64,000 nt of DNA from Solirubrobacter pauli (GCF_003633755.1 NZ_RBIL01000002.1:1922001-1986000); one strand, 5' to 3'; shown: positions 1 to 64,000, counted from the stretch's first letter. Made by a program: numbers and translations. Notes: generated by a model not told the origin, from the sequence alone.

Positions 1-873
1 CACGATCGCCAGCAGCAGCGCCGTGTCCGGCCACGGCAGCACGGCGAACGTCACGGTGCCGCCGACGAGGCCGGCGAGCAGCGGTGCCATCCGGCCGCGG
101 CGGTCGCTGAAGCGGCCCGCCAGCGGGCTGACGATGGCCTCGAAGCCCGCGGCCAACAGCCATGTCGCGCCGATCGCGGCCGACGCCGCGCCGAGCTCGT
201 CCATCCGCAGCGGGCCGAGCACGGACAGCGTGCCGAACAGCAGCCCCGGGATCGTCACGAGCAGCAGCCCGACGCGGACCTCGCCGTTGCTGAGCGCGCC
301 GAACAGGGCGCGGAAGGAGCCGTCGCCGACCGGCTGCGCACCGGGCGTCCTGGCCGTCCACACCATCAGCCCGACGCCGACGACGCCGACACCGCAGAAC
401 ACGAGCGCGTACGACGTCAGGTCCGCCGCGACGCCGAGCACGGGGCCGAACAGCGCACCCGCGATACCCGCGCCCATCGCGGTGCCGATCATCTGGCCGC
501 GCTGCTCCTTCGGCGCCGCGCCGGCGATCCAGCCCATCGCACCGGCCCACGAGGCCGCGCCGCCGACGCCCTGCACGAAGCGGGCGGCGTCGAGCAGCAC
601 GATCGAGTCCGCGAAGGCGAAGACGACGCTCGCGCCGGTCATCAGCGCGAGGCCGACCAGGACGGTCGGCTTCACGCCCACCCGCGCGGCCATGTAGCCG
701 CCCGGCAGGCCACCGACGAACGTGCCGATCGGGTACGCGGCGGCCAGCACGCCCGCGCCGGTCTTCGACAGCCCGTACTCCTCCGTCAGGTCGGGGAGCA
801 GCGGGGTGATGGCCGCGTAGAACGACGTGTCCACGAGGACGACGATCGAAGCGAGGAGGAGCAGGGCACGCAT
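1..873 (-). CDS. MFS transporter, N-terminal 291 residues (cut by window edge)
   Basis: Reading the minus strand from an ATG at 873-871 gives an uninterrupted 291-codon frame that runs off the left edge. It begins MRALLLLASIVVLVDTSFY and continues as alternating hydrophobic segments and short loops. The inter-helix 2-3 loop reads GGLPGGYMAARVGVKP, the typical MFS G-x-x-x-D/G-R region, and a second such loop (GRFSDRRGRMAP) opens the second half. About nine membrane segments are visible; a full MFS protein has about 400 residues, so roughly 110 are missing. The family exports drugs or metabolites by proton antiport; substrate unknown. A TAGAGT hexamer at 890-885 and a weak GGAG before the ATG suggest its own promoter rather than readthrough from pcrA. 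Confidence 0.85.
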   Translation of the reverse strand, partial: MRALLLLASIVVLVDTSFYAAITPLLPDLTEEYGLSKTGAGVLAAAYPIGTFVGGLPGGYMAARVGVKPTVLVGLALMTGASVVFAFADSIVLLDAARFVQGVGGAASWAGAMGWIAGAAPKEQRGQMIGTAMGAGIAGALFGPVLGVAADLTSYALVFCGVGVVGVGLMVWTARTPGAQPVGDGSFRALFGALSNGEVRVGLLLVTIPGLLFGTLSVLGPLRMDELGAASAAIGATWLLAAGFEAIVSPLAGRFSDRRGRMAPLLAGLVGGTVTFAVLPWPDTALLLAIV

Positions 874-884
874 GGACTCCGTCG

Positions 885-890
885 ACTCTA
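885..890 (-). promoter_or_regulatory. candidate -10 hexamer of the MFS gene
   Basis: TAGAGT on the minus strand fits the TANNNT -10 pattern and lies 11 nt before the ATG at 873. No good -35 element is visible. Confidence 0.35.
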
Positions 891-901
891 GGAGTGGGCC
901 T

Positions 902-919
902 GCCGCCCCACGAGGCGGC
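902..919 (-). terminator. hairpin after pcrA
   Basis: GCCGCC and GGCGGC form a perfect 6-bp stem with a 6-nt loop, 33 nt downstream of the pcrA stop. No T-run follows, as is usual in this genome, so termination is only a suggestion. Confidence 0.35.
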
Positions 920-951
920 TAACCCCACACCGGCAGGGTTCGAACCGCGAC

Positions 952-3147
952 CTACCGCTTACGGATCGGCGCCACGTCGGCCATGAGCGAGCGGTCACGC
1001 CCCTCGCCCGCGAACCGCACGACCACGATCCCGCCCGGCTGCAGCCCGGTCACGACGCCCTCGCCCAGCTGCGCGTGGACCACGTCGTCGCCGACGTTGA
1101 ACAGCGCCGCGTCGTTGGTGTCCCCGCCCGCGTACTCGGCCGACGCCGCCGCGGCCTGCGACCACGAGGCCACCCGGCCCGGTGCCGGGAAGCCGCGCGA
1201 GATCCGCGCCGGCTGGTCGGTCAGCTCGCGCGGGAGCTCGTCCAGGAAGCGCGACTTGACCGCCGGGCTCGCCCCGCCGCCGTAGCCCATCCGCCGCCGC
1301 GCGTGGCTGAGCGTGAGCTGGCGCATCGCCCGCGTGAGGCCGACGTAGGCGAGCCGGCGCTCCTCCTCGATGTTGCCCTCTTCGATCGAGCGGCTGTGCG
1401 GGAACTGGCCCTCTTCCATGCCGATCATGAACACGATCGGGAACTCGAGCCCCTTCGCGTTGTGCATCGTCATCAGCGTCACGAGGCCGTCGTCCTCGCG
1501 CAGGTTGTCCGCGTCGGCGAACAGCGAGGTCTGCTGGAGGAACTCGTCCAGCGAGCCGCCGTTCTCGGCGTTCATGTCGTACTGGGAGGCGGCGGACACG
1601 AGCTCCTGGAGGTTCTCGATCCGGCCCTGGGCCTCGATCGTCCGCTCGGCGTGGAGCGCGTCCAAGTAGCCGGACTGGTGCAGGACGGCGTCGAGCAGCT
1701 GCGCGACGGGTCCGTTCTCGTCCGCCCGCTCCTTGAGCGCGGTCATCGTGTCCATGAAGCGCCCGATCGCGTTCTTGGCCGCCTTGGTCAGGCCGGGCAC
1801 CTCGCCCTCGGCGGCGTCCCACACGGTGAGCCCGGTGTCGTTGGCGTAGCCGAGCACGCGCGAGAGCGACGTTTGCCCGATGCCGCGCCGCGGCGAGTTC
1901 GCGATCCGCGTGAACGCCGTCGCGTCCTGCGGGTTGACCAGGAACGTCAGATAGGCGATCGCGTCCTTGACCTCGGCGCGCTCGTAGAACTTCGGGCCGC
2001 CGATCACCTGGAAGCCGACGCCCGCACGGGTGAGCATCTCGTCCAGCACGCGCGCCTGCGCGTTCGTCCGGTAGAAGACGGCGATCTCCGACTTGGAGAC
2101 GCCCTCGTCCACGAGCCGCTGGATCTCGGCCGTCACCCAGCGCGCCTCCGCGTGCTCGTCGGCCATCTCCCGCACGCGGACCGGGTCGCCCTCCCCCACG
2201 TCCGTCCACAGATGCTTGGGCATCTGCCCGCGGTTGTTGGCGATCAGCGCGTTCGCCGCGTCCAGGATCGTCTGCGTCGACCGGTAGTTCTGCTCGAGCT
2301 TGACCACGTGCGCGTCCGGATAGTCCTCCTCGAACTCGAGGATGTTCCGGATGTCCGCTGCGCGGAACGAGTAGATCGACTGCGCGTCGTCACCCACCAC
2401 GGCCAGGTTGCGGTGCTCGGAGGTGAGCAGCTGCAGCCAGCGGTACTGGACGTGGTTGGTGTCCTGGTACTCGTCGACCATCACCCAGCGGAACTGGTTG
2501 GAGTAGTTGTCGCGCACGTCCTGGTGCTTCTCCAGGAGCTGGACCGAGTTGACGAGCATGTCGTCGAAGTCCATCGCGTTCATCCGCAGCAGCTCGCGGT
2601 TGTAGTCCTTGTAGATCTCGGCGACGATCTCCTCGAACGGCGAGCCGACCGTCTCCGCGTACTGCTCGGGCGAGATCAGCTTGTTCTTGGAGGTGCTGAT
2701 CTGCGACTGCATCGCGCGCGGCGTGTAGCGCTTGGTGTCTATCCCGCGGTTGTCCAGGCACTGCTTCATCAGCCGGCGCTGGTCGGCGGAGTCGTAGATC
2801 GTGAACTGGCGCGTGAAGCCGAGCTTCTCGGCGTGGGCGCGGAGCATCCGGGCGCACGCCGCGTGGAAGGTCATCACCCACATCGCCCGCGTGGCGCGGC
2901 CGACGAGCAGCTCGACGCGCTCGCGCATCTCCGCGGCGGCCTTGTTGGTGAACGTGATCGCGAGGATCTCGGACGGGCGCGCCTGCTGCGTGCGCAGCAG
3001 ATAGGCGATCCGGTGCGTGATCACGCGCGTCTTGCCGGAGCCGGCTCCGGCGAGGATGAGCATCGGCCCCTCGCCGTGCGTGACGGCGTCGCGCTGCGGC
3101 GGGTTGAGGCCTTCTAGGAGATCGTCGATGGCGGCGTCGGCGGGCAT
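952..3147 (-). CDS. pcrA: ATP-dependent DNA helicase PcrA/UvrD
   Basis: The 731-residue protein is a superfamily 1A 3'-5' DNA helicase used in nucleotide excision repair, replication restart and removal of RecA from DNA. Visible motifs in order: the Q-motif region LNPPQRDAV, Walker A GAGSGKT (residues 34-40), VMTFHAACARML, Walker B MVDEYQDTN, motif III GDDAQSIYSFR, motif V MTMHNAKGLEFP, and the VGLTRAMRQL motif VI. The C-terminus (VVHAQLGEGVVTG) matches the Tudor-like tail by which PcrA/UvrD binds RNA polymerase. The frame is open for another 181 codons upstream, but family length and motif spacing place the start at the ATG 3147-3145. The next gene is divergent. Confidence 0.95.
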   Translation of the reverse strand: MPADAAIDDLLEGLNPPQRDAVTHGEGPMLILAGAGSGKTRVITHRIAYLLRTQQARPSEILAITFTNKAAAEMRERVELLVGRATRAMWVMTFHAACARMLRAHAEKLGFTRQFTIYDSADQRRLMKQCLDNRGIDTKRYTPRAMQSQISTSKNKLISPEQYAETVGSPFEEIVAEIYKDYNRELLRMNAMDFDDMLVNSVQLLEKHQDVRDNYSNQFRWVMVDEYQDTNHVQYRWLQLLTSEHRNLAVVGDDAQSIYSFRAADIRNILEFEEDYPDAHVVKLEQNYRSTQTILDAANALIANNRGQMPKHLWTDVGEGDPVRVREMADEHAEARWVTAEIQRLVDEGVSKSEIAVFYRTNAQARVLDEMLTRAGVGFQVIGGPKFYERAEVKDAIAYLTFLVNPQDATAFTRIANSPRRGIGQTSLSRVLGYANDTGLTVWDAAEGEVPGLTKAAKNAIGRFMDTMTALKERADENGPVAQLLDAVLHQSGYLDALHAERTIEAQGRIENLQELVSAASQYDMNAENGGSLDEFLQQTSLFADADNLREDDGLVTLMTMHNAKGLEFPIVFMIGMEEGQFPHSRSIEEGNIEEERRLAYVGLTRAMRQLTLSHARRRMGYGGGASPAVKSRFLDELPRELTDQPARISRGFPAPGRVASWSQAAAASAEYAGGDTNDAALFNVGDDVVHAQLGEGVVTGLQPGGIVVVRFAGEGRDRSLMADVAPIRKR

Positions 3148-3183
3148 GATTATGGCCCCTAGGACGCTAGCGCTCCGCCCGGA

Positions 3184-3189
3184 TAGGCT
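3184..3189 (+). promoter_or_regulatory. candidate -10 of the queuosine-salvage gene
   Basis: TAGGCT lies exactly 7 nt before the TTG at 3197, which would make the transcript leaderless. On the other strand TAGCGT (3169-3164) is a possible -10 for pcrA, giving a leader of about 10 nt. Confidence 0.45.
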
Positions 3190-3196
3190 CGGCGGC

Positions 3197-4078
3197 TTGA
3201 GCTCCCTCACCGACGAGATCCGCGAGAAGGCGGCGCGCGTCGCCCGCAAGGCGACCCGGGTCCGCATCGAGGAAGACGCGATCGAGGCGTACGCGCGGGA
3301 CCTGCCCGCGCAGTCGCCACCCGCGCCCGAGCTCGCCGACGCCGACGACGAGGCGCGCGCCGCGTTCAGCCTCCAGCTCAACGCGATCAACTTCGGCAGC
3401 GGCTGGTTCCCGACGCTCAACAAGCCGGACGGGCTGTCGGGGTTCCGCACGGTCGAGGCCGGCCTGCGAAGGCACGGGCCGTACGCGATCGAGGAGCTGC
3501 GCCGGGTCACGCCGGCCGAGATCGCCGCCACGCTGGGCCAGGCCCCCGACCACGAGCTGATGGCGCTGTTCGCGCGGGCGCTGCGCGAGCTCGGCGAGCG
3601 GGTCGGCGACTCGTTCCTCGGCTTCGCGCGCGGCGGCGACACCACCGCGATCGCCGACGAGCTCGCGAGCTGGCCGACCTGGTACGACATCTCGCCCTAC
3701 GACGGCGAGGCGATCCCGTTCTTCAAGCGCGCGCAGATCGCGGCCGCCGACCTCGCCCTGGCGGGTCTGACCGACCCGGCCGGGCTGGACCGGCTGACGC
3801 TGTTCGCCGACAACCTGGTCCCGCACGTGCTGCGGATCGACGGGGTCCTCGCCTTCGACGCCGAGCTCGTCGCACGGATCGACGCCGGCACGCCGATCGA
3901 GCACGACTCGCCCGAGGAGGTCGAGATCCGGGCGGTCGCGCTGCACGCGGTCGAGCGGCTGGTCGCCGCGCACGGCGGCACGACCGCCACCGCCGTCGAC
4001 CACGCGCTCTGGCACCGGGGCGCCGCTCCGGAGTACAAGGCGCACCCGCGTCATCGCTCCCGTACAACGGCGTACTAG
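3197..4078 (+). CDS. Queuosine salvage protein (DUF2419 / Qng1-type nucleotide hydrolase)
   Basis: 293 residues matching the family of eukaryotic C9orf64/QNG1 and bacterial homologues, which release queuine base from queuosine 5'-phosphate for salvage into tRNA. Recognisable family stretches are INFGSGWFPTLNK near residue 60, FFKRAQIAAADL, LTLFADNLVPHVLRIDGVL, the EEVEIRAVALHAVE helix, and VDHALWHRG before the C-terminal SRTTAY. An ATG at 3152 is in frame, but its 15-residue extension does not resemble the family. The TTG at 3197 gives the expected N-terminus (SSLTDEIREKAARV), and TAGGCT 7 nt upstream supports a leaderless start there. It is transcribed divergently from pcrA, followed by a hairpin at 4081. 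The function rests on family resemblance. Confidence 0.8.
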   Translation: MSSLTDEIREKAARVARKATRVRIEEDAIEAYARDLPAQSPPAPELADADDEARAAFSLQLNAINFGSGWFPTLNKPDGLSGFRTVEAGLRRHGPYAIEELRRVTPAEIAATLGQAPDHELMALFARALRELGERVGDSFLGFARGGDTTAIADELASWPTWYDISPYDGEAIPFFKRAQIAAADLALAGLTDPAGLDRLTLFADNLVPHVLRIDGVLAFDAELVARIDAGTPIEHDSPEEVEIRAVALHAVERLVAAHGGTTATAVDHALWHRGAAPEYKAHPRHRSRTTAY

Positions 4079-4080
4079 GT

Positions 4081-4189
4081 GTTGAGCCGACTCAACGGGA
4101 AAATCCCCTCGGCTCACCCCGGATAAGCGAGAATCAGTCGTTGAAAGTACGCGCCTGAGGAGCGCGTGCTCTGAAGAGGGGGTTGGTTC
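4081..4189 (+). promoter_or_regulatory. structured intergenic/leader region with competing hairpins
   Basis: Three inverted repeats occupy this 109-nt gap. GTTGAG/CTCAAC (4081-4096) is a perfect 6-bp hairpin right after the upstream stop. GAGCCGA (4084-4090) also pairs perfectly with TCGGCTC (4109-4115), enclosing a GGG/CCC stem, so the two folds exclude each other. ACGCGC/GCGCGT (4149-4154 and 4162-4167) form a 6-bp stem with loop CTGAGGA. A Shine-Dalgarno-like GAAGAGGGGG (4173-4182) follows, 7 nt before the TTG start. It may combine a terminator with a regulated 5' leader; it matches no riboswitch I know. Confidence 0.45.
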
Positions 4190-6628
4190 TTGAGGTATAG
4201 GTTGCTCCCCGCGCTCGCGTGCGCGGGGATGCTGTGCGTGGCGCCCAGCGCCTACGCAGCCACACTGACGGTCGACGACGACAAGGCGGACTGCCCCGCA
4301 GCCACCTTCACGTCGATTCAGGCCGCAGTCGACGCCGCCAAGACGGGTGACACGATCACCGTCTGCGCGGGCGACTACTCCGAGGGCACCGGCGCCCCCG
4401 GCACGAACGCGGTGACGATCACGAAGAGCGTCGACATCAAGGGCGCCGGCGCTGATCTGGTCTCCATCACGCCGAAGGCGAACCCGCTGGTTCGCGGCAG
4501 CATCATCGAGGAGGGCACGCCGGACATCCGCAACGGCGTGGGTGACATCGTGGCCATCGTCGGCACCCCGACGCAGCCGCTCACGGTCAACATCTCCGGC
4601 GTCACGGTCGACGGCTACGACCCGCAGGGCCGCGAGGTCGCGGTCGAGGCGGGCATCCTGTTCCTCGACGCCAAGGGCTCGGTCATCCGCTCGCGCGTGA
4701 CGAACGTCGTCACCTCCGAGGGCGACAACGCCTACACCCGTGTCGGTGGCTACCGCGGCGCGCAGCCCGGCATCGGCATCGTCCAGACTTCCAACGCGCT
4801 GCTCGCCCCCGTGGACGGCGCGCGCAAGCTGACCATCGACCGCACGCGCGTCGACAAGTACAACAAGATCGGCGTCCTGATCGACGGCTCGCAGAACGAC
4901 GCGGCGCCGTTCATCCCGTCCGGCACGGTCAACTGGGGCGTCATCACCGCCAGCCAGATCGTCGGCCGCACGCAGTGCGTCAACTACGCCGGCACGGGCA
5001 ACTGCGCCTCCGTCGGCCTGCTCACCACCGGCCCGCTGTTCGGCCAGGACGGCCTGCGCGTCACCAACGGCTCCTACGCCACGGTCGACAGCTCGCTGAT
5101 CTCGCAGAACCTGGTCAACGGCACGGGCGCTCCGACGCGCAACGCCGCGACCAACAACGAGAACCTGACGCTCGGCGCCGGCGTCCGCTACGCGGGCGCG
5201 AAGATGACGTCGTACACCGACGCCACCGGCCTCGTCGTGCACTCGCGGATCGACCGCAGCAACATCGTCGACAACGCCTACGGCGCGCTCAACGTGCAGG
5301 CGGACGGCACGACGGCCAACGTCGGCTATCCGATCCCGATCGTCACGGGCAACCCGCGCCCCGGCTACGGCAACCTGCTGATCGCCGAGGGCAACTGGTG
5401 GGGCCTGCGCTTCAACTCCACGACCAACCCCGGTCCCGCGATCTCGCCGACCACGAACCCGCAGACGCCGGAGAACCCGGTCAACGGCGTGCCCACGGCC
5501 AACGCCACGGGCTCGACGGACCAGACGTCCAACGCGGTCGACTTCTTCCCGTACCGGAGCGGCCCGCAGTCTGACCCGACCAACGGCCAGCTGCCGGTCC
5601 TGACCGCGCCGATCCCGGTCGACGACGCCGCTCCGGCGGTCTCCCTCGCCGGCCCGGCGAGCGCCGCCCGCGGCGCCACCATCACGCTCTCGGCCGCCGC
5701 TTCCGACGACTTCGGCGTCAAGCGCGTGCGCTTCGCCGAGGGCCTGACGACGCTCGGCACCGCGACGCTCCCGCCGTACACGCAGAGCGTCACGATCCCG
5801 GCCGACGCGGCCTGCAACAGCGTCCGCACCTACAGCGCGGTCGCCATGGACTCGCTCGGCCAGACGAAGTCGGCCACGGTGCCGGTCACGGTGACGTGCT
5901 CGACCACGCCGGAGCCCACCCCGACGGCGACGCCGACGGTCACGGCCACCCCGACGGCGACGGCCACCGCCACGCCCGGCAGCACGCAGACCGTCACGGT
6001 CGGCGGCACGGTCGAGAAGGACTACGACCCGACCAAGACGGTCAACGCCGCCCAGGGCTCCGGCCCCGCGGCCGCGTTCGTCTCCTGGCCGCGCTCGATC
6101 GCGGGCAAGTCGAAGGTCGTCTTCACCGCCAGCTCCGCGGCCGGCATCAAGTCCGCCGCCGTCGTGCTCGGCAGCCGCACCCTGTGCGTCGTCACCGCCG
6201 CGCCGTTCGAGTGCTCGTTCGCGCCGAAGGGCTCGGACGTCGGCGGCCAGGCCCTGCGCCTGATCGTCACCGACAACGCCGGCGCCACCACCGAGCTCAC
6301 CCGCAACGTGGTCGTGTCGCGCTTCGTCGCGTCGCTCAAGGTCACGGTCTCCAAGAAGGCCGTCAAGGGCGGCTTCAAGCGCACGCTCACCGGCAAGGTC
6401 AGCTTCCCGTCGGCCGTCACCAAGGCCCAGGCCTGCTCCGGCAAGGTCCTGCTGACGATCAAGCGCGCCGGTCGCAGCGTCATCAACCAGGAGGTCAAGC
6501 TGTCGAAGGGCTGCACGTTCTCCCGCTCGATCACGTCCAAGTCCGCGAAGCAGTCGTTCACGGCCGAGGTCAAGTTCGCCGGCAACAACGTGCTCAACGC
6601 CGTCGGCAAGAGCCGGAGGTTCTCGTGA
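4190..6628 (+). CDS. Secreted right-handed beta-helix protein with Ig-like and C-terminal beta domains
   Basis: 812 residues. An n/h/c-type signal peptide (1-23, ending APSAYAA) is followed by a pectate-lyase-like beta-helix (about 25-460) opening with TFTSIQAAVDAAKTGDTITV, the usual first rung of periplasmic beta-helix proteins. Residues 478-570 look like a bacterial Ig-like domain (APAVSLAGP...VTVTC). A Thr/Pro-rich linker (571-599, TPTATPTVTATPT) leads to two further beta-rich domains up to a basic C-terminus. No catalytic residues of a polysaccharide lyase can be assigned, so it may bind glycan or be a surface adhesin rather than an enzyme. The start is TTG with a strong Shine-Dalgarno sequence. 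The stop codon overlaps the next start (TGATG), so the two are translationally coupled. Confidence 0.8.
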   Translation: MRYRLLPALACAGMLCVAPSAYAATLTVDDDKADCPAATFTSIQAAVDAAKTGDTITVCAGDYSEGTGAPGTNAVTITKSVDIKGAGADLVSITPKANPLVRGSIIEEGTPDIRNGVGDIVAIVGTPTQPLTVNISGVTVDGYDPQGREVAVEAGILFLDAKGSVIRSRVTNVVTSEGDNAYTRVGGYRGAQPGIGIVQTSNALLAPVDGARKLTIDRTRVDKYNKIGVLIDGSQNDAAPFIPSGTVNWGVITASQIVGRTQCVNYAGTGNCASVGLLTTGPLFGQDGLRVTNGSYATVDSSLISQNLVNGTGAPTRNAATNNENLTLGAGVRYAGAKMTSYTDATGLVVHSRIDRSNIVDNAYGALNVQADGTTANVGYPIPIVTGNPRPGYGNLLIAEGNWWGLRFNSTTNPGPAISPTTNPQTPENPVNGVPTANATGSTDQTSNAVDFFPYRSGPQSDPTNGQLPVLTAPIPVDDAAPAVSLAGPASAARGATITLSAAASDDFGVKRVRFAEGLTTLGTATLPPYTQSVTIPADAACNSVRTYSAVAMDSLGQTKSATVPVTVTCSTTPEPTPTATPTVTATPTATATATPGSTQTVTVGGTVEKDYDPTKTVNAAQGSGPAAAFVSWPRSIAGKSKVVFTASSAAGIKSAAVVLGSRTLCVVTAAPFECSFAPKGSDVGGQALRLIVTDNAGATTELTRNVVVSRFVASLKVTVSKKAVKGGFKRTLTGKVSFPSAVTKAQACSGKVLLTIKRAGRSVINQEVKLSKGCTFSRSITSKSAKQSFTAEVKFAGNNVLNAVGKSRRFS

Positions 6629-9600
6629 TGTCCCTGCGTAAGAGCCTCTCCGCCGTCGCGATCACGCTCGCCGCGATCGCCGCCGCCCCCGCCGCCGCAC
6701 AGGCGGAGGTGGACCCCGTGGGCTGCACGCAGACCCTCGGGTACGACAACACCATCCCGACCTGGGACCAGTACTGGGCGGGCAAGAACGACCCGGATGC
6801 GGTCCTTCCGCTCGGCCAGGGCACGACGGGCGCCGGTGGCGGCGCCCCCGTCAACGGCTCCGGCGCTCCGACGCCGCGCGGCCGCAACCTCAACCGCGTC
6901 CTCCAGCAGTACTGGGGCGCGATGGTCGAGGCGACCAAGAACAACACGGGCTCCAAGCCCAAGCTGATCCAGAAGTACCTCGGCAAGTCCTACCTGGGCC
7001 GCGACTTCTCGTTCTACGTCGCCGGTACCGCGGACAACCTGTCCCGCCTCGACACGCCGGACGGCGACGCCGCGTTCTGGCGCGGGGTCCGCGCGGGCGA
7101 CATCCCGACCGAGGTCGGCGTCGAAGCTGCGGGCGAGCGGCCCGCGTTCGCGTGGGTCACGGCGACCCCGCACGGCGGCGAGGCCGCCGGCGCGGAGTCG
7201 ATCACGCGCTCCATGTACGAGCTGCTGGCCCGTACGGACTGCGAGAACGCGAAGCGGCTGAAGAACCTCGACGTCTTCTACCAGCCGGTCCGCAACCCGG
7301 ACGGTCGTGACGCGGTCACGCGTACCTCCGCGTTCGGGTTCGACCACAACCGCGACTTCGGCACGCAGAACCAGATCGAGAACAAGTTGATGCTCCCGGA
7401 GATCAACAAGTACCCCGGTCTGTTCTTCATCGACGCGCATCAGCAGTCGAACGGGTACTTCTTCCCGCCGAACGAGGACCCCGTCCATCACGAGATCTCC
7501 TCGTTCTCGCTGAACTTCATCCAGAACGGGATCGGGCCGGCGCTGCAGCGGGCGTTCAACGACCAGTCCGCCCAGTACCAGAACTACAACTCGTACGACA
7601 TGTTCACGCCGGAGTACGGCGACACGGTGCCCTCGCTGATCATGGGCGCCGCGGGCATGACGTACGAGAAGGGCAACAGCGAGGTCTACGGCAAGCAGGT
7701 CTACGACCACTACCTCGCGATCGACACGACGATCAACGTCACGTCGGACGACAAGGTCAACCTCCTCTCCAACTGGGTCCGCCAGTGGGGCGAGGCGGTC
7801 CAGCAGGGTGAGCAGTGCGCTCTGCAGCCGAACAAGCTCGTCAGCCCGCTGCACGACACGATCAAGCAGCAGCCCAAGGGCACCGTGTGCGGCTACTTCT
7901 TCAAGCCTGGCCAGCACACCGCCGACACGGCGGCGCTGCTCAAGCACCTCCAGAGCACGGGCGTGAAGGTCTTCACGCTCGACACGCCGGTGGCCGTCAA
8001 CGGCTACCACGAGTTCGGCAACACGAAGGCCGGCGGCGAGCCGCAGTCGGTCAACGGCCAGACGCTGCCCGCCGGGACGTTCTACATCCCGATGGCCCAG
8101 GGCATGAAGCACTGGATCCAGGCCGTCCTCGGCGAGAACCCGTTCATCCCGTACGACTACTTCTACGACGTGGTGACCTGGAGCTACCCGCTCCAGCGTG
8201 GTCTCTCCGGCTCGGGCTTCCTGATGCAGCCGCTGTCCCCGGGCGTCAAGATGACGGCGCTCCCCACGGACGCCAACTTCGGCACCGTCCCGACGGGCGT
8301 GAACGCGGTGTACGCGTTCAACACCGACTCGGCGCGTGGCCTGGGGCTGGCGATCGACCTGCTCGACAAGGGCGTCAACGTCTACCGCGGCGCCGCGCCG
8401 TTCACCGCGGCGGGCAAGCAGTTCTACTCGGGCGCGGCGCTCGTCGACGGCGCGTCGCTGGCCGGCAGCGGGGTCAACCTGGCCACGCTGGCGCAGAAGC
8501 GCAACACCCCGGTGACGGGGCTGTCGAGCTTCCCGGTGGCCCGCAAGCAACTGGTCAAGCCGAAGATCGGCCTGTACACGAACGCGGCGACGATCCCGTC
8601 GAACCCGCTGTTCGTCTCGGGCGCGAACGTCAACGGCACGAGCGGGCACTGCGCGCTCACCAACGGTGGCGCCAGCTTCTGCGAGGCGCTGCACTCGCTG
8701 GCCGTCAAGAACGAGATCCCGCTGTCGACGCTGATCCCGGTCACGTCGACCGACATCACCGACGGCAAGCTCGTCTCGCAGGGCTTCACCGCCCTGATCA
8801 ACCCGGGGTCGACGATCCCGACGACGACCACGACGGGTGGCGTCACGACGATCAACGCCACCGGTGAGGCGCTGCGCGCGTTCATCAACGGCGGCGGCAA
8901 CTACGTCGGCTCCAACGCCGGCGGCGCCACGTCGGTCCGCTCGATCAACGTGACGAAGCTGAACACGATCTCGACGACGAACCTCCCCGAGCCGCTGATC
9001 ACGCCGGGCGCGACGTTCGACGGCACGTACGACACGACCAACCCGGTCGCCTGGGGCTTCGACCTCGGCGGCTGGATCTACCGTGACTCCTCGGGCAACC
9101 CGGTGTTCGACACCGCCACGCTCGACGGCGCCTCGGTCGTGACCTACGGCGCCACGCCGGACGAGAAGTACGGCTACGAGTCGGGCGCGACGATCCTCAC
9201 CGCCCGTCCGGCGGTCGTGGACGTGCCGTTCGGCTCCGGTCGCAGCGTCCTGATCGGGTTCAACCCGTTCTACCGCTCCTGGAAGGAGCAGGACGAGCGC
9301 CTCGTGCTCAACGCGGCGCTGTACCCGAAGGGTGCGACGATCGGCGCTCCGGCGCCGTCGCCGGAGTCGGCTGCGCCGGCCCCGTCGGCCGCCAAGGTCG
9401 AGGCCGTCGCGGCCCCGGTCGCGGAGGCCAAGTTGACCGAGACGCCGCGCGCCGCCGTGCGCCCGGCCTCCAAGGCCGACCGTGACGTTCGCATCACGGT
9501 CAAGCGCTCGCAGGCGAACAAGCTGAAGACGGCCGTCAAGGTGGCCAAGCTCAGCAAGTCCGTCAAGAGCAAGATCAAGTACACGAAGACCAAGACCACG

Positions 9601-9720
9601 TACACGCTCGTGGTCAAGGGCGTCCGCACGTCCGACGAGCACGGCCGCAAGGAATGGGTCTCGCGCGTCACGATGGCGCTGGACAGCCTGAAGGTGCGCC
9701 CGGTCTCGGCGCTCCTCTAG
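6628..9720 (+). CDS. Secreted M14-family zinc carboxypeptidase with C-terminal accessory domains
   Basis: 1030 residues with a signal peptide (1-26, ending PAAAQA). The catalytic domain has the full M14 set: zinc ligands H182 and E185 in PHGGEAAG and H271 in IDAHQQSNG, the substrate-carboxylate pair N241-R242 in DHNRD, and the general base E347 in TYEKGN. M14 enzymes remove C-terminal residues from peptides or, in some subfamilies, trim peptidoglycan stem peptides. The remaining 680 residues (a glutamine-amidotransferase-like or beta-rich region, then a Pro/Ala linker and a lysine-rich tail from about 945) are not assigned. An upstream in-frame extension exists but lies inside the previous gene. 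ATG at 6628 overlaps the beta-helix stop by 1 nt. Confidence 0.9.
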   Translation: MSLRKSLSAVAITLAAIAAAPAAAQAEVDPVGCTQTLGYDNTIPTWDQYWAGKNDPDAVLPLGQGTTGAGGGAPVNGSGAPTPRGRNLNRVLQQYWGAMVEATKNNTGSKPKLIQKYLGKSYLGRDFSFYVAGTADNLSRLDTPDGDAAFWRGVRAGDIPTEVGVEAAGERPAFAWVTATPHGGEAAGAESITRSMYELLARTDCENAKRLKNLDVFYQPVRNPDGRDAVTRTSAFGFDHNRDFGTQNQIENKLMLPEINKYPGLFFIDAHQQSNGYFFPPNEDPVHHEISSFSLNFIQNGIGPALQRAFNDQSAQYQNYNSYDMFTPEYGDTVPSLIMGAAGMTYEKGNSEVYGKQVYDHYLAIDTTINVTSDDKVNLLSNWVRQWGEAVQQGEQCALQPNKLVSPLHDTIKQQPKGTVCGYFFKPGQHTADTAALLKHLQSTGVKVFTLDTPVAVNGYHEFGNTKAGGEPQSVNGQTLPAGTFYIPMAQGMKHWIQAVLGENPFIPYDYFYDVVTWSYPLQRGLSGSGFLMQPLSPGVKMTALPTDANFGTVPTGVNAVYAFNTDSARGLGLAIDLLDKGVNVYRGAAPFTAAGKQFYSGAALVDGASLAGSGVNLATLAQKRNTPVTGLSSFPVARKQLVKPKIGLYTNAATIPSNPLFVSGANVNGTSGHCALTNGGASFCEALHSLAVKNEIPLSTLIPVTSTDITDGKLVSQGFTALINPGSTIPTTTTTGGVTTINATGEALRAFINGGGNYVGSNAGGATSVRSINVTKLNTISTTNLPEPLITPGATFDGTYDTTNPVAWGFDLGGWIYRDSSGNPVFDTATLDGASVVTYGATPDEKYGYESGATILTARPAVVDVPFGSGRSVLIGFNPFYRSWKEQDERLVLNAALYPKGATIGAPAPSPESAAPAPSAAKVEAVAAPVAEAKLTETPRAAVRPASKADRDVRITVKRSQANKLKTAVKVAKLSKSVKSKIKYTKTKTTYTLVVKGVRTSDEHGRKEWVSRVTMALDSLKVRPVSALL

Positions 9721-9735
9721 CTGGTCGGGGGACGT

Positions 9736-9762
9736 CCCGGGGCTCGCGCGGCGAGCCCCGGG
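9736..9762 (+). terminator. strong 12-bp hairpin after the secreted-protein pair
   Basis: CCCGGGGCTCGC (9736-9747) pairs perfectly with GCGAGCCCCGGG (9751-9762) around a 3-nt loop, 15 nt after the stop codon. There is no T-tract, but position and stability make a terminator the simplest reading. Confidence 0.75.
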
Positions 9763-9789
9763 GCGTGCCGTCCCTTCCACCTGGGTAGG

Positions 9790-9823
9790 GGTTCCTCGCC
9801 AGGAACCGCGCGCGGGAGGAGAG
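9790..9823 (+). promoter_or_regulatory. hairpin and ribosome-binding site of the glycolate operon
   Basis: GGTTCCT/AGGAACC (9790-9807) is a perfect 7-bp inverted repeat with a 4-nt spacer. It sits 6 nt before a strong Shine-Dalgarno sequence GGGAGGAGAG (9814-9823), and the GTG start follows at 9829. The repeat could be a repressor operator or an RNA hairpin near the ribosome site. Confidence 0.5.
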
Positions 9824-9828
9824 ACGGC

Positions 9829-11499
9829 GTGTACAAGCAGGTGCTGGACCCGGTCGGCGACTCGCTGTTCGCGAGTGCGCTGGTGGCGATGATCCCCCTC
9901 GCCACGCTGTTCATCCTGCTCGGCGGCCTGAAGCTACGTGCCCACATCGCCGGCCTCGCCGCGCTCGCGGTGTCGATGGTCATCGCGATCGTCGTGTGGG
10001 GCATGCCGTTCGGCACGACGGTCGCCGCGGCGACCGAGGGAGCGGCGTTCGGCCTGTTCCCGATCATGTGGATCGTCTGGAACGCGATCTGGATCTACAA
10101 CATGACCGTCGACACCGGGCACTTCGCGGTGCTGCGCCGGTCGTTCGCGACCATCTCCGACGATCAGCGCATCCAAGCGGTGATCATCGCGTTCTGCTTC
10201 GGCGCGCTGCTCGAGGCGCTGGCGGGCTTCGGCACGCCGGTCGCGATCACCGCCGTGATGCTGATCGCGGTCGGCTTCAAGCCGATGAAGGCGGCCGCCG
10301 TCGCGCTGGTGGCCAACACCGCGCCGGTCGCGTTCGGGGCGATCGCGATCCCGATCGTCACGCTCGCCGGCCTCACGGACATCCCGAAGGAGGACCTGGG
10401 CGCGATGGTCGGGCGCCAGACGCCGCTGCTGGCGCTGTTCGTCCCGCTGATCCTCGTCGGCATGGTCGACGGCGCGCGCGGCGTGCGCGCGGTGTGGCCG
10501 GCGGCCTTGGTCGGTGGCGTCACCTTCGCCGTCGGCCAGTTCGTGTGCTCGAACTACATCTCGGTCGAGCTGACCGACATCTTCGCCTCGCTCCTCTCGG
10601 TGGCCGCGATGGTCGGCTTCCTGCGCGTGTGGCAGCCGGGCGACCCGCTCCTGGTCGAGAACGAGGGCGGCGGCCGGCCGGCGATCGCGGGCGCGGCCGC
10701 GCACGACGCGGCCCACGAGGCCACGGTGCGCCGCCGCGAGGGCCACGGCAAGGACTCCCCCCGCGAGGTCTTCGAGGCCTACGCGCCCTACCTGATCATC
10801 ATCGTCATCTTCGCGCTCGCCCAGGTCGGCCCGATCAAGGACTTCCTGGCCAACGGCGCCCACAAGTTCACGTGGCCGGGCCTCGGCGAGGTCACCAACG
10901 CCGACGGTGAGCCGCCGAGCGCCGTCACCTACAACTTCAACTGGCTGCCGGCCGCCGGCACGCTGCTGCTGATCTGCGGCCTGATCACGATGGCGGTGCT
11001 GCGCATCTCCCCCGGCCGTGCGCTCCGCTCCTACGTTGCCACGCTCAACCAGCTCAAGTGGGCCACGCTGACGGTGGCCGCCGTGCTCGGGCTGGCGTAC
11101 GTGATGAACATCTCGGCGCAGACGCTCAGCATCGGCACGTGGATCGCCGGCGCGGGCGGGGTGCTGGCGTTCCTGTCGCCGATCATCGGCTGGCTCGGGG
11201 TGGCCGTGACCGGCTCGGACACGTCGTCGAACTCGCTGTTCGGCGTGCTGCAGGTCACCGCCGCCAAGGAGGCGGGGCTCGACCAGACGCTGTTGGCGGC
11301 GGCGAACTCCTCGGGCGGCGTTCTTGGCAAGATGATCTCGCCGCAGAACCTCGCGATCGGCGCCGCCGCGGTCGGCCTCGACGGCGAGGAAGGTGAGCTG
11401 TTCCGACGGGTGTTCGGTTGGAGCGTCGCCCTGCTGCTCGTCATGTGCGTGCTCGTATATCTGCAATCCACGGCGGTGTTGTCATGGATGGTCGTGTAG
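9829..11499 (+). CDS. LctP/GlcA-family permease (glycolate or L-lactate)
   Basis: 556 residues, the usual size of the LctP family, with about 13 membrane segments. Typical stretches are FGALLEALAGFGTPVAITA near residue 125, NTAPVAFGAIAIPI, and the C-terminal TGSDTSSNSLFGVLQ followed by SSGGVLGKMISPQNLAI. The family takes up 2-hydroxymonocarboxylates by proton symport. Sequence alone does not separate lactate from glycolate. Because the gene is fused by overlaps to glcDEF and malate synthase, glycolate (GlcA-like) is the more likely substrate. GTG start with Shine-Dalgarno GGGAGGAGAG; the stop lies 16 nt inside glcD. Confidence 0.9.
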   Translation: MYKQVLDPVGDSLFASALVAMIPLATLFILLGGLKLRAHIAGLAALAVSMVIAIVVWGMPFGTTVAAATEGAAFGLFPIMWIVWNAIWIYNMTVDTGHFAVLRRSFATISDDQRIQAVIIAFCFGALLEALAGFGTPVAITAVMLIAVGFKPMKAAAVALVANTAPVAFGAIAIPIVTLAGLTDIPKEDLGAMVGRQTPLLALFVPLILVGMVDGARGVRAVWPAALVGGVTFAVGQFVCSNYISVELTDIFASLLSVAAMVGFLRVWQPGDPLLVENEGGGRPAIAGAAAHDAAHEATVRRREGHGKDSPREVFEAYAPYLIIIVIFALAQVGPIKDFLANGAHKFTWPGLGEVTNADGEPPSAVTYNFNWLPAAGTLLLICGLITMAVLRISPGRALRSYVATLNQLKWATLTVAAVLGLAYVMNISAQTLSIGTWIAGAGGVLAFLSPIIGWLGVAVTGSDTSSNSLFGVLQVTAAKEAGLDQTLLAAANSSGGVLGKMISPQNLAIGAAAVGLDGEEGELFRRVFGWSVALLLVMCVLVYLQSTAVLSWMVV

Positions 11500-12932
11500 T
11501 CGAGGAGTTGAGCCGGATCGTCGGGGCCGAATGGCTCTATACGGCCGAGCATCAGCTGCGCACCTATGAGTCCGACGGTCTGCTGCAGTACCAGGGCACG
11601 CCCGCGTGCGCGGTGTTGCCGAGCACGGCGGAGGAGGTGCAGGCGGTCGTGCGGCTGTGCGCCCGCGAGCAGATCCCCTGGGTCGCGCGCGGCGCGGGCT
11701 CCGGGCTGTCCGGTGGCGCGTTGCCCGTCAAGGACGGCGTGCTGGTCGTGCTCACGCGGATGAAGCGGATCCTGGAGATCGACCTCGACAACGGACGCGT
11801 GTGCGTCGAGCCGGGCGTGACCAACGCGAACGTCAGCGCGGCCGTCGGCCCGGGCTTCTTCTATCCCCCGGACCCGTCGTCGCAGATCGTCTGCTCGATC
11901 GGCGGCAACGTGGCCGAGAACTCCGGCGGGGCGCACTGCTTCAAGTACGGGTTCACGACCAACTACGTGACCGGGCTCGAGCTGGTGCTCGGGGACGGTG
12001 AGCTGGTGCAGATCGGCGGCTACGAGCTGGACTCGCCGGGCTACGACCTGCTCGGCGCGTTCGTCGGCAGCGAGGGCACGCTCGGCGTGGCGACCAAGAT
12101 CTGGCTGCGCGTCGTGCCGTCGCCGGAGACGGTGAAGACGCTCGTGGCCTTCTTCGACTCCACGCACGCGGCCGGCGAGGCGGTGTCGCAGATCGTGCAG
12201 GGCGGGGTCGTGCCCGGGGCGATCGAGATGATGGACGCGAAGGCGATCGAGGCCTCGGAGATGATGGCCAACGCCGGCTATCCGGTCGGCCGTGCCGCGG
12301 CGCTGCTCGTGGAGCTCGACGGCGCCGAGCAGGAGTGCGAGGCGCGCTTCGACGAAGTGGTCTCGATCTGCGAGCAGTGCGGCTCCGACGACGTGCGCGT
12401 CGCGCGCGACGAGGCCGAGCGCCAGCTGTTCTGGAAGACGCGCAAGGCCGCGTTCCCGGCCATGGGCCGCATCTCTCCCAACTACTTCGTGCAGGACGGC
12501 GTGATCCCGCGCACCAAGCTGCCGGAGGTGCTCGAGCGGATCGAGCAGCTCGGCGAGGAGTACGGGCTGATCGTGGCCAACGTCTTCCACGCCGGCGACG
12601 GCAACCTGCATCCGCTGGTCTGCTACGACGGCCGTGTGGAGGGAGAGGCCGACCGCGCCGAGGAGCTGAGCGGGCTCATCCTCGAGGCCTGCCTCGACGC
12701 CGGCGGGTCGATCACCGGCGAGCACGGGGTCGGCGTCGACAAGAAGAAGCACATGCCGAAGATGTTCGCCGAGGAGGACCTGGACGCGTTCCAGCGCCTG
12801 CGCTGCGCGTTCGACCCCGACGGGCTCGCGAACCCGGGCAAGGTGATGCCGACGCCGCGGCTGTGCGGCGAGGTGCCGGGTCCGTACCGCGTGCATCCCC
12901 TGGAAGCGGCCGGGCTGGCGGAGCGGTTTTGA
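11484..12932 (+). CDS. glcD: Glycolate oxidase, FAD-linked subunit GlcD
   Basis: 482 residues, matching GlcD. It has the PCMH-type FAD-binding fold with GAGSGLSGGALPV near residue 75, the PPDPSSQ and GGNVAENSGGAHCFKYG stretches, and the C-terminal FAD-oxidase domain with NVFHAGDGNLHPL and the GEHGVGVDKK motif near the end. It oxidises glycolate to glyoxylate at FAD and passes electrons to GlcE/GlcF. The ATG at 11484 lies inside the permease gene (16-nt overlap); more upstream in-frame codons exist but fall in coding sequence. The stop overlaps the glcE start (TTGA). Confidence 0.93.
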   Translation: MDGRVVEELSRIVGAEWLYTAEHQLRTYESDGLLQYQGTPACAVLPSTAEEVQAVVRLCAREQIPWVARGAGSGLSGGALPVKDGVLVVLTRMKRILEIDLDNGRVCVEPGVTNANVSAAVGPGFFYPPDPSSQIVCSIGGNVAENSGGAHCFKYGFTTNYVTGLELVLGDGELVQIGGYELDSPGYDLLGAFVGSEGTLGVATKIWLRVVPSPETVKTLVAFFDSTHAAGEAVSQIVQGGVVPGAIEMMDAKAIEASEMMANAGYPVGRAAALLVELDGAEQECEARFDEVVSICEQCGSDDVRVARDEAERQLFWKTRKAAFPAMGRISPNYFVQDGVIPRTKLPEVLERIEQLGEEYGLIVANVFHAGDGNLHPLVCYDGRVEGEADRAEELSGLILEACLDAGGSITGEHGVGVDKKKHMPKMFAEEDLDAFQRLRCAFDPDGLANPGKVMPTPRLCGEVPGPYRVHPLEAAGLAERF

Positions 12933-13960
12933 GGCCGGCGACCCTGCAGGAGGCGGCCGCGCTGCTGAAGGCGCAGCAGGCCCCGATCCGGCCGATCGGC
13001 GGCGGGACGAAGCCGTGGATCGTCTCGCGCGACGAGGCCGTCCTGGAGACGGGCGGGCTGGACCGGATCCTCGAGCACAACGTCGGCGACTTCACCGCGG
13101 TGCTGGAGGCCGGCGTGCCGTTCGCCGACGCGCAGCGGACGTTCGCCGAGCACGGCCAGCGGCTGGCCTGGGATCCGCCCGATCCAGGCGGGGCCACGAT
13201 CGGCGGCATCGTCGCGACGGCCGACTCCGGCCCGTTGCGGCACCGCTACGGCGGCGTCCGTGACCTCGTGGTCGGGATCAACGTCGTGCTCAGCGACGGG
13301 ACGATCGCCAAGGCCGGCGGCAAGGTGATCAAGAACGTCGCGGGCTACGACCTGGCCAAGCTGTTCGCGGGCTCGCACGGCACGCTCGGCCTGATCGGCT
13401 CCGTGGCGGTGCGACTGCACCCGCTGCCCGATCGGACCGCGACGGTCGCGATCGAGCGCGACGACCCCGACGAGCTGCTGGCCGTGGTGCTCGAGCACGC
13501 GCGCCGGCCGCTCGAAGCCGACCGCTTCGACGTCACCTGGCAGGACGGACGTGGGCGCATGCTGCTCGAGTTCAGCGGCGCGTCGGCGCACCAGCAGGCC
13601 GAGCGCGTGGGCACGGTGAGCGACGTCGACTGGGACGACGTGCGCGCCCTGCAACGCGGCACGGTCGTCGTGAAGGTGTCCGGCCGCCCGACCGACCTGC
13701 CGGACGTGATCCGCGCGGCGTCGGCGCACGGCGGGACCGTCGTGTCGCGCGCGGCGCTCGGGCTGTCCTGGATCGCGCTGCCGGACGCCACCGGCGTCGC
13801 GGCGGTCCGCCAGGCGCTCTCGCCGCGGCACTGCGCCGTCCTCGACGGCATCAACGAGGTGCCCGAGGCGGCGCCCGGACAGGCGGTCATGGAACGGTTG
13901 AAGGCACGCTTCGACCCGGCGCGGATCTTCCGCCCGGGCAGCTTCGTAGGAGGGATCTGA
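12929..13960 (+). CDS. glcE: Glycolate oxidase, FAD-binding subunit GlcE
   Basis: 343 residues, close to the usual 350 of GlcE. It has the PCMH FAD-binding half only: GGGTKPWI at residue 28, DPPDPGGATIGGIVATADSGP, VGINVVLSDGTIAKAGGKV and NVAGYDLAKLFAGSHGTLG. It forms the membrane-associated glycolate dehydrogenase with GlcD and GlcF. No ATG or GTG is available at the right place; TTG at 12929 overlaps the glcD TGA by 4 nt and gives MRPATLQEAAALLK, the normal N-terminus. Its stop overlaps glcF (TGATG). Confidence 0.9.
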   Translation: MRPATLQEAAALLKAQQAPIRPIGGGTKPWIVSRDEAVLETGGLDRILEHNVGDFTAVLEAGVPFADAQRTFAEHGQRLAWDPPDPGGATIGGIVATADSGPLRHRYGGVRDLVVGINVVLSDGTIAKAGGKVIKNVAGYDLAKLFAGSHGTLGLIGSVAVRLHPLPDRTATVAIERDDPDELLAVVLEHARRPLEADRFDVTWQDGRGRMLLEFSGASAHQQAERVGTVSDVDWDDVRALQRGTVVVKVSGRPTDLPDVIRAASAHGGTVVSRAALGLSWIALPDATGVAAVRQALSPRHCAVLDGINEVPEAAPGQAVMERLKARFDPARIFRPGSFVGGI

Positions 13961-15246
13961 TGAGCGAGGTGGGACACGCCACCGGCGCCACCGAAGGCGC
14001 GCCGCGTGAGCCACGCAACGCCTGGGACCCGGAGCGGCCCGCGCCGGAGATGGACCTGATCCGCGACTGCGTGCACTGCGGGTTCTGCCTGCCGACGTGC
14101 CCCAGCTACGCGGTGTTCGAGGAGGAGATGGACTCGCCGCGCGGGCGGATCCTCCTCATGCGGGTGGGGCACGAGGAGGGCGAGGAGATCTCGCCGGAGA
14201 TGGCCACGCACTTCGACCGCTGCCTGGGCTGCATGGCCTGCGTGACCGCGTGCCCGTCGGGCGTGCAGTACGACAAGCTGATCGAGCGCGTCCGGCCGCA
14301 GGTCGAGCACTCGGAGGCGCGCTCGTGGCAGGAGCGCGCGTACCGGCGGCTCATCTTCGCGCTCTTCACGCACCCGGGGCGGCTGCGGGCGCTCGTCCCC
14401 GGCTCGGCGATCGCGCCTCGTCTTGCGCCGCTGATGCCGTCCGAGCGGCTGCGCTCGATGCTCTCGCTGGCCCCGCCCGCGCCGCCGTCCGCGATCGTCC
14501 GGCGCCTGCCGAAGGTGCGTGGGACCAAGGCGCCGGTCAAGCGCGGGACGGTCGCGTTCATGCAGGGTTGCATCCAGCGCGTGTTCTTCGGCGACGTCAA
14601 CCAGGCCACGATCAACGTGCTCTCGGCCGAGGGCTGGGAGGTCCACTCCCCCCGCTCTCCGCGCTGCTGCGGCGCGCTGCCGATGCACGCGGGCGTCGAC
14701 GAGGAGGCGATCCCGCTCGCGGAGGCGACGATCGCCGCCTACGAGGGCTTCGACAAGATCGTCACCAACGTCGCCGGCTGCGGCTCGGTGATGAAGGACT
14801 ACGGGCACATCCTCGGCACCGACCGCGCGCGGGAGTTCTCCGCCAAGGTGATCGACGTGCACGAGCTGCTCACGTCCGAGGAGCCGCAGGCCGTGCGCAA
14901 GCCGATCGCGCTGCGCGCCGCCTACCACGACGCCTGCCACCTCGCGCACGCCCAGGGCGTGCGGATCCCGCCGCGCGAGCTGCTGCGCGGCATCCCCGGC
15001 CTCGAGCTGCTCGAGCCGCAGGAGTGGGAGCTGTGCTGCGGCTCGGCCGGCATCTACAACCTGCTCCAGCCCGAGGCCGCCGCCAAGCTCGGCGAGCGCA
15101 AGGCCCGCAACCTCAAGGCGACCGGCGCGGAGGCGATCGCGGCCGCGAACCCCGGCTGCGCGCTGCAGATCGCCAAGCACCTGGAGCTCCCGATCTACCA
15201 CCCGATGACCCTGCTGGACATGTCCCTCCGAGGAGTGAAGCCGTGA
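13960..15246 (+). CDS. glcF: Glycolate oxidase, iron-sulfur subunit GlcF
   Basis: 428 residues. Two ferredoxin-type 4Fe-4S motifs, CVHCGFCLPTCP and CLGCMACVTACP, lie in the first 100 residues. Two CCG domains follow, with CCGALPMHAG and CCGSAGIYNL, as in GlcF/LutA/HdrB proteins. It transfers electrons from the GlcD flavin to the quinone pool. AGGAGGG (13948-13954) is a strong Shine-Dalgarno sequence for the ATG at 13960, which overlaps glcE by 1 nt. The 3' end overlaps malate synthase by 4 nt (GTGA). Confidence 0.93.
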   Translation: MSEVGHATGATEGAPREPRNAWDPERPAPEMDLIRDCVHCGFCLPTCPSYAVFEEEMDSPRGRILLMRVGHEEGEEISPEMATHFDRCLGCMACVTACPSGVQYDKLIERVRPQVEHSEARSWQERAYRRLIFALFTHPGRLRALVPGSAIAPRLAPLMPSERLRSMLSLAPPAPPSAIVRRLPKVRGTKAPVKRGTVAFMQGCIQRVFFGDVNQATINVLSAEGWEVHSPRSPRCCGALPMHAGVDEEAIPLAEATIAAYEGFDKIVTNVAGCGSVMKDYGHILGTDRAREFSAKVIDVHELLTSEEPQAVRKPIALRAAYHDACHLAHAQGVRIPPRELLRGIPGLELLEPQEWELCCGSAGIYNLLQPEAAAKLGERKARNLKATGAEAIAAANPGCALQIAKHLELPIYHPMTLLDMSLRGVKP

Positions 15247-16790
15247 GCCACGTGAAGGCCGCCGCGCCCCCGACCGATGCCGCCGCCCAGATCCTGACCG
15301 ACGAGGCGATCGCCTTCGTCGGCGAGCTGCAGGAGCGGTTCGGCGCGCGGCGCGCCGAGCTGCTGGCGGCCCGCAAGCAGCGCGGCAAGCCGTCCGGCTT
15401 CCTGGACGAGACGCGCGAGATCCGCGAGGGCGACTGGCAGGTGCCGCCGCCTCGGCCCGACTACGAGGACCGGCGCGCGGAGATCACCGGCCCGACCGAC
15501 CGCAAGCTCGTCATCAACGCGCTCAACAGCGGCGCCAAGGGCTTCATGGCCGACTTCGAGGACGCGAACTCGCCGACCTGGCAGAACCAGGTCGAGGGCC
15601 ATCTGAACCTGATCGACGCGATCGAGGGCACGATCACGTACGACAGCGCCGACGGCAAGCACTACGAGCTGATCGAGAACCCGGCGACCCTGCTCGTGCG
15701 CCCGCGCGGCTGGCACCTGCCGGAGAAGCACCTGACGCTCGACGGCGAGCCGGTGGCCGGCGCGCTCATGGACTTCGGGCTGTACGCGTTCCACTCGGGC
15801 CATCGGCTCGCGGCGCGCGACAAGGGGCTCTACCTCTACCTGCCGAAGATGGAGCACCACGAGGAGGCGGCGCTCTGGAACGACGTCTTCACCTTCACGC
15901 GTGAGTCGCTCGGCCTCCCGGCCGGCCTGATCCGCGCGACCGTGCTGATCGAGACGCTGCCCGCCGCGTTCCAGATGGCGGAGATCATCCACGCGCTCGG
16001 CGAGCACTCCTACGGCCTCAACGCGGGCCGCTGGGACTACATCTTCTCGATGATCAAGGTCTTCCGCGACGACCCGGACTTCGTGCTCCCGGACCGCAAC
16101 GACGTGAAGATGACCGTGCCCTTCATGAAGGCCTACACCGAGCTGCTGGTCAAGACCTGCCACGAGCACGGCGCCTTCGCGATGGGTGGCATGGCGGCGC
16201 TGATCCCCTCCCGCAAGGACGAGGCGGCCAACCAGCGCGCGATCGAGGCGGTCAAGGCCGACAAGGAGCGCGAGGCCAAGGCGGGCTTCGACGGCACCTG
16301 GGTCGCCCACCCCGACGTCGTCCAGACCGCGCTCGACGCGTTCGACGAGGTGCTCGGCAACCGCCCGAACCAGATCGACAAGCAGCGCTACGACGTCGAG
16401 GTGACCGCCGACCAGCTGCTCGACGCCGGCTCCACGCCCGGCGAGATCACCGAGGAAGGCCTGCGCTCGGACGTCAACGTCGGCTTCCAGTACATCTCGT
16501 TCTGGCTCGGCGGCCGCGGCGCCGCCGGCATCAACAACCTGATGGAGGACGCCGCCACCGCCGAGATCTCCCGCTCCCAGATCTGGCAGTGGGTCAAGCA
16601 CGGCAAGTTCGACCGCGACCACGTGCGCAAGGTCCTCGACGAGGAGATGGAGAAGATCCGCGCCGAGGTGGGCGACGAGACCTGGCAGAAGGGCCGCCCC
16701 GAGGAGACCAAGAGGATCTTCGAGCAGGTCGCGCTGAGCGACGAGTTCCCCGACTTCCTGACCCTCCCGGCCTACGAGTACATCGACTAG
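15243..16790 (+). CDS. aceB: Malate synthase A
   Basis: 515 residues, in the range of the AceB type rather than the 720-residue GlcB type. Recognisable parts: FMADFEDANSPTW, TLLVRPRGWHLPEKH, RATVLIETLPAAFQMAEI, the signature KDEAANQRAIEAVKADKERE, then GFDGTWVAHPD. It condenses glyoxylate with acetyl-CoA to malate, which is exactly what is needed to use the product of GlcDEF. GTG at 15243 sits in the glcF stop (GTGA) with GGAG upstream. No isocitrate lyase is linked, so the module here serves glycolate rather than an acetate glyoxylate shunt. Confidence 0.93.
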   Translation: MSHVKAAAPPTDAAAQILTDEAIAFVGELQERFGARRAELLAARKQRGKPSGFLDETREIREGDWQVPPPRPDYEDRRAEITGPTDRKLVINALNSGAKGFMADFEDANSPTWQNQVEGHLNLIDAIEGTITYDSADGKHYELIENPATLLVRPRGWHLPEKHLTLDGEPVAGALMDFGLYAFHSGHRLAARDKGLYLYLPKMEHHEEAALWNDVFTFTRESLGLPAGLIRATVLIETLPAAFQMAEIIHALGEHSYGLNAGRWDYIFSMIKVFRDDPDFVLPDRNDVKMTVPFMKAYTELLVKTCHEHGAFAMGGMAALIPSRKDEAANQRAIEAVKADKEREAKAGFDGTWVAHPDVVQTALDAFDEVLGNRPNQIDKQRYDVEVTADQLLDAGSTPGEITEEGLRSDVNVGFQYISFWLGGRGAAGINNLMEDAATAEISRSQIWQWVKHGKFDRDHVRKVLDEEMEKIRAEVGDETWQKGRPEETKRIFEQVALSDEFPDFLTLPAYEYID

Positions 16791-16801
16791 GAGACCGCGC
16801 C

Positions 16802-16841
16802 GATCGTTGCCATCCGGTACGCATACGGGATGGCAACGATC
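16802..16841 (+). promoter_or_regulatory. 14-bp inverted repeat enclosing a start codon
   Basis: GATCGTTGCCATCC (16802-16815) and GGATGGCAACGATC (16828-16841) are perfect complements separated by 12 nt, inside which GTA/TAC can add three pairs. The right arm contains the ATG (16830-16832) and next three codons of the SRPBCC gene. In RNA the start codon would be buried. It begins 12 nt after the malate synthase stop, so it could also terminate the glycolate operon, or be a protein-binding site. Confidence 0.6.
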
Positions 16842-17291
16842 CACTTCACCACGCAGACGACGGTGACGCCGGAGCAGTTCACCGCCGCCGTCACCGACTT
16901 CGGCCCTGGGCGCTCGCAGATCTTCGGCAACACCGACGACGGCCAGCTGAAGGTGCACGACCAGGGCGCCGACTGGGCCGACGTCACCGAGGGCAAGGGC
17001 CCGGCCTGGGAGCGTCTGCGGTACGACTGGTCGGACCCGAACCGCATCCGCATGACGACCACCGACTCGAACACGTGGGGTGGCGCGTCGTCGCACACGT
17101 ACACGTTCCAGCAGCGGGCCGACGGCACCACCGGCATCGACGTCGTCGTCGTGCGTGAGGGCAAGAACCTCAAGGGCCGGCTGATCGGGGCCATGCTCGG
17201 CGTGATCGGCAAGCGCTTCTTCAGCGGCCAGTTCGAGAAGACGGTCAAGGCTGTCGAGGCGCGGACCGCCACGACCACCTCCCCGGCCTAG
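16830..17291 (+). CDS. SRPBCC-fold (polyketide cyclase/START-like) protein
   Basis: 153 residues resembling small helix-grip SRPBCC proteins: an N-terminal strand (MATIHFTTQTTVTPEQFTAA) with a helix, a central run of alternating strands (YDWSDPNRIRMTTTDS, SSHTYTFQQ), and a long C-terminal amphipathic helix (IGKRFFSGQFEKTVKAVEAR). Members bind hydrophobic ligands; no ligand can be inferred. The start codon lies in a 14-bp inverted repeat. The stop codon (TAG) shares the CTAG at 17288-17291 with the convergent rtcB stop. No Shine-Dalgarno sequence is evident. Confidence 0.7.
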   Translation: MATIHFTTQTTVTPEQFTAAVTDFGPGRSQIFGNTDDGQLKVHDQGADWADVTEGKGPAWERLRYDWSDPNRIRMTTTDSNTWGGASSHTYTFQQRADGTTGIDVVVVREGKNLKGRLIGAMLGVIGKRFFSGQFEKTVKAVEARTATTTSPA

Positions 17292-18703
17292 TCCTCCGGG
17301 CGCTCGCCGGCGTCCGCCATGCGGACGATCCGGGGGTCGAACCGGCCGATCACGTCGACCAGGTCGGTCTGGGCGGCCATCACCGCCTCGATGTCCTTGT
17401 AGGCGAACGGGTTCTCGTCGATGCCGGCCGAGAGCAGCTCCACGCCGCGCTCCTCGAGCACCGGGCGGACCATCTGCCAGTTGAACTGCTGCGTGGCCGC
17501 CTTGCGGCTCATCCGGCGGCCGGCGCCGTGCGAGGCGGAGTCGATGCTCTCCGGGCGGCCCTTGCCGCGCACGACGAACCCGGGCGCGGCCATCGAGCCC
17601 GGGATCACGCCGAGCTCGCCCTCGGCCGCCGGCGTCGCGCCCTTGCGGTGCACGACGACCTCGCGTCCGTCGCGCTCGGAGGTCCACGCGTAGTTGTGGT
17701 GGTTCTCGACGCCCGCCAGCACCTCGGCCTTCAGGTGCCCGACGACCCGCTCGTGGATGACCGCGTGGCACGCCGAGGCGTACTCGCCCATCAGCCGCAT
17801 CAGCTCCAGGTACTCGCGGCCCGAGTCGTGGTCGAGGTCCAGCCACGACAGGTACGAGAGCTCCTTCGGCAGCTCCGGGCGCAGCTCACGCGCGAGCTTG
17901 GAGTAGTGCCCGGCGATCTGCGCGCCCGCGCCGCGGCTGCCCGAGTGCGAGAGCAACGCGACGTAGCGCCCGGCCTCCAGGCCCAGGTCGGCCTCCGGCA
18001 ACGTGAGCAGCCCGAACTCGACGAAGTGGTTGCCCGAGCCGGACGTGCCGAGCTGCTCCCGCGCGCGATCGCGCAGGCGCGTGGCCAGCGGCGTCAGCGT
18101 CCAGCGGTCGTCGTCCATCGCCTCGTGGTCGGCGCGATTGCGCAGCTTCGCGCCGGTCCCGAACTGCGTCTGCTTGAGCAGCGCCTGCTTGAGCTGCTCA
18201 CGGGTCCCGGGAGCGTCGAGCCCGTCCGGGTCCACGTCGAGCACCGACAGCTTCATGCGGCAGGCGATGTCCACGCCGACGGCGTACGGGATCACGGTGC
18301 CCTCGGTCTCGAGCACGCCACCGATCGGCAGCCCGTAGCCACGGTGGGCGTCCGGCATCAGCGCGCCGCGCGTCGCGCTCGGCAGCCGCAGCGAGTTGCG
18401 CATCTGCTCCAGCGCGCCGGGATCGGCGTCGCCGCAGTAGTTCACGTACGGGGCGGGAGCATCGCGCTCGACGAACCGGCGGGCAGCCTCACGCGCGTCC
18501 TCGACGAGGCGCTGCGCGAGCGGCGCGAAGTCGGGATCGTCGAGGGACCGGTCAGGTGCGGCCGCGATCTCGGCCAGCCGCTGCAGCGCGACGTCGCGCC
18601 CCAGGTGCTTGACGGCCTTCGGGATGCAGCTCAGCGCCACGCCCATCGCCGGGCCGTCCGGAATCCCGGCGGCCCGGATGTCTCCACCACGGATCTTGCT
18701 CAC
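17288..18703 (-). CDS. rtcB: RNA-splicing ligase RtcB
   Basis: About 471 residues. RtcB joins 2',3'-cyclic phosphate or 3'-phosphate RNA ends to 5'-OH ends using GTP and Mn2+. Family motifs visible: MPDAHRGYGLPIGGV, VGVDIACRM, SGNHFVEFG, LSHSGSRG (metal/guanylate histidine), ENHHNYAW and the nucleotidyl-histidine region SASHGAGRRMSRK. No rtcA, archease or sigma-54 rtcR gene is adjacent. TTG at 18712 and GTG at 18703 both open the frame. A TATCTT hexamer at 18716-18711 lies 7 nt before the GTG, so a leaderless GTG start is favoured. A 27-bp near-palindrome overlaps this promoter. Confidence 0.93.
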   Translation of the reverse strand: MSKIRGGDIRAAGIPDGPAMGVALSCIPKAVKHLGRDVALQRLAEIAAAPDRSLDDPDFAPLAQRLVEDAREAARRFVERDAPAPYVNYCGDADPGALEQMRNSLRLPSATRGALMPDAHRGYGLPIGGVLETEGTVIPYAVGVDIACRMKLSVLDVDPDGLDAPGTREQLKQALLKQTQFGTGAKLRNRADHEAMDDDRWTLTPLATRLRDRAREQLGTSGSGNHFVEFGLLTLPEADLGLEAGRYVALLSHSGSRGAGAQIAGHYSKLARELRPELPKELSYLSWLDLDHDSGREYLELMRLMGEYASACHAVIHERVVGHLKAEVLAGVENHHNYAWTSERDGREVVVHRKGATPAAEGELGVIPGSMAAPGFVVRGKGRPESIDSASHGAGRRMSRKAATQQFNWQMVRPVLEERGVELLSAGIDENPFAYKDIEAVMAAQTDLVDVIGRFDPRIVRMADAGERPED

Positions 18704-18710
18704 ACCGGCC

Positions 18711-18737
18711 AAGATAAAGGCCCTGGGCCTTCATCTT
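18711..18737 (-). promoter_or_regulatory. 27-bp near-perfect palindrome over the rtcB -10
   Basis: Arms AAGAT-A-AAGGCCC and GGGCCTT-C-ATCTT meet around T18724; 12 of 13 positions pair, the exception being A18716/C18732. The left arm contains the rtcB -10 candidate (TATCTT on the minus strand, 18716-18711). This is the geometry of a repressor operator. Confidence 0.55.
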
Positions 18738-18760
18738 CGCCGACTGAACGGGTTCGAGCC

Positions 18761-19519
18761 CTAGCGGCCCGCGATGCGCTCGCGCGCGGTGGCGATGGCC
18801 GCGAGGCCCTCGTCGAGCGCGCGGTTCGCGCCCGCCTCGTCCCCCTGGCGGTTGAGGTCGTTCGCGCGGGTGTAGGCCGCAAGGGCGCGGTCGTAGTCGC
18901 GGCGGCCGGCCTCGCCGAGGGTGACGTCGAGCTCGAGCGCGCGGATCTGGTCGCCGAGGCGGACGAAGTCGTTCGTCTGGTTGATCTCGCCGACCTCGGA
19001 GCGGCCGTCGTTGCGGGCCGCGCGGTCGCGGCGACGGGAGACGATCAGCAGCACGCCGCCCGCGAGCACGCCGACGAGCACGATGCCGACGATCACGCCC
19101 GCGATCGTGCTGCCCGCGCCGCCGCCGGACTCGGACTCGTCGATGAACTGGGTCAGCGCGGCCTGCAGGTCGTCGGGATGGTCGGCGCGCGCCGCGATGC
19201 CAGGCCCGGCCGGGATGGTGCGGACCTCGTCGCCCGCGACGAGCGCGTAGCGGCCCTTCTCCCCCACCGCCTGCCGCAGCTCGCCCAGCGTGCGGCCGGC
19301 GCTGCCCTCGACGGCGCTCGCCGGCAGGACGGCGACGTAGACCCTCTGGTCGCCGATCGCCTGGCGCAGCGCGCCGGCGTCGACCTGGCCGGCGAGCTCG
19401 GCGCCCGGCGCCACGTAGACGGGGTCGCTGCGGAGTGCGCTCGCGGCCTCGCTCACGCTCTGCGCGGCGGCGGAGGCCGGGAAGGCGAGGACGGCGAGCA
19501 GTGCCACGAGGATGCGCAT
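18761..19519 (-). CDS. Membrane-anchored extracytoplasmic protein, TPM/DUF6676-like
   Basis: 252 residues. A signal peptide (1-19, FPASAAAQ) is followed by an alpha/beta domain of about 110 residues (VYVAVLPASAV...GRYALVAGDEVRTIP) that resembles the TPM-like domain of actinobacterial proteins of unknown function. Then come a Gly/Ser hinge, one membrane helix (about 139-160) and a cytoplasmic tail starting SRRRDRAAR with a predicted helical hairpin of about 70 residues. Its ATG begins on the base after the stop of the preceding SRPBCC gene, so the two form an operon. Role unknown. Confidence 0.7.
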   Translation of the reverse strand: MRILVALLAVLAFPASAAAQSVSEAASALRSDPVYVAPGAELAGQVDAGALRQAIGDQRVYVAVLPASAVEGSAGRTLGELRQAVGEKGRYALVAGDEVRTIPAGPGIAARADHPDDLQAALTQFIDESESGGGAGSTIAGVIVGIVLVGVLAGGVLLIVSRRRDRAARNDGRSEVGEINQTNDFVRLGDQIRALELDVTLGEAGRRDYDRALAAYTRANDLNRQGDEAGANRALDEGLAAIATARERIAGR

Positions 19520-19945
19520 CTAGCCCTCCAGCAGCGTCTTGAGGCGCTCGAGGTCGGCCTTGAGCTTGGTCTCGAGCCGGCCCTGGACGATCGGGATCAG
19601 CATCTTGGCCGTGAAGCCGCTGGCCTTGGCCTCCATCGTCTGGGTGAGCCGCGTACCGGCGTCACCGCCGTCGAGGACGTACGCGCTCTCGACCTTCACG
19701 CCGTTGGTCTCGAACGCCGTCGCGGCGCCCCGCGGCGGGTCGTACTGCACGATCTCCATGGCGAGGGCGAGGCCGCCGGCGAGCGTCAGCTTCTGCGTGA
19801 CGGTCGTGCCGGTGCCGAGCGGCCCGTCGACGTCATAGCGCTCCAGGTCGGACGTCCACTGCGGGACCTTGTCCTCCTCCAGCAACCAGGGGAAGACCTC
19901 GGACGGCGGCTTGGAGACGTCGATCGAATGCGAGAATGAGGGCAC
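19520..19945 (-). CDS. SRPBCC-family protein
   Basis: 141 residues: SFSHSIDVSKPPSEVFPWLLEEDKVPQW is the usual opening of polyketide-cyclase/CoxG-like SRPBCC proteins, followed by a beta-sheet core (GTGTTVTQKLTLAG, TRLTQTMEAKASG) and a C-terminal helix. The open frame extends 29 codons further up, but a TACTCT hexamer (19958-19953) sits 7 nt before the GTG at 19945 and the family N-terminus begins there. Probable role: ligand binding, or a membrane-associated partner of the downstream anchored protein. Confidence 0.75.
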   Translation of the reverse strand: MPSFSHSIDVSKPPSEVFPWLLEEDKVPQWTSDLERYDVDGPLGTGTTVTQKLTLAGGLALAMEIVQYDPPRGAATAFETNGVKVESAYVLDGGDAGTRLTQTMEAKASGFTAKMLIPIVQGRLETKLKADLERLKTLLEG

Positions 19946-20028
19946 GAAGCCCAGAGTATCCGCGAAGCGATGCTCAAAACCGCGATGGGCACGCGCCGGC
20001 GAAGCCGGCCGCGCACATGCAGCGTCGG

Positions 20029-20778
20029 TCACCCGCCCGCGGGGCTCGGGCCACGCGCCGGGCGCAACGGCACGACCGCCGCCACCTTCCCGGGGTCCTC
20101 GCCGCGCAGCGTCGCGACCTCGCGCTCGAGGTCGGCGATCCGCGCCGCCATCTGCTTGAGCGCGTCGGCGATCGGGTCCGGCAGGTGCACCCAGTCGGCG
20201 TCCGGCCCCTCGGGCTTGCGCCCTTCCACGCGCACGGGATGCCCCGGGTTGCCGACGACGGTCGAGTTCGGCGGCGCGTCGTGGATGACCACCGTGTTGG
20301 CGCCGATCTTCGCCCCGTGCCCGATCGTGATCGGGCCCAGGAGCTTCGCCCCGGAGCCGATCGTCACGTTGTCCTGCACCGTCGGGTGGCGCTTACCGGT
20401 CTCGAAGCCGGTGCCGCCGAGCGTCACGCCCTGGTAGAGCGTGACGTTGTCGCCGACCTCGGCGGTCTCGCCGATCACGACGCCGATGCCGTGATCGATG
20501 AACATGCCGTCGCCGATCTTCGCCCGCGGGTGGATCTCGATCCCGGTCAGCGCGCGCGAGAAGTAGGCGATCGCGCGCGGCGCCACCGGCACCTCCGCCG
20601 TGACGAGCGCGTGCGCGACGCGGTGCATCAGCAGCGCGTGCAGGCCGGGCCACTGCGTGAGGATCTCGGCGGTCGAGACCTGCGCGGCCGCGGGGTCGCG
20701 CTCGCGGACCGCCCTGATGTCGCGCCGCAGCTCCCCGGAGACCCGGCGGATCGTGCTCAGACCCAGCATCCGCGCCAC
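20029..20778 (-). CDS. cysE: Serine O-acetyltransferase CysE
   Basis: 249 residues. It transfers acetyl from acetyl-CoA to L-serine, the first step of cysteine synthesis. The N-terminal helical domain (RDIRAVRERDPAA...HALLMHRVAHAL) is followed by the left-handed beta-helix of hexapeptide transferases, with the active-site region GIEIHPRAKIGDGMFIDHG, GVTLGGTG and KRHPTVQDNV, then GNPGHPVR. A C-terminal extension with a short coiled coil (ALKQMAARIADLEREVATL) is longer than usual. GTG at 20778 lies 3 nt after the moeB stop; ATG at 20769 is an alternative. It belongs to tusA-moeB-cysE. Confidence 0.93.
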   Translation of the reverse strand: MARMLGLSTIRRVSGELRRDIRAVRERDPAAAQVSTAEILTQWPGLHALLMHRVAHALVTAEVPVAPRAIAYFSRALTGIEIHPRAKIGDGMFIDHGIGVVIGETAEVGDNVTLYQGVTLGGTGFETGKRHPTVQDNVTIGSGAKLLGPITIGHGAKIGANTVVIHDAPPNSTVVGNPGHPVRVEGRKPEGPDADWVHLPDPIADALKQMAARIADLEREVATLRGEDPGKVAAVVPLRPARGPSPAGG

Positions 20779-20781
20779 ACC

Positions 20782-21642
20782 CTACCCGCCACAGTCCGCG
20801 CAGTCGGTGCGCCGCTGCACATGCACGCGGGTGAACTCGAGCGTGGCGAGGTCGACGCTGAGGAAGTAGTCGAGCAGCGGCGGCTGCGCGCCCGACAGCA
20901 GCTTGATCGCCTCCAGCGCCTGCAGGGAGCCGAGCGTGCCCGCCACCGGGCCGAGGATGCCGGCCTCGGCGCACGACCGCGCGTCCTCGGGCTCGACCGG
21001 GAACGCGCAGCGATAACACGCGGTCGCGCGCGGGAGGATCGTCATCACGAGCCCGCTCCAGCCGACCGCGCCGCCCTCGATCAGGTCGATCCCCGCGTCG
21101 CAGCAGGCCCGGTTGACGGCGTACCGCGTCTCGAACGAGTCCGAGCAGTCGATCACGAGGTCCTGGCCCTCGACGAGCCCCGCCGCGTTCGTCTCGTCCA
21201 GGCGCACCTGGTAGGGCTCGATCAGCACGTCCGGGTTCAGGAAGCGCAGCTTGGCGGCGGCCGACTCGACCTTGGGGACGCCCAGGTCCGGCGTGAAGTG
21301 CAAGGGCTGGCGGTGCAGGTTGGAGACCTCGACCACGTCGGAGTCGACCAGCCCGATCCGGCCGACGCCCGCACCCGCGAGGTACTGCGCGACCGGCGTG
21401 CCGAGCGCGCCCGCGCCCACGACCAGCACGGACGCGTCGCGCAACAGGATCTGCTCGCGCTCGCCCCACTCGGGCAGCACGAGCTGGCGCGAGTAGCGCT
21501 CGACCTCGGCCTCCGACAGCAGCGGTTGCGAGACGGGCGCGGCGGCCGGCCGCTCCTCCTTCATCGCCTCCTGGGCGCTGATCGCCGCCCGCGCGGCCGA
21601 CTGGAACGCCCCGCGCAGGAAGTTGCGTCGCGAGTTGTCCAT
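20782..21642 (-). CDS. moeB: ThiF/MoeB-family adenylyltransferase
   Basis: 286 residues. The E1-like domain shows YSRQLVLPEWG, the nucleotide motif VVGAGALGTPVAQYLAGAG, VDSDVVEVSNLHRQ, DCSDSFETRYAVN, and zinc-binding CYRC and CADC pairs. The family adenylates the C-terminal glycine of a ubiquitin-like sulfur carrier (MoaD, ThiS or CysO type). No rhodanese domain is fused. The N-terminus (DNSRRNFLRGAF) precedes the usual start by about 40 residues and resembles a twin-arginine motif, though no strong hydrophobic stretch follows. ATG at 21642 overlaps the tusA stop by 1 nt. Its position between tusA and cysE suggests sulfur delivery for cysteine or cofactors. The precise carrier is not in this window. 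Confidence 0.85.
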   Translation of the reverse strand: MDNSRRNFLRGAFQSAARAAISAQEAMKEERPAAAPVSQPLLSEAEVERYSRQLVLPEWGEREQILLRDASVLVVGAGALGTPVAQYLAGAGVGRIGLVDSDVVEVSNLHRQPLHFTPDLGVPKVESAAAKLRFLNPDVLIEPYQVRLDETNAAGLVEGQDLVIDCSDSFETRYAVNRACCDAGIDLIEGGAVGWSGLVMTILPRATACYRCAFPVEPEDARSCAEAGILGPVAGTLGSLQALEAIKLLSGAQPPLLDYFLSVDLATLEFTRVHVQRRTDCADCGG

Positions 21643-21851
21643 CACGCGGCCCGCACGATCGTGATCCGCGTGCCGGCGCCGTCCACCGCGTGCCCCGCCT
21701 CGCGCGCGGAGCGCGGGACGTTCGTCTCCGCCTCGCCCGCCGGCAGCGTCACCTCGAGCGTCTCACCCGCCGCGAGCCGCTCCAGCTCGAGCTTCGTGCG
21801 CACCCACGTCATCGGGCAGCGCAGCGTGCTGACGTCCAGGGTGTGGGCCAC
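21642..21851 (-). CDS. tusA: TusA/SirA-like sulfur carrier
   Basis: 69 residues of the SirA/TusA fold with the persulfide-carrying cysteine in STLRCPMTWVRTKLELE (C12) and the later beta-strand LEVTLPAGEAE. Such proteins relay persulfide sulfur between desulfurases and acceptors in tRNA thiolation and cofactor synthesis. GTG at 21851 is the first codon, with TACCGT (21864-21859) exactly 7 nt upstream, so the message is probably leaderless. It is the first gene of tusA-moeB-cysE. Confidence 0.88.
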   Translation of the reverse strand: MAHTLDVSTLRCPMTWVRTKLELERLAAGETLEVTLPAGEAETNVPRSAREAGHAVDGAGTRITIVRAA

Positions 21852-21855
21852 GTCG

Positions 21856-21866
21856 GCTACGGTAGC
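21856..21866. promoter_or_regulatory. symmetrical bidirectional promoter core
   Basis: GCTAC-G-GTAGC is an 11-bp palindrome in the 22-nt gap between tusA (minus) and the hydrolase (plus). It supplies overlapping -10-like hexamers on both strands: TACGGT at 21858-21863 for the plus gene (ATG 10 nt on) and TACCGT at 21864-21859 for tusA (GTG 7 nt on). Confidence 0.5.
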
Positions 21867-21873
21867 GGCCCGG

Positions 21874-22422
21874 ATGTCACGCCCTTCGTATCTGATTCTC
21901 CACGGCTATCAGGGCTCAGGCCCGGGACATTGGCAGTCCTGGCTCGCCGGCCGGTTGCGTTCCGGTGACGCCGCGGTGCACTTCCCCGACCTGCCGGACG
22001 CGGACCAGCCGCGGCTGGAGGCCTGGCTCGACGCCCTCGAGCGTGAGCTGGAGCAGTTCTCCGAGCCGCCCGTGGTCGTCTGCCACAGCCTCGCCTGCGT
22101 GCTCTGGCTGCATCACATCGCGCGCGGCGGCCAGCCGGCCGAGCGCGTGCTGCTCGTGGCGCCGCCGTCCGCCGACGCGGTCCCCGAGGCGCTCGCGCAC
22201 TTCTTCCCCGCTCCGGACGTGGCGCTCGACAACGCGCGCCTGGTCGCGTCCGACAACGACCCGTACTGCCCCGCCGGTGCGGCGACCGTCTACCCCGGCC
22301 TACCGACCGACGTCCTTGAGGGCGACGGCCACATCAACACGGACGCCGGCTACGGCCCGTGGCCGGCGGTCGAGGCGTGGGCGCGCGAGCACGCCACGCC
22401 CGTCACGCCACGAGAGCGGTGA
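21874..22422 (+). CDS. RBBP9/YdeN-type serine hydrolase
   Basis: 182 residues, the size and pattern of the RBBP9/YdeN alpha/beta-hydrolase family. LILHGYQGSGPGHWQSWL carries the oxyanion-hole HG, VVVCHSLACVLWLHH holds the nucleophile in a C-H-S-L-A variant of GxSxG, and LVASDNDPYC and EGDGHINTDAGYGPW supply the acidic residue and the catalytic histidine. Substrates of the family are poorly defined. The last 20 nt overlap the convergent esterase gene. It is divergent from tusA with a shared promoter. Confidence 0.85.
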   Translation: MSRPSYLILHGYQGSGPGHWQSWLAGRLRSGDAAVHFPDLPDADQPRLEAWLDALERELEQFSEPPVVVCHSLACVLWLHHIARGGQPAERVLLVAPPSADAVPEALAHFFPAPDVALDNARLVASDNDPYCPAGAATVYPGLPTDVLEGDGHINTDAGYGPWPAVEAWAREHATPVTPRER

Positions 22423-23448
22423 CCAGCTCCCGGATCGCTCCGGGATAGCGGTACGTCAGCCGCGCGTGCGTGCCGTCGAAGAGCTCGCACGTGTAGTCCA
22501 CGCCCAGCTTCGCCAGCTCCGCCGCGAAGGCCTGGGCACCCAGGTCGAGGAAGTACTCGTCGCGACGGCCCGCGTCGACGTAGATGCGCTTCATCGAGCG
22601 CAGCGCGTCGGCGTGCCGCGGCGCCATGCGCACCGGGTCCTTCTCCAGCCACTGCGCCCACACGTCGTCGATCAGCCGGCCGTTCGCGTCGAACGGGATC
22701 AGCGCGCGGCCCGGGTTGGCCGGATCGGGTGAGTAGGCGGCGGCGTAGCCGTAGAGCTCGAGCAGGTGGACCCACTCCCACTTCGGCGGGTCGGTCGCGG
22801 CGACGGTCTCGAAGAACGTGTCCCAGGAGCCGTCGAACTCCTCGCGCAGCTGCCGTGCCCGCTGCGGGAACTCGGGCAGGTAGCAGGACTCGAAGAGCGC
22901 GTCGCCGGCGTGCGAGGCCAGCGCGCCCCAGACGTCCGGTCGCAGCATCGGCACGGCCAGCGCGCCGTAGCCGCCGCTCGACTTGCCCGTCAGCCCGCGA
23001 TGGTCACGCGAGGCGGCGGTGGGATAGCGGTCGTCCACGAACGCGACCAGCTCGTCGCACAGGTAGTCCAGGTAGCGGCCCGTGCTCGTCGAGTTCAGGA
23101 ACTGCGAGCCGCCGAACGACGTCCACGCGTCGACGAAGACCACGATCGCGTCCGGGCACCCGCCGCCCGCGAACAGCGCGTCGAGGCGCTCGATCATGTT
23201 CGGCTCGAACGGCTGGCGCGTGAACCACATGTCGAGCTGGCCCGTGTAGCCCTGGATGACGTACACGCTCGGCAGCGGCTTCGGGTGGTCGAGCTCCACC
23301 CCGGGCGGACGGTAGACGTACAGCGGGCGCCGCGACGGGTCGTCGAGCGGGTTGCCCGCCAGCGCGTCGGACTCCACCACCAGACGGTCGAGCGTGCCGT
23401 GCAACGGCCGCTCCCACGGCGCGCCTGCCGGCCCTTCGACCTCCCGGA

Positions 23449-23452
<4 letters not shown>
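22403..23452 (-). CDS. Putative esterase (alpha/beta hydrolase, esterase D-like)
   Basis: 349 residues. It has the PF00756-type fold with PSVYVIQGYTGQLDMWF near the oxyanion site, DAWTSFGGSQFLNS, the nucleophile elbow LTGKSSGGYGALAVPM, and a late histidine in CELFDGTHARLTYRYP. Members hydrolyse small esters, thioesters or siderophores. ATG at 23452 overlaps the cysK stop (ATGA), making it the last gene of a five-gene operon with ABC exporter, GNAT and cysK. In-frame codons upstream of the ATG lie within cysK. Confidence 0.85.
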
Positions 23453-24393
<941 letters not shown>

Positions 24394-24400
24394 CGGCGCC

Positions 24401-25249
24401 TTAGTCTGGCAGCGCCTTGTGGTAATCGTCGATCCGCCAGCGCTGGGACATGCCGACGCGCTCGTACAGGCGCAGCGCGTTCGGGTTGTCGGAGGCGACG
24501 TTGAGCGTCACACGCGTGTAGCCGTTGGCGGCCGCGGCGGCGAAGGTGGCGCGCAGCAGCGCCCCGCCGAGCCCGTGGCCGGCGTGGTCGGGATGCACCG
24601 CGAGCAGCTCCACGTAGGCGACGCCGTCGTCCCAGCGCCGCACGAGGGTGAAGCCCTTGCCGGGCTCCACGCGCGACGTCGCCGGGTCGAGGTTGTGCGC
24701 GTGCAGGTGCCGTGCGGTCCACGCGTCCTCGGGCCGGTGCACGTAGTCGGGGATGCGCGAGAACGCGGCGTCGTAGACCGCGAACAGCGCGTCCGCGGGG
24801 TCGAGCGCGCGGAACGCCGGCTCGCCCTCGTCGGCGAGGTCGCGTTCCAGCCGGTAGTAGGAGCGGACGACGGCGAAGCCGTGCGCCTCGAGCAGCGCCC
24901 GCGCGGCCGTGGCCCGGCTGCCGATGCCCTGCCGCAGCCGCGTCTCGCCACGCTCGCGGGCGCGCCGTTCGGCCCACTCGAGCAACGCCGTGCCCGCGCC
25001 TTCGCCTTCCCGCGCCGGGTCGACGACCGCAAGCAGGTCACCCGAGCGGAAGTGGGCGTAGCCGATCACGTCGCCGTCGGCCTCGACGACGATCGCGTCG
25101 TACTCGAGCTCGAACCCCGGCTCCGCCCACTCGTCGCGCAGGTCCTCGAGCGAGTAGTCGGGCTCCCCCATCTCCGCCACGTCGACCGCGATCACGAGCT
25201 CGGCCGCGCGCGCCGCGTCGGCTTCGGTGGCGGGGCGCAGCCGGATCAT
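24401..25249 (-). CDS. Tandem GNAT acetyltransferase (mycothiol synthase-like)
   Basis: 282 residues with two GNAT folds. The first (1-135) has VIGYAHFRSGDLLAVVDPAREGEGAG; the second (150-282) has YVELLAVHPDHAGHGLGGALL with the acetyl-CoA Q/RxxGxG/A motif, and a late NPNALRLYERVGM. Length and tandem arrangement resemble MshD, which acetylates the cysteine of des-acetyl-mycothiol, and the next gene is cysK. Many unrelated tandem GNATs share this layout, so the substrate is open. ATG at 25249 overlaps the permease stop by 4 nt. Confidence 0.75.
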   Translation of the reverse strand: MIRLRPATEADAARAAELVIAVDVAEMGEPDYSLEDLRDEWAEPGFELEYDAIVVEADGDVIGYAHFRSGDLLAVVDPAREGEGAGTALLEWAERRARERGETRLRQGIGSRATAARALLEAHGFAVVRSYYRLERDLADEGEPAFRALDPADALFAVYDAAFSRIPDYVHRPEDAWTARHLHAHNLDPATSRVEPGKGFTLVRRWDDGVAYVELLAVHPDHAGHGLGGALLRATFAAAAANGYTRVTLNVASDNPNALRLYERVGMSQRWRIDDYHKALPD

Positions 25250-25995
25250 GCCGTGATGTCCCGCTTGCGGAGCATGAACATGCCGGCCGCGACGAAGATC
25301 GCGGCGTACAGCGCCAGCAGCAGGCCGGCCGGGAACCGCCCGAGCAGGACGTCGTCGTCGGGCGAGACGCCCACGAGCCAGTTCGCCACGGCGCCCAGGC
25401 TGTACTTCGGCAGGATGTCGTCCAGCGCAGCGCTGAGCGACAGCAGCCCGGTCGCGAGCGGCTCGATGACGAAGACGTAGACGAGCGCGCCGACGATCGC
25501 GCCGACCTGGTTGCGCACGAGCGCGCCGACGCCGACGCCGAGCGCCGCGTAGAGCCCGCACACGAGCGTGCCGCCGAGGATCAGGCCGCCGCGGCCGAGC
25601 TCGTCGGTGGGGAAGTCGCGCGCCGAGCCGAGGACGGCGACGATGACGACGATCAAGACGGTCGAGAACAGGCCGATCGCGAGGCCGGTCAGCGTCGCGG
25701 CGAGCAGCTTCGACGTCATCAGCCGGATCCGGTTCGGGACGACGAGCAGGCTCGGCGTGATCGTGCCGTGGCGGAACTCGGTCGTCGCGGCGAGGATCCC
25801 GATCAGCAGCGAGAACGTCTGGATCAGCTGGCCGATGAAGAACAGCAGCGGCTCGATCGGGTCGCTGGTGATGTCGGCCAGCGCGCAGATGAGGATCGTC
25901 GGCAGCAGCACGAGCAGGGCGCACGCGGCCAGGAAGGCGTAGAACGTGCGCGTCGTCCGGAGCTTGAGGAACTCCGCGTTGATCAGGCGGATCAT
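25246..25995 (-). CDS. ABC-2-type transporter permease
   Basis: 249 residues with six hydrophobic segments: FYAFLAACALLVLLPTILIC near the N-terminus and a cluster ending in LLLALYAAIFVAAGMFML. It starts with the common ABC-2 opening MIRLINAEFLKLRTTRTF. It pairs with the ATPase encoded immediately upstream (ATGA overlap), forming an exporter of unknown substrate. The downstream gene again overlaps by 4 nt. Confidence 0.85.
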   Translation of the reverse strand: MIRLINAEFLKLRTTRTFYAFLAACALLVLLPTILICALADITSDPIEPLLFFIGQLIQTFSLLIGILAATTEFRHGTITPSLLVVPNRIRLMTSKLLAATLTGLAIGLFSTVLIVVIVAVLGSARDFPTDELGRGGLILGGTLVCGLYAALGVGVGALVRNQVGAIVGALVYVFVIEPLATGLLSLSAALDDILPKYSLGAVANWLVGVSPDDDVLLGRFPAGLLLALYAAIFVAAGMFMLRKRDITA

Positions 25996-26897
25996 GACGG
26001 GCCTCCCGTGGCGCCGGTGAGCTCGAAGTAGACGTCCTCGAGGGACCCGCCGATCGAGACCAGCTCGGAGATCACGATCTGGTGCTCGGCGATCACGCGG
26101 CCGACCTGCTCGCCCGAGCGGTCGGAGACCGTGATCTGCGTGGCGTCGCCGCTCACGCGGGCGCCCTGCGAGTAGAGGATGTCGCCGAGGCGGCGCACGT
26201 CCGGGCCGGACACGCGCACGCCGCCGTCGCGGCCGCTGCGTGCCATCAGCTCCTGCAGCGGCCCCTGCGCGACGCTCTTGCCCTTCGCGATCACGACCAC
26301 GTCGTCGGCGGTCTGCGAGACCTCGGCGAGCACGTGGCTGGAGACGAGCACGGCGCGCCCCTCCCCCGCGAGCCGGCGCAGGAAGTCGCGCAGCCAGCGG
26401 ATGCCCTGCGGGTCGAGGCCGTTGGCGGGCTCGTCGAGCACGAGCACCTTCGGGTCGCCGAGCAGCGCGGCCGCCAGCCCGAGCCGCTGGCGCATGCCGA
26501 GCGAGTACCCGCCGGCGCGCCGGTGGGCGGCGTCCTTGAGCGCGACGAGCTCCAGGAGCTCCTCCACGCGCCGGTTGCCGATGCCCGCGGCCCGCCCGAG
26601 CGTGCGCAGGTGGTTGCGCCCGCTGCGGCCCGGATGCAGCATGCCGCCGTCCAGCACGGCGCCCACGGTGTGGATCGGGTCGTTCAGCGTCGTGAACGGC
26701 TGCCCGTGCACGGTCGCGGCGCCCGAGGTCGGGTTCACCAGCCCGAGCAGCATCCGCAGTGTGGTCGTCTTGCCGGCCCCGTTCGGGCCCAGGAAGCCGG
26801 TGACGCGTCCTTCGTCCACGGTGAACGACAGGTCGTCGACGGCTGTGACGGGCCCGAAGCGCTTCGTCAGGCCCGCCACCTCGATCGCGTGTGGCAT
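25992..26897 (-). CDS. ABC transporter ATP-binding protein
   Basis: 301 residues. Walker A is GPNGAGKT, the signature is YSLGMRQRLGLA, Walker B is KVLVLDEPANGLDPQG, and the H-loop histidine lies in VLVSSHVLAE. The C-terminal 80 residues form the accessory domain common in drug/antibiotic-resistance or bacitracin-type exporters. TAGGTT (26912-26907) lies 9 nt before the ATG with no Shine-Dalgarno sequence, so this is probably the leaderless first gene of ATPase-permease-GNAT-cysK-esterase. Confidence 0.92.
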   Translation of the reverse strand: MPHAIEVAGLTKRFGPVTAVDDLSFTVDEGRVTGFLGPNGAGKTTTLRMLLGLVNPTSGAATVHGQPFTTLNDPIHTVGAVLDGGMLHPGRSGRNHLRTLGRAAGIGNRRVEELLELVALKDAAHRRAGGYSLGMRQRLGLAAALLGDPKVLVLDEPANGLDPQGIRWLRDFLRRLAGEGRAVLVSSHVLAEVSQTADDVVVIAKGKSVAQGPLQELMARSGRDGGVRVSGPDVRRLGDILYSQGARVSGDATQITVSDRSGEQVGRVIAEHQIVISELVSIGGSLEDVYFELTGATGGPS

Positions 26898-26947
26898 CGG
26901 TGAGAGAACCTAGCGTGATCAGGGCCGCGCGCGCCGCGCTGCAGCGC

Positions 26948-27604
26948 CTAGGCCACGAGCGCGGCCTTGGCGAGGCGGCTGACGTCGTCCGCCAGCACCT
27001 CGGTCTCGCCGGTGCGCAGCGCCTCGAGCGTCGCGTCCACGACCTGGCTCGGCGGGATCTTGTCCTCGGCCGGGACCGCCGCGGCCAGGTCGGTGTCGAT
27101 GAAGCCGGCGTGGACGCCGACGACGAGCGTGTCCGCCAGCTCCTCGCGCAGCGCGGTCGTGATCGACCAGGCGGCCGCCTTCGTCGCCGAGTAGACGCTC
27201 AGCGAGAGCAGCGGCCGGAACGAGGCCACGCTCAGCACGTTCACGAGCGCGCCGCCTGCGAGCTGCGGAGCGAACGCCTGCGACACCCGCAGCAGCCCGA
27301 TGTAGTTGACCTCCATCAGCCGGCGGGCCTCGTCGAGGTCCGCGGTGAGCGGCGTCGCGAGCGAGCCGATCCCCGCGTTGTTCACGACGAGGGTGACGTC
27401 GGTCAGCTCAGCCGCGGCTGCAGCCACCTGGGCCGCGTCGGTCACGTCGAGCTGCACCGGGATGACGCCCTCGCTCGTGACGGTCTGCGGGTCACGAGCG
27501 CCCCCGTAGACCTTCGCGCCCGCGGCGACGAGCGCCTCCGCGTAAGCCTTGCCGAGCCCGCGGTTCGCGCCGGTCACCAGCGCCACTGCTCCATGAAGTT
27601 CCAT
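26948..27604 (-). CDS. Short-chain dehydrogenase/reductase
   Basis: 218 residues of classical SDR. VALVTGANRGLGKAYAEAL is the NAD(P)-binding TGxxxGxG, LVVNNAGIG the NNAG motif, the catalytic serine lies in NVLSVASF and the YxxxK in SVYSATKAA, followed by VHAGFIDTD. Substrate unknown. ATG at 27604 has TAGTTT (27617-27612) 7 nt upstream and TTGCAT (27640-27635) at a 17-bp spacing, a good sigma-A promoter for a leaderless mRNA. A 35-bp palindrome covers that promoter. Confidence 0.88.
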   Translation of the reverse strand: MELHGAVALVTGANRGLGKAYAEALVAAGAKVYGGARDPQTVTSEGVIPVQLDVTDAAQVAAAAAELTDVTLVVNNAGIGSLATPLTADLDEARRLMEVNYIGLLRVSQAFAPQLAGGALVNVLSVASFRPLLSLSVYSATKAAAWSITTALREELADTLVVGVHAGFIDTDLAAAVPAEDKIPPSQVVDATLEALRTGETEVLADDVSRLAKAALVA

Positions 27605-27611
27605 GGATTTG

Positions 27612-27640
27612 AAACTAGCAGCGTGGGTTGCATCATGCAA
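27612..27640 (-). promoter_or_regulatory. sigma-A-type promoter of the SDR gene
   Basis: On the minus strand, -35 TTGCAT (27640-27635), a 17-bp spacer and -10 TAGTTT (27617-27612), then 7 nt to the ATG. It is the best complete promoter in the window. Confidence 0.65.
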
Positions 27641-27651
27641 CCCACGCTGCT
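27617..27651. repeat. 35-bp perfect palindrome
   Basis: AGCAGCGTGGGTTGCAT (27617-27633) and its exact complement (27635-27651) flank a single C at 27634. It contains the -35 element and spacer of the SDR promoter and lies downstream of the chemoreceptor gene. It fits a repressor operator for the SDR gene, or a terminator hairpin for the upstream gene. Confidence 0.85.
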
Positions 27652-27653
27652 CC

Positions 27654-27678
27654 CTGAAGAGGAACTGTCCCTCTTCAG
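27654..27678 (-). terminator. hairpin after the chemoreceptor gene
   Basis: CTGAAGAGG (27654-27662) pairs perfectly with CCTCTTCAG (27670-27678) around a 7-nt loop, 20 nt after the chemoreceptor stop. Next to it GCGACA-GA-TGTCGC (27678-27691) is a further short palindrome. Confidence 0.5.
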
Positions 27679-27698
27679 CGACAGATGTCGCGTTCTCG

Positions 27699-29510
27699 CT
27701 AGGCCGGGGTGAGCCGGAACCGCGCGACGATCCGCTCGAGCTCCTCGGCGGTGCCGGAGAGCGACTCGGCGGAGGCGGCGATCTCCTGCGCGGCCGCGGA
27801 CGTCTCCTGCGCCGACGCCGAGACCTGCTCGGTGGCGGCGGAGGAGCGCTCGGCCAGGTCGGTGACCGCGCCGATGTCGCTCTGGACCGAGCCGGCGCCC
27901 GTGGCGATCGACTCGACGATCGAGGCGATGTGGCCGACGCGGCCGCTCATGTCCTCGACCGAGGCGCCGATCTGCTCGAACGCGTCGCGGGCCTGCTCGA
28001 CGGTCGCCGCGCCGGCGGTCGTGCGCTCGTTGGTGCGCTCGACCACGTTGACGACGTTGTAGGTCTCGCGCTGGATCTCCTCGATCAGCCCGGAGATCTG
28101 GCCGGCCGCGCCCTGGCTCTCCTCGGCCAGCTTGCGGACCTCCTCGGCCACGACGGCGAAGCCCTTGCCCTGCTCACCGGCGCGGGCGGCCTCGATCGCG
28201 GCGTTGAGCGCGAGCAGGTTCGTCTGCTCGGCCAGGGACGTGATCGTGGCGACGATGCCGCCGATCGCGTCGGACTTGATGCCGAGCGCCTGGATCGCGC
28301 CCGCGACCTCCTCGGAGGACTCGCGCAGCGCGTGCATGGCGCTGGTCGCCTCGGCGGCGGCGTCGACGCCGGCGCGGGCGACCGCGCGGGCCTCGTCGGC
28401 CGCGTCACGCGTCTCGCGGGCGGTGCGGGCCGACTCCTCCACGTGGACGGAGACCTCGTCGACGGCGACGCGGGCGTCGCTCACGGAGCGGACCTGGCTC
28501 TCGGCGCCCTCGGCGATCTCGCCGATGGCGAGCGCGATCTCACCGATCGCCCGGCCGGTCTCGTCCGCCGAGCTGGCCATCTGCTGCGAGGCGCTCGCGA
28601 CCGTGGAGGACGCACCGGCGACGTCGCCGATGGCGGTGCGCAGGCCCTCGACCATGCCGTGCAGGGCATGGCCGAGCGCGTCCTTCTCGCCCCGCGGGAC
28701 GACGTCGGTCGTCAGGTCGCCCTGGGCGATCCGGTCCGCGGAGCTGACGCTGTCGCGCAGGTAGTCGACCATGCCTGCGAACGCCTTGCCGGCGTCGCCG
28801 AGCTCGTCGTTGCCCGTGAGCTCGATGTCCTGGTCCACGTCGCCCTGGGCGATGTGGTCGGCGGCGTCGACGAGGCGGCGCAGGCCGTGCTTGATCGAGC
28901 GGATGATCATCGTCGCCACGACGACACCGGCGAGCAGGCCGCCGGCGAGCAGGAAGAGCGCGAGGTTGCGGGTGCTGGTCGCGGCGTCCGCGACCTGCTC
29001 GACCGAGTCGGCGGCGGCCGCGGCGTTGGCCTTGTCCCACGCGGCGATCGCGGCCTTGGTGTCCTCCCAGGCCTGGTCGCCCGGGCCGGAGGAGATGAGG
29101 CCGGTCAGACCGCCGATGTCGTTGGCCTGCAGCGCGAAGACGCCCTTGGTGACGTCCTGGTACTTGGTCCACGCCGCGACGAAGGCCTCGAGCTGACGAC
29201 GGTCGGCAGCGCCGCTCGCGTACTTCGAGCGGTAGTCGTTGAGCGCCGTCGTGACGTCGGCCAGGTTGCCGTCCAGCTCCTCCTTGTCGGACTGGCGGAC
29301 GACGAACAGGATCTGGTTGCGGCGGTACTTGCCGGTCAGGTCCTTGAGCTCGCCGATGGTGCGGGTGGCGGGGACGACCTTCTGGCCGATGTTCTCCGTG
29401 TCGGCGCGCATGCCCGACGTCCGTGAGACCGAGAAGTAGCCGAGGATCGCGATCAGGGCCAGCAGGCCGGCGAACGCCGCGATCAGCTTGGTAGAGATGG
29501 TGAGGCGCAA
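27699..29510 (-). CDS. Methyl-accepting chemotaxis protein
   Basis: 603 residues. Membrane helix 1 (about 7-27, [16 protein letters not shown]), an extracytoplasmic four-helix-bundle-like sensor (about 30-175), helix 2 (about 178-200, [20 protein letters not shown]), a HAMP region and a second HAMP-like repeat ([16 protein letters not shown] and [14 protein letters not shown]), then the MA signalling domain with the hairpin tip [19 protein letters not shown]. It senses a ligand and drives the CheA/CheW pathway. No che genes are in the window. The frame starts at TTG 29510; no other start fits before the first membrane helix. Confidence 0.9.
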
Positions 29511-29520
29511 GGCAGTGAGT

Positions 29521-29553
29521 CCGATGGAGGGAACGGGGCCTCCCGGTCATCGG
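29521..29553 (-). other. bulged hairpin in the chemoreceptor 5' leader
   Basis: CCGATGGAGG (29521-29530) pairs with CCTCC (29539-29543) and ATCGG (29549-29553), a 10-bp stem with a 5-nt bulge, starting 11 nt upstream of the TTG start. It is not a c-di-GMP riboswitch by sequence. Confidence 0.35.
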
Positions 29554-29594
29554 ACGCGCACGATGCGTCTTGCGCGTATGTGAGCTTTCTCGCT

Positions 29595-29987
29595 CTAGAT
29601 GTAATACATGGTCGCGCCGGCGGCCTGGTTCTCGCGCTCGACGACGTCGTTGATCGTCGTCTTGGCGAGCACCGCGCGCGCCGCGGCGGCGGCCTCGGCG
29701 AAGATGCCCTCGGCCTCGGCGCCCAGGCGGCCGTCGAGCAGCTCGACGACCTCGAGCACGGTGACCTCGCCGGGCTCGCGGGCGAAGGCGTAGCCACCCT
29801 TCACGCCACGCTGCGAGCGCAGGATGCCCGCGCGGCGCAGGACGGCGAACAGCTGCTCGAGGAACTGCACCGGCACGTCGCGCCGGCGGGCGAGCTCACC
29901 GATGGGAACCGGACCGGCCCCGCCGGTGCGGGCAAGCTCGGCCAGCGCGCGGATCGCGTACGGCGACTTGGTGGTGATCGAGAGCAC
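29595..29987 (-). CDS. Rrf2-family transcriptional regulator without Fe-S cysteines
   Basis: 130 residues. The winged helix is clear: ITTKSPYAIRALAELA, VPIGELARRRDVPVQFLEQLF (recognition helix), LRSQRGVKGGYAFAREP (wing), then the dimerisation helix LEVVELLDGRL. IscR/NsrR members carry three cysteines for an Fe-S cluster; this one has none, like CymR, the cysteine-metabolism repressor of Firmicutes. Cysteine genes lie 6-10 kb away, but a regulatory link is only a guess. GTG start at 29987; the gene lies between the HDOD-LuxR gene and the chemoreceptor on the same strand. Confidence 0.85.
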   Translation of the reverse strand: MLSITTKSPYAIRALAELARTGGAGPVPIGELARRRDVPVQFLEQLFAVLRRAGILRSQRGVKGGYAFAREPGEVTVLEVVELLDGRLGAEAEGIFAEAAAAARAVLAKTTINDVVERENQAAGATMYYI

Positions 29988-30018
29988 GCGCCAATCCTGA
30001 CACGCGCTCCGGATGGGC

Positions 30019-30054
30019 GCCCCGCCCGAGTAGGTCGGATGATCGGGGCGGGGC
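30019..30054 (-). terminator. GC-rich hairpin after the HDOD-LuxR gene
   Basis: GCCCCGCCCGA (30019-30029) pairs with TCGGGGCGGGGC (30043-30054), with one extra G in the right arm. It lies 21 nt after the stop codon. Confidence 0.5.
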
Positions 30055-30074
30055 GGCGGGGATGTCCCCTGCTT

Positions 30075-31223
30075 CTACAACCAGCCGCGCTCGGTCGCGT
30101 GCAGGACGGCCTGCGCGCGGTCCACGGCGCCGAGCTTGCCGTAGATGTTGTGGAGGTGCGTGCGGACCGTGCTCGTGGAGAGCGAGAGCTCGAGCGCGAT
30201 CTGCTTGTAGACCATGCCCTGGGCCAGGCGCTTGAGGACGTCCAGCTCACGTGAGGAGAGCGGGCACGGCTCGACCGCGCGCGGGCGGTCCTGGGACGGG
30301 TACGGAAGGTCGTAGAGCACCGAGCGCAGCTCGGAAGGACCGAAGCCGACCGTGCGCGCGGCGCGCAGCAGCTCGGTCGAGGAGACCGGGGACCCCTGCG
30401 AGTAGTGCGCGAGCATGTCCGCGAGGCGGACGAAGGCGGCGTCGCCCTGCGCGTCGTCGGAGTGGTGGCGCTCGATCGCGGACGCGACCGCGTTCGGCAG
30501 GTTCCAGCGGCGAGCGAGGACGCCACCGACCAGCGCGTGGTCGACGCCGAGCTCGCGGCGCTCGTAGTGCAGGCGCTCCTCGGGCGTGCGCGCCGGCCCG
30601 TGGACCTGCTTCGGGTAGCCCGGGTAGGCGTGCATGAGCACGAGCTTGCCGACGTCGTGCAGGAGCGCGGTGACGAGCAGACGGTCGCGATGCGCGTAGC
30701 CGGCGGCGGCCGCGAGACGGTCCGCGGCGCGCTGGACGGCGACGGCGTGCAGGCGGAAGCGCTCGGGAGCGGCGTCCCAGGTCTTGCCGCGCTCGAAGAA
30801 CTCGAACGTCTCGGCGTTGGCCGCGAGGCGCTGGACGGCCTCGGGAGAGAGCACCTCGACGGAGGAGACCACCGACTCGACCTGGCCGCGCTTGGGCGAC
30901 TCCAGGCCGTTGGCCAGCCGCATGACGGAGATGACCAGCGCCACGTCCGACTCGATCGCACGCACCACGTCACCCGTCGACGGGTTCTCCTCGGCGATCA
31001 GCGCGAGCAGGCGGTTCCGCGACTCGGCGAGCGCCGGGAAGACCTCGAGGGCCTCGAAGGCCGCTGTGAGTCGCTTGCCGTGCCCCTCGTTGCGGGGCCG
31101 GCCGACGACGGCGTACGGCGCGTCGCCGCGGGGGCGGGGCCGGACAGCGGCCGGTGCGGTGGCGGTGCTCATGAGTGAGTCATCGACCGCAGGAAGCTGT
31201 TCTGGAGTGTGGCCGGTAGTCAC
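30075..31223 (-). CDS. HDOD-domain protein with C-terminal LuxR-type DNA-binding domain
   Basis: 382 residues. After a disordered N-terminus, residues 50-280 form an HDOD domain: VFPALAESRNRLLALIAEENPS, DVALVISVMRLANG, and the HD pair (189-190) in LLHDVGKLVLMHAYPGYP. HDOD domains are mostly signalling modules rather than proven phosphohydrolases. Residues 318-382 are a LuxR/GerE helix-turn-helix (LSSRELDVLKRLAQGMVYKQ, STVRTHLHNIYGKLG). No receiver domain is present. GTG at 31223 is chosen because AAGGTGA (31237-31231) sits 7 nt before it; ATG at 31172 is the alternative. Confidence 0.85.
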   Translation of the reverse strand: MTTGHTPEQLPAVDDSLMSTATAPAAVRPRPRGDAPYAVVGRPRNEGHGKRLTAAFEALEVFPALAESRNRLLALIAEENPSTGDVVRAIESDVALVISVMRLANGLESPKRGQVESVVSSVEVLSPEAVQRLAANAETFEFFERGKTWDAAPERFRLHAVAVQRAADRLAAAAGYAHRDRLLVTALLHDVGKLVLMHAYPGYPKQVHGPARTPEERLHYERRELGVDHALVGGVLARRWNLPNAVASAIERHHSDDAQGDAAFVRLADMLAHYSQGSPVSSTELLRAARTVGFGPSELRSVLYDLPYPSQDRPRAVEPCPLSSRELDVLKRLAQGMVYKQIALELSLSTSTVRTHLHNIYGKLGAVDRAQAVLHATERGWL

Positions 31224-31673
31224 GGGCAAGTCACCTTGACCGTCTATCGGCAATCGTCGACCGATGGTTGAGGCCCCCGCCACGTCGTCCTCCTCGTTCC
31301 CGCCTACGCCTCGCCCGCACGTCCCACCCGCTTGAGGGTCTCCTCGCGCTCCAGCAGCGCGACCGTTCCGAAGATACTGGGTGAAACGGTCGGACCGGTA
31401 GAACAGACCGCAAAAGGCCGCCGGTTCGGGCGTCCTCGACGCTCGACGCGACGGTCCACCCCGCAATTTGCGTCATCGGGCGAACCGCTGGCCGGCGAGC
31501 CGGAGCGGCGTGAGAAGGAACTGTGGGGCACTTGTTCTCGTAGGTACCCCGAATCCGGCAAATTGTGAACCCACGCCATTTCGAAGGGCCTCGACGCAGT
31601 TGTTCCGTCCGAACTGGTTGCTAGCGACAGACGCAGTCTCCTGCGCCGAGGGCCGGTTGTACAGTCAGCGCCC
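31224..31673. other. 450-nt intergenic region without a convincing gene
   Basis: It lies between two divergent genes. The right end holds TACAGT (31660-31665), the likely -10 of endonuclease IV, 8 nt before its ATG. The left end holds the ribosome site of the HDOD gene. A TATCTT on the minus strand near 31375 could be a distant -10 for the HDOD gene. Codon statistics of the open frames do not look coding. It is less GC-rich than its surroundings around 31450-31625. Confidence 0.5.
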
Positions 31674-32546
31674 ATGTTGATCGGCGCACACGTCTCCCCT
31701 GCCGGCGGCCCGGCGAACGCGGTGACCCGCGGCGAAGAGCGCGGCTGCCGGTCCATCCAGATCTTCAACCAGTCGCCCCGGATGTGGAAGGCGCGCGTCT
31801 ACAACGACGAGGAAGTGGCCGCGTTCCACGCGGCGATGGAGGCCTCCTACGTCGTCGAGGCGCTCGTCATCCACGCCGTCTACCTGCTCAACTGCGCTTC
31901 CGAGGACCCGGAGATCCGCTCCAAGTCGCTCGAGTCGCTGAAGGTCGCGCTCAACGCGGGCGCGCAGCTGGGCGCCGTCGGCGTGGTGCTGCACCCGGGG
32001 TCGGCGCTCAAGGACGGCGGTCCGGCCGACGAGGCCATCGCGCGCGCCGCGGAGGTCATCCGCGAGGCGCTCGACGAGTCAGAAAAGTGCCCGCTCCTGC
32101 TGGAGGACACGGCCGGCGCGGGCGGCACGCTCGGGCGCTCGTTCGAGGAGCTCGCGGCGCTGATCGACGGCGCCGGCGGCGGTGAGCGCCTCGGCGTCTG
32201 CCTGGACTCGTGCCATCTGTTCGCCTCCGGCTACGACGTCCGCACCGCCGAGTCGCTGCGCGGCGTGATCGACGAGTTCGACAAGGTCGTCGGCTGCGAC
32301 CGGCTCGGCGCGCTGCACGTGAACGACTCGATGACGCCGCTCGGGTCCAACCGCGACCGCCACACGAACCTCGGCGACGGCGAGATCGGCCGGGAGGGCA
32401 TGATCGCCTTCCTCTCGGAGCCGCGCTTCGAAGGCCTGCCGGTGATCTTCGAGGGCCCCGGCCGCCTCGGCAAGGGCGTCGAGGCCGTCGACATGGCCTG
32501 GGCGCACGACCTGCGCTCGCGCGGGCTCGCCGCACGGCTCAGCTGA
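31674..32546 (+). CDS. nfo: Endonuclease IV (AP endonuclease, Nfo)
   Basis: 290 residues. It cleaves 5' of abasic sites in base excision repair, using three zinc ions. Family motifs: LIGAHVSPAGGPANAV at the N-terminus, SIQIFNQSPRMWK, HPGSALKDGG, LLLEDTAGAGGTLG, GVCLDSCHLFASGYD, LGALHVNDSMTPLGSNRDRHTN and VIFEGPG. All metal ligand positions appear intact. ATG at 31674 with TACAGT 8 nt upstream and no Shine-Dalgarno sequence suggests a leaderless message. Confidence 0.95.
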   Translation: MLIGAHVSPAGGPANAVTRGEERGCRSIQIFNQSPRMWKARVYNDEEVAAFHAAMEASYVVEALVIHAVYLLNCASEDPEIRSKSLESLKVALNAGAQLGAVGVVLHPGSALKDGGPADEAIARAAEVIREALDESEKCPLLLEDTAGAGGTLGRSFEELAALIDGAGGGERLGVCLDSCHLFASGYDVRTAESLRGVIDEFDKVVGCDRLGALHVNDSMTPLGSNRDRHTNLGDGEIGREGMIAFLSEPRFEGLPVIFEGPGRLGKGVEAVDMAWAHDLRSRGLAARLS

Positions 32547-32586
32547 CTCACAGGGCGCTCCCAGGCTCCCACGCGATCCTGGGGCC

Positions 32587-33366
32587 ATGCCTCATGACGA
32601 TCATGACCTCGGGCTGAGCCACGACCTGCCCCGCCTGATCAGCCGTCGCCGGGCGCTCGGCGTGCTGCTCGGCGGGTTCGGCTCAGCCGTGGTCGTCGCG
32701 TGCGGCGGCACGAGCTCGCAGGATCGGAGCACCGCCGCCGGCGGTGACCAGATCCCCGAGGAGACCGCCGGGCCGTTCCCGGGCGACGGCTCCAACGGCC
32801 CCAACGTGCTCAGCGAGAGCGGGATCGTCCGCTCGGACATCACGCGCAGCGTCGGTGACGCCTCCGGCGTCGCCGAGGGCGTCCCGACCACGGTCAACCT
32901 CAAGCTCCTCGACGTCACGGGCGGCGGCGGACCCCTCGCGGGCGCGGCCGTGTACCTCTGGCACTGCGACCGGGAAGGCCGCTACTCGCTGTACGACGAC
33001 GCGGTCGCCGGCGAGAACTACCTGCGCGGGGTCCAGGAGTCCGGCGCCGACGGCACGCTGACGTTCACGACGATCTTCCCGGCCGCCTACCAGGGCCGCT
33101 GGCCCCACATGCACTTCGAGATCTACGAGAGCCTCGACGCCGCCACGGCCGGGCAGGCGAAGCTGCGCACGACGCAGCTCGCGATTCCGCAGGACGTCTG
33201 CGAGGCCGTGTACGCCACCGCCGGCTACGAGCGGAGCGTCCAGAACCTCGCGGCGACGTCGCTGGACGACGACATGGTGTTCGGCGACGGGTACCGGAGC
33301 CAGCTCGCGAGCGTGAGCGGCAGCGTCGAGGACGGCTACACGCTCACGCTCAACGTGGGCGTCTAG
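32587..33366 (+). CDS. Exported intradiol-dioxygenase-like lipoprotein
   Basis: 259 residues. The N-terminus has a twin-arginine motif (SRRRALG) followed by a hydrophobic stretch and a lipobox-like VVVACGG, so it is probably Tat-exported and lipid-anchored. The rest is the intradiol ring-cleavage dioxygenase fold: AAVYLWHCDREGRYSLYD, NYLRGVQESGADG, TIFPAAYQGRWPHMHFEIY, which hold the two Tyr and two His iron ligands. Classical intradiol enzymes are cytoplasmic catechol dioxygenases; exported relatives exist in actinobacteria with unproven substrates. A CCCAGG/CCTGGG repeat (32560-32583) precedes the ATG. Its stop shares CTAG (33363-33366) with dnaE. Confidence 0.8.
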   Translation: MPHDDHDLGLSHDLPRLISRRRALGVLLGGFGSAVVVACGGTSSQDRSTAAGGDQIPEETAGPFPGDGSNGPNVLSESGIVRSDITRSVGDASGVAEGVPTTVNLKLLDVTGGGGPLAGAAVYLWHCDREGRYSLYDDAVAGENYLRGVQESGADGTLTFTTIFPAAYQGRWPHMHFEIYESLDAATAGQAKLRTTQLAIPQDVCEAVYATAGYERSVQNLAATSLDDDMVFGDGYRSQLASVSGSVEDGYTLTLNVGV

Positions 33367-36300
33367 GCGGCCGCGGACGCCGAGGCGCCGAGGATGCCGT
33401 CCAGCTCCGCGCGCAGACCGGCGTTGCGCGCCTGCACGCGATACCCGGCGCCGAACTTCAACCGCCGCAGGCCGGTGCGCGTGTGCATCTCGAGCACGAA
33501 CTCGGTCTCGCCGGGATAGCGCTCGAACAGGTCACGCAGGTCGTCGATGACCGTCGCCGGCAGCTGGGCGGCGTGCACGCGGCGCTTGAGGGCGGTCGGC
33601 GCGGTGGCCGCGACCTTCGCGATCTGCGCCTTGGCCTTCTCGATCTCGGCCTCGCTCGGGTCGAACTTCTCGACGCTGGAGACGACGAGCGAGACCTTGC
33701 CCTGCTCCTTCTGCTCGACCTTGCCCTTGACGAGCATCGTCGCGTCGGTCGCGATCAGCTCCTCGATCGAGGCCATGACCTCGTCGAAGACCACGATCTC
33801 GACGGAGTCCTCGAGGTCCGCGAGGGTCGCGAACATCATCATCTTGCCCGAGCGCGTCCGGATCTTCTTGGACTCGGTGATCATGCCGCCGACCTTGCGC
33901 CAGTCGCCGTCGCGCGTGCCCGGCAGCTCGGCGATCGTGCAGTCGGCCTTCACCTGCAGCGCCGCGGCGACCCGCTTGAGCGGGTGCTCGGAGATGTAGA
34001 CGCCGACGGAGTCCTTCTCCATCGAGAGCAGCTCGTTCGGCTCGAACTCGTGCGTCGGGACCGGCGGGTGGCTCGGCGCGGCCGTCTCGGTCGCGCCGCC
34101 CGTGTCGAACAGGTCGAAGATCGAGCCCTGGCCCATCTGCGCGTCCTGCTGGGCGCGCTGGCCGGCCGACTGCGCGGCGTCCAGGACCTCGAGCATGCCG
34201 CGGCGCGTCGCGCCGGTGGAGTTGAACGCGCCGCACTGGATGAGCGCTTCGATCGAGCGCTTGTTGACGGCACGGCCGTCCACCCGCTCGCAGAAGTCCC
34301 AGATGCTCGTGAACGGGCCGTCCTCGCGGGCGACCTTGATCGCCTCGACCGCCGCGTAGCCGACGCCCTTGACGGCGTCCAGGCCGAAGCGGATGTTGCC
34401 GTCCACGACCATGAACTCGTGATCCGACAGGTTCACGTCGGGCGGCAGGATCTCGATGCCCATCTGCTCGGCCTGGTTGACGAAGAACGGGACCTTGTCC
34501 TTCGTGTCCATGACCGACGAGATCAGCGCGGCCATGTACTCGGCCGGGTAGTTCGCCTTCAGCCAGGCGGTGCGGTACGAGATCAGCGCGTAGCAGGCCG
34601 CGTGCGACTTGTTGAACGAGTAGTCCGCGGACTTCTCGTTGGTCGCCCACAGCGACTCGATGACGTCGTTGGCGACGCCGTTCGCGCGGCAGCCCTCGAT
34701 GAACATCGGCTGCAGCTTCGCCATCGCGGCGCGGTTCTTCTTGCCGATCGCCTTTCGGAGGTCGTCCGCCTGCGGGCCGGTGAAGTTCGCCAGGGACTTG
34801 GCGATCTGCATCGCCTGCTCTTGGTAGAGGATCACGCCCTTGGTCGACTCGGTGATCGGGATCAGCCGGTCGTCGATGTACTGGATCGAGTCCGGGTTGC
34901 GCTTGCCGCGCGAGTACGCGGGGATCTGATCCATGGCGCCCGGGCGGTACAGCGCCACGAGCGCGACGAGGTCCTCGAACTCGGTCGGGTTGACCTTGCG
35001 CAGGGACTCGCGCATGCCCTCGGATTCAAACTGGAAGACGCCGACCGAGTCGCCCCGGGCCATCATCTCGTAGGTCTTCACGTCGTCCAGCGGGATCGCC
35101 GCGATGTCCGGGCGCTCGCCGCTGGAGCGCTCGATGATGTCCAGCGCGTCCTCGATCACGTCGAGGTTGCGGAGGCCGAGGAAATCCATCTTCAGCAGGC
35201 CGATCTCCTCGATCGGCTTCATGCTGAACTGCGTGACGGTCCGGTAGACCTTGTTGCCGTCGTCGTCCGTCGTCTTCGCGTCGGCGAGCTGCAGCGGGAC
35301 GATGTCCGTGAGGCTGCGGTCGGAGATCACGACCGCGGCCGCGTGGATGGACGCGTTGCGGACGATGCCCTCCAGGCCCTGCGCGACCTCGACGACCTGC
35401 GCGGCCACCGGGTCCTTCGCCACCTCGTTCGCGAGGTCCTCGCCCGGCTCCAGGCACTCCTTGAACGAGGGCGAGCGGCCCATGATCGGGTCCGGGATGA
35501 GCTTGGAGAGCTTGTCGCCGACGCCGTAGTCGTGGCCGAGCACGCGCGCCGCGTCCTTGGTGGCCGCGCGCGGGAACATGCGACCGAAGGTGATGATCTG
35601 GGCGACGCGGTCGGCCCCGTACTTGTCCTTCACGTACGCCATCACGCGCTCGCGGCCACGCACGGAGAAGTCGATGTCGATATCCGGCATCGACACGCGC
35701 TCGGCGTTCAGGAAGCGCTCGAACAGCAGGTCGTAGGCCAGCGGGTCCACGTCCGTGATCCGCAGCGTGTAGGCGATGATCGAGCCGGCGGCGCTACCAC
35801 GGCCCGGACCGACGGCGACGCCGTTGTTCTTGGACCAGTTGACGAAGTCCCAGACGATCAGGAAGTAGGCGTTGAAGCCCATCTTGTCGATGACGCCGAG
35901 CTCCATCTCCATGCGCTCGAGCGCGTGCGCGGGGATCGGATCCCCGTAGCGCTCGGCCATGCCCTGCAGCACCAGCTTGCGCAGGTACTCCTTCTCCGAC
36001 AGGCCCTCGGTCCACTCGAAGCGCGGGATCAGCTGGCCGCCGAGCGCGATCTCGACGTCGCAGCGCTCCGCGATCTCCAGCGTCGACTCCAGCGCGCCGG
36101 GGAAGTCCGCGAACGAGTCCACCATCTCCTGGGTGGACTTGAGGTAGAACTCGTTCGTGCTGAAGGACATCTTCGGCGCGGCGAGCGTGGACTTCGTCTG
36201 CACGCACAGCAGCGCGGCGTGGTTGCGGAAGTCCTCCTTGCGCAGGTAGTGGACGTCCGCCGTGCCGACGAACGGGCGCCCGGTGTCCTGCGCGAACTTG

Positions 36301-36872
36301 CGCATGCCCTCGTTGACCTGCTCCTGCTCGGTCAGGCCGTTCTTCTGGACCTCGAGGTAGACGTCCTCCGGGCCGAAGATCTGGATCAGCTGGTCCAGGT
36401 GCTCGCGCGCCTCGTCGTACTTGCCGTCCATGATGCGCTGGCTGGTGCGGGACGCCAGGCAGCCCGTGAGCGCGATGACGCCCTCCGAGTGCATCGACAG
36501 CAGCTCGAGGTCCACACCCGGCTTGCCGCGGTGCAGGCCCTCGAGGAAGCCCTTCGAGGACAGCGTCGTGAGGTTCTTGAAGCCCTCGTTCGTCGCGGCG
36601 AGCAGCGTGAGGTGGTTGCGCTCGACCTTGCGGTCACGCACCGTCCGGTCGTCGACGAAGTACGCCTCGAGCCCCAGCAGCGGCTTCACGCCGTGCTTCT
36701 TGGCCGCCTTGTAGAGCTCGACGGCACCGTTCATCACCCCGTGGTCGGTCAGCCCGATGGCGGGCTGGTCGTAGGCCGCCGCGCGCTCGGCCAGCTTGTC
36801 GATGTTGCAGGCTCCGTCGAGGAGCGAGTACTCGGAGTGGACGTGGAGATGGGCGACGGATGGGGTGCTCAC
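33363..36872 (-). CDS. dnaE: DNA polymerase III alpha subunit
   Basis: 1169 residues, the length of DnaE1. The N-terminal PHP domain begins HLHVHSEYSLLDG and retains LTDHGVMNG. The palm carries the catalytic aspartates in MPDIDIDFSVRGRE, with GPGRGSAAGSIIAYTL before it and SIHAAAVVISD, LGLRNLDVI and FNKSHAACYALISY after. An OB-fold near the C-terminus (MMFATLADLEDSVEIVVF) is followed by the tau-binding region. It is the replicative polymerase. GTG at 36872 gives the standard start; TATGGT (36887-36882) lies 9 nt upstream. Confidence 0.96.
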   Translation of the reverse strand: MSTPSVAHLHVHSEYSLLDGACNIDKLAERAAAYDQPAIGLTDHGVMNGAVELYKAAKKHGVKPLLGLEAYFVDDRTVRDRKVERNHLTLLAATNEGFKNLTTLSSKGFLEGLHRGKPGVDLELLSMHSEGVIALTGCLASRTSQRIMDGKYDEAREHLDQLIQIFGPEDVYLEVQKNGLTEQEQVNEGMRKFAQDTGRPFVGTADVHYLRKEDFRNHAALLCVQTKSTLAAPKMSFSTNEFYLKSTQEMVDSFADFPGALESTLEIAERCDVEIALGGQLIPRFEWTEGLSEKEYLRKLVLQGMAERYGDPIPAHALERMEMELGVIDKMGFNAYFLIVWDFVNWSKNNGVAVGPGRGSAAGSIIAYTLRITDVDPLAYDLLFERFLNAERVSMPDIDIDFSVRGRERVMAYVKDKYGADRVAQIITFGRMFPRAATKDAARVLGHDYGVGDKLSKLIPDPIMGRSPSFKECLEPGEDLANEVAKDPVAAQVVEVAQGLEGIVRNASIHAAAVVISDRSLTDIVPLQLADAKTTDDDGNKVYRTVTQFSMKPIEEIGLLKMDFLGLRNLDVIEDALDIIERSSGERPDIAAIPLDDVKTYEMMARGDSVGVFQFESEGMRESLRKVNPTEFEDLVALVALYRPGAMDQIPAYSRGKRNPDSIQYIDDRLIPITESTKGVILYQEQAMQIAKSLANFTGPQADDLRKAIGKKNRAAMAKLQPMFIEGCRANGVANDVIESLWATNEKSADYSFNKSHAACYALISYRTAWLKANYPAEYMAALISSVMDTKDKVPFFVNQAEQMGIEILPPDVNLSDHEFMVVDGNIRFGLDAVKGVGYAAVEAIKVAREDGPFTSIWDFCERVDGRAVNKRSIEALIQCGAFNSTGATRRGMLEVLDAAQSAGQRAQQDAQMGQGSIFDLFDTGGATETAAPSHPPVPTHEFEPNELLSMEKDSVGVYISEHPLKRVAAALQVKADCTIAELPGTRDGDWRKVGGMITESKKIRTRSGKMMMFATLADLEDSVEIVVFDEVMASIEELIATDATMLVKGKVEQKEQGKVSLVVSSVEKFDPSEAEIEKAKAQIAKVAATAPTALKRRVHAAQLPATVIDDLRDLFERYPGETEFVLEMHTRTGLRRLKFGAGYRVQARNAGLRAELDGILGASASAAA

Positions 36873-36945
36873 GGGGAGGGAACCATAGGTGTCGCATCGG
36901 ACCGAATCGACGCCTCCCCCGGAACGTGCGGAAAACTGCCGGGTC

Positions 36946-38007
36946 ATGGCCTCCTACTCGTCGCTCGGCGTGCGGCGCGTGATCAACGCGTGCGGGATCT
37001 ACACCGACCTCGGCGGGTCGTCGCTGTCCGCCGGCGTGTGGGCCGCGGCGGCCGAGGCGAACGCGACCTGGGCGGCCATGGACGAGCTGCTGGACGCGTC
37101 CGGGGCGCGGATCGCCGGGCTGGTGGGCGCGCCCGCCGCGCGGGTCGTGCCCGGGGCGTCCGCGGGGATCGCGTTGGCCGTCGGGGCGTGCGTGGCGCGC
37201 GGCGACGGGGCGCGGATGGAGGCGCTGCCGGCGGTGCCGTCGGACGTGCTGGTCCAGCGGGCGCACGCGGACGCGTACGTGTACGCGCGGTGTGCCGCCT
37301 TGGCGGGTGCGCGGGTGCGCGCCGTGGATGACGTCGTGGCGGCGTTGGAGACGGGCCCCGCCGCGGTGCTGCATCCGGCGCACCTGGACGACGTGGGCGA
37401 GCCGCTCCCGGTCGTCGCGGCGGCGGCCCACGCTCTGGGGGTGCCGGTGATCGTCGACGCGGCGTTCCAGTGCTTCCCGGTGTCGGCGTTCGGTCGCTGG
37501 TCGGCGGGTGGTGACCTGGCCGTGTTCTCGGCCAAGTACTTCGGCGGGCCCAACGCGGGCGGGTTCGTGGCGGGGTCGGAGGCGCGCGTGCGCGACGTGG
37601 CCGCGTTGGACTTCGTCGGCTACGAGAGCGGGCCGTGGCGGACGTTCGGGCGGGCGTTCAAGCTCGATCGCGCCGGCGTGGTGTCGGTCGTGGCCGCGCT
37701 GGAGGAGTGGCTGGCGTGCGATCACGCGGCGCGGCTCGCCGGCTACGAGGCGCTGGCGGCGCGGCTGCGGGACCGGGTCGGCGGCGAGTTGTGCCGGTTC
37801 ACGCTCGACGAGCGGGTCCTGGCCGAGGGGCCCTTCAACGCGGTGCGCCTCTCTGGGCTGGCGAACGTCGCGGACGAGCTCGCCGCCGGTGACCCGAGCG
37901 TGCGCGGCGTCGTCGACGGGGACGCGCTCGTGCTCAACGTCGAGGCCCTGTCGTCGCTGGACGTTGACGAGCTCGCCGCGATCCTGTCCGCACGCTGTCC
38001 AAACTGA
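36946..38007 (+). CDS. SelA-like / aminotransferase class V PLP enzyme
   Basis: 353 residues of fold-type I PLP enzyme. The opening GVRRVINACGIYTDLGGSSLS, then LVGAPAARVVPGASAGIALAVGACVARGD, is characteristic of the SelA-like group that includes D-glucosaminate-6-phosphate ammonia-lyase. VIVDAAFQ supplies the PLP-binding aspartate and FSAKYFGGPNAGG the Schiff-base lysine. Full selenocysteine synthase is longer and no selenocysteine genes are nearby, so a lyase or racemase-like role on a small amino substrate is more likely. It is divergent from dnaE and may be controlled by the GntR gene downstream. Confidence 0.75.
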   Translation: MASYSSLGVRRVINACGIYTDLGGSSLSAGVWAAAAEANATWAAMDELLDASGARIAGLVGAPAARVVPGASAGIALAVGACVARGDGARMEALPAVPSDVLVQRAHADAYVYARCAALAGARVRAVDDVVAALETGPAAVLHPAHLDDVGEPLPVVAAAAHALGVPVIVDAAFQCFPVSAFGRWSAGGDLAVFSAKYFGGPNAGGFVAGSEARVRDVAALDFVGYESGPWRTFGRAFKLDRAGVVSVVAALEEWLACDHAARLAGYEALAARLRDRVGGELCRFTLDERVLAEGPFNAVRLSGLANVADELAAGDPSVRGVVDGDALVLNVEALSSLDVDELAAILSARCPN

Positions 38008-38196
38008 ACGAAAGACCTGGCCTCAGCCGCGTGAACCCGTCAGACGTTTGTCCGTTGACACTGTGTTACTTGACAGTTCCACGCGATCCTCAGAGCATCG
38101 TGCCAATGCTGGTCACCGTCGTCTCCATGGCGCGCCGTAGCGCTGCTGCGCCTCTCGGCCCTGCGCCGTTCGCGCCGCGCCGGCGGGCACCGCGAC

Positions 38197-38239
38197 AGGT
38201 CCGTGCACGGACCTCGTACGCCCGTGCGGTGTCCGCACG
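38197..38239 (+). promoter_or_regulatory. two palindromes upstream of a GntR gene
   Basis: AGGTCCGTG/CACGGACCT (38197-38214) is a perfect 18-bp palindrome; CGTGCGG/CCGCACG (38223-38239) is a 7-bp inverted repeat with a 3-nt spacer. They lie 30-70 nt before the GntR start. The rest of the 259-nt gap (38008-38266) holds two TTGACA sequences near 38053-38076 that could be -35 elements, and no convincing gene. Confidence 0.5.
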
Positions 38240-38266
38240 ACGACTCACCGGTTCTTGGAGCGGATT

Positions 38267-38923
38267 GTGACCTTGGTCCCGCTCGAGCGGACCTCCCCCG
38301 CCGACACGATCACGGAGACGCTTCGTGACGAGATCCTCGCCGGTCTCTTCCCGCCCGGGACCGGCATCTCGGACAGCGACGTGCAGTCGCGGCTCGGCGT
38401 CTCCCGCGACCACGCCCGCGCCGCCCTCGGCCGCCTGGAGCGCGAGGGCCTCCTCGTCCACTCGCTGCACCGCGGGCTGGAAGTCGTCCGGCTCTCGGTC
38501 GACGACGTCCGCGACCTGTACGCGACCCGCCGCACGCTCGAGCTGGCCGGGCTGGAGGCGATGGTCCGCAAGCGCCCGGCCGACGACGTCTGGCTGCAGG
38601 CCGCCGTCGTGTCCATGACCGAGGCCGCCAAGGCGGGCGACGGCCGCGCCGCGGTCGCCGCGGACGCCGCGTTCCACCTCGCGATCGTCGCCTCCGCCGG
38701 CTCGCGCCGCCTGCGCACGGCCGCCGAAGCCGCGCTGCGCGAGCTGCGCATCATCCTCGCGGTCGCCGACCGCGTCTCGTCGGACCTCGACGACCTCGCC
38801 GCCGACCACGCGGGCCTGTTGGACGCGCTCGTCCACGCCCCGCCGCCTTCCGCGCGCGCGGCGCTGCTCGACCACCTGCGGCGCGGCGAGTCCCGCGCGC
38901 TGGCGGTCACGCACGGGGCCTAG
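38267..38923 (+). CDS. GntR-family transcriptional regulator (FCD type)
   Basis: About 218 residues. The N-terminal winged helix is ADTITETLRDEILAGLFPPG, then SDSDVQSRLGVSRDHARAALGRLEREGLL. The all-helical ligand-binding FCD-like domain follows (DLYATRRTLELAGLEAM, AFHLAIVASAGSRRL), ending in DHLRRGESRAL. Such proteins respond to small organic acids. The frame opens at TTG 38255; GTG 38267 is preferred because GGAG lies 6 nt before it. The likely target is its own region or the PLP enzyme upstream. Confidence 0.85.
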   Translation: MTLVPLERTSPADTITETLRDEILAGLFPPGTGISDSDVQSRLGVSRDHARAALGRLEREGLLVHSLHRGLEVVRLSVDDVRDLYATRRTLELAGLEAMVRKRPADDVWLQAAVVSMTEAAKAGDGRAAVAADAAFHLAIVASAGSRRLRTAAEAALRELRIILAVADRVSSDLDDLAADHAGLLDALVHAPPPSARAALLDHLRRGESRALAVTHGA

Positions 38924-38989
38924 CCACCGCGCGCGTCGTCCATCCCCGCGCCGCGCCGCCCGCGCTGCGCTATCCGCGCGGCGGCGTGT

Positions 38990-41188
38990 CTACGCGCGGG
39001 CCAGGTCGGTCCAGCGCTTGAGCGTCGCGACGGCCGTGCGGTCGCCGCGGATGACCGGCAGGTCGCCCGGCGCGGCCGGCTCGCCCTTCAGCAGGCGCTC
39101 GAAGGCCGCGCGCGACATCGTGACGGTGGCGTCCGCCGCGGCGCCCGCGGCGTGCTCCACGACGCTCAGGCGGACGCCGTCGCGGGCCGTGACGTACCAG
39201 GCGCGCGGGCCGAGCTCCGTGATCTCCTGCGCGACCGTGAACACGTGGCCGCGCGTCCATTCCGGCGCGACGGCGTACGGCAGCGCGGCGTAGACGAGCG
39301 CGGGCTCGAGCCGCGCTCCGGCCGCGACCGCCTGCGCCAGCGTGAGCGACGAGTCGGGCAGCGCCCGCAGCGGCTTCGCGCGCCGCCGACGGCCCGTGAT
39401 CCGCGCGCCCGACCGGAAGCGGCCGAGCTTGGTCCGATCGCCCGCGAGCAGCTCGGCCAGCATCAGCGGCTCGCCCGCGATGTGGAACGCGGCCTCCTTG
39501 CGCGGGCGGCGCTTGGCGATCCGCTGCACCTCCGCCCCACCGTGCCCGACGGTGACGGCGAAGGTCCCGTGCCCGCGCACGGTCAGGTCGTACGACAGCG
39601 GCTCCTCGAGCACCGCGGCCTGTGCGGGCAACAGCCCGGCAAGCAGCGCGCCGGCGGTGAGCGAGTCCTCGCGTGCGAGCTCCACCAACGCGCGCCGCAG
39701 GCCGGGCGCGGGCTCCGTGACCCGGCGAAGCGCCTCGGCCGCGGCCTGTGCCGCGACCCGCGCGGCGACGGACGCGACCAGCACGGGACGGTGTGCATTC
39801 GCCGGGTCCTCCAGCGCGACGGGTGGGTGCTCCTCGACCACGCGGACGGGCGGCGCTGGCACGGCCCACGTCTCGGTGCCGTCGGGGGTCGGTGGGACGC
39901 TCGGGGCGGCTCCCACGGCGGGTGCAGCCACGACGGCGCGGTTGACGGCCAACGTGAACGGCGCGACGTCGTGGGCCCCGGACGGCGGCGCCGCAGCGTC
40001 GTCCGCCGAGGTTGCCGACGTGACCTTGTCGGCCCCGGACCGCGACGCCGCAGCGCCGTTCGCCGAGGTGGCCGGCGTGAACGGTGCGACGTCGTCCGCC
40101 ACGGACGGCGCCGCCGGGGCGCGGTCCGCCTCGGGCGGGGCCGGCGCGGCACCGTCCACCGGTGCGGTCGTCGCGGCGTCCACGGGCGGCGCAGTCGTGG
40201 CGTCGTGCGCCGAGGGCGGGCCGGCGTTCGTCGTTGCGGAGTCGGTGTTCGGGGTCGCGGGCTGCGTCGGGTTGGCGATCGTGGCCGAGGCCGCCGCCGC
40301 GATCAGGCGGGAGACGGGCGATGCGGTGACGTCGGCCGGGGCCGGGATCGTCGCGCGGAGGGAGCTGGCGGCCGCTTCGAGGGCTGCGACCAGGCGGTCG
40401 GCCTCCTCGGTCGGGCGGGCGGGCGCGGTGGCCGCGGCGTGGGCGGCCTGCTGGCTCGCGAGCTCGGTGAGCGCGCCGGGCGGGACGGGGCTTCCGAGGG
40501 CCGACTCGGCCGCGGTGCGGGCGATGCGCTCGGTCTCCAGCGCGGAGCGCAGCTCCGTGATCTCCGCACGGGCGCGCTCGAGCTCGGCGCGCAGGTCGGC
40601 GAGCTGGGATTCGGCGGTGAGCACCGAGCGGTCCGACGCGCGGGCGGCCCGCTCGGCCTGCAGGTCGGCGCGGGCGCCGGCGAGGATCGACTGGACCGCC
40701 TCGCCCGTGGCGCGCTCGGTCTCCCGGGCGTGGGAGATGGCTTCGGCGGCGCCGGACACTTCGAAGCCGTCGACGGCTGCCGCGGCGTCCGTGGGCTCGT
40801 CGGTCGGCGGCGCCGTCCACGGCAGCGGCTCCGGACCGGCGGGCTGGTCCCGCGGGGGCGGCGCCACGGCCGGGCGGCGGGACGCGAGGTCGATGACCTT
40901 GACCTCGGCGCGGCCGTCCGGCGGGCCGGGAAGCGTGACGCGGGCGCCGTCCTCCCAGGCCAGCACCGCGACCGTCCAACTCAGGCCGGCGGGCACGAGG
41001 AAGTCGGCGGTGCGATTGAACCGCGCCCGCGGACCGGGCTCTATGCGGTGCTCACCCGTGCGCGCGGACTGCAGGACGAGCGCCGGCGGCTCGCCCCGCC
41101 CGAACTCCACGCGCAGCACGTGCGCGCCGCCCATGGCGGGCAGCCATTGGACGCCGCCGGGCAGCGCAGGGGAAGGTGACTCGGCCAC
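38990..41188 (-). CDS. Large low-complexity protein with coiled coil and SCP2-like C-terminus
   Basis: 732 residues with no clear family over most of the length. Residues 1-95 look like a small beta domain (GGAHVLRVEFGRGEPPALVL). A coiled coil follows at about 150-215 (DLRAELERARAEITELRSAL). Residues 235-430 are Ala/Pro/Thr-rich with irregular repeats of a SGADKVTSATSADDAA type. The C-terminal 230 residues resemble an SCP2 sterol-carrier-like domain (SYDLTVRGHGTFAVTVGHGG ... TVTMSRAAFERLLKGE ... VIRGDRTAVATLKRWTDLAR). No signal peptide or membrane helix is seen. GTG start at 41188. It stands alone, preceded by a terminator and facing a GntR gene at its 3' end. Confidence 0.6.
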   Translation of the reverse strand: MAESPSPALPGGVQWLPAMGGAHVLRVEFGRGEPPALVLQSARTGEHRIEPGPRARFNRTADFLVPAGLSWTVAVLAWEDGARVTLPGPPDGRAEVKVIDLASRRPAVAPPPRDQPAGPEPLPWTAPPTDEPTDAAAAVDGFEVSGAAEAISHARETERATGEAVQSILAGARADLQAERAARASDRSVLTAESQLADLRAELERARAEITELRSALETERIARTAAESALGSPVPPGALTELASQQAAHAAATAPARPTEEADRLVAALEAAASSLRATIPAPADVTASPVSRLIAAAASATIANPTQPATPNTDSATTNAGPPSAHDATTAPPVDAATTAPVDGAAPAPPEADRAPAAPSVADDVAPFTPATSANGAAASRSGADKVTSATSADDAAAPPSGAHDVAPFTLAVNRAVVAAPAVGAAPSVPPTPDGTETWAVPAPPVRVVEEHPPVALEDPANAHRPVLVASVAARVAAQAAAEALRRVTEPAPGLRRALVELAREDSLTAGALLAGLLPAQAAVLEEPLSYDLTVRGHGTFAVTVGHGGAEVQRIAKRRPRKEAAFHIAGEPLMLAELLAGDRTKLGRFRSGARITGRRRRAKPLRALPDSSLTLAQAVAAGARLEPALVYAALPYAVAPEWTRGHVFTVAQEITELGPRAWYVTARDGVRLSVVEHAAGAAADATVTMSRAAFERLLKGEPAAPGDLPVIRGDRTAVATLKRWTDLARA

Positions 41189-41219
41189 GACGCCTCATGC
41201 TTGCAGGCGGTCCGGCGGC

Positions 41220-41239
41220 AAAAACGGCGGTGCGCCGTT
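41220..41239 (-). terminator. Rho-independent terminator of the small membrane-protein gene
   Basis: On the minus strand AACGGCG/CGCCGTT (41239-41223) is a perfect 7-bp stem with a 3-nt loop, running into five T (41224-41220). It lies 20 nt after the TGA at 41260. It is one of only two canonical T-tailed terminators in the window. Confidence 0.8.
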
Positions 41240-41259
41240 ATGGAAACGGCGCCCCTCGG

Positions 41260-41427
41260 TCACTCCGAGTCGCGCGCGGCGCGAAGGAGCGCAACCGTCA
41301 CGGCGATCGCCACGGCGACCGTCCCGCCCGCGAGCAGCGACTTGGGCACATAGGTACGGCCGTACTTGCGGCGCAGCACGAACTTCAGTCCGAACCAGAC
41401 CACCCGGCCGAGCAGCGAGTAGAACAT
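41260..41427 (-). CDS. 55-residue single-pass membrane protein
   Basis: ATG 41427-41425 opens a 55-codon frame ending in TGA at 41262-41260. It reads MFYSLLGRVVWFGLKFVLRR, then a basic turn (KYGRTYVPK), then the hydrophobic LLAGGTVAVAIAVTVALL, and ends RAARDSE. The first 16 residues form an amphipathic or membrane segment, with one clear membrane helix at about 31-48. TAGGGT (41440-41435) lies 7 nt before the ATG (leaderless pattern), and a T-tailed terminator follows the stop, so it has a complete transcription unit of its own. Function unknown. Confidence 0.7.
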   Translation of the reverse strand: MFYSLLGRVVWFGLKFVLRRKYGRTYVPKSLLAGGTVAVAIAVTVALLRAARDSE

Positions 41428-41510
41428 GGCCCGCACCCTACCCGGCCCGGGAGCCCGGCAGGCGCGCGGGACGAACCACGCGGGGTGACGACGCTTGCGC
41501 GGGTGGGACG

Positions 41511-41617
41511 TGGCGCAGAGTGGGCGCGCGCCCGCAGTGCTCGTGGTGGGTTTGCTGGGCTCTGCCCAGCAAAGTGACCAGTCACCGAGTGAGTCGTCAG
41601 TTGATGTCGCCCAATGG
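41511..41617 (+). other. two tRNA D-arm-like stretches without a complete tRNA
   Basis: TGGCGCAGAGTGG (41511-41523) matches the tRNA box A pattern and is followed by the palindrome GGGCGCGCGCCC (41522-41533). A second, weaker match, TCGCCCAATGG, is at 41607-41617. No GTTCGA T-loop or closing acceptor stem is found, so these are at most remnants. Confidence 0.25.
41551..41573 (-). terminator. 10-bp hairpin after an unknown gene
   Basis: TTTGCTGGGC (41551-41560) pairs perfectly with GCCCAGCAAA (41564-41573) around TCT. The sequence is symmetric, so it could act on either strand. It lies 82 nt after the stop of the minus-strand gene at 41655. GTGAC/GTCAC (41574-41585) adjoins it. Confidence 0.5.
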
Positions 41618-41654
41618 CCGAGCCGGGCGCCACAGGCGCCCTCCGCGCGAGGCC

Positions 41655-42179
41655 TCAGTACCGGTGCCGCGGCTGCCGGGCGATGGCCCGCTCGTAGCGG
41701 AAGCCCTCGCCGTCGTCGGCTTCTTCGTAGCCGACGTCCTCGGGCGTGTCGTCGGCGTCACGGACGTCCCTCAGCCAGTGAGCGCCTGAGAGGTCGGTGC
41801 GGCCGGCGGCCTCGTCGAAGAGCCGAGCGTTGTCGATGTCGAGGATCTCGGCGGAGCGGCGGTGCAGGGCGGGGACGGCGAGCGCCTCGCGGGGGTCGCC
41901 CTCCTGCGCCAGGGAGGCGGCGACCAGGCCCTGGACGCAGGGCTCGCCCGACTCCATGCGCACGGCCAGGGCGGCCATGCGCTCGCTGAACACCAGCAGC
42001 AGGCCGGCGCGGACCCCGTCGATCGCCTCGCGGAAGACGGCTTGGCGGCCGGGCGAGGATTCGCTGAAGGCGCGGACCGCGCGGGCGACGCGCTCGTCCT
42101 CGGGGCAGGGGATACGGCTCCGGTAATAGCTCTCGCCGGGCGGCATGTCCAGCATTCCGAGCAGCTCACGAAGGTCCAT
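41655..42179 (-). CDS. Unknown soluble protein, 174 residues
   Basis: I do not recognise this family. It starts MDLRELLGMLDMPPGESYYR, has a predicted helical core (ERVARAVRAFSESSPGRQAV, AGLLLVFSERMAALAVRME) and an acidic C-terminal region (DVRDADDTPEDVGYEEADDG) ending in a basic tail. There is no signal peptide or membrane helix. The core helix AVFREAIDGVRAGLLLVFSE looks regular and codon use matches its neighbours, which supports it being real. It is divergent from the HMG-CoA lyase gene. Confidence 0.65.
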   Translation of the reverse strand: MDLRELLGMLDMPPGESYYRSRIPCPEDERVARAVRAFSESSPGRQAVFREAIDGVRAGLLLVFSERMAALAVRMESGEPCVQGLVAASLAQEGDPREALAVPALHRRSAEILDIDNARLFDEAAGRTDLSGAHWLRDVRDADDTPEDVGYEEADDGEGFRYERAIARQPRHRY

Positions 42180-42246
42180 GGCCCCGGCTAGTCAAGCATG
42201 CGCGACGGCGCGACGGTAGTCGGAACCGATACGCCACACTCAAGAG

Positions 42247-43119
42247 GTGCCCGTGAGCATCTGCGACGTGGGGCCGCGGGACGGCCTCCAGAACGACAAG
42301 GTGACGCTGGATCCGAGGACTCGCGCGGAGCTGTGCACGCGGCTCGCCGGCGCCGGGCTCACCCGCATCGAGGCCGTCAGCTTCGTGCACCCCAAGCTCG
42401 TCCCGCAGATGGCCGGCGCCGAGGAGGTCTTCGAGCACCTCCCCACTGACGACGGCGTCGCGTACAGCTCGCTCGTCCTCAACCGCAAGGGCCTGGACCG
42501 GGCGCTCGCGACCGCGACGACGGAGATCCACGTCGCCTACCCGGTCACCGACACGTTCGCCCAGCGCAACCAGAACGTCACCGTCGAGCAGGCGGCGCAG
42601 ATCGCGACCGAGATCATCCAGGCCACCGACCTGAAGGTCACGGCGACCATCTCCGTCGCGTTCGGCTGCCCGTTCGAGGGCAAGGTCGACCCGGGCCGGG
42701 TGATCGAGCACGCGCACCGCATGGCCGAAGCGGGCGCGGACGAGGTCATCCTCGCCGACACGATCGGGGTCGGAACCCCGCACCAGGTCAAGCAGCTCGT
42801 CCCCGAAGCCCTCAAATCCGGCAAGCCCGTCGGCCTCCACCTCCACAACACGCGCAACACCGGCTACGCGAACGCCTACGCCGGCCTCGAGCACGGCGTG
42901 ACCGTCTTCGACGCCTCCGTCGGCGGCCTCGGCGGCTGCCCGTTCGCGCCGCGCGCAACCGGCAACATCGCCACCGAGGACCTCGTCTACCTGCTCGAGA
43001 ACGAAGGCGTCGTCACCGGCGTCGACCTCGACGCCCTGATCGAGGTCGCGCACTGGCTGAGCGCCACGATGGGCAAGGAGCTACCCGGCCTCGTGCAGCG
43101 CGCGGGCAACTTCGGCTAG
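42247..43119 (+). CDS. Hydroxymethylglutaryl-CoA lyase
   Basis: 290 residues of the DRE-TIM (HMGL-like) barrel family. ICDVGPRDGLQNDK holds the metal/active-site Arg-Asp, RIEAVSFVHPKLVPQMA follows, then GLHLHNTRNTGYANAY with the metal histidines, and the catalytic-loop cysteine in GLGGCPFAPRATGN (most HMG-CoA lyases have GCPYA). It cleaves HMG-CoA to acetyl-CoA and acetoacetate, as in leucine breakdown. GTG at 42247 or 42253 is the start; AAGAGG (42242-42247) suits the latter better. The last 39 nt overlap the convergent hydrolase gene. Confidence 0.85.
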   Translation: MPVSICDVGPRDGLQNDKVTLDPRTRAELCTRLAGAGLTRIEAVSFVHPKLVPQMAGAEEVFEHLPTDDGVAYSSLVLNRKGLDRALATATTEIHVAYPVTDTFAQRNQNVTVEQAAQIATEIIQATDLKVTATISVAFGCPFEGKVDPGRVIEHAHRMAEAGADEVILADTIGVGTPHQVKQLVPEALKSGKPVGLHLHNTRNTGYANAYAGLEHGVTVFDASVGGLGGCPFAPRATGNIATEDLVYLLENEGVVTGVDLDALIEVAHWLSATMGKELPGLVQRAGNFG

Positions 43120-43680
43120 CCCGACCACGTCCCCGTAGCGGCCCGCGATGTCCGCCAGCGACTGCTCGTGGGCCGCGGCCGACCGGTCGCCCACGCACTC
43201 GCGCGGGATGATCGGCGCGAGCCCGTGCTGCATCGCGTCCACGACGGTCGCGCGCACGCATCCCGAGGTCGAGGCGCCGCACACCACGAGCGTGTCGAAG
43301 CCCGCGACCATCGCCCCGAACGGCGTGCCGAAGAACGCGCTCGCGCCCGACTTCGAGATCACCGGCTCCGTCTCCAACCGCCCGAGCCGCGGATCGACCT
43401 CGACCCACGGCGTCCCCGGCGCGCACGTCCGCAGCGCCGGCACCTTGCGCAGGAACACGGCGGCGGCGGCCTCCCCCACGTCGTCGTAGACCACCGTCGT
43501 GAAGAAGACCGGGACACCCGCACCCCGAGCGACATCCAGCAGCTCCCGCACCGCCACCAGCACCTCGTCGAGCGCGCACGCCAACGGCGACGACGGGTCC
43601 GTGAACCCGCGGTTGAGGTCGACGACGACCACGGCGGGGCGCGAGCCGAAGCCCACCGCCCCGCCGAAGCCCTCAGGCAC
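43081..43680 (-). CDS. Isochorismatase-family cysteine hydrolase, N-carbamoylsarcosine amidase-like
   Basis: 199 residues. The family triad is intact: D21 in VVVDLNRGFTDP, K110 in VISKSGASAF and C141 in CGASTSGCVRATVVDAMQHG. The RGFTDPSSPL stretch recalls N-carbamoylsarcosine amidohydrolase (CSHase), which turns N-carbamoylsarcosine into sarcosine, CO2 and ammonia. Its GTG (43680-43678) lies within the end of the hydantoinase B gene, so it is translated from the same mRNA. In creatinine breakdown an ATP-dependent N-methylhydantoinase makes precisely this substrate, so the neighbourhood supports the assignment. Other amides remain possible. Confidence 0.8.
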   Translation of the reverse strand: MPEGFGGAVGFGSRPAVVVVDLNRGFTDPSSPLACALDEVLVAVRELLDVARGAGVPVFFTTVVYDDVGEAAAAVFLRKVPALRTCAPGTPWVEVDPRLGRLETEPVISKSGASAFFGTPFGAMVAGFDTLVVCGASTSGCVRATVVDAMQHGLAPIIPRECVGDRSAAAHEQSLADIAGRYGDVVGLAEVARALHEAG

Positions 43681-45547
43681 GCGCCCGTTCCATGGCGGAC
43701 TCGGGGCTCTCCAAGGGCGACCAGCGCAGCGGCGTGGCGGGCGACGGAGCCGGCAACCCGGTCTCCGCCTCGCAGGACGCCAACGCCTCCGCGATCGGCG
43801 GCCCGAAGTCGAACGCCAGCGGCTCGCCACGCTCCTCCCGCTGCCGAGCACGCTCCGCCGCGGTCGCGTCAGGGTCCCCCACGACGACGCCGTAGTTGCG
43901 CAACGCGCCCTCGACCGACACGAGCCCGAAGGCCACGTCCCGCTCCACCGCCTCGACCGGCCGCTCCAGCCGGTCCTTCCAGCCACCGCCACCCGCGGTG
44001 CGGTAGATCAGCATGTCGCCGGGCGCCACCTCCACCTCGTCGCACTTGGCCGGCAACACCTGCTCGGTCCCGTCCGCCCGCCGCAGCACCTTCTCCGACC
44101 GCGCGCCCGGCAACCCGCCCAGCACGCCCCACGGACGCGTGAGCCAGCGGTCGTCGTGGATCGAGACGTGCCCCGGCTCCAGGTACACGTACCGCTTCTC
44201 CACGCCGTTCCCGCCGCGGTGCAACCCCGCACCGCCGCTGTCGGTCACCGTCGTGTACCCGTCGACCCGCAAGGGGTAATACGCCTCCAGGTACTCCGTC
44301 GGGATGTTCTCGAACAGCGGCCACCACGAGTGCCCATCCATGCCGTCGCCGATCGGGCGGCCGGGAATCCCGCCGTAGAGGATCTCCATGGCGTAGAAGA
44401 ACTCGCCGGACTCCTTCCAGCCCGAGTAGAGCATGTAGGGCGACGTGCCGTAGCCCGCCGCCGTGTTGAGCTCCGGCGCCTGCTTGGTCAGCGCCCCGCC
44501 CAGCACGTCGAACAGCCGCGCCAGCCCGTGCGTGCGACAGCCCAGAGCGGCGGGATACCGCGGCGCGAGCAGGCACCCTTCCGGCATCACGACGTGCAGC
44601 AGCGGATAGAAGCCGTCGTTGAACAGGATGTCGGGGTCGTTGACCATGATCAGGTAGACCCCGATGAACATCTTGAACATGCCCTCGGAGAGGTAGAAGT
44701 TGATCGGCCCGAGCGCCTGCGGATCGGTGCCCGACCAGTCGAACCAGGCCTCCTCCCCCTCCCGCCAGATCGTCAGCTTCATCTTGTACGGGCCGTTGCC
44801 GAGCCCGTCGTCGTCGATGTAGTCCTCGAAGGTCTGCTTCTCCTCGGGGATCGCGAGCAGGATCAGCTTGCGCATCGCCTCGTGCGTGCGGTCGAGCAGC
44901 GCCTGCAACGTCGCCAGGTAGACGTCCTTGCCGAAGCGCTCGCACAGCCCCATCACGCGCTTCTCGCCCGCGTGGCAGGCGGCGATGATCGCGAACAGGT
45001 CCGCCCGGTTCATCTCGGGCAGGCGCATGTTGTTGAGGATCAGCTTGAGGACCTGCTCCTGCACCTCGCCGCGCTCGACGATCTTCAGGGGCGGGATGAT
45101 CAGGCCCTCCTCGAAGATCGTGGTCGCGCCGGTCGGCAGCGAGCCCGGCAGCCGCCCGCCCGCGTCCATCTGATGGCCGAACTGCGAGCACCAGCCCACG
45201 AGCTCGTCCTCGTAGAACACGGGCACGAGCACGAGCCAGTCGTTCGTGTGCGAGATCGACCCGGAGCACTTGTACGGGTCGCTCGTGAGGATCACGTCGC
45301 CCGGGTACACCCCCTGGTCCCAGTCGGCCATCATCTCGTTGATGTAGGCGCCGAACTGGCCGACCACCATCCGGCCCTGCGGGTCGGTGATCATCGGGAA
45401 CTCGTCGTGCTGCTCGCGGATGACCGGCGACATGGCGCTGCGGAAGAGCACCGCGTCCATCTCGAAGCGCGCGTGCCGCAGCGCGTTCTCGATGATGTCG
45501 ACGGTGACCGGGTCGACCTCGAGGTCGGGGATCTCGGCGATCTTCAT
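43673..45547 (-). CDS. hyuB: Hydantoinase B / N-methylhydantoinase subunit HyuB
   Basis: 624 residues of the HyuB/oxoprolinase-B family. Seen: DPVTVDIIENALRHARFEMD, REQHDEFPMITDPQGRMV, YPGDVILTSDPYKCSGSISH, HTNDWLVLVPVFYEDELVGW, FQHQMD-like SQFGHQMDAGGR, and the C-terminal GGAGLHRGGNGVEKRYVYLE and YRTAGGGGWKD. With HyuA it forms an ATP-dependent cyclic amidase, or in relatives an acetone/acetophenone carboxylase. ATG at 45547 overlaps the hyuA stop by 1 nt (TGATG); an adjoining GTG at 45550 is the alternative. Confidence 0.9.
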   Translation of the reverse strand: MKIAEIPDLEVDPVTVDIIENALRHARFEMDAVLFRSAMSPVIREQHDEFPMITDPQGRMVVGQFGAYINEMMADWDQGVYPGDVILTSDPYKCSGSISHTNDWLVLVPVFYEDELVGWCSQFGHQMDAGGRLPGSLPTGATTIFEEGLIIPPLKIVERGEVQEQVLKLILNNMRLPEMNRADLFAIIAACHAGEKRVMGLCERFGKDVYLATLQALLDRTHEAMRKLILLAIPEEKQTFEDYIDDDGLGNGPYKMKLTIWREGEEAWFDWSGTDPQALGPINFYLSEGMFKMFIGVYLIMVNDPDILFNDGFYPLLHVVMPEGCLLAPRYPAALGCRTHGLARLFDVLGGALTKQAPELNTAAGYGTSPYMLYSGWKESGEFFYAMEILYGGIPGRPIGDGMDGHSWWPLFENIPTEYLEAYYPLRVDGYTTVTDSGGAGLHRGGNGVEKRYVYLEPGHVSIHDDRWLTRPWGVLGGLPGARSEKVLRRADGTEQVLPAKCDEVEVAPGDMLIYRTAGGGGWKDRLERPVEAVERDVAFGLVSVEGALRNYGVVVGDPDATAAERARQREERGEPLAFDFGPPIAEALASCEAETGLPAPSPATPLRWSPLESPESAMERARA

Positions 45548-47517
45548 CACGACCCCTTCCGGATCAGGACGTTGAAGTAGCGATCGACCTCGGCGACGTA
45601 GCCGTCGAGCACGACGGTCGTGGAGTCGAACTCGGTGATGATCGACGGCCCCGGGACGATCGTCCCCGGATGCAGGTCCGCGCGGGCGTGCGTGCCCGGC
45701 TCGAGCATGGCCTCGACCGGGTCCTCCTCCGGCAGCTCGGGCTGTGGCCGGTCGCCCGTGCCGACCGCACGCAGGTTGACGATCTCCGACGCCGTGTCGT
45801 GCATCCGGAACCCGTACAGCTGCTCGTGCAGGTCGTTGAAGCGCGACTCGAGGTCATCGCCCCAGGGCACCGGGATCTCGTAGCCCTGCCCGCGGTAGCG
45901 CATGTCGGCCAGGAACTCGATCTGCTGGTCGGCCGCGGCGATGCCCTGCGCGTCCATCCACTCCCGCGCGCGGCCCTCGAGCTCGCCGAGGATGGCGGAC
46001 GCGTCCCCGACCTCGGACGTGAGCTTGATCAGCGTCTGCGCGAACTCGTTGCGGAAGCCGGCGACGAGGTCGCCGAGCGCGCAGAGGAGCCCGGGCGACG
46101 GCGGCACGATCACCGGGAAGGACCCCATCAGCTCCGCCACCGCGTTGGCGTGCAGCGGGCCGGCGCCGCCGAAGGCGACCATCGCGAACTCGCGCGGGTC
46201 GTGGCCCCGCTGGACGGAGATGACCCGCAGCGCACCCGCCATGTTCTCGTTGACGATCCGCAGGATGCCGTCGGCGGCGTCCTCCAGGGACAGCCCCATC
46301 GCGTCCGCCACCTTCTGCACGGCGGTGCGCGCGGCCTCCACGTCAAGCGTCATCTCCCCGCCGATCAGGTCCGCCGGCAGATGGCCGAGGACGACGTTGG
46401 CGTCGGTGACCGTCGGCGCCTCGCCGCCCTGCCCGTACGCCGCGGGACCGGGCTCGGCGCCGGCGCTCTGCGGCCCGACGCGCAAGGCGCCGGTGAGCTC
46501 CGGGACGTGGGCGATCGAGCCGCCGCCCGCGCCGACCGTGTGCACGTCGACGCTCGGCACCTTGATCCGGAACTGGCCGATCGTGGTCTCGCGCCCGATC
46601 GTCGGCTCCCCCGCCTGGCACAGCGACACGTCCGTGGACGTCCCGCCCATGTCGAACGTGAGCACGTTCGGGAACCCGGCCCGCGCCGCCACGTACAGCG
46701 CGCCCGCCACCCCGCCCGACGGGCCCGAGAGCACGCCGTAGACCGGGTTCCGCGCCGCCTCCTTCGGCGTCATCACACCCGCGTCCGAGCGCAGGATGTC
46801 GACCTCCGTCCGGACGCCCATGTCGCTCAGCGAGGACTGCAGGCGGTCCACGTACTGCGCGACCTGCGGGCGCACGTAGGAGTTCATGCACGCCGTCAGC
46901 GTGCGCTCGTACTCGCGGAACTCCGGGAGCACGGCGCTGCTGATCGTCACCGGGAAACCCGGGTGCAGCTCCTCCACCAGGTCGGCGATCTCCTGCTCGT
47001 GCGCGCCGTTGACGTACGAGTTGATCAGGCTGATCGTGAGCGACTCGACCCCGCTCTCCACCAGGTCCCCGATCACGCGCGTCACCTGCTCGCGGTCGAC
47101 CGCGACGAGCGTGTTCCCGCGCGCGTCCATCCGCTCGATCGCCTCCCGCGTGTCCGCCAGGGAGGCCGGCGGGTCGGGCTTGACCATGATGATCCAGCCC
47201 GCGAGCGGCCCCGGGGTCTGCGAGCGCGCGAGGTGCAGGATCTGCCCGAAGCCCTGCGTCGTGATCAGCCCGACGCGCGCGCCCTTGGACTCGAGCACCG
47301 CGTTCGTGGCGACCGTCGTCCCGTGCACCACGTTGGCGAGGTCCGCCGGCTCGATCCCCGCTTCCGCGCAGATCCGGCTCACCCCCTTGAGCACGCCCTG
47401 CGATGGATCCGAGGGCGTCGACGGGGTCTTGACCCGCCACTGCCGATGGTCGCCGTCGTCGACGAGAAACAGGTCGGTGAACGTCCCTCCGACGTCCACC
47501 CCGAGCCGATACGCCAT
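45547..47517 (-). CDS. hyuA: Hydantoinase A / N-methylhydantoinase subunit HyuA
   Basis: 656 residues of the HyuA/oxoprolinase-A (ASKHA-fold) family. The phosphate-binding opening GVDVGGTFTDLFLVD is complete, followed by VVHGTTVATNAVLESKGARV, NVLTFDMGGTSTDVSL, and a DVHTVGAGGGSIAHV stretch, with VAFGGAGPLHANAVAELMG near residue 430. It binds ATP and activates the lactam or amide substrate for HyuB. ATG at 47517 has a strong Shine-Dalgarno AAAGGAG. It is third in GntR-CaiB-hyuA-hyuB-amidase. Confidence 0.92.
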   Translation of the reverse strand: MAYRLGVDVGGTFTDLFLVDDGDHRQWRVKTPSTPSDPSQGVLKGVSRICAEAGIEPADLANVVHGTTVATNAVLESKGARVGLITTQGFGQILHLARSQTPGPLAGWIIMVKPDPPASLADTREAIERMDARGNTLVAVDREQVTRVIGDLVESGVESLTISLINSYVNGAHEQEIADLVEELHPGFPVTISSAVLPEFREYERTLTACMNSYVRPQVAQYVDRLQSSLSDMGVRTEVDILRSDAGVMTPKEAARNPVYGVLSGPSGGVAGALYVAARAGFPNVLTFDMGGTSTDVSLCQAGEPTIGRETTIGQFRIKVPSVDVHTVGAGGGSIAHVPELTGALRVGPQSAGAEPGPAAYGQGGEAPTVTDANVVLGHLPADLIGGEMTLDVEAARTAVQKVADAMGLSLEDAADGILRIVNENMAGALRVISVQRGHDPREFAMVAFGGAGPLHANAVAELMGSFPVIVPPSPGLLCALGDLVAGFRNEFAQTLIKLTSEVGDASAILGELEGRAREWMDAQGIAAADQQIEFLADMRYRGQGYEIPVPWGDDLESRFNDLHEQLYGFRMHDTASEIVNLRAVGTGDRPQPELPEEDPVEAMLEPGTHARADLHPGTIVPGPSIITEFDSTTVVLDGYVAEVDRYFNVLIRKGS

Positions 47518-47527
47518 GCCGCTCCTT

Positions 47528-48685
47528 TCAGCCTCGTCCGAGCTCCTCCAGCACTGCGTCCGTGTCCGCCCCCACGGTCCAGCGTGCGGCCTGGCGGATG
47601 GAGCCGGGCGTCCGGCTCAGCTTGGGCACGATCCCCGGCACGGTGATGCGCCCGTGGACCTCGTCCTCGACCTCCACGAGCAGCTCGCGCTCGCGGAAGT
47701 ACGGATCCTGGTAGACGTCCTCGGCGGTGTAGACCGGCGCGCACACCACGCCGCCGCCGTTGACGATCTCGTCCAGCTCGTCGGCCGTGTGCTCGGCAGC
47801 GAACGCGCCGATGATCTCGTCGAGCAGGTCCTCGTGCTCGCCGCGGGCGTGGTGGGTGGCGAACCGCTCGTCCTCCCCCAGCTCGGGCTGCCCCATGATC
47901 TTCGCCAGGCGCCGCCAGAGCGTGTCGTGGTTGGCCGCGATCACGACCCACTTGCCGTCCTTGGACCGGTAGACGTTGCTGGGCGCGATCCGCGGCAGCC
48001 GCGGGCCGGTGGGCTGGCGGACGAAGCCGGTCTTCTCGTACTCGAGCGTGCTCGACTCGCTCATGGCGAAGCACGCGTCGACGATGCTCGCGTCCACCAC
48101 CTGGCCCTCCGCGCCGTTCGCGCGGGCGATCAGCGCGAGCAGGATGCCCTGGAACGCCGACTGCGCCGCGAGCGTGTCGCCGAGCGAGATGCCCGACCGC
48201 GGCGGCGCCTGGTCGGGATAGCCGTTGATGTGCCGCAGGCCGCTGATCGCCTCGCCCGCGGACGCGAACCCCGGGCGGTCGCGGTAGCGGCCGGTCTGCC
48301 CGTAGCCGCTCACGCGCGCGTAGATCAGGCCGGGGTTGCGGGCGTGCAGGTCCTCCGGCCCGAGGCCCCACTTCTCCATCGTGCCGGGGCGGAAGTTCTC
48401 CAGCACGATGTCGGCGCCCGCCGCCAGGTCCGCGGCGATCCGCTGCCCCTCCGGCTCACGCAGGTTCAGGGCGACCGAGCGCTTGTTGCGGGCGAGGATC
48501 GACCACCACAGCGAGCGGTCGTTGTGGCGCAGGCGGCCCCAGTCGCGCATCGCGTCGCCGTCGCCCGGCGCCTCGATCTTGATCACGTCGGCGCCGAAGT
48601 CGCCGAGCAGCGTGCCGGTGAACGGCCCCGCGAGCAGCTGGCCGAACTCGATCGCTCTGAGCCCTGTCAAAGGTGCGTCGGCCAT
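47528..48685 (-). CDS. Family III CoA transferase (CaiB/BaiF)
   Basis: 385 residues. LTGLRAIEFGQLLAGPFTG and LGDFGADVIKIEAPGDGDAM are the family opening; the catalytic aspartate lies in VVDASIVDACFAM, and GQTGRYRDRPGFASAGEAISG is typical. It moves CoA between carboxylic acids via an aspartyl-CoA thioester. The acid is unknown; with HMG-CoA lyase 4.4 kb away, a succinyl-CoA:3-hydroxy-3-methylglutarate transferase is one idea. ATG at 48685 lies 19 nt inside the end of the GntR gene. Confidence 0.9.
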   Translation of the reverse strand: MADAPLTGLRAIEFGQLLAGPFTGTLLGDFGADVIKIEAPGDGDAMRDWGRLRHNDRSLWWSILARNKRSVALNLREPEGQRIAADLAAGADIVLENFRPGTMEKWGLGPEDLHARNPGLIYARVSGYGQTGRYRDRPGFASAGEAISGLRHINGYPDQAPPRSGISLGDTLAAQSAFQGILLALIARANGAEGQVVDASIVDACFAMSESSTLEYEKTGFVRQPTGPRLPRIAPSNVYRSKDGKWVVIAANHDTLWRRLAKIMGQPELGEDERFATHHARGEHEDLLDEIIGAFAAEHTADELDEIVNGGGVVCAPVYTAEDVYQDPYFRERELLVEVEDEVHGRITVPGIVPKLSRTPGSIRQAARWTVGADTDAVLEELGRG

Positions 48686-49272
48686 GTCTCCTCCAGGAAG
48701 GCGATCGCGCCGAGGATGTGCATGCGCATCACGGCCTCGGCGAGCTGGGCGTCACGGGCACGGAAGGCGTCGACCAGCCGGCGGTGGCACAGCAGCGACT
48801 CCTCCCGCTGGCGCTCGTCGTGCCAGAAGTGGCTGCGGAAGGTGCGGGGGATCCCGGTCGCGGCCCGCATGGCCACGACCAGGCGCGGGCTGTGGGCGGC
48901 CTCGACGATGATCCGGTGGAACGCCTCGTTGGCGACGATGGGATCGGGGTCGTCGCAGAGCGCCTCGAGCCGGGCGATGTCCTCGGGGCTGATCCGGGTG
49001 GCGGCGAGCGCGGCCGCGTGCGGCTCCAGCAGCGCGCGCAGCTCGTACAGGTCCTGCAGGTCGTCGCGGTCGAACGTCCGCACGACCGCACCACGGTTGG
49101 GCTCGACGTCCACGAGCCCCTGCGCCTCGAGCTGCAGGAGCGCCTCGCGGACCGGCGTGCGGCTCGTCCCGAACCGCTGCGCGAGCGCTTCCGCGCGCAG
49201 GCGCTCGCCCGGCTTCAGCTCCCCTTCGAGGATCGCCTCTTCCAGCAGATCGCGCACACGCGGCGACGCCAT
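48667..49272 (-). CDS. GntR-family regulator (FCD/FadR type) of the hydantoinase operon
   Basis: 201 residues. The winged helix reads VRDLLEEAILEGELKPGERL, RAEALAQRFGTSRTPVREAL, QGLVDVEPNRGAVV; the FCD domain follows with the metal-binding set EAFHRIIVEAAHS and MRMHILGAI. ATG 49272-49270 gives the usual N-terminus; 21 in-frame codons upstream include operator sequence and are excluded. It is the first gene of the operon and likely autoregulates through the TTGCAT-type sites just upstream. Confidence 0.88.
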   Translation of the reverse strand: MASPRVRDLLEEAILEGELKPGERLRAEALAQRFGTSRTPVREALLQLEAQGLVDVEPNRGAVVRTFDRDDLQDLYELRALLEPHAAALAATRISPEDIARLEALCDDPDPIVANEAFHRIIVEAAHSPRLVVAMRAATGIPRTFRSHFWHDERQREESLLCHRRLVDAFRARDAQLAEAVMRMHILGAIAFLEETWPTHL

Positions 49273-49273
49273 C

Positions 49274-49335
49274 TTGCATACGAAATCATGCCCAGAGGCG
49301 GTGCGCAAGCCCGATACAGGGCTTTTTGCATGCAA
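49274..49335 (-). promoter_or_regulatory. paired GntR/FCD-type operators and a hairpin
   Basis: TTGCATGCAA (49326-49335) is a perfect 10-bp palindrome resembling FCD-GntR sites of the TTGTATACAA kind. TTGCATACGAA (49274-49284) is an imperfect second copy touching the GntR start. Between them AAGCCC/GGGCTT (49307-49324) forms a 6-bp stem followed on the plus strand by TTT. The sites are 52 bp apart, about five helical turns. Confidence 0.6.
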
Positions 49336-50520
49336 TCAGCGGTCGAGACCGGGCGGTGGCTCGTCCCAGCGCTCTCCGCTCGGGGCGGCGGGAGGCGGCT
49401 CGGGCGCGGGCGTCGCCGGCTCCTGCCGGCGCAGCGTCCACACCACGACGAGCGTCATCGCGGCCAGCGCGAGCAGCAGGGCCGTGATGAGCGCGCCGAG
49501 CGACGTCGTGGGCGCGGCGGCAGCGGGCAGGTTGGTCTGCGTGACGCCGTCCACGCCGCCCGCCCCGGGCGTGCGCTCGGCGTCCACGTCGCCCGTCCGC
49601 CGCGGCTTGCGCGCTGCTCCGCGGTCGCCGTCCCGGCCGCCGCCGGCGCTCGGCCGGATCGCGCTCGCGACCGGCTCGGCGTCGGCCCGCGCGGTCGGCG
49701 GCGCCACCGCGGCGACGCACCCGCCGCGCTGCGCCAGCGCCCGCAGCTTCCGCAGCCCGGCCCGCTCGATCCGTGCGACCTTGCGGACGCTGACGTCGAG
49801 CCGGCGGGCGACGCTCGCCCGCGTCCGGGCCGGCTGGCGGCCGACGCCTGCGCGGAGCGTGAGGACGCGGCGCTGCTCGGCCGGGAGGGCGTCGAGGCAG
49901 CCGGTCGCGCGCGTGACGGTCTGGACGAGCCGCCGGTCGCGGCGCTGCGCGGCGCTCAGCCGTGTGAGGTCGACGCCCGCCGGCACCGACGGCCCGCGGG
50001 TGCTGCCTGAGCACGTGCCGGGAGTGGAGCAGCGGCGCTTCGCCGGCTCGCCACCCGCGCGGGAGCCGCTTCCGCCGCCCGCAGCAGAACCGGAGGAGCC
50101 GGAGCCGCCGCCACCGCCCGTGGCGGAGCCGCCGCCGGACCCGGAACCGCCGCTGGAGCCGGACTCGCCGCTCGAGCCGGATCCGCCGCCCGTCGTCGAG
50201 CCGCCGCCCGCGCTCGTCCCGCCGCCACCACCGCCGCCAGAGCTCGAAGGCGGCGCACCCTGCGGTGCGTTGGGCGTGGGCACGGGTGCCTGCACCGTCG
50301 GGACCGGCACCTGCACCGTCGGCACGGGCACCGGCACCGTGGGGACCGGCACCTGCACGGTCGGCACGGGCACCGGCACCTGCACCGTCGGCACCGGTAC
50401 CTGCACGGTGGGCACGGGCACCTTCGGGAGGTTCTTCGTGGGGTCGGGCAGCTGCGCGAAGGCGGGCGCCGTGATCACCACGGTCAAGACTCCGGCGCCG
50501 ATCAGGCTTCGCGTTCTCAC
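49336..50520 (-). CDS. Signal-peptide protein with sigma-70 region-4-like HTH and C-terminal membrane anchor
   Basis: 394 residues in five parts. Residues 1-22 are a signal peptide (LIGAGVLTVVITAPAFAQ). Residues 34-82 are tandem VPVPTVQ repeats. Residues 92-158 are Gly/Ser-rich. Residues 205-265 resemble sigma-70 region 4: CLDALPAEQRRVLTLRAGVG, then RTRASVARRLDVSVRKVARI with RAGLRKLRAL as the last helix. After a charged linker, 341-363 form a membrane helix (LGALITALLLALAAMTLVVV) with a short proline-rich tail after WTLRRQ. Cysteines lie at 164, 170, 208 and 268. If the signal peptide works, the HTH would be outside the membrane, which is unexpected for DNA binding. GTG start at 50520, 53 nt after the c-di-GMP gene stop. 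Confidence 0.8.
   Translation of the reverse strand: MRTRSLIGAGVLTVVITAPAFAQLPDPTKNLPKVPVPTVQVPVPTVQVPVPVPTVQVPVPTVPVPVPTVQVPVPTVQAPVPTPNAPQGAPPSSSGGGGGGGTSAGGGSTTGGGSGSSGESGSSGGSGSGGGSATGGGGGSGSSGSAAGGGSGSRAGGEPAKRRCSTPGTCSGSTRGPSVPAGVDLTRLSAAQRRDRRLVQTVTRATGCLDALPAEQRRVLTLRAGVGRQPARTRASVARRLDVSVRKVARIERAGLRKLRALAQRGGCVAAVAPPTARADAEPVASAIRPSAGGGRDGDRGAARKPRRTGDVDAERTPGAGGVDGVTQTNLPAAAAPTTSLGALITALLLALAAMTLVVVWTLRRQEPATPAPEPPPAAPSGERWDEPPPGLDR
50275..50421 (-). repeat. tandem in-frame repeats encoding VPVPTVQ units
   Basis: Units of about 18-24 bp built from the ACCGTCGGCACGGGC and ACCTGCACC type (plus strand) repeat about seven times, encoding residues 34-82 of the sigma-4-like protein. The unit lengths (PVPTVQ, PVPVPTVQ) vary, as expected from slippage. 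Confidence 0.8.
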
Positions 50521-50573
50521 TCCACGGCGCGACTTACCGCAGACCGATCTCCGTCAAACCAGAGCGGCGGCGA

Positions 50574-53500
50574 TCAGGTCTGCTCGATGATCCCCCGGGC
50601 GAGTCGCGTAAACAGCCGCCGGGCACCCGCGACCTCCTTGGGCCCGCTGTCCCGGCGCTGCAGCACCTCGACCACGAGCGCGCCGAAGCGCTCGACCACG
50701 AGGAAGCGCTCGAGCAGGGTCGAGCCGCCGAGCTCCGCGCGGGCGGAGAGCCGCTGCGTCGCCGCCTCGGCGACGTCCCAGTCGGCGGCGTCGCACGCCG
50801 CGGCGACGCGCTGGGCCCACTCGCTGAGCTCCGCGACCCCCGTCTCACGCGCGAACCAGCCGTGGCGGCCGGTCTCGTACAGGCCGGCGGCGACCGACTG
50901 CAGGCGGTCCGGCTGCATCCGCAGCAGCTCGGCGACCACCGGCAGCGGCGCGGTCGGGGTGCCGACCTCGCGCAGCTGCGTCCGCGGGCGCCACGCAGGC
51001 CCCGCGCTGAGCCGGTGCAGCTCCGCGACAGGGAAGCGCCGGTGCCCGCCGGGCGTGCGCACGACGGCGATCCGCCCGGTGTCGGCCCACCGGCGGATCG
51101 TGCTCGGGGAGACGCCGAGGACGTCGGTCGCCTCGCCGAGGGCGACGGTCGGCTCGGCCGCCTCGGCCACCGGCGCCTCGAGCGACCAGGCGACGCGGTC
51201 GGGCGCGAGCCCCGCACGCAGCAGCGCCTCGACCTCGGTGGCCGGCGCGGGCCGGGCGACGCCGAAGCCCTGCACCGTGTCGCAGTCCATGCTGGCGATC
51301 CACGACGCCTGCTCGGGCGTCTCCACGCCCTCGGCGATCACGGTCACGTCGAGCGCCGTCGCCATCGAGACGATCGCCCGCAGGATGTGGCGGTCGCTCT
51401 CGGCATCCGCGATCCCGGCGATGAACGACCGGTCGACCTTCAGCCCGTCCAGCGGGAAGCGCTTGACGTAGTTCAGCGACGAGTACCCCGTCCCGAAGTC
51501 GTCGAGCAGCAGCCGCACGCCGAGCGCCTTCAGCCGCTGCAGGTGCGCGAGCGGCGAGCCCGCGTCCTCCATCAGCACCGTCTCGGTCAGCTCGAGCGCC
51601 AGCCGGTCGGGCTCGAGCCCGCTCTGCTGCAGCGCGTCGCCGATCTCCTCTACGAGGCCCGGCGCCGCGATCTGCCGCCCGGAGACGTTCACGGACACCC
51701 AGACGCGCGGGAGCGACGGATCGGCGTCCCAGCGCTTGAGCTGCCGGCACGCCTCGCGGATCACCCAGCGCCCGAGCGCGAGGATCAGCCCCGAGGACTC
51801 CGCGGCCGGGATGAACTCGCCCGGCGGGACGAGCCCGCGCTCCGGATGCTGCCAGCGCACCAGCGCCTCGAGCCCGATGGTCTGCCGCTCATGCAGCGAG
51901 ACGAGCGGCTGGTAGTGCAGCACCAGCTCATCGTTCTCCAGGGCCCGGCGCAGGTCGTGCTCGAGCCGGATCCGCTCGGCGACGCGCCGTCGCATCGTGC
52001 GGTCGAACAGCTCGTAGGTCGTCCCGGGCTGGTCCTGCGCGCGCTGCAACGCGGTCTCCGCGTCGCGCATCAGCGAGTCCGCGCTGCTCGACACCCAGTC
52101 GCCGAGCGCGACACCGATCGACACCGCGGGCTGCAGCACGTGCTCGCCGACCACCACGGGGGCGTCGAACGCGCCGATCACGCGACGCACGATCTCGATC
52201 GTGCCGCGCTCGCCGGAGATGTCCTCGCAGACGATGCCGAACTCGTCGCCGCCGAGCCGCGCGAGCGTGTCGCCGGCCCGCAGCGCGCCCTCCAGGCGGC
52301 GGGCGAACGACGCCAGCAGCTCATCGCCGACCTCGTAGCCGAACGTGTCGTTGATGTCGCGGAAGCCGTCGACGTCCAGCGTGAGCACGGCGACGGACTC
52401 GCCCTGCCGCCCCGCGCGGGCGATCGCGTGCGTGACGCGGTCGGCGAACTGTTCGCGGCCGGGCAGGGCGGCGAGCTCGGGCGGCTGCGACGGCCGCTCG
52501 CGCCGGTCGGCGCCCGAGTTCGAGACGAGGTGCGCCGCGGTCTCGACCACGCGCTCCTCCCCCGCCGTGAACGAACGGGTCTCGTAGCTGGCGGCCGCGA
52601 GCCAGCGGCGCGGCCCCGGCCCGAGGCCGAGCGGTGCCACGATCGCGCCGCGCACACCCGCCCCGCGCCACACGGACGGGAGCCGGCCGCCCTCGAGCAG
52701 CCGCGCGGCGCCCGGCAGCTCGTCCGCGACCGGCATCGCGAGCGGCACCGAGCCGTGGGCCGCCACCGTGGCCGTCGTGCCGTCGGGCCGGCGCTCGAGC
52801 ACCATCGCCGCGTCGACCGCCAGCGCGCTGCCGATGCCCGCGGCGGTGGTCCGCATCAGGTGCGCGTCGGGCGTCCCTTCCAGCGCGAGCCGCCCGAGCG
52901 CGGCGAGCATCTCCTGCGCCCGCACCTCGCGCGCGAGCGGGTGATGCGCACGGCGCGGCTCCTCGACGTCGACGATCTGGCACAGCCCGTAGCGCGAGAC
53001 ACCCGCGGCGTCACGGGCGAGCGAGAGGACGACGTCGCAGGCCACGGGCTCGTCGCCGGCCGCCAGCAGCCGGAGCCGGCGGCGGCTGAACTCGACTTCA
53101 CCGGCGTGCAGGCGCCGCACCGCGTCCTCGGCGGCGGGAAGGTCGTCCGGATGGAGGAAGCTGCGGGCCCCGTCACGCGCCAGCAGCGCGTGCGGCGAGG
53201 CACCCAGCACCTCGGCCAGGCGCTCGTTGAGGTCCACGACGCGCGGCCGCACCGGGTCCAGGGTGAAGATCGCGATGCCGGCCGACGAGTAGCGGAACGC
53301 GGTCGCCAGCCGTCCGTCGCCGAGCAGCTCGAGGCGCCCGGCGCGCACGGACGCCTCCAGGCGCTCGTGCATCTCCCACGCGTCGCGCTCGCGCACGAGC
53401 GGCTCGGTCAGCGCGTCCACCAGCGCCAGCACCGCCGCGCGGTCGACGTCGGTCAGCGGCGGCTCGCCCGCGTGCCGGCCGACCACCACGACGCCCGCGA

Positions 53501-53909
53501 TCCGCGCCGCTCCCGGCCGGCGGACGGGCACGCCGAACAGCGAGTGCAGGCCGAAGTGCAGCGTGTGCGGGCCGGCGGGCGGGCCGATCCAGCTCGACAG
53601 CTCCTCGGGCTTGCCGGTCCGGTCGAGCGTCTCGCCGCGGCGGAACGCCTCGAGCAGCGTCGGGCCGGGCCAGCCGGAGTCGTGGCCGACGAACTCCGCC
53701 TGGTACGCGGCGATCTCCGGCTGCACGGCCGCCGCCGCCATCGGCACCACCGCGCCGCGCAGCGCCGACTTGAGGTAGATGACGCACGCGCACCCGTGCG
53801 TGCGCGCGAACAGCTCGGCGACGTCCTGCAATCCGCTTCGGCCCGCGGCGCGGCCCTCCGCGATCAACCGAGCAGCGGCGTGGGTGACGTCAATGGCCTG
53901 GCTGGACAT
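50574..53909 (-). CDS. GAF-PAS-GAF-GGDEF-EAL protein with C-terminal BldC/MerR-like DNA-binding domain
   Basis: 1111 residues, no membrane helix. GAF-like domain (about 20-170), PAS (about 200-315, FRYSSAGIAIFTLDP), second GAF (about 335-465). The GGDEF domain (480-635) has intact RLGGDEF (551-557) and an RxxD inhibitory site (R544, D547). The EAL domain (645-900) has EAL 681-683, N741, E773, DDFGTG (803-808), K824 and E860, so phosphodiesterase activity is predicted. Residues 920-968 match BldC-type MerR domains: EATDVLGVSPSTIRRWADTG, then VVRTPGGHRRFPVAEL. A helical domain of about 120 residues ends the protein. TAGGGT (53927-53922) precedes the ATG by 12 nt. It lies upstream of the sigma-4-like gene on the same strand. 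Confidence 0.92.
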   Translation of the reverse strand: MSSQAIDVTHAAARLIAEGRAAGRSGLQDVAELFARTHGCACVIYLKSALRGAVVPMAAAAVQPEIAAYQAEFVGHDSGWPGPTLLEAFRRGETLDRTGKPEELSSWIGPPAGPHTLHFGLHSLFGVPVRRPGAARIAGVVVVGRHAGEPPLTDVDRAAVLALVDALTEPLVRERDAWEMHERLEASVRAGRLELLGDGRLATAFRYSSAGIAIFTLDPVRPRVVDLNERLAEVLGASPHALLARDGARSFLHPDDLPAAEDAVRRLHAGEVEFSRRRLRLLAAGDEPVACDVVLSLARDAAGVSRYGLCQIVDVEEPRRAHHPLAREVRAQEMLAALGRLALEGTPDAHLMRTTAAGIGSALAVDAAMVLERRPDGTTATVAAHGSVPLAMPVADELPGAARLLEGGRLPSVWRGAGVRGAIVAPLGLGPGPRRWLAAASYETRSFTAGEERVVETAAHLVSNSGADRRERPSQPPELAALPGREQFADRVTHAIARAGRQGESVAVLTLDVDGFRDINDTFGYEVGDELLASFARRLEGALRAGDTLARLGGDEFGIVCEDISGERGTIEIVRRVIGAFDAPVVVGEHVLQPAVSIGVALGDWVSSSADSLMRDAETALQRAQDQPGTTYELFDRTMRRRVAERIRLEHDLRRALENDELVLHYQPLVSLHERQTIGLEALVRWQHPERGLVPPGEFIPAAESSGLILALGRWVIREACRQLKRWDADPSLPRVWVSVNVSGRQIAAPGLVEEIGDALQQSGLEPDRLALELTETVLMEDAGSPLAHLQRLKALGVRLLLDDFGTGYSSLNYVKRFPLDGLKVDRSFIAGIADAESDRHILRAIVSMATALDVTVIAEGVETPEQASWIASMDCDTVQGFGVARPAPATEVEALLRAGLAPDRVAWSLEAPVAEAAEPTVALGEATDVLGVSPSTIRRWADTGRIAVVRTPGGHRRFPVAELHRLSAGPAWRPRTQLREVGTPTAPLPVVAELLRMQPDRLQSVAAGLYETGRHGWFARETGVAELSEWAQRVAAACDAADWDVAEAATQRLSARAELGGSTLLERFLVVERFGALVVEVLQRRDSGPKEVAGARRLFTRLARGIIEQT

Positions 53910-53990
53910 AGAGCGGCGGGGACCCTAGCCGTCCAGAGACCGATCCGCGCCACTGCATTGGATCCTGCTCAGCAGTGAGAACCCTGAATC

Positions 53991-54012
53991 GCGGTGCATC
54001 GGGATGCACCGC
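53991..54012 (-). terminator. hairpin after argD
   Basis: GCGGTGCAT (53991-53999) pairs perfectly with ATGCACCGC (54004-54012) around a 4-nt loop, 10 nt after the argD stop. It separates the arginine genes from the c-di-GMP gene. No T-run on the minus strand. Confidence 0.6.
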
Positions 54013-54022
54013 TTTCCAGGTG

Positions 54023-55138
54023 TCAGATTTCGAGCATTTTGAGGCGATCGACGGCGTCGTCGATCTCCTCGGGCGACACGATCAGCGGCGGCAGGAACCG
54101 CAATGTGGTCGCTCCGGTGGCGTTGATGATCAGGCGCTGCTCGGTCAGCGCGCGGGCGGCGAGCTTCGGCGCTTCGGTGGTGATCTCGGCCGCCACCATC
54201 AGCCCGCGACCGCGCACCGAGGCGACGTACGGCAGCTCGCGCAGCTTCTCCACGAGCCGCTCACCGCTCTCGCGCACGCGCGCGAGGAACGCCTCGTCGT
54301 CGATCACGTCGAGCGCCACGTTCGCCGCGGCACTCACCACGGGCCCGCCGGCGAACGTGGACCCGTGGTCGCCGGGCGCGAACACCGACTGCAGCTTCGG
54401 GCCGATCACGAGCGCGCCGATCGGCAACCCACCGCCGAGGCCCTTGGCCAGCGTCATCGCGTCCGGCTCGACGCCGAGCTGCTCGTACGCCCACAGCGAG
54501 CCGGTCCGCCCCATGCCGGTCTGGACCTCGTCGAACACGAGCGCCGCGCCGACCGCGTCGCAGGCCGCGCGGATGCCCGCGAGCAGCTCCGGCGACATCA
54601 CGTTCACGCCCGACTCGCCCTGGATCGGCTCGATCAGGACGGCGGCGGTGTCGGCGTCCACGGCGGCGGCGATCTCCGTCGCCTCGATCGCCCGGAACCC
54701 GGGGACGAGCGGCGCGAACGGCGCCTGCTTGGCCTCCTGCGGCGTGGCGCTCAAGGCGCCGTAGGTGCGGCCGTGGAACGCGTTGAGCGCGACGATCACG
54801 TCGCCGCGCGGGCGGTGCTTGCGCACGAGCTTGATCGCGGCCTCGTTGGCCTCGGCGCCGCTGTTGCAGAAGAACACGCTCTCGCCGAACGAGCGCGCCG
54901 CGAGCCGCTCCGCCAGGCGCACGTTCGGCTCGGTGTAGAAGAGGTTCGAGACGTGCATGAGCCGGCCGACCTGCTCCTGGACGGCCGCGACGACCTGCGG
55001 GTGGCAGTGGCCGAGGTTGTTGACCGCGATCCCGGACAGGAAGTCCAGGTAGCGCTCACCGCCGGAGTCCGTCAGCCAGGCGCCCTGCCCGCTGACGAAC
55101 TCGACGGGGTAGCGCGCGTAGGTGTTCGCCAGGCTCAC
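54023..55138 (-). CDS. argD: Acetylornithine aminotransferase
   Basis: 371 residues of class III PLP aminotransferase. LTDSGGERYLDFLSGIAVNNLGH, FFCNSGAEANEAAIKL, AFHGRTYGALSATPQ, ALVFDEVQTGMGRTG (PLP aspartate) and TLAKGLGGGLPIGA (PLP lysine) are all present. It converts N-acetylglutamate semialdehyde to N-acetylornithine. GTG at 55138 overlaps the argB stop (GTGA) and gives the usual N-terminus SLANTYARYPVEFV; the longer frame upstream runs through argB. It is the last gene of argCJBD. Confidence 0.94.
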   Translation of the reverse strand: MSLANTYARYPVEFVSGQGAWLTDSGGERYLDFLSGIAVNNLGHCHPQVVAAVQEQVGRLMHVSNLFYTEPNVRLAERLAARSFGESVFFCNSGAEANEAAIKLVRKHRPRGDVIVALNAFHGRTYGALSATPQEAKQAPFAPLVPGFRAIEATEIAAAVDADTAAVLIEPIQGESGVNVMSPELLAGIRAACDAVGAALVFDEVQTGMGRTGSLWAYEQLGVEPDAMTLAKGLGGGLPIGALVIGPKLQSVFAPGDHGSTFAGGPVVSAAANVALDVIDDEAFLARVRESGERLVEKLRELPYVASVRGRGLMVAAEITTEAPKLAARALTEQRLIINATGATTLRFLPPLIVSPEEIDDAVDRLKMLEI

Positions 55139-55983
55139 GTCGCCGGCCTCACTTTCGTCCCGATGCCGGCGTCCGTGAACAGCTCGAGCAGCAGCGAGTG
55201 CGGCAGCCGCCCGTCGATGATGTGCGCGTAGGTGACGCCACCGTGGATCGCCTCGACGCAGGCCTGCAGCTTCGGGCGCATTCCGCCCTGCATGTGCTCG
55301 AGCGCGGCCTCGACCTCGTCGGCCCCGGCCTCGGAGATGACGCTGTCGGGGTCGGCGGGGTCGCGCAGCCACCCGGCCACGTCCGTGAGGAACATGACCT
55401 TGTAGGCGCCGGTGGCGCGGGCGATCGCGCCGGCGGCCTCGTCGGCGTTGACGTTGTGCGAGCGGCCGTCGCGGTCGGCGCCGACCGAGGCGATGACGGG
55501 GATGTAGTCCTCGGCGATGTGGTTGATGACGCCGATGTCGACGCGGTCGATCTTGCCGACGAAGCCGATGTCCTCGCCGCCGGGGCCGGTGGTCGTGGAC
55601 ACGCGGAACAGCTGGCCGTCGTCGCCGCTCAGCCCGACCGCCGGCTGCCCGTGGCGGTTGATGCGCGCGACGATGTCCTTGTTGACCTTGCCGATCAGCA
55701 CCATCTTCGCGATCTCGACCGTGTCGGCGTCGCTGACGCGCAGCCCGCCGACGAACTCCACCGGCATGTTCAGGCGGTTCATGTAGGCCGTGATGTCCGG
55801 CCCGCCGCCGTGGACGATGATCGGGTTCAGCCCGACGTACTTGAGGATCACGACGTCGCGCGCGAAGTCCTCGCGCAGCGCCGGGTCGTTCATCGCCGCG
55901 CCGCCGTACTTGATGACGACGGTCTTGCCGTGGAACTCCCGGATGTACGGGAGCGCCTCGAGGAGTGTCCCGACATCCCTCAT
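55135..55983 (-). CDS. argB: Acetylglutamate kinase
   Basis: 282 residues. GKTVVIKYGGAAM, NPIIVHGGGPDI, VGGLRVSDADTVEIAKMVL, SVGADRDGRSHNVNADEAAG and VMFLTDVAGWL are the expected amino-acid-kinase motifs. It phosphorylates N-acetylglutamate and in many bacteria is the arginine-feedback step; the N-terminal segment before GKTVVIKYGG is only about 19 residues, so the arginine-sensitive N-terminal helix is short or incomplete. ATG at 55983 overlaps argJ by 4 nt. Confidence 0.95.
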   Translation of the reverse strand: MRDVGTLLEALPYIREFHGKTVVIKYGGAAMNDPALREDFARDVVILKYVGLNPIIVHGGGPDITAYMNRLNMPVEFVGGLRVSDADTVEIAKMVLIGKVNKDIVARINRHGQPAVGLSGDDGQLFRVSTTTGPGGEDIGFVGKIDRVDIGVINHIAEDYIPVIASVGADRDGRSHNVNADEAAGAIARATGAYKVMFLTDVAGWLRDPADPDSVISEAGADEVEAALEHMQGGMRPKLQACVEAIHGGVTYAHIIDGRLPHSLLLELFTDAGIGTKVRPAT

Positions 55984-57203
55984 GTCGTGTAGTCCGCGTT
56001 GATCGTCACGTACTCGTGCGAGAGGTCGGAGAAGAAGACCTCGGTCTCGGCTCCGCTGCCCGGCAGGACGACGTCGTACTCGACCTCGTCCCCGCTGACG
56101 GCCGCGTTGAGCGCGTCCTGGTCGAACTTGATCGCCATCCCCGCCGCGCACACCTGCACGGACTCGATGAAGACGTCGACCGCGAGCGGCGACGTGTCCG
56201 TCAGCGCGCCGCCGACGGCCTGCACGATCCGGCCCCAGTTCGGGTCCCCGCCGTGCAGCGCGGCCTTCACCAGCGGCGAGTTGGCGATCGCGCGCGCCGC
56301 CCGCTCGACGACCTCGTTCGAGCCGCCGCGGACGACCACGCGGCCGATCCGCTTCGAGCCCTCGCCGTCGCGGACGATGTCCAGCGCGAGCTTGCGCAGC
56401 GCCCAGTCGAGTGCCTCGCCGAACTTCGTCGCGTCCTCGGAGTCCGCCTCGAGCGTGACGCCGGAGGCGCCGCTCGCCTGGAAGATCACCGTGTCGTTGG
56501 TGGAGAGCTGGCCGTCGACCGAGATGCGATCGAACGAGCGCTCCACGCACAGGCCGAGCAGCAGGTCGGCGAACGTCGCGTCCAGCGCGGCGTCGGTCTG
56601 CACGAAGCAGAGCATCGTCGCGAAGTTCGGGGAGATCATCCCGGCGCCCTTGGCCTGCGCCGTGAGCCGCACGGTGCCGGCCGACAGCGCGACGTCGACC
56701 TCGACCTCCTTGGCGAACTGGTCCGTGGTCTGGATCGCCTCGGAGAAGTCGCCGTGGCCGTACTCGCGCAGATCGCCGCGCGCGCGGACGATGCCGCGGA
56801 TCACGTCGCCGGCGTCGAGCTGCACGCCGATCACCCCGGTCGAGGCGACGGCGACCTGGTCCTCGCGCACACCGCCGGCCATCGCCGCGGCGCCCTGCGT
56901 GCGCGCCGCCTGCTCGAAGCCCTGGTTGCCGGTGGCCGCGTTCGCGTTGCCGGAGTTGACGATCACCACGCGGATCGCGTCCTGGCGGGCGCGCTGCTGG
57001 GTGAGCACGACCGGCGCGGCGAGGATGCCGCTGCGCGTGAAGCGGGTCGCGCTCACGCAGCCGGGCTCGGAGCAGACCAGCAGGCCCACGTCCATCCCGC
57101 CGCTCGGCTTGATCCCCGCCGCGACGCCCGCGGCCTTGAAGCCCTTCGGGAGGTCGCCGGGGTTGTCGGTCACGTGCGCGGGGCGCTCGAGCCACCTGCT
57201 CAT
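55980..57203 (-). CDS. argJ: Glutamate N-acetyltransferase / ornithine acetyltransferase ArgJ
   Basis: 407 residues. It recycles the acetyl group from N-acetylornithine to glutamate. The self-cleavage site is visible in KGAGMISPNFATMLCFVQTD, between Ala and the nucleophile Thr. ARFTRSG-like ATRFTRSGILAAPV, VIVNSGNANAATGNQG, VASTGVIGVQL and DPNWGRI are further family stretches. No argA or argE is nearby, which suits the recycling route. ATG at 57203 overlaps the argC stop by 4 nt. Confidence 0.95.
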   Translation of the reverse strand: MSRWLERPAHVTDNPGDLPKGFKAAGVAAGIKPSGGMDVGLLVCSEPGCVSATRFTRSGILAAPVVLTQQRARQDAIRVVIVNSGNANAATGNQGFEQAARTQGAAAMAGGVREDQVAVASTGVIGVQLDAGDVIRGIVRARGDLREYGHGDFSEAIQTTDQFAKEVEVDVALSAGTVRLTAQAKGAGMISPNFATMLCFVQTDAALDATFADLLLGLCVERSFDRISVDGQLSTNDTVIFQASGASGVTLEADSEDATKFGEALDWALRKLALDIVRDGEGSKRIGRVVVRGGSNEVVERAARAIANSPLVKAALHGGDPNWGRIVQAVGGALTDTSPLAVDVFIESVQVCAAGMAIKFDQDALNAAVSGDEVEYDVVLPGSGAETEVFFSDLSHEYVTINADYTT

Positions 57204-58192
57204 CTGAGACCCTCCGTCTCCGGCCGCCCGAACATCAAGTTGAGGTTCTGCACCGCCTGCGAGGCGGCGCCCTTCCACAGGTTGTCGATCGCCGCGAAGA
57301 CGATGATCCGGCCCGTGCGCGGGTCGTGGTGCCACGAGATCCGCGCGTAGTTGGTGTCACGCACGTCGATCACGCCCACCGGGCCGCGGCGCAGCTCGAC
57401 GAACGGCTCGGCGGCGTACAGGTCGTCGAACCGCTCGGCGATCTCGGCGGCGTCCACGTCGCGCGACGGCGTCACGTAGGACGTGACCAGCTCGCCCTGC
57501 GCGAGCGGCAGCAGGTACGGCGTGAACGTGACCGTGACGTCGTTGCCGAGCGCGCTCAGCTCCTGCTCGATCTCGGGCGTGTGGCGGTGGCCCTCGATCT
57601 TGTACGGGGTGACGTTCTCGTCGGCGGCGATGAAGTGCGTGCTCGGGGACGCGCCGCGGCCCGCCCCGGAGACGCCGGACTTGCCGTCGATGATCACGTC
57701 GCCGATCAGGCCGGCCCGCGCGAGCGGCGCCAGGCCGAGCAGCGCGGCGGTCGGGTAACAGCCCGGGTTGGCCACCAGGTCGGCGCCCTTGACGGCCTCG
57801 CGGTTGAGCTCCGGCAGGCCGTAGACGCCCTGGCCGAACAGCTCCGGCGCCTTGTGCTCGCCGTACCAGTCGTCGTAGGTGGTCCGGTCGCGCAGCCGGA
57901 AGTCGGCGGACAGGTCGACCACGCGTACGCCCGCCTCACGCAGCTGCGCGACGACAGGTGCAGCCGCACCGTGCGGATAGGCGACGATGGCGGCGTCCGC
58001 GGTCTGGCCGGCGTAGGTCTCCAGCTCGAGCGGCACCCGCGTCTTGGGGTGCACGTCGTCGAGCCGCTGCCCCGCCTCGGCCCGCGCGGTCACATGCGAG
58101 AGCTCGAAGAACGGGTGTCGGTAGAGGATCTGCGCGGCGATCGCGCCGGCGTAGCCGACGGCACCGAGGACGGCGACCTTGGGGTTAGCCAC
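57200..58192 (-). CDS. argC: N-acetyl-gamma-glutamyl-phosphate reductase
   Basis: About 330 residues. The Rossmann opening VAVLGAVGYAGAIAAQIL, the catalytic cysteine in VANPGCYPTAALLGLAPL, SGVSGAGRGAS and the histidine region EGHRHTPEIEQEL are present. It makes N-acetylglutamate semialdehyde. Two GTG codons are possible: 58201 has its Shine-Dalgarno sequence directly abutting, while 58192 has GGAGG 9 nt upstream and is preferred. Either way the start overlaps the end of pheT, linking arginine synthesis to the translation operon. Confidence 0.93.
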   Translation of the reverse strand: MANPKVAVLGAVGYAGAIAAQILYRHPFFELSHVTARAEAGQRLDDVHPKTRVPLELETYAGQTADAAIVAYPHGAAAPVVAQLREAGVRVVDLSADFRLRDRTTYDDWYGEHKAPELFGQGVYGLPELNREAVKGADLVANPGCYPTAALLGLAPLARAGLIGDVIIDGKSGVSGAGRGASPSTHFIAADENVTPYKIEGHRHTPEIEQELSALGNDVTVTFTPYLLPLAQGELVTSYVTPSRDVDAAEIAERFDDLYAAEPFVELRRGPVGVIDVRDTNYARISWHHDPRTGRIIVFAAIDNLWKGAASQAVQNLNLMFGRPETEGLR

Positions 58193-60596
58193 GGAGCTCA
58201 CCCTCCAGCTTGCTCGCCACCGCCTTCACGACCTTCTCTCGCTGCGGCGCGATCTCCTCGTCGGTCAGCGTGCGGTCCGTCGCGCGGAACTCCAGCCGGA
58301 CGGCCAGCGACGTGCGGCCCTCGTGCGCGTACACGTCGAAGACGCGCACGTCCCGCAGGAGCTTGCCGCCCGCGCCCTTGACGACCTCGACCAGCTCGGC
58401 CGCCGTGCGGTCGGCCGGGATCCAGAACGCGAGGTCCTGGCGGATCACCGGGAAGCTGGTCATGTCCTCGTAGAGCGGCGTCGTGACGGCGTGCGGGAGC
58501 ACCGCCGCCAGGTCGAGCTCGAAGCCCGCGACGCGCCCGAGGTCGAACTCCTCGGTGACGCCCGGGTGCAGCTCGCCCAGCCAGCCGGCGTCCTCGCCGT
58601 TCACGAGCACGCGGGCCGCGCGGCCCGGGTGCAGGAACGGGTCGCTGCCGCGCACGACCGTGAAGGGGACGCGGAGCGCGCCCAGCACGGCCTCGAGCAC
58701 GCCCTTGGCGGCGAAGAAGTCCGCGGTCGGCGGGTTGGGCTCACCCCACGACGCGGGGCGCAGCTTGCCGGTGAGCAGCGCGCCGAGGTGCATCCGCTCG
58801 TCCGGGAGCGGCGTCGAGCGCGCCTCCGCGGCGGTCGGCGTGCGGCCGTGCGGGCGGTCGAAGTAGACCGAGCCCTCCTCGAACAGCTTCACGTCCTCGG
58901 CGCCGCGCGCCGTGTTGTGGCGCACGCTGTTCAGCAGCGAGCCGAGCAGCGTCGTGCGCATCACGCTCAGGTCCTCCGAGAGCGGGTTGCGCAGCTTCAC
59001 GGCCGGCAGGTCGATCCGCAGCTTGCGCGCCAGCTCGGGCGACTGGAAGCTCCAGCCGATCGCCTCGCTGAAGCCCGCGCCGACGAGCGCGTCGGCCGCG
59101 CGGCGGCGCAGGCGCTGCTCGGGCGTGAGGCGGGCGCTCATGCCGTGGCCGGGGATCGTCGCCGGGAGCTTCTCCAGCCCCCACAGGCGCGCGACCTCCT
59201 CGATCAGGTCGACCTCGCGCGTGACGTCGTTGCGGCGGAAGGCCGGGACGGTCACGTCCAGGCCGTCGCCGGCGTCGTGGACGCCGAAGTCAAGGCGCTC
59301 GAGGATCTCGGCCTGCTCGCCGAGCGGGATCTCGGTGCCCAGCAGGCGCGTGACCTTCTCGTCGCGCAGCCGGATCGTCTGCGGCTCCGGGCCCGGCCCG
59401 CCGATGTCGATCGTGCCTTCCACGAGCCGGGCGCCGGTGAGCTCGAGCATCAGCTGCGTGGCGACGATCTGGCCTTCCATCGCCTGCTCGGGCGCGAGGC
59501 CCTTCTCGAAGCGGCCGCTCGCCTCGGTGCGCAGGCCGAGCTTCTGCGACGTGCGCTGCAGGGTCGGGCCGTTCCAGTTGGCCGCCTCCATCAGGACGCG
59601 GGTCGTGGTCGGCTGCACCTCGGAGCGCTGACCGCCCATGATCCCGGCGATCGAGGTCGGGCCGTCGCCGTCGTCGATCAGGTGCATGGAGCTGTCGAGC
59701 GTGCGCTCCGCGTCGTCGAGCGTGAGCATCTTCTCGCCGTCCTTCGCCCGGCGCACGACGAGCTTGCCGCCCGCGACGAGGTCGAAGTCGAACGCGTGCA
59801 GCGGCTGCCCGGTGAGCAGCATCGCGTAGTTGGTGATGTCGACGACGTTGTTGATCGGGCGCTGGCCGGCGGCCATCAGGCGCGCCTTCAGCCAGCGCGG
59901 CGACGGGCCGATCTTGACGTCCTCGAACAGGCGCGCGGTGAAGCGCGGGCAGAACTCGGGGTCCTGCACCTCGATCGTGACGCCCTCGATCGGGCCGGGC
60001 GTGCCCGGGTCCTCCGCCCACGGGGCCGGCTTCAGCGGCTGGCCGGTCGCGGCGTGGACCTCACGCGCCACGCCGTAGACGCTCAGGCAGTCCGGGCGGT
60101 TGGGCGTGATCTCGAGCTCGAGCACGTCGGTCGCGATCGGCAGGACGTCGGCGAGCGGCGTACCCGGCACGAGGTCCTCGTCGAGGACCATGATCCCCGC
60201 GTGGTCGGAGCCGATCGACACCTCGTCCTCGGCCAGGATCATGCCGTTGGACGGCACGCCGCGGAGCTTGGCCTTCTTGAGCTTGGTGCCGTCGGGCATG
60301 ACCGAGCCCGGCAGCGCGACGCCGACGGTCTGGCCCGCGGCGACGTTCGGGGCGCCGCAGACGATCGTGGCCACGTCGCCCTCGCCGATCGCGACCTGGC
60401 AGACGCTCAGCCGGTCGGCGTCCGGGTGCTGCTCGCGCTCTAGGACGCGGCCGACGACGAAGTTCTCCAGGGCGGACACGCCGTGCGTGTGCACGCGGTC
60501 GACCTCGGTGCCGGTCATCGCGAGGCGGCTGGCCAGCTTCGAGGCCTCCATGCCGGGGTCGACGTAGTCCGTCAACCAGAACAGGGGCAGCCTCAT
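58185..60596 (-). CDS. pheT: Phenylalanyl-tRNA synthetase beta subunit
   Basis: 803 residues, as expected. The N-terminal tRNA-binding (EMAP-like) domain contains VGRVLEREQHPDADRLSVCQV and IVCGAPNVAAGQTV. LEITPNRPDCLSVYGVARE opens the B1 domain; the B3/B4 editing region (GQRPINNVVDITNYAML), the B5 and catalytic-like core, and the C-terminal ferredoxin-fold anticodon domain (FPVIRQDLAFWIP) follow. With PheS it forms the alpha2-beta2 enzyme. ATG at 60596 overlaps the pheS stop by 4 nt; the upstream open frame is within pheS. Confidence 0.96.
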   Translation of the reverse strand: MRLPLFWLTDYVDPGMEASKLASRLAMTGTEVDRVHTHGVSALENFVVGRVLEREQHPDADRLSVCQVAIGEGDVATIVCGAPNVAAGQTVGVALPGSVMPDGTKLKKAKLRGVPSNGMILAEDEVSIGSDHAGIMVLDEDLVPGTPLADVLPIATDVLELEITPNRPDCLSVYGVAREVHAATGQPLKPAPWAEDPGTPGPIEGVTIEVQDPEFCPRFTARLFEDVKIGPSPRWLKARLMAAGQRPINNVVDITNYAMLLTGQPLHAFDFDLVAGGKLVVRRAKDGEKMLTLDDAERTLDSSMHLIDDGDGPTSIAGIMGGQRSEVQPTTTRVLMEAANWNGPTLQRTSQKLGLRTEASGRFEKGLAPEQAMEGQIVATQLMLELTGARLVEGTIDIGGPGPEPQTIRLRDEKVTRLLGTEIPLGEQAEILERLDFGVHDAGDGLDVTVPAFRRNDVTREVDLIEEVARLWGLEKLPATIPGHGMSARLTPEQRLRRRAADALVGAGFSEAIGWSFQSPELARKLRIDLPAVKLRNPLSEDLSVMRTTLLGSLLNSVRHNTARGAEDVKLFEEGSVYFDRPHGRTPTAAEARSTPLPDERMHLGALLTGKLRPASWGEPNPPTADFFAAKGVLEAVLGALRVPFTVVRGSDPFLHPGRAARVLVNGEDAGWLGELHPGVTEEFDLGRVAGFELDLAAVLPHAVTTPLYEDMTSFPVIRQDLAFWIPADRTAAELVEVVKGAGGKLLRDVRVFDVYAHEGRTSLAVRLEFRATDRTLTDEEIAPQREKVVKAVASKLEGELRG

Positions 60597-61648
60597 CCGA
60601 ATTGCTCCAGCAGTCGAAGGTCGTTCTCGAAGAACATGCGCAGGTCCGGCACCCGGTGCTTGAGGAAGGCGATCCGCTCGATGCCCATGCCCCAGGCGAA
60701 GCCCTGGTGCTTCTCGGGGTCGTAGCCCTCGACGTAGCCGTACAGGTTCGGGTCCACCATGCCGGCGCCGAGGATCTCGATCCAGGCCGTGCCCTTGCAC
60801 AGCGGGCAGCGCGAGCCGTCCCGCAGGAAGCCCTGCTTGCAGTTGAAGCAGCTCACGTCGAGCTCCACCGACGGCTCGGTGAACGGGAAGAAGTGCGGCC
60901 GCAGGCGGACCTCGCGGTCGTCGCCGAAGATCGCGCGGGCGAACGCGAGCAGCGTGCCCTGCAGGTCACCGAGCGTCAGGTCCTCGTCCACCGCCAGGCC
61001 TTCGACCTGGTGGAACTGCGGCGTGTGCGTCGCGTCGTTGTCGGGCCGGTAGACCCGGCCCGGGACGATGATGTAGAGCGGCGGCTCCTGCAGCTCCATC
61101 TGGCGGACCTGCATGGGGCTGGTCTGCGTGCGCAGGACCACGTCGTCGGCCACGTAGAACGTGTCCGCCTCCGACCGTGCCGGGTGGTGCACGTCGTGGT
61201 TGAGCGCGTCGAAGTTGTAGTAGGCGAGGTCGATCTCCGGGCCCTCGACCACGGAGAAGCCCAAGCCGACGAACACGTCCTCGATCTCGCGCCGGGTGGC
61301 GGTGAGGATGTGCAGGTGGCCCGCGGGCGTGGCCGGCGTGCCGGGCAGCGTCACGTCGACGACGTCCGCGGCGAGCTTGGTCTCCAGCTCGACGGCCTCG
61401 AGCTCGGCTTGGCGGCTGTCGACCGCGGCCTGCAGCGCCTGTCGCGCCTGGTTGGCGCCCTTGCCGACCGGCCCTCGCTCCTCGGGCGGGAGCTTGCCGA
61501 CGTCTCGCAACAGGTTCGGCAGCTCGGCTTTACGGCCGAGGAAGCGCACACGGATCTCCTCGAGGTCCGCGGTCGAGGCGGCGGCGGCGACCGCGGCCTC
61601 GCCCTCGGCCCGCAACTGCGCGATCCGGTCGGCGGTGGCTGTGCTCAT
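60593..61648 (-). CDS. pheS: Phenylalanyl-tRNA synthetase alpha subunit
   Basis: 351 residues. After the N-terminal coiled coil (GEAAVAAAASTADLEEIRV), class II motifs follow: FVGLGFSVVEGPEIDLAYYNFD (split across the motif 1 region), HPARSEADTFYV, TSPMQVRQM, RVYRPDNDATHTPQFHQVEG (motif 2) and the C-terminal GMGIERIAFLKHRV (motif 3). Four cysteines in CFNCKQGF and CPLCKGTAW form a zinc-ribbon-like insertion seen in many bacterial PheS. ATG at 61648 overlaps trmH by 4 nt. Confidence 0.96.
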   Translation of the reverse strand: MSTATADRIAQLRAEGEAAVAAAASTADLEEIRVRFLGRKAELPNLLRDVGKLPPEERGPVGKGANQARQALQAAVDSRQAELEAVELETKLAADVVDVTLPGTPATPAGHLHILTATRREIEDVFVGLGFSVVEGPEIDLAYYNFDALNHDVHHPARSEADTFYVADDVVLRTQTSPMQVRQMELQEPPLYIIVPGRVYRPDNDATHTPQFHQVEGLAVDEDLTLGDLQGTLLAFARAIFGDDREVRLRPHFFPFTEPSVELDVSCFNCKQGFLRDGSRCPLCKGTAWIEILGAGMVDPNLYGYVEGYDPEKHQGFAWGMGIERIAFLKHRVPDLRMFFENDLRLLEQFG

Positions 61649-62355
61649 GGGCGCGTGATCCTATTGGTGAGTTCGTACAGGGAGACGGTGGCCGCCATGG
61701 CGGCGTTCAAAGAGTCTGCGTGGGCGATCGGGATGTGGGCGACTTCGTCGCAGCCGGCGATGAACTCGTCCGACAGACCTTCGCGCTCGGCGCCCACGAC
61801 GAGCGTGACGTCGCCGTCGACGCGCTGCAGCGGCGCGCCCTCGCGCGCGGCCAGCGCGATCTTGCGGCCGGGCAGCTCGGCGGCGCTGCGGACCTTCGCG
61901 ACCGGCATCGAGAAGATCGCGCCCATCGACGCGCGCACGGCCTTGTGCGACCACGGGTCGGCGCTGCCCGGGCCGAGCGCGACTGAGCTCGCGCCGAACG
62001 CGAGCGCCGAGCGGATGACCGTGCCGACGTTGCCCGGGTCCCCCACGCCCCACAGCGCGACGCACAGCGGGCCCTGCGGCTGAGACCAGCGCATCGGGTA
62101 GACGCCGATCGCGCGCGTGGACGAGCCCAGCTGCGAGACCGTGGCCATCACGTGCGGAAGGACCGGGATGCCCTCGAGCCCGGAGTCGGAGGTGACGTAG
62201 CGGGCGACCGGATGCCAGCCGGCGGCGTCGGCCGCCTCCAGCAGGTCTTCGCCCTCGGCGACGAACGAGCCCAGCTTGTCACGCCAGCGCTTGCCGGCGA
62301 GCTTGCGGACCTCTTTGAGGGCTTCGTTGTGGGAGCTGGAGATGGCTTCAGTCAT
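61645..62355 (-). CDS. SpoU/TrmH-family RNA 2'-O-methyltransferase
   Basis: 236 residues. The N-terminal substrate-binding part (NEALKEVRKLAGKRWRDKLG, FVAEGEDLLEAADAAG) is followed by the SPOUT knot: motif 1 ALWGVGDPGNVGTVIRSALA, motif 2 VTLVVGAEREGLS, motif 3 IPIAHADSLNAAMAATVSLY. It methylates a ribose in rRNA or tRNA; the exact site cannot be told. It stands between rplT and pheS, a common place for this family. ATG at 62355 is 8 nt past the T-run of the rplT terminator, so expression may depend on readthrough or an internal promoter. Confidence 0.92.
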   Translation of the reverse strand: MTEAISSSHNEALKEVRKLAGKRWRDKLGSFVAEGEDLLEAADAAGWHPVARYVTSDSGLEGIPVLPHVMATVSQLGSSTRAIGVYPMRWSQPQGPLCVALWGVGDPGNVGTVIRSALAFGASSVALGPGSADPWSHKAVRASMGAIFSMPVAKVRSAAELPGRKIALAAREGAPLQRVDGDVTLVVGAEREGLSDEFIAGCDEVAHIPIAHADSLNAAMAATVSLYELTNRITRP

Positions 62356-62362
62356 GGGAAAC

Positions 62363-62399
62363 AAAAAAGGGCGCCGCTCCGTGTCGGAGGGGCGCCCTT
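62363..62399 (-). terminator. Rho-independent terminator/attenuator after rplT
   Basis: On the minus strand a 13-bp stem (outer AAGGGCGCC with GGCGCCCTT, inner CTCC with GGAG, one G-G mismatch) is followed by six T (62368-62363), two of them in the stem base. It is the strongest canonical terminator in the window and lies between rplT and the trmH-pheST-arg genes. Confidence 0.85.
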
Positions 62400-62426
62400 G
62401 TGAAGGCTCGGCGGATTCGAGGTTGC

Positions 62427-62786
62427 CTAGGCCGCCGAGGCCTCGCGGGCGCGGTCGACGAATCGGCGGAAGGTCTCGGGGTCGCGCACGGCGATGTCGG
62501 CCAGGACCTTGCGGTCCAGCTCGACGCCGGCCAGCGACAGGCCGTGGATGAACGTGCCGTACGACATGCCCTCCTGGCGGGCAGCCGCGTTGATGCGGGT
62601 GATCCACAGGCGGCGGAAGTCACGCTTGCGGTTGCGACGATCGCGGTACGCGTACGCGTCCGCCTTCATCATCGCTTCCTTCGCGCGCTTGTACGAGGAG
62701 TTGGCCTCCCCGCGGAAGCCCTTCGTCCGCTCGAGGACTTCGCGACGCTTCTTCTTGGCGTGGACGCTGCGCTTGACGCGGGTCAT
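62427..62786 (-). CDS. rplT: 50S ribosomal protein L20
   Basis: 119 residues. [56 protein letters not shown] and [11 protein letters not shown] are canonical L20. It binds 23S rRNA and is needed early in large-subunit assembly; in other bacteria it represses the infC operon. ATG at 62786 overlaps the rpmI stop by 4 nt. Confidence 0.97.
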
Positions 62787-62986
62787 CGGCCGTTTCCGTT
62801 CAGCATCGTCTTTGCACGGCTGGCGTCACCCTTGACGAGCACGATCGGCAGCGCCATATGACGCTTGCGCTTGGGTGACTTCTTCTCGAGGATGTGGCTC
62901 GAGAAGGAGTGACGGGCCACGACCTTGCCGGTACCAGTGACCTTGAAGCGCTTCTTTGCGCCGGAGTGCGACTTCATCTTGGGCAT
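62783..62986 (-). CDS. rpmI: 50S ribosomal protein L35
   Basis: 67 residues: [20 protein letters not shown] and [14 protein letters not shown] are the L35 signature. It sits between infC and rplT in the universal infC-rpmI-rplT order. ATG at 62986, 61 nt after infC. Confidence 0.97.
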
Positions 62987-63047
62987 AACCGGCGAGGCAG
63001 TATAGCCACCCGCTTCGGGGTGACCCTCACCGCCCCGCCGAGTCAGC

Positions 63048-63620
63048 TCATTCGGGCTTGTCTTCAGCCTCGGGCAACTTGCCCGGGCCGAGCATCATGG
63101 TCATGTTGCGGCCGTCCTGCTGGGGACGCTGCTCCACGACGGCGAGCTCGTCCAGATCTTCGGCGAGGCGATTGAGGATCATCTCGCCACGCTCCGGATG
63201 GGCCATCTCGCGCCCTCGGAACATGATCGTGACCTTGACCTTGTCGCGCGCCTTCAGGAAGCGCTCGACGTGGCCCTTCTTCGTGTCGTAGTCGTGCTGG
63301 GCGATCTTCGGCCGGAACTTGATCTCACGGACGTTGATCGTCTGCTGGTGCTTTCGGGCCGACTTGGCCTTCTGCGCCTGCTCGTACTTGTACTTCGAGT
63401 AGTCCAGGATGCGGACCACGGGGGGCTTGGCCTCCGCAGCCACCTCGACCAGGTCGAGGTCCTTCTCCTGTGCCCGCCGCAGGGCGTCTTGGGTGCGCAT
63501 GATGCCAACCTGCTGACCGGTGTCGTCGATGAGACGGACCTCGGGAACGCGGATGCGTTCGTTGACGCGGGTGGTATCGCGCTCCGGCGGCTGCCGGTCG
63601 AACCTACGAGGGACCGGCAT
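63048..63620 (-). CDS. infC: Translation initiation factor IF-3
   Basis: 190 residues. The N-domain reads [20 protein letters not shown], the linker [20 protein letters not shown], and the C-domain [20 protein letters not shown] with [14 protein letters not shown]-3 checks start codons and keeps 30S subunits free. Here the start appears to be a plain ATG at 63620 without a Shine-Dalgarno sequence, unlike the AUU of Escherichia coli; codons before RVNERIR are not conserved, so the true start could lie a little downstream. A TATACT -10 (63693-63688) gives a leader of about 60 nt. Confidence 0.95.
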
Positions 63621-63687
63621 TTAGCTGGTGTGGGCGCCGAGCGTCAAGAACGCGGCGCGGTCTGGGAACGCGTATTCAACGCCCACC

Positions 63688-63693
63688 AGTATA
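63688..63693 (-). promoter_or_regulatory. -10 element of the infC operon
   Basis: TATACT on the minus strand is one base from TATAAT. The start of transcription would be near 63680. The leader can pair GGGCG with CGCCC at its two ends. The plus strand of the same site reads TATAGA (63690-63695), which may serve the divergent gene. Confidence 0.6.
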
Positions 63694-63764
63694 GACAGAT
63701 TCTGCCCGCGCGCGGAAACCTCTCGTTCCTTCAAGCACGAGCGCGCTGGGCCGAACACCCCGGC

Positions 63765-64000
63765 ATGAGCTTCAGGATCAAATCGCTGAGGAGCCGGATG
63801 CTGCTCCTCGTCCTACCGGCCGTGGTGGTGGCCGTCGGGGCCCTCACCCTCTTGTCGGTCTCGCGCGCGACGTCACACGAGACCGACTCCGCGTACCAGA
63901 CGCTGTCCGAGCGCACGCAGGCCGAGGCCGCGCGCGTCGAGACCCAGGTCTCGGCCCAGAAGCGGCTCGCCGCCTCGGCGGCGGCCGACATCGACGCCAC
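63765..64000 (+). CDS. N-terminus of a sensor/chemoreceptor-like membrane protein (cut by window edge)
   Basis: ATG at 63765 opens a frame that is still open at the last base (78 full codons). It begins MSFRIKSLRSRMLLLVLPAV with a membrane helix at about 12-33, followed by a helical extracytoplasmic region (RATSHETDSAYQTLSERTQA, VSAQKRLAASAAADIDA). This is the usual start of Cache-domain chemoreceptors or histidine kinases. The basic N-terminus and the helix fit that class, but the signalling domain lies outside the window. No Shine-Dalgarno sequence is obvious. It is divergent from infC. Confidence 0.7.
   Translation, partial: MSFRIKSLRSRMLLLVLPAVVVAVGALTLLSVSRATSHETDSAYQTLSERTQAEAARVETQVSAQKRLAASAAADIDA

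What the first reader, a model, noticed from the sequence alone, without database searches (positions are those of the whole stretch)
50574..53909. c-di-GMP turnover enzyme fused to a BldC/MerR-type DNA-binding domain
One soluble polypeptide carries GAF-PAS-GAF sensing, an intact GGDEF with RxxD inhibitory site, an EAL domain with all visible catalytic residues, and then a helix-turn-helix with the RTPGGHRRF wing of BldC proteins plus an unassigned helical C-terminus. GGDEF-EAL proteins usually end at EAL and act through separate effectors such as BldD or RsiG. This architecture suggests a one-component regulator whose DNA binding depends on its own c-di-GMP occupancy or turnover.
Basis: partly seen in the sequence, partly recalled or inferred. 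Interest (0 to 1): 0.82.

Follow-up and report, generated by a model that had tools for sequence, protein, structure and literature searches.

The report
c-di-GMP phosphodiesterase with DNA-binding tail
A soil bacterium related to Solirubrobacter carries an enzyme that degrades the signalling molecule c-di-GMP and also ends in a DNA-binding domain, and because relatives attach the same tail to an unrelated c-di-GMP-degrading enzyme, this looks like a recurring, untested design in which a signal-degrading enzyme is itself a gene switch.

Summary
Window 50574-53909 (-) is one open frame of 1111 aa: GAF-PAS-GAF (weak matches), GGDEF, EAL, a BldC/MerR-type winged HTH, then about 125 aa of helices. 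All EAL catalytic residues are present. The GGDEF core and I-site are intact, but its flanking motifs have decayed, so 'intact GGDEF' is an over-call; phosphodiesterase is the likely activity. HTH and tail are no artefact: a full-length orthologue is 88% identical and both are under purifying selection. The tail matches no Pfam family. It recurs at about 30 loci in 19 genomes of one bacterial family; 29 of 30 carry a c-di-GMP phosphodiesterase. The same HTH-tail unit follows EAL in some proteins and the unrelated HD-GYP fold in others, including a second gene in this genome. Two unrelated enzymes that share only their substrate, in front of one DNA-binding output, is the best argument that c-di-GMP gates it. 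A sister bacterial family has HTH-tail proteins without c-di-GMP domains. The tail's model best resembles the cap of CarH/LitR photoreceptors (suggestive only). Best explanation: a DNA-binding 'trigger phosphodiesterase', working like E. coli PdeL but assembled from different parts. DNA binding and c-di-GMP dependence are not shown.

The parts
50574..53909 (-). complete gene, 1111 aa: GAF-PAS-GAF-GGDEF-EAL-HTH-CT
   Evidence: open frame; orthologue L004/L066 at 88% identity overall
53415..53822 (-). GAF-like domain, residues 30-165
   Evidence: Pfam GAF 22.6 bits, cut-off 22.4
53043..53237 (-). PAS-like domain, residues 225-289
   Evidence: Pfam PAS_3 23.0 bits, below cut-off 25.6
52518..52862 (-). 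second GAF-like domain, residues 350-464
   Evidence: Pfam GAF_3 21.3 bits, below cut-off 27
52029..52475 (-). GGDEF domain, residues 479-627; GGDEF 553-557 kept, flanking DxLTGLPNR and AKxxGR motifs decayed
   Evidence: Pfam 3.5e-33; alignment with relatives
52269..52280 (-). RxxD inhibitory (I-site) motif R544-A-G-D547
   Evidence: sequence
51249..51956 (-). EAL phosphodiesterase domain, residues 652-887, all catalytic residues present
   Evidence: Pfam 3.5e-79; residue table
51000..51149 (-). BldC/MerR-type winged HTH, residues 921-970, wing RTPGGHRRF
   Evidence: HTH_17 and MerR above cut-off; NCBIfam HTH_BldC 53.3 bits; similarity to BldC structures 6amk/6ama
50577..50957 (-). C-terminal helical domain (CT), residues 985-1111
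   Evidence: no Pfam match; about 30 relatives; predicted helical bundle, residues about 1017-1109
53910..54022 (-). upstream intergenic region after argD; a block at 53946-53969 (AGCAGGATCCAATGCAGTGGCGCG) and a hairpin are conserved in the orthologue; possible operator or promoter, untested
   Evidence: sequence and alignment with L004

Best explanation
The protein is most likely a DNA-binding trigger phosphodiesterase. The EAL domain binds and cleaves c-di-GMP. The GGDEF domain, with decayed flanking motifs but an intact I-site, probably serves mainly as a regulatory GTP or c-di-GMP site, and the GAF/PAS region adjusts the enzyme to an unknown cue. Binding or cleavage changes how the EAL domains pair, and that decides whether the adjacent BldC-like HTH, assisted by the helical CT domain as oligomerisation or contact surface, can sit on its operator. 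By analogy with PdeL, the likelier sign is that c-di-GMP loading weakens DNA-bound activity. Shown: the architecture, intact catalytic residues, conservation of HTH and CT, and the same HTH-CT unit behind EAL and HD-GYP. Inferred: phosphodiesterase activity, DNA binding, c-di-GMP gating and its sign.
For: (1) All EAL catalytic residues present. (2) HTH kept under purifying selection, dN/dS 0.10. Aligning the BldC DNA-contact residues from PMC5859096 (K26, R30, W31, H46, R47, R48) with the window gives S, R, W, H, R, R; the R30 equivalent is kept in all 25 HTH-bearing relatives listed and W31 in 19 of 25. (3) The HTH-CT unit occurs behind EAL in 13 loci and behind HD-GYP in 13 (11 distinct); in the HTH-CT tree the HD-GYP proteins group together (89/88) among EAL branches. 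Two unrelated folds that share c-di-GMP as ligand point to c-di-GMP as the input. (4) Some relatives keep HTH and CT while losing catalytic residues (L022, L078, L082), and 10 of 11 distinct HD-GYP members read HDxGM for HDxGK, as expected if ligand binding can matter more than turnover. (5) Precedents: PdeL, and PdeR, whose EAL domain contacts the C-terminal domain of the MerR-like regulator MlrA.
Against: No experiment bears on it. Three relatives have EAL-CT without HTH (L025, L027, L071), one has EAL-HTH without CT (L159) and one has PAS-HTH-CT without any c-di-GMP domain (L080), so neither HTH nor c-di-GMP domain is obligatory. The genome has more than 30 EAL and nearly 20 HD-GYP-type matches, and only one of each carries HTH-CT, so this could be a side branch. 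The HTH-CT unit exists without c-di-GMP domains in a sister bacterial family, so its own signal need not be c-di-GMP.
Confidence: 0.6

Rival explanations
1. Address tag: the HTH-CT only localises an ordinary phosphodiesterase to DNA or to a partner regulator, giving local c-di-GMP removal; it does not control transcription itself.
For: Relatives lacking the HTH (L025, L027, L071) or the CT (L159) exist, and the enzyme is predicted active.
Against: Members with damaged EAL sites still keep HTH and CT (L022, L078, L082), which a pure enzyme-delivery role does not explain.
Confidence: 0.17
2. GAF/PAS-driven transcription factor: the HTH-CT responds to the N-terminal sensors, and the GGDEF-EAL part is a passive relay or separate enzyme activity.
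For: L080 is PAS-HTH-CT with no phosphodiesterase domain; L021 carries PAS domains in front of GGDEF-EAL.
Against: Several short members have little or nothing in front of HD-GYP or EAL (L020, L030, L073, L078), so the phosphodiesterase part alone often precedes HTH-CT.
Confidence: 0.15
3. The HTH fold no longer binds DNA and serves, with CT, as an oligomerisation or protein-contact module.
For: The K26 equivalent of BldC is lost throughout, and W31 is replaced in one EAL subgroup.
Against: The wing GGHRR is invariant in the aligned relatives and the HTH is among the slowest-evolving parts.
Confidence: 0.08

Closest known systems
PdeL (YahA) of E. coli, trigger phosphodiesterase (PMC5052742)
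   Same: EAL phosphodiesterase and DNA-binding HTH in one polypeptide; proposed to sense c-di-GMP while degrading it
   Different: PdeL has an N-terminal LuxR-type HTH linked to EAL; here a BldC/MerR-type HTH is C-terminal and followed by a helical domain, with GAF-PAS-GAF-GGDEF in front, and the same output also follows HD-GYP
PdeR-MlrA and BluF-BluR of E. coli (PMC5052742, PMC3509220)
   Same: EAL protein controls a MerR-like regulator; [quoted passage not shown]
   Different: two separate proteins in E. coli, one polypeptide here; homology of the C-terminal domains was not tested
BldC of Streptomyces (PMC5859096; 6ama, 6amk)
   Same: closest HTH by sequence; shared R30, W31, H46, R47, R48 equivalents
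   Different: BldC is a 68-residue stand-alone protein, not fused to c-di-GMP domains; the window HTH misses the BldC model cut-off
CarH/LitR cobalamin photoreceptors (5c8e, 8c73, 3whp)
   Same: order MerR-type HTH then helical bundle; best natural structural matches of the CT model (Z 8.6-9.8)
   Different: no cobalamin-binding Rossmann domain, no Wx9EH motif, HTH unlike CarH, no convincing sequence relationship
Stand-alone HTH-helical proteins of family f5 in the same class (G007, G013, G025)
   Same: BldC-like HTH followed by a domain homologous to CT (hhalign probability 85%, score 39.5 against shuffle maximum 15.1)
   Different: no c-di-GMP domain

Membership tests
DNA-binding trigger phosphodiesterase (PdeL type) | catalytically competent EAL domain | tested here: inconclusive
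   all catalytic residues present; activity not measured
DNA-binding trigger phosphodiesterase (PdeL type) | DNA-binding-type domain in the same polypeptide | tested here: met
   HTH_17 and MerR above Pfam cut-off; binding itself not measured
DNA-binding trigger phosphodiesterase (PdeL type) | target control depends on c-di-GMP binding or turnover | not testable with these tools
   needs expression and binding assays
BldC family | passes the curated HTH_BldC model (NF033787, 77 bits) | tested here: not met
   53.3 bits
BldC family | head-to-tail oligomers on DNA direct repeats | not testable with these tools
   defined structurally in PMC5859096
MerR-like winged HTH | Pfam MerR or HTH_17 above gathering score | tested here: met
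   36.9 and 38 bits against 28.2 and 27
CarH/LitR | cobalamin-binding Rossmann domain after the cap | tested here: not met
   the protein ends after CT and no B12-binding match was found
CarH/LitR | Wx9EH motif in the cap | tested here: not met
   present in caps of the same bacterial family, absent from the CT alignment
CarH/LitR | four-helix cap fold | tested here: inconclusive
   Z 8.6-9.8 over 75-79 residues for models of mixed confidence; helical bundles reach such values by chance
Active diguanylate cyclase | GGDEF signature and flanking consensus motifs complete | tested here: not met
   GGDEF and I-site kept, flanking motifs LAALPGR and AQ..PGT depart from consensus; activity not measured

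The most novel reading that the evidence does not exclude
A family of transcription regulators in Solirubrobacter relatives in which one DNA-binding output, a BldC-like HTH plus a helical domain shared with stand-alone regulators, has been placed under direct control of two unrelated c-di-GMP phosphodiesterase folds, EAL and HD-GYP, so that the cell reads c-di-GMP in the act of destroying it. An HD-GYP member would be, as far as I know, the first HD-GYP trigger enzyme that binds DNA directly.
Probability: 0.45. Interest if true: 0.77.

Novelty: new variant of a known kind. Interest (0 to 1): 0.62.

Why it matters
In E. coli, phosphodiesterases that double as c-di-GMP effectors are represented by two examples (PMC5052742), one of which binds DNA. 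Here is a conserved set of candidate proteins in a different phylum with a different HTH, and with the same output behind two enzyme folds. That gives a natural experiment: if EAL and HD-GYP versions both switch DNA binding with c-di-GMP, the trigger principle is general and not a peculiarity of PdeL. It also offers single-polypeptide regulators for studying how c-di-GMP is read in Actinobacteria outside the BldD and RsiG routes.

Tried and rejected
Frameshift or assembly join between EAL and HTH: rejected, the same fusion is in many genomes. CT as a known Pfam domain: no match even at E 10. CT by profile against PDB sequences: only designed repeats, nanobodies and the like, uninformative. CT as a sequence relative of cobalamin caps from the same bacterial family: hhalign probability 2.6%, score 18.6, slightly above 200 column shuffles (maximum 17.0), suggestive at most. 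HTH as CarH-derived: 12.9 bits for CarH against 53.3 for BldC. Hits L026, L028 and L029 of the first class survey: judged false positives, their frames are unrelated. Long-frame HTH hits other than L159 (L160-L178): no GGDEF, EAL or HD domain found in them. Downstream gene as a c-di-GMP-linked sigma factor: it is a low-complexity, apparently exported protein with only a sigma region 4-like stretch. Consensus promoter and terminator scan: nothing. Literature searches for an EAL or HD-GYP fusion to a MerR/BldC HTH found none in the held library, which lacks most subscription journals.

Full report
WHAT IS THERE. The frame 50574..53909 (-) encodes 1111 aa without interruption. Pfam finds GAF 30-165 (barely over cut-off), PAS_3 225-289 and GAF_3 350-464 (both under cut-off), GGDEF 479-627 (3.5e-33), EAL 652-887 (3.5e-79) and HTH_17/MerR 925-966 (2e-9 and 3.3e-9, over cut-off). 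After the HTH come about 140 residues with no Pfam match.

CATALYTIC RESIDUES. E681, N741, E773, D803, D804, K824, E860 and Q880 of EAL are all present. The GGDEF loop (553-557) and the I-site R544-x-x-D547 are present, but the opening DxLTGLPNR motif reads LAALPGR and the closing AK..GR motif reads AQ..PGT, while paralogue L075 keeps both. I expect a phosphodiesterase with a regulatory GGDEF; that is inference from sequence.

NOT AN ARTEFACT. In Solirubrobacter phytolaccae (L004, the same locus as L066) the whole protein is conserved at 88% identity, downstream of argC, argJ and argD as in the window. dN/dS is 0.08 for GGDEF, 0.21 for EAL, 0.10 for HTH and 0.28 for the C-terminal domain (CT), against 0.40 and 0.70 for the two short linkers. 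HTH and CT are selected domains, not read-through.

A SHARED OUTPUT MODULE. A search of the window's own genome with residues 920-1111 found a second gene with the same HTH and CT (42% identity), fused to an HD-GYP-type domain. With a profile of CT (A1), 21 of 146 genomes of the bacterial family gave matches, 19 of them strong, at about 30 loci. In evenly drawn samples of the class (349 genomes) and phylum (396 genomes), matches occurred only in that family. Architectures: GGDEF-EAL-HTH-CT 13, HD-GYP-HTH-CT 13 (11 distinct), EAL-CT without HTH 3, PAS-HTH-CT 1 (L080). So 29 of 30 carry a c-di-GMP phosphodiesterase domain. A further protein, L159, is GAF-PAS-GAF-GGDEF-EAL-HTH and stops right after the HTH. 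In a tree of HTH-CT, HD-GYP proteins fall together (89/88) among EAL branches, consistent with at least one exchange of enzyme domain in front of a conserved output. In this genome, 34 EAL and 19 HD_5 matches were found; one of each carries HTH-CT.

WHERE HTH-CT COMES FROM. A search with the HTH alone shows BldC-like HTHs to be common in the phylum, but the long-frame hits examined, apart from L159, lack GGDEF, EAL and HD domains. In family f5 of the same class, short HTH proteins carry a C-terminal domain that aligns with CT (hhalign probability 85%, score 39.5, 122 columns; 200 column shuffles reach at most 15.1), and 38 of 199 sampled class genomes, all f5, have it. The simplest history is a stand-alone HTH-helical regulator that was joined to c-di-GMP enzymes in the window's family; the direction is inferred.

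WHAT CT LOOKS LIKE. In both, the best natural matches are the four-helix caps of CarH/LitR (Z 8.6-9.8, 75-79 residues, mostly 2.1-2.8 A, 15-17% identity), followed by AppA SCHIC, AerR and photocobilins among others. The tool warns that helical bundles reach such Z values without kinship. Sequence comparison gives only a hint, the Wx9EH motif found in the caps of this bacterial family is absent, and there is no Rossmann domain. I treat cap-likeness as a lead and reject membership in CarH/LitR.

THE HTH. BldC is the best match in the PDB and NCBIfam, though under the family cut-off. Of the BldC residues reported to contact DNA (PMC5859096), R30, W31, H46, R47 and R48 have identical counterparts here and K26 is serine. 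Across 25 listed relatives the R30 counterpart is always arginine, and the W31 counterpart is tryptophan in 19.

HOW IT MOST LIKELY WORKS. PdeL shows that an EAL enzyme with an HTH can read c-di-GMP while destroying it, and PdeR that an EAL domain can hold a MerR-like regulator through its C-terminal domain (PMC5052742, PMC3509220). The window protein combines both ideas in one chain. The strongest argument for c-di-GMP gating is that EAL and HD-GYP, which share substrate but not fold, both occupy the position in front of HTH-CT. Members with damaged EAL sites (L022, L078, L082) and HD-GYP members with HDxGM for HDxGK (10 of 11) suggest that binding can outlive turnover. DNA binding, phosphodiesterase activity, gating and its sign all remain untested.

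UPSTREAM REGION. Between argD and the start codon, a hairpin and a block of about 24 bases (AGCAGGATCCAATGCAGTGGCGCG) are conserved between window and orthologue while neighbouring bases differ. It could be promoter or operator; nothing shows which.

LIMITS. The paper library is partial, so absence of a published MerR/BldC-EAL fusion is weak evidence of novelty.

Noticed in passing
window 49336-50520 (-): Gene 53 bp downstream: signal-peptide-like start, Pro/Val and Gly/Ser repeats, a sigma-70 region 4-like stretch (Pfam 1.5e-7) and a C-terminal hydrophobic helix; odd to find a sigma-like HTH in an apparently exported or membrane protein.
   Followed up: partly
window 54023-58201 (-): Arginine biosynthesis genes (argC, argJ, argB-like kinase, argD) lie directly upstream; argC, argJ and argD are confirmed upstream of the orthologue in S. 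phytolaccae, so the placement is conserved at least within the genus.
   Followed up: partly
L030 upstream of the HD-GYP-HTH-CT gene; also L064: AT-rich stretch with repeated CAATT elements conserved between two species, between a TetR-type gene and the HD-GYP paralogue; loosely resembles the AATT-containing BldC repeats but could equally be the TetR operator.
   Followed up: partly
L159 (G232:C32:26500-34500): A relative with GAF-PAS-GAF-GGDEF-EAL-HTH whose frame stops immediately after the HTH, with no CT downstream.
   Followed up: yes
L025, L027, L071 (genus g19): EAL-CT proteins with no HTH between the two domains, so CT can act without the HTH.
   Followed up: partly
L167 and L169 (family f5): Stand-alone HTH-helical regulators occur as adjacent tandem pairs, perhaps acting as hetero-oligomers.
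   Followed up: no
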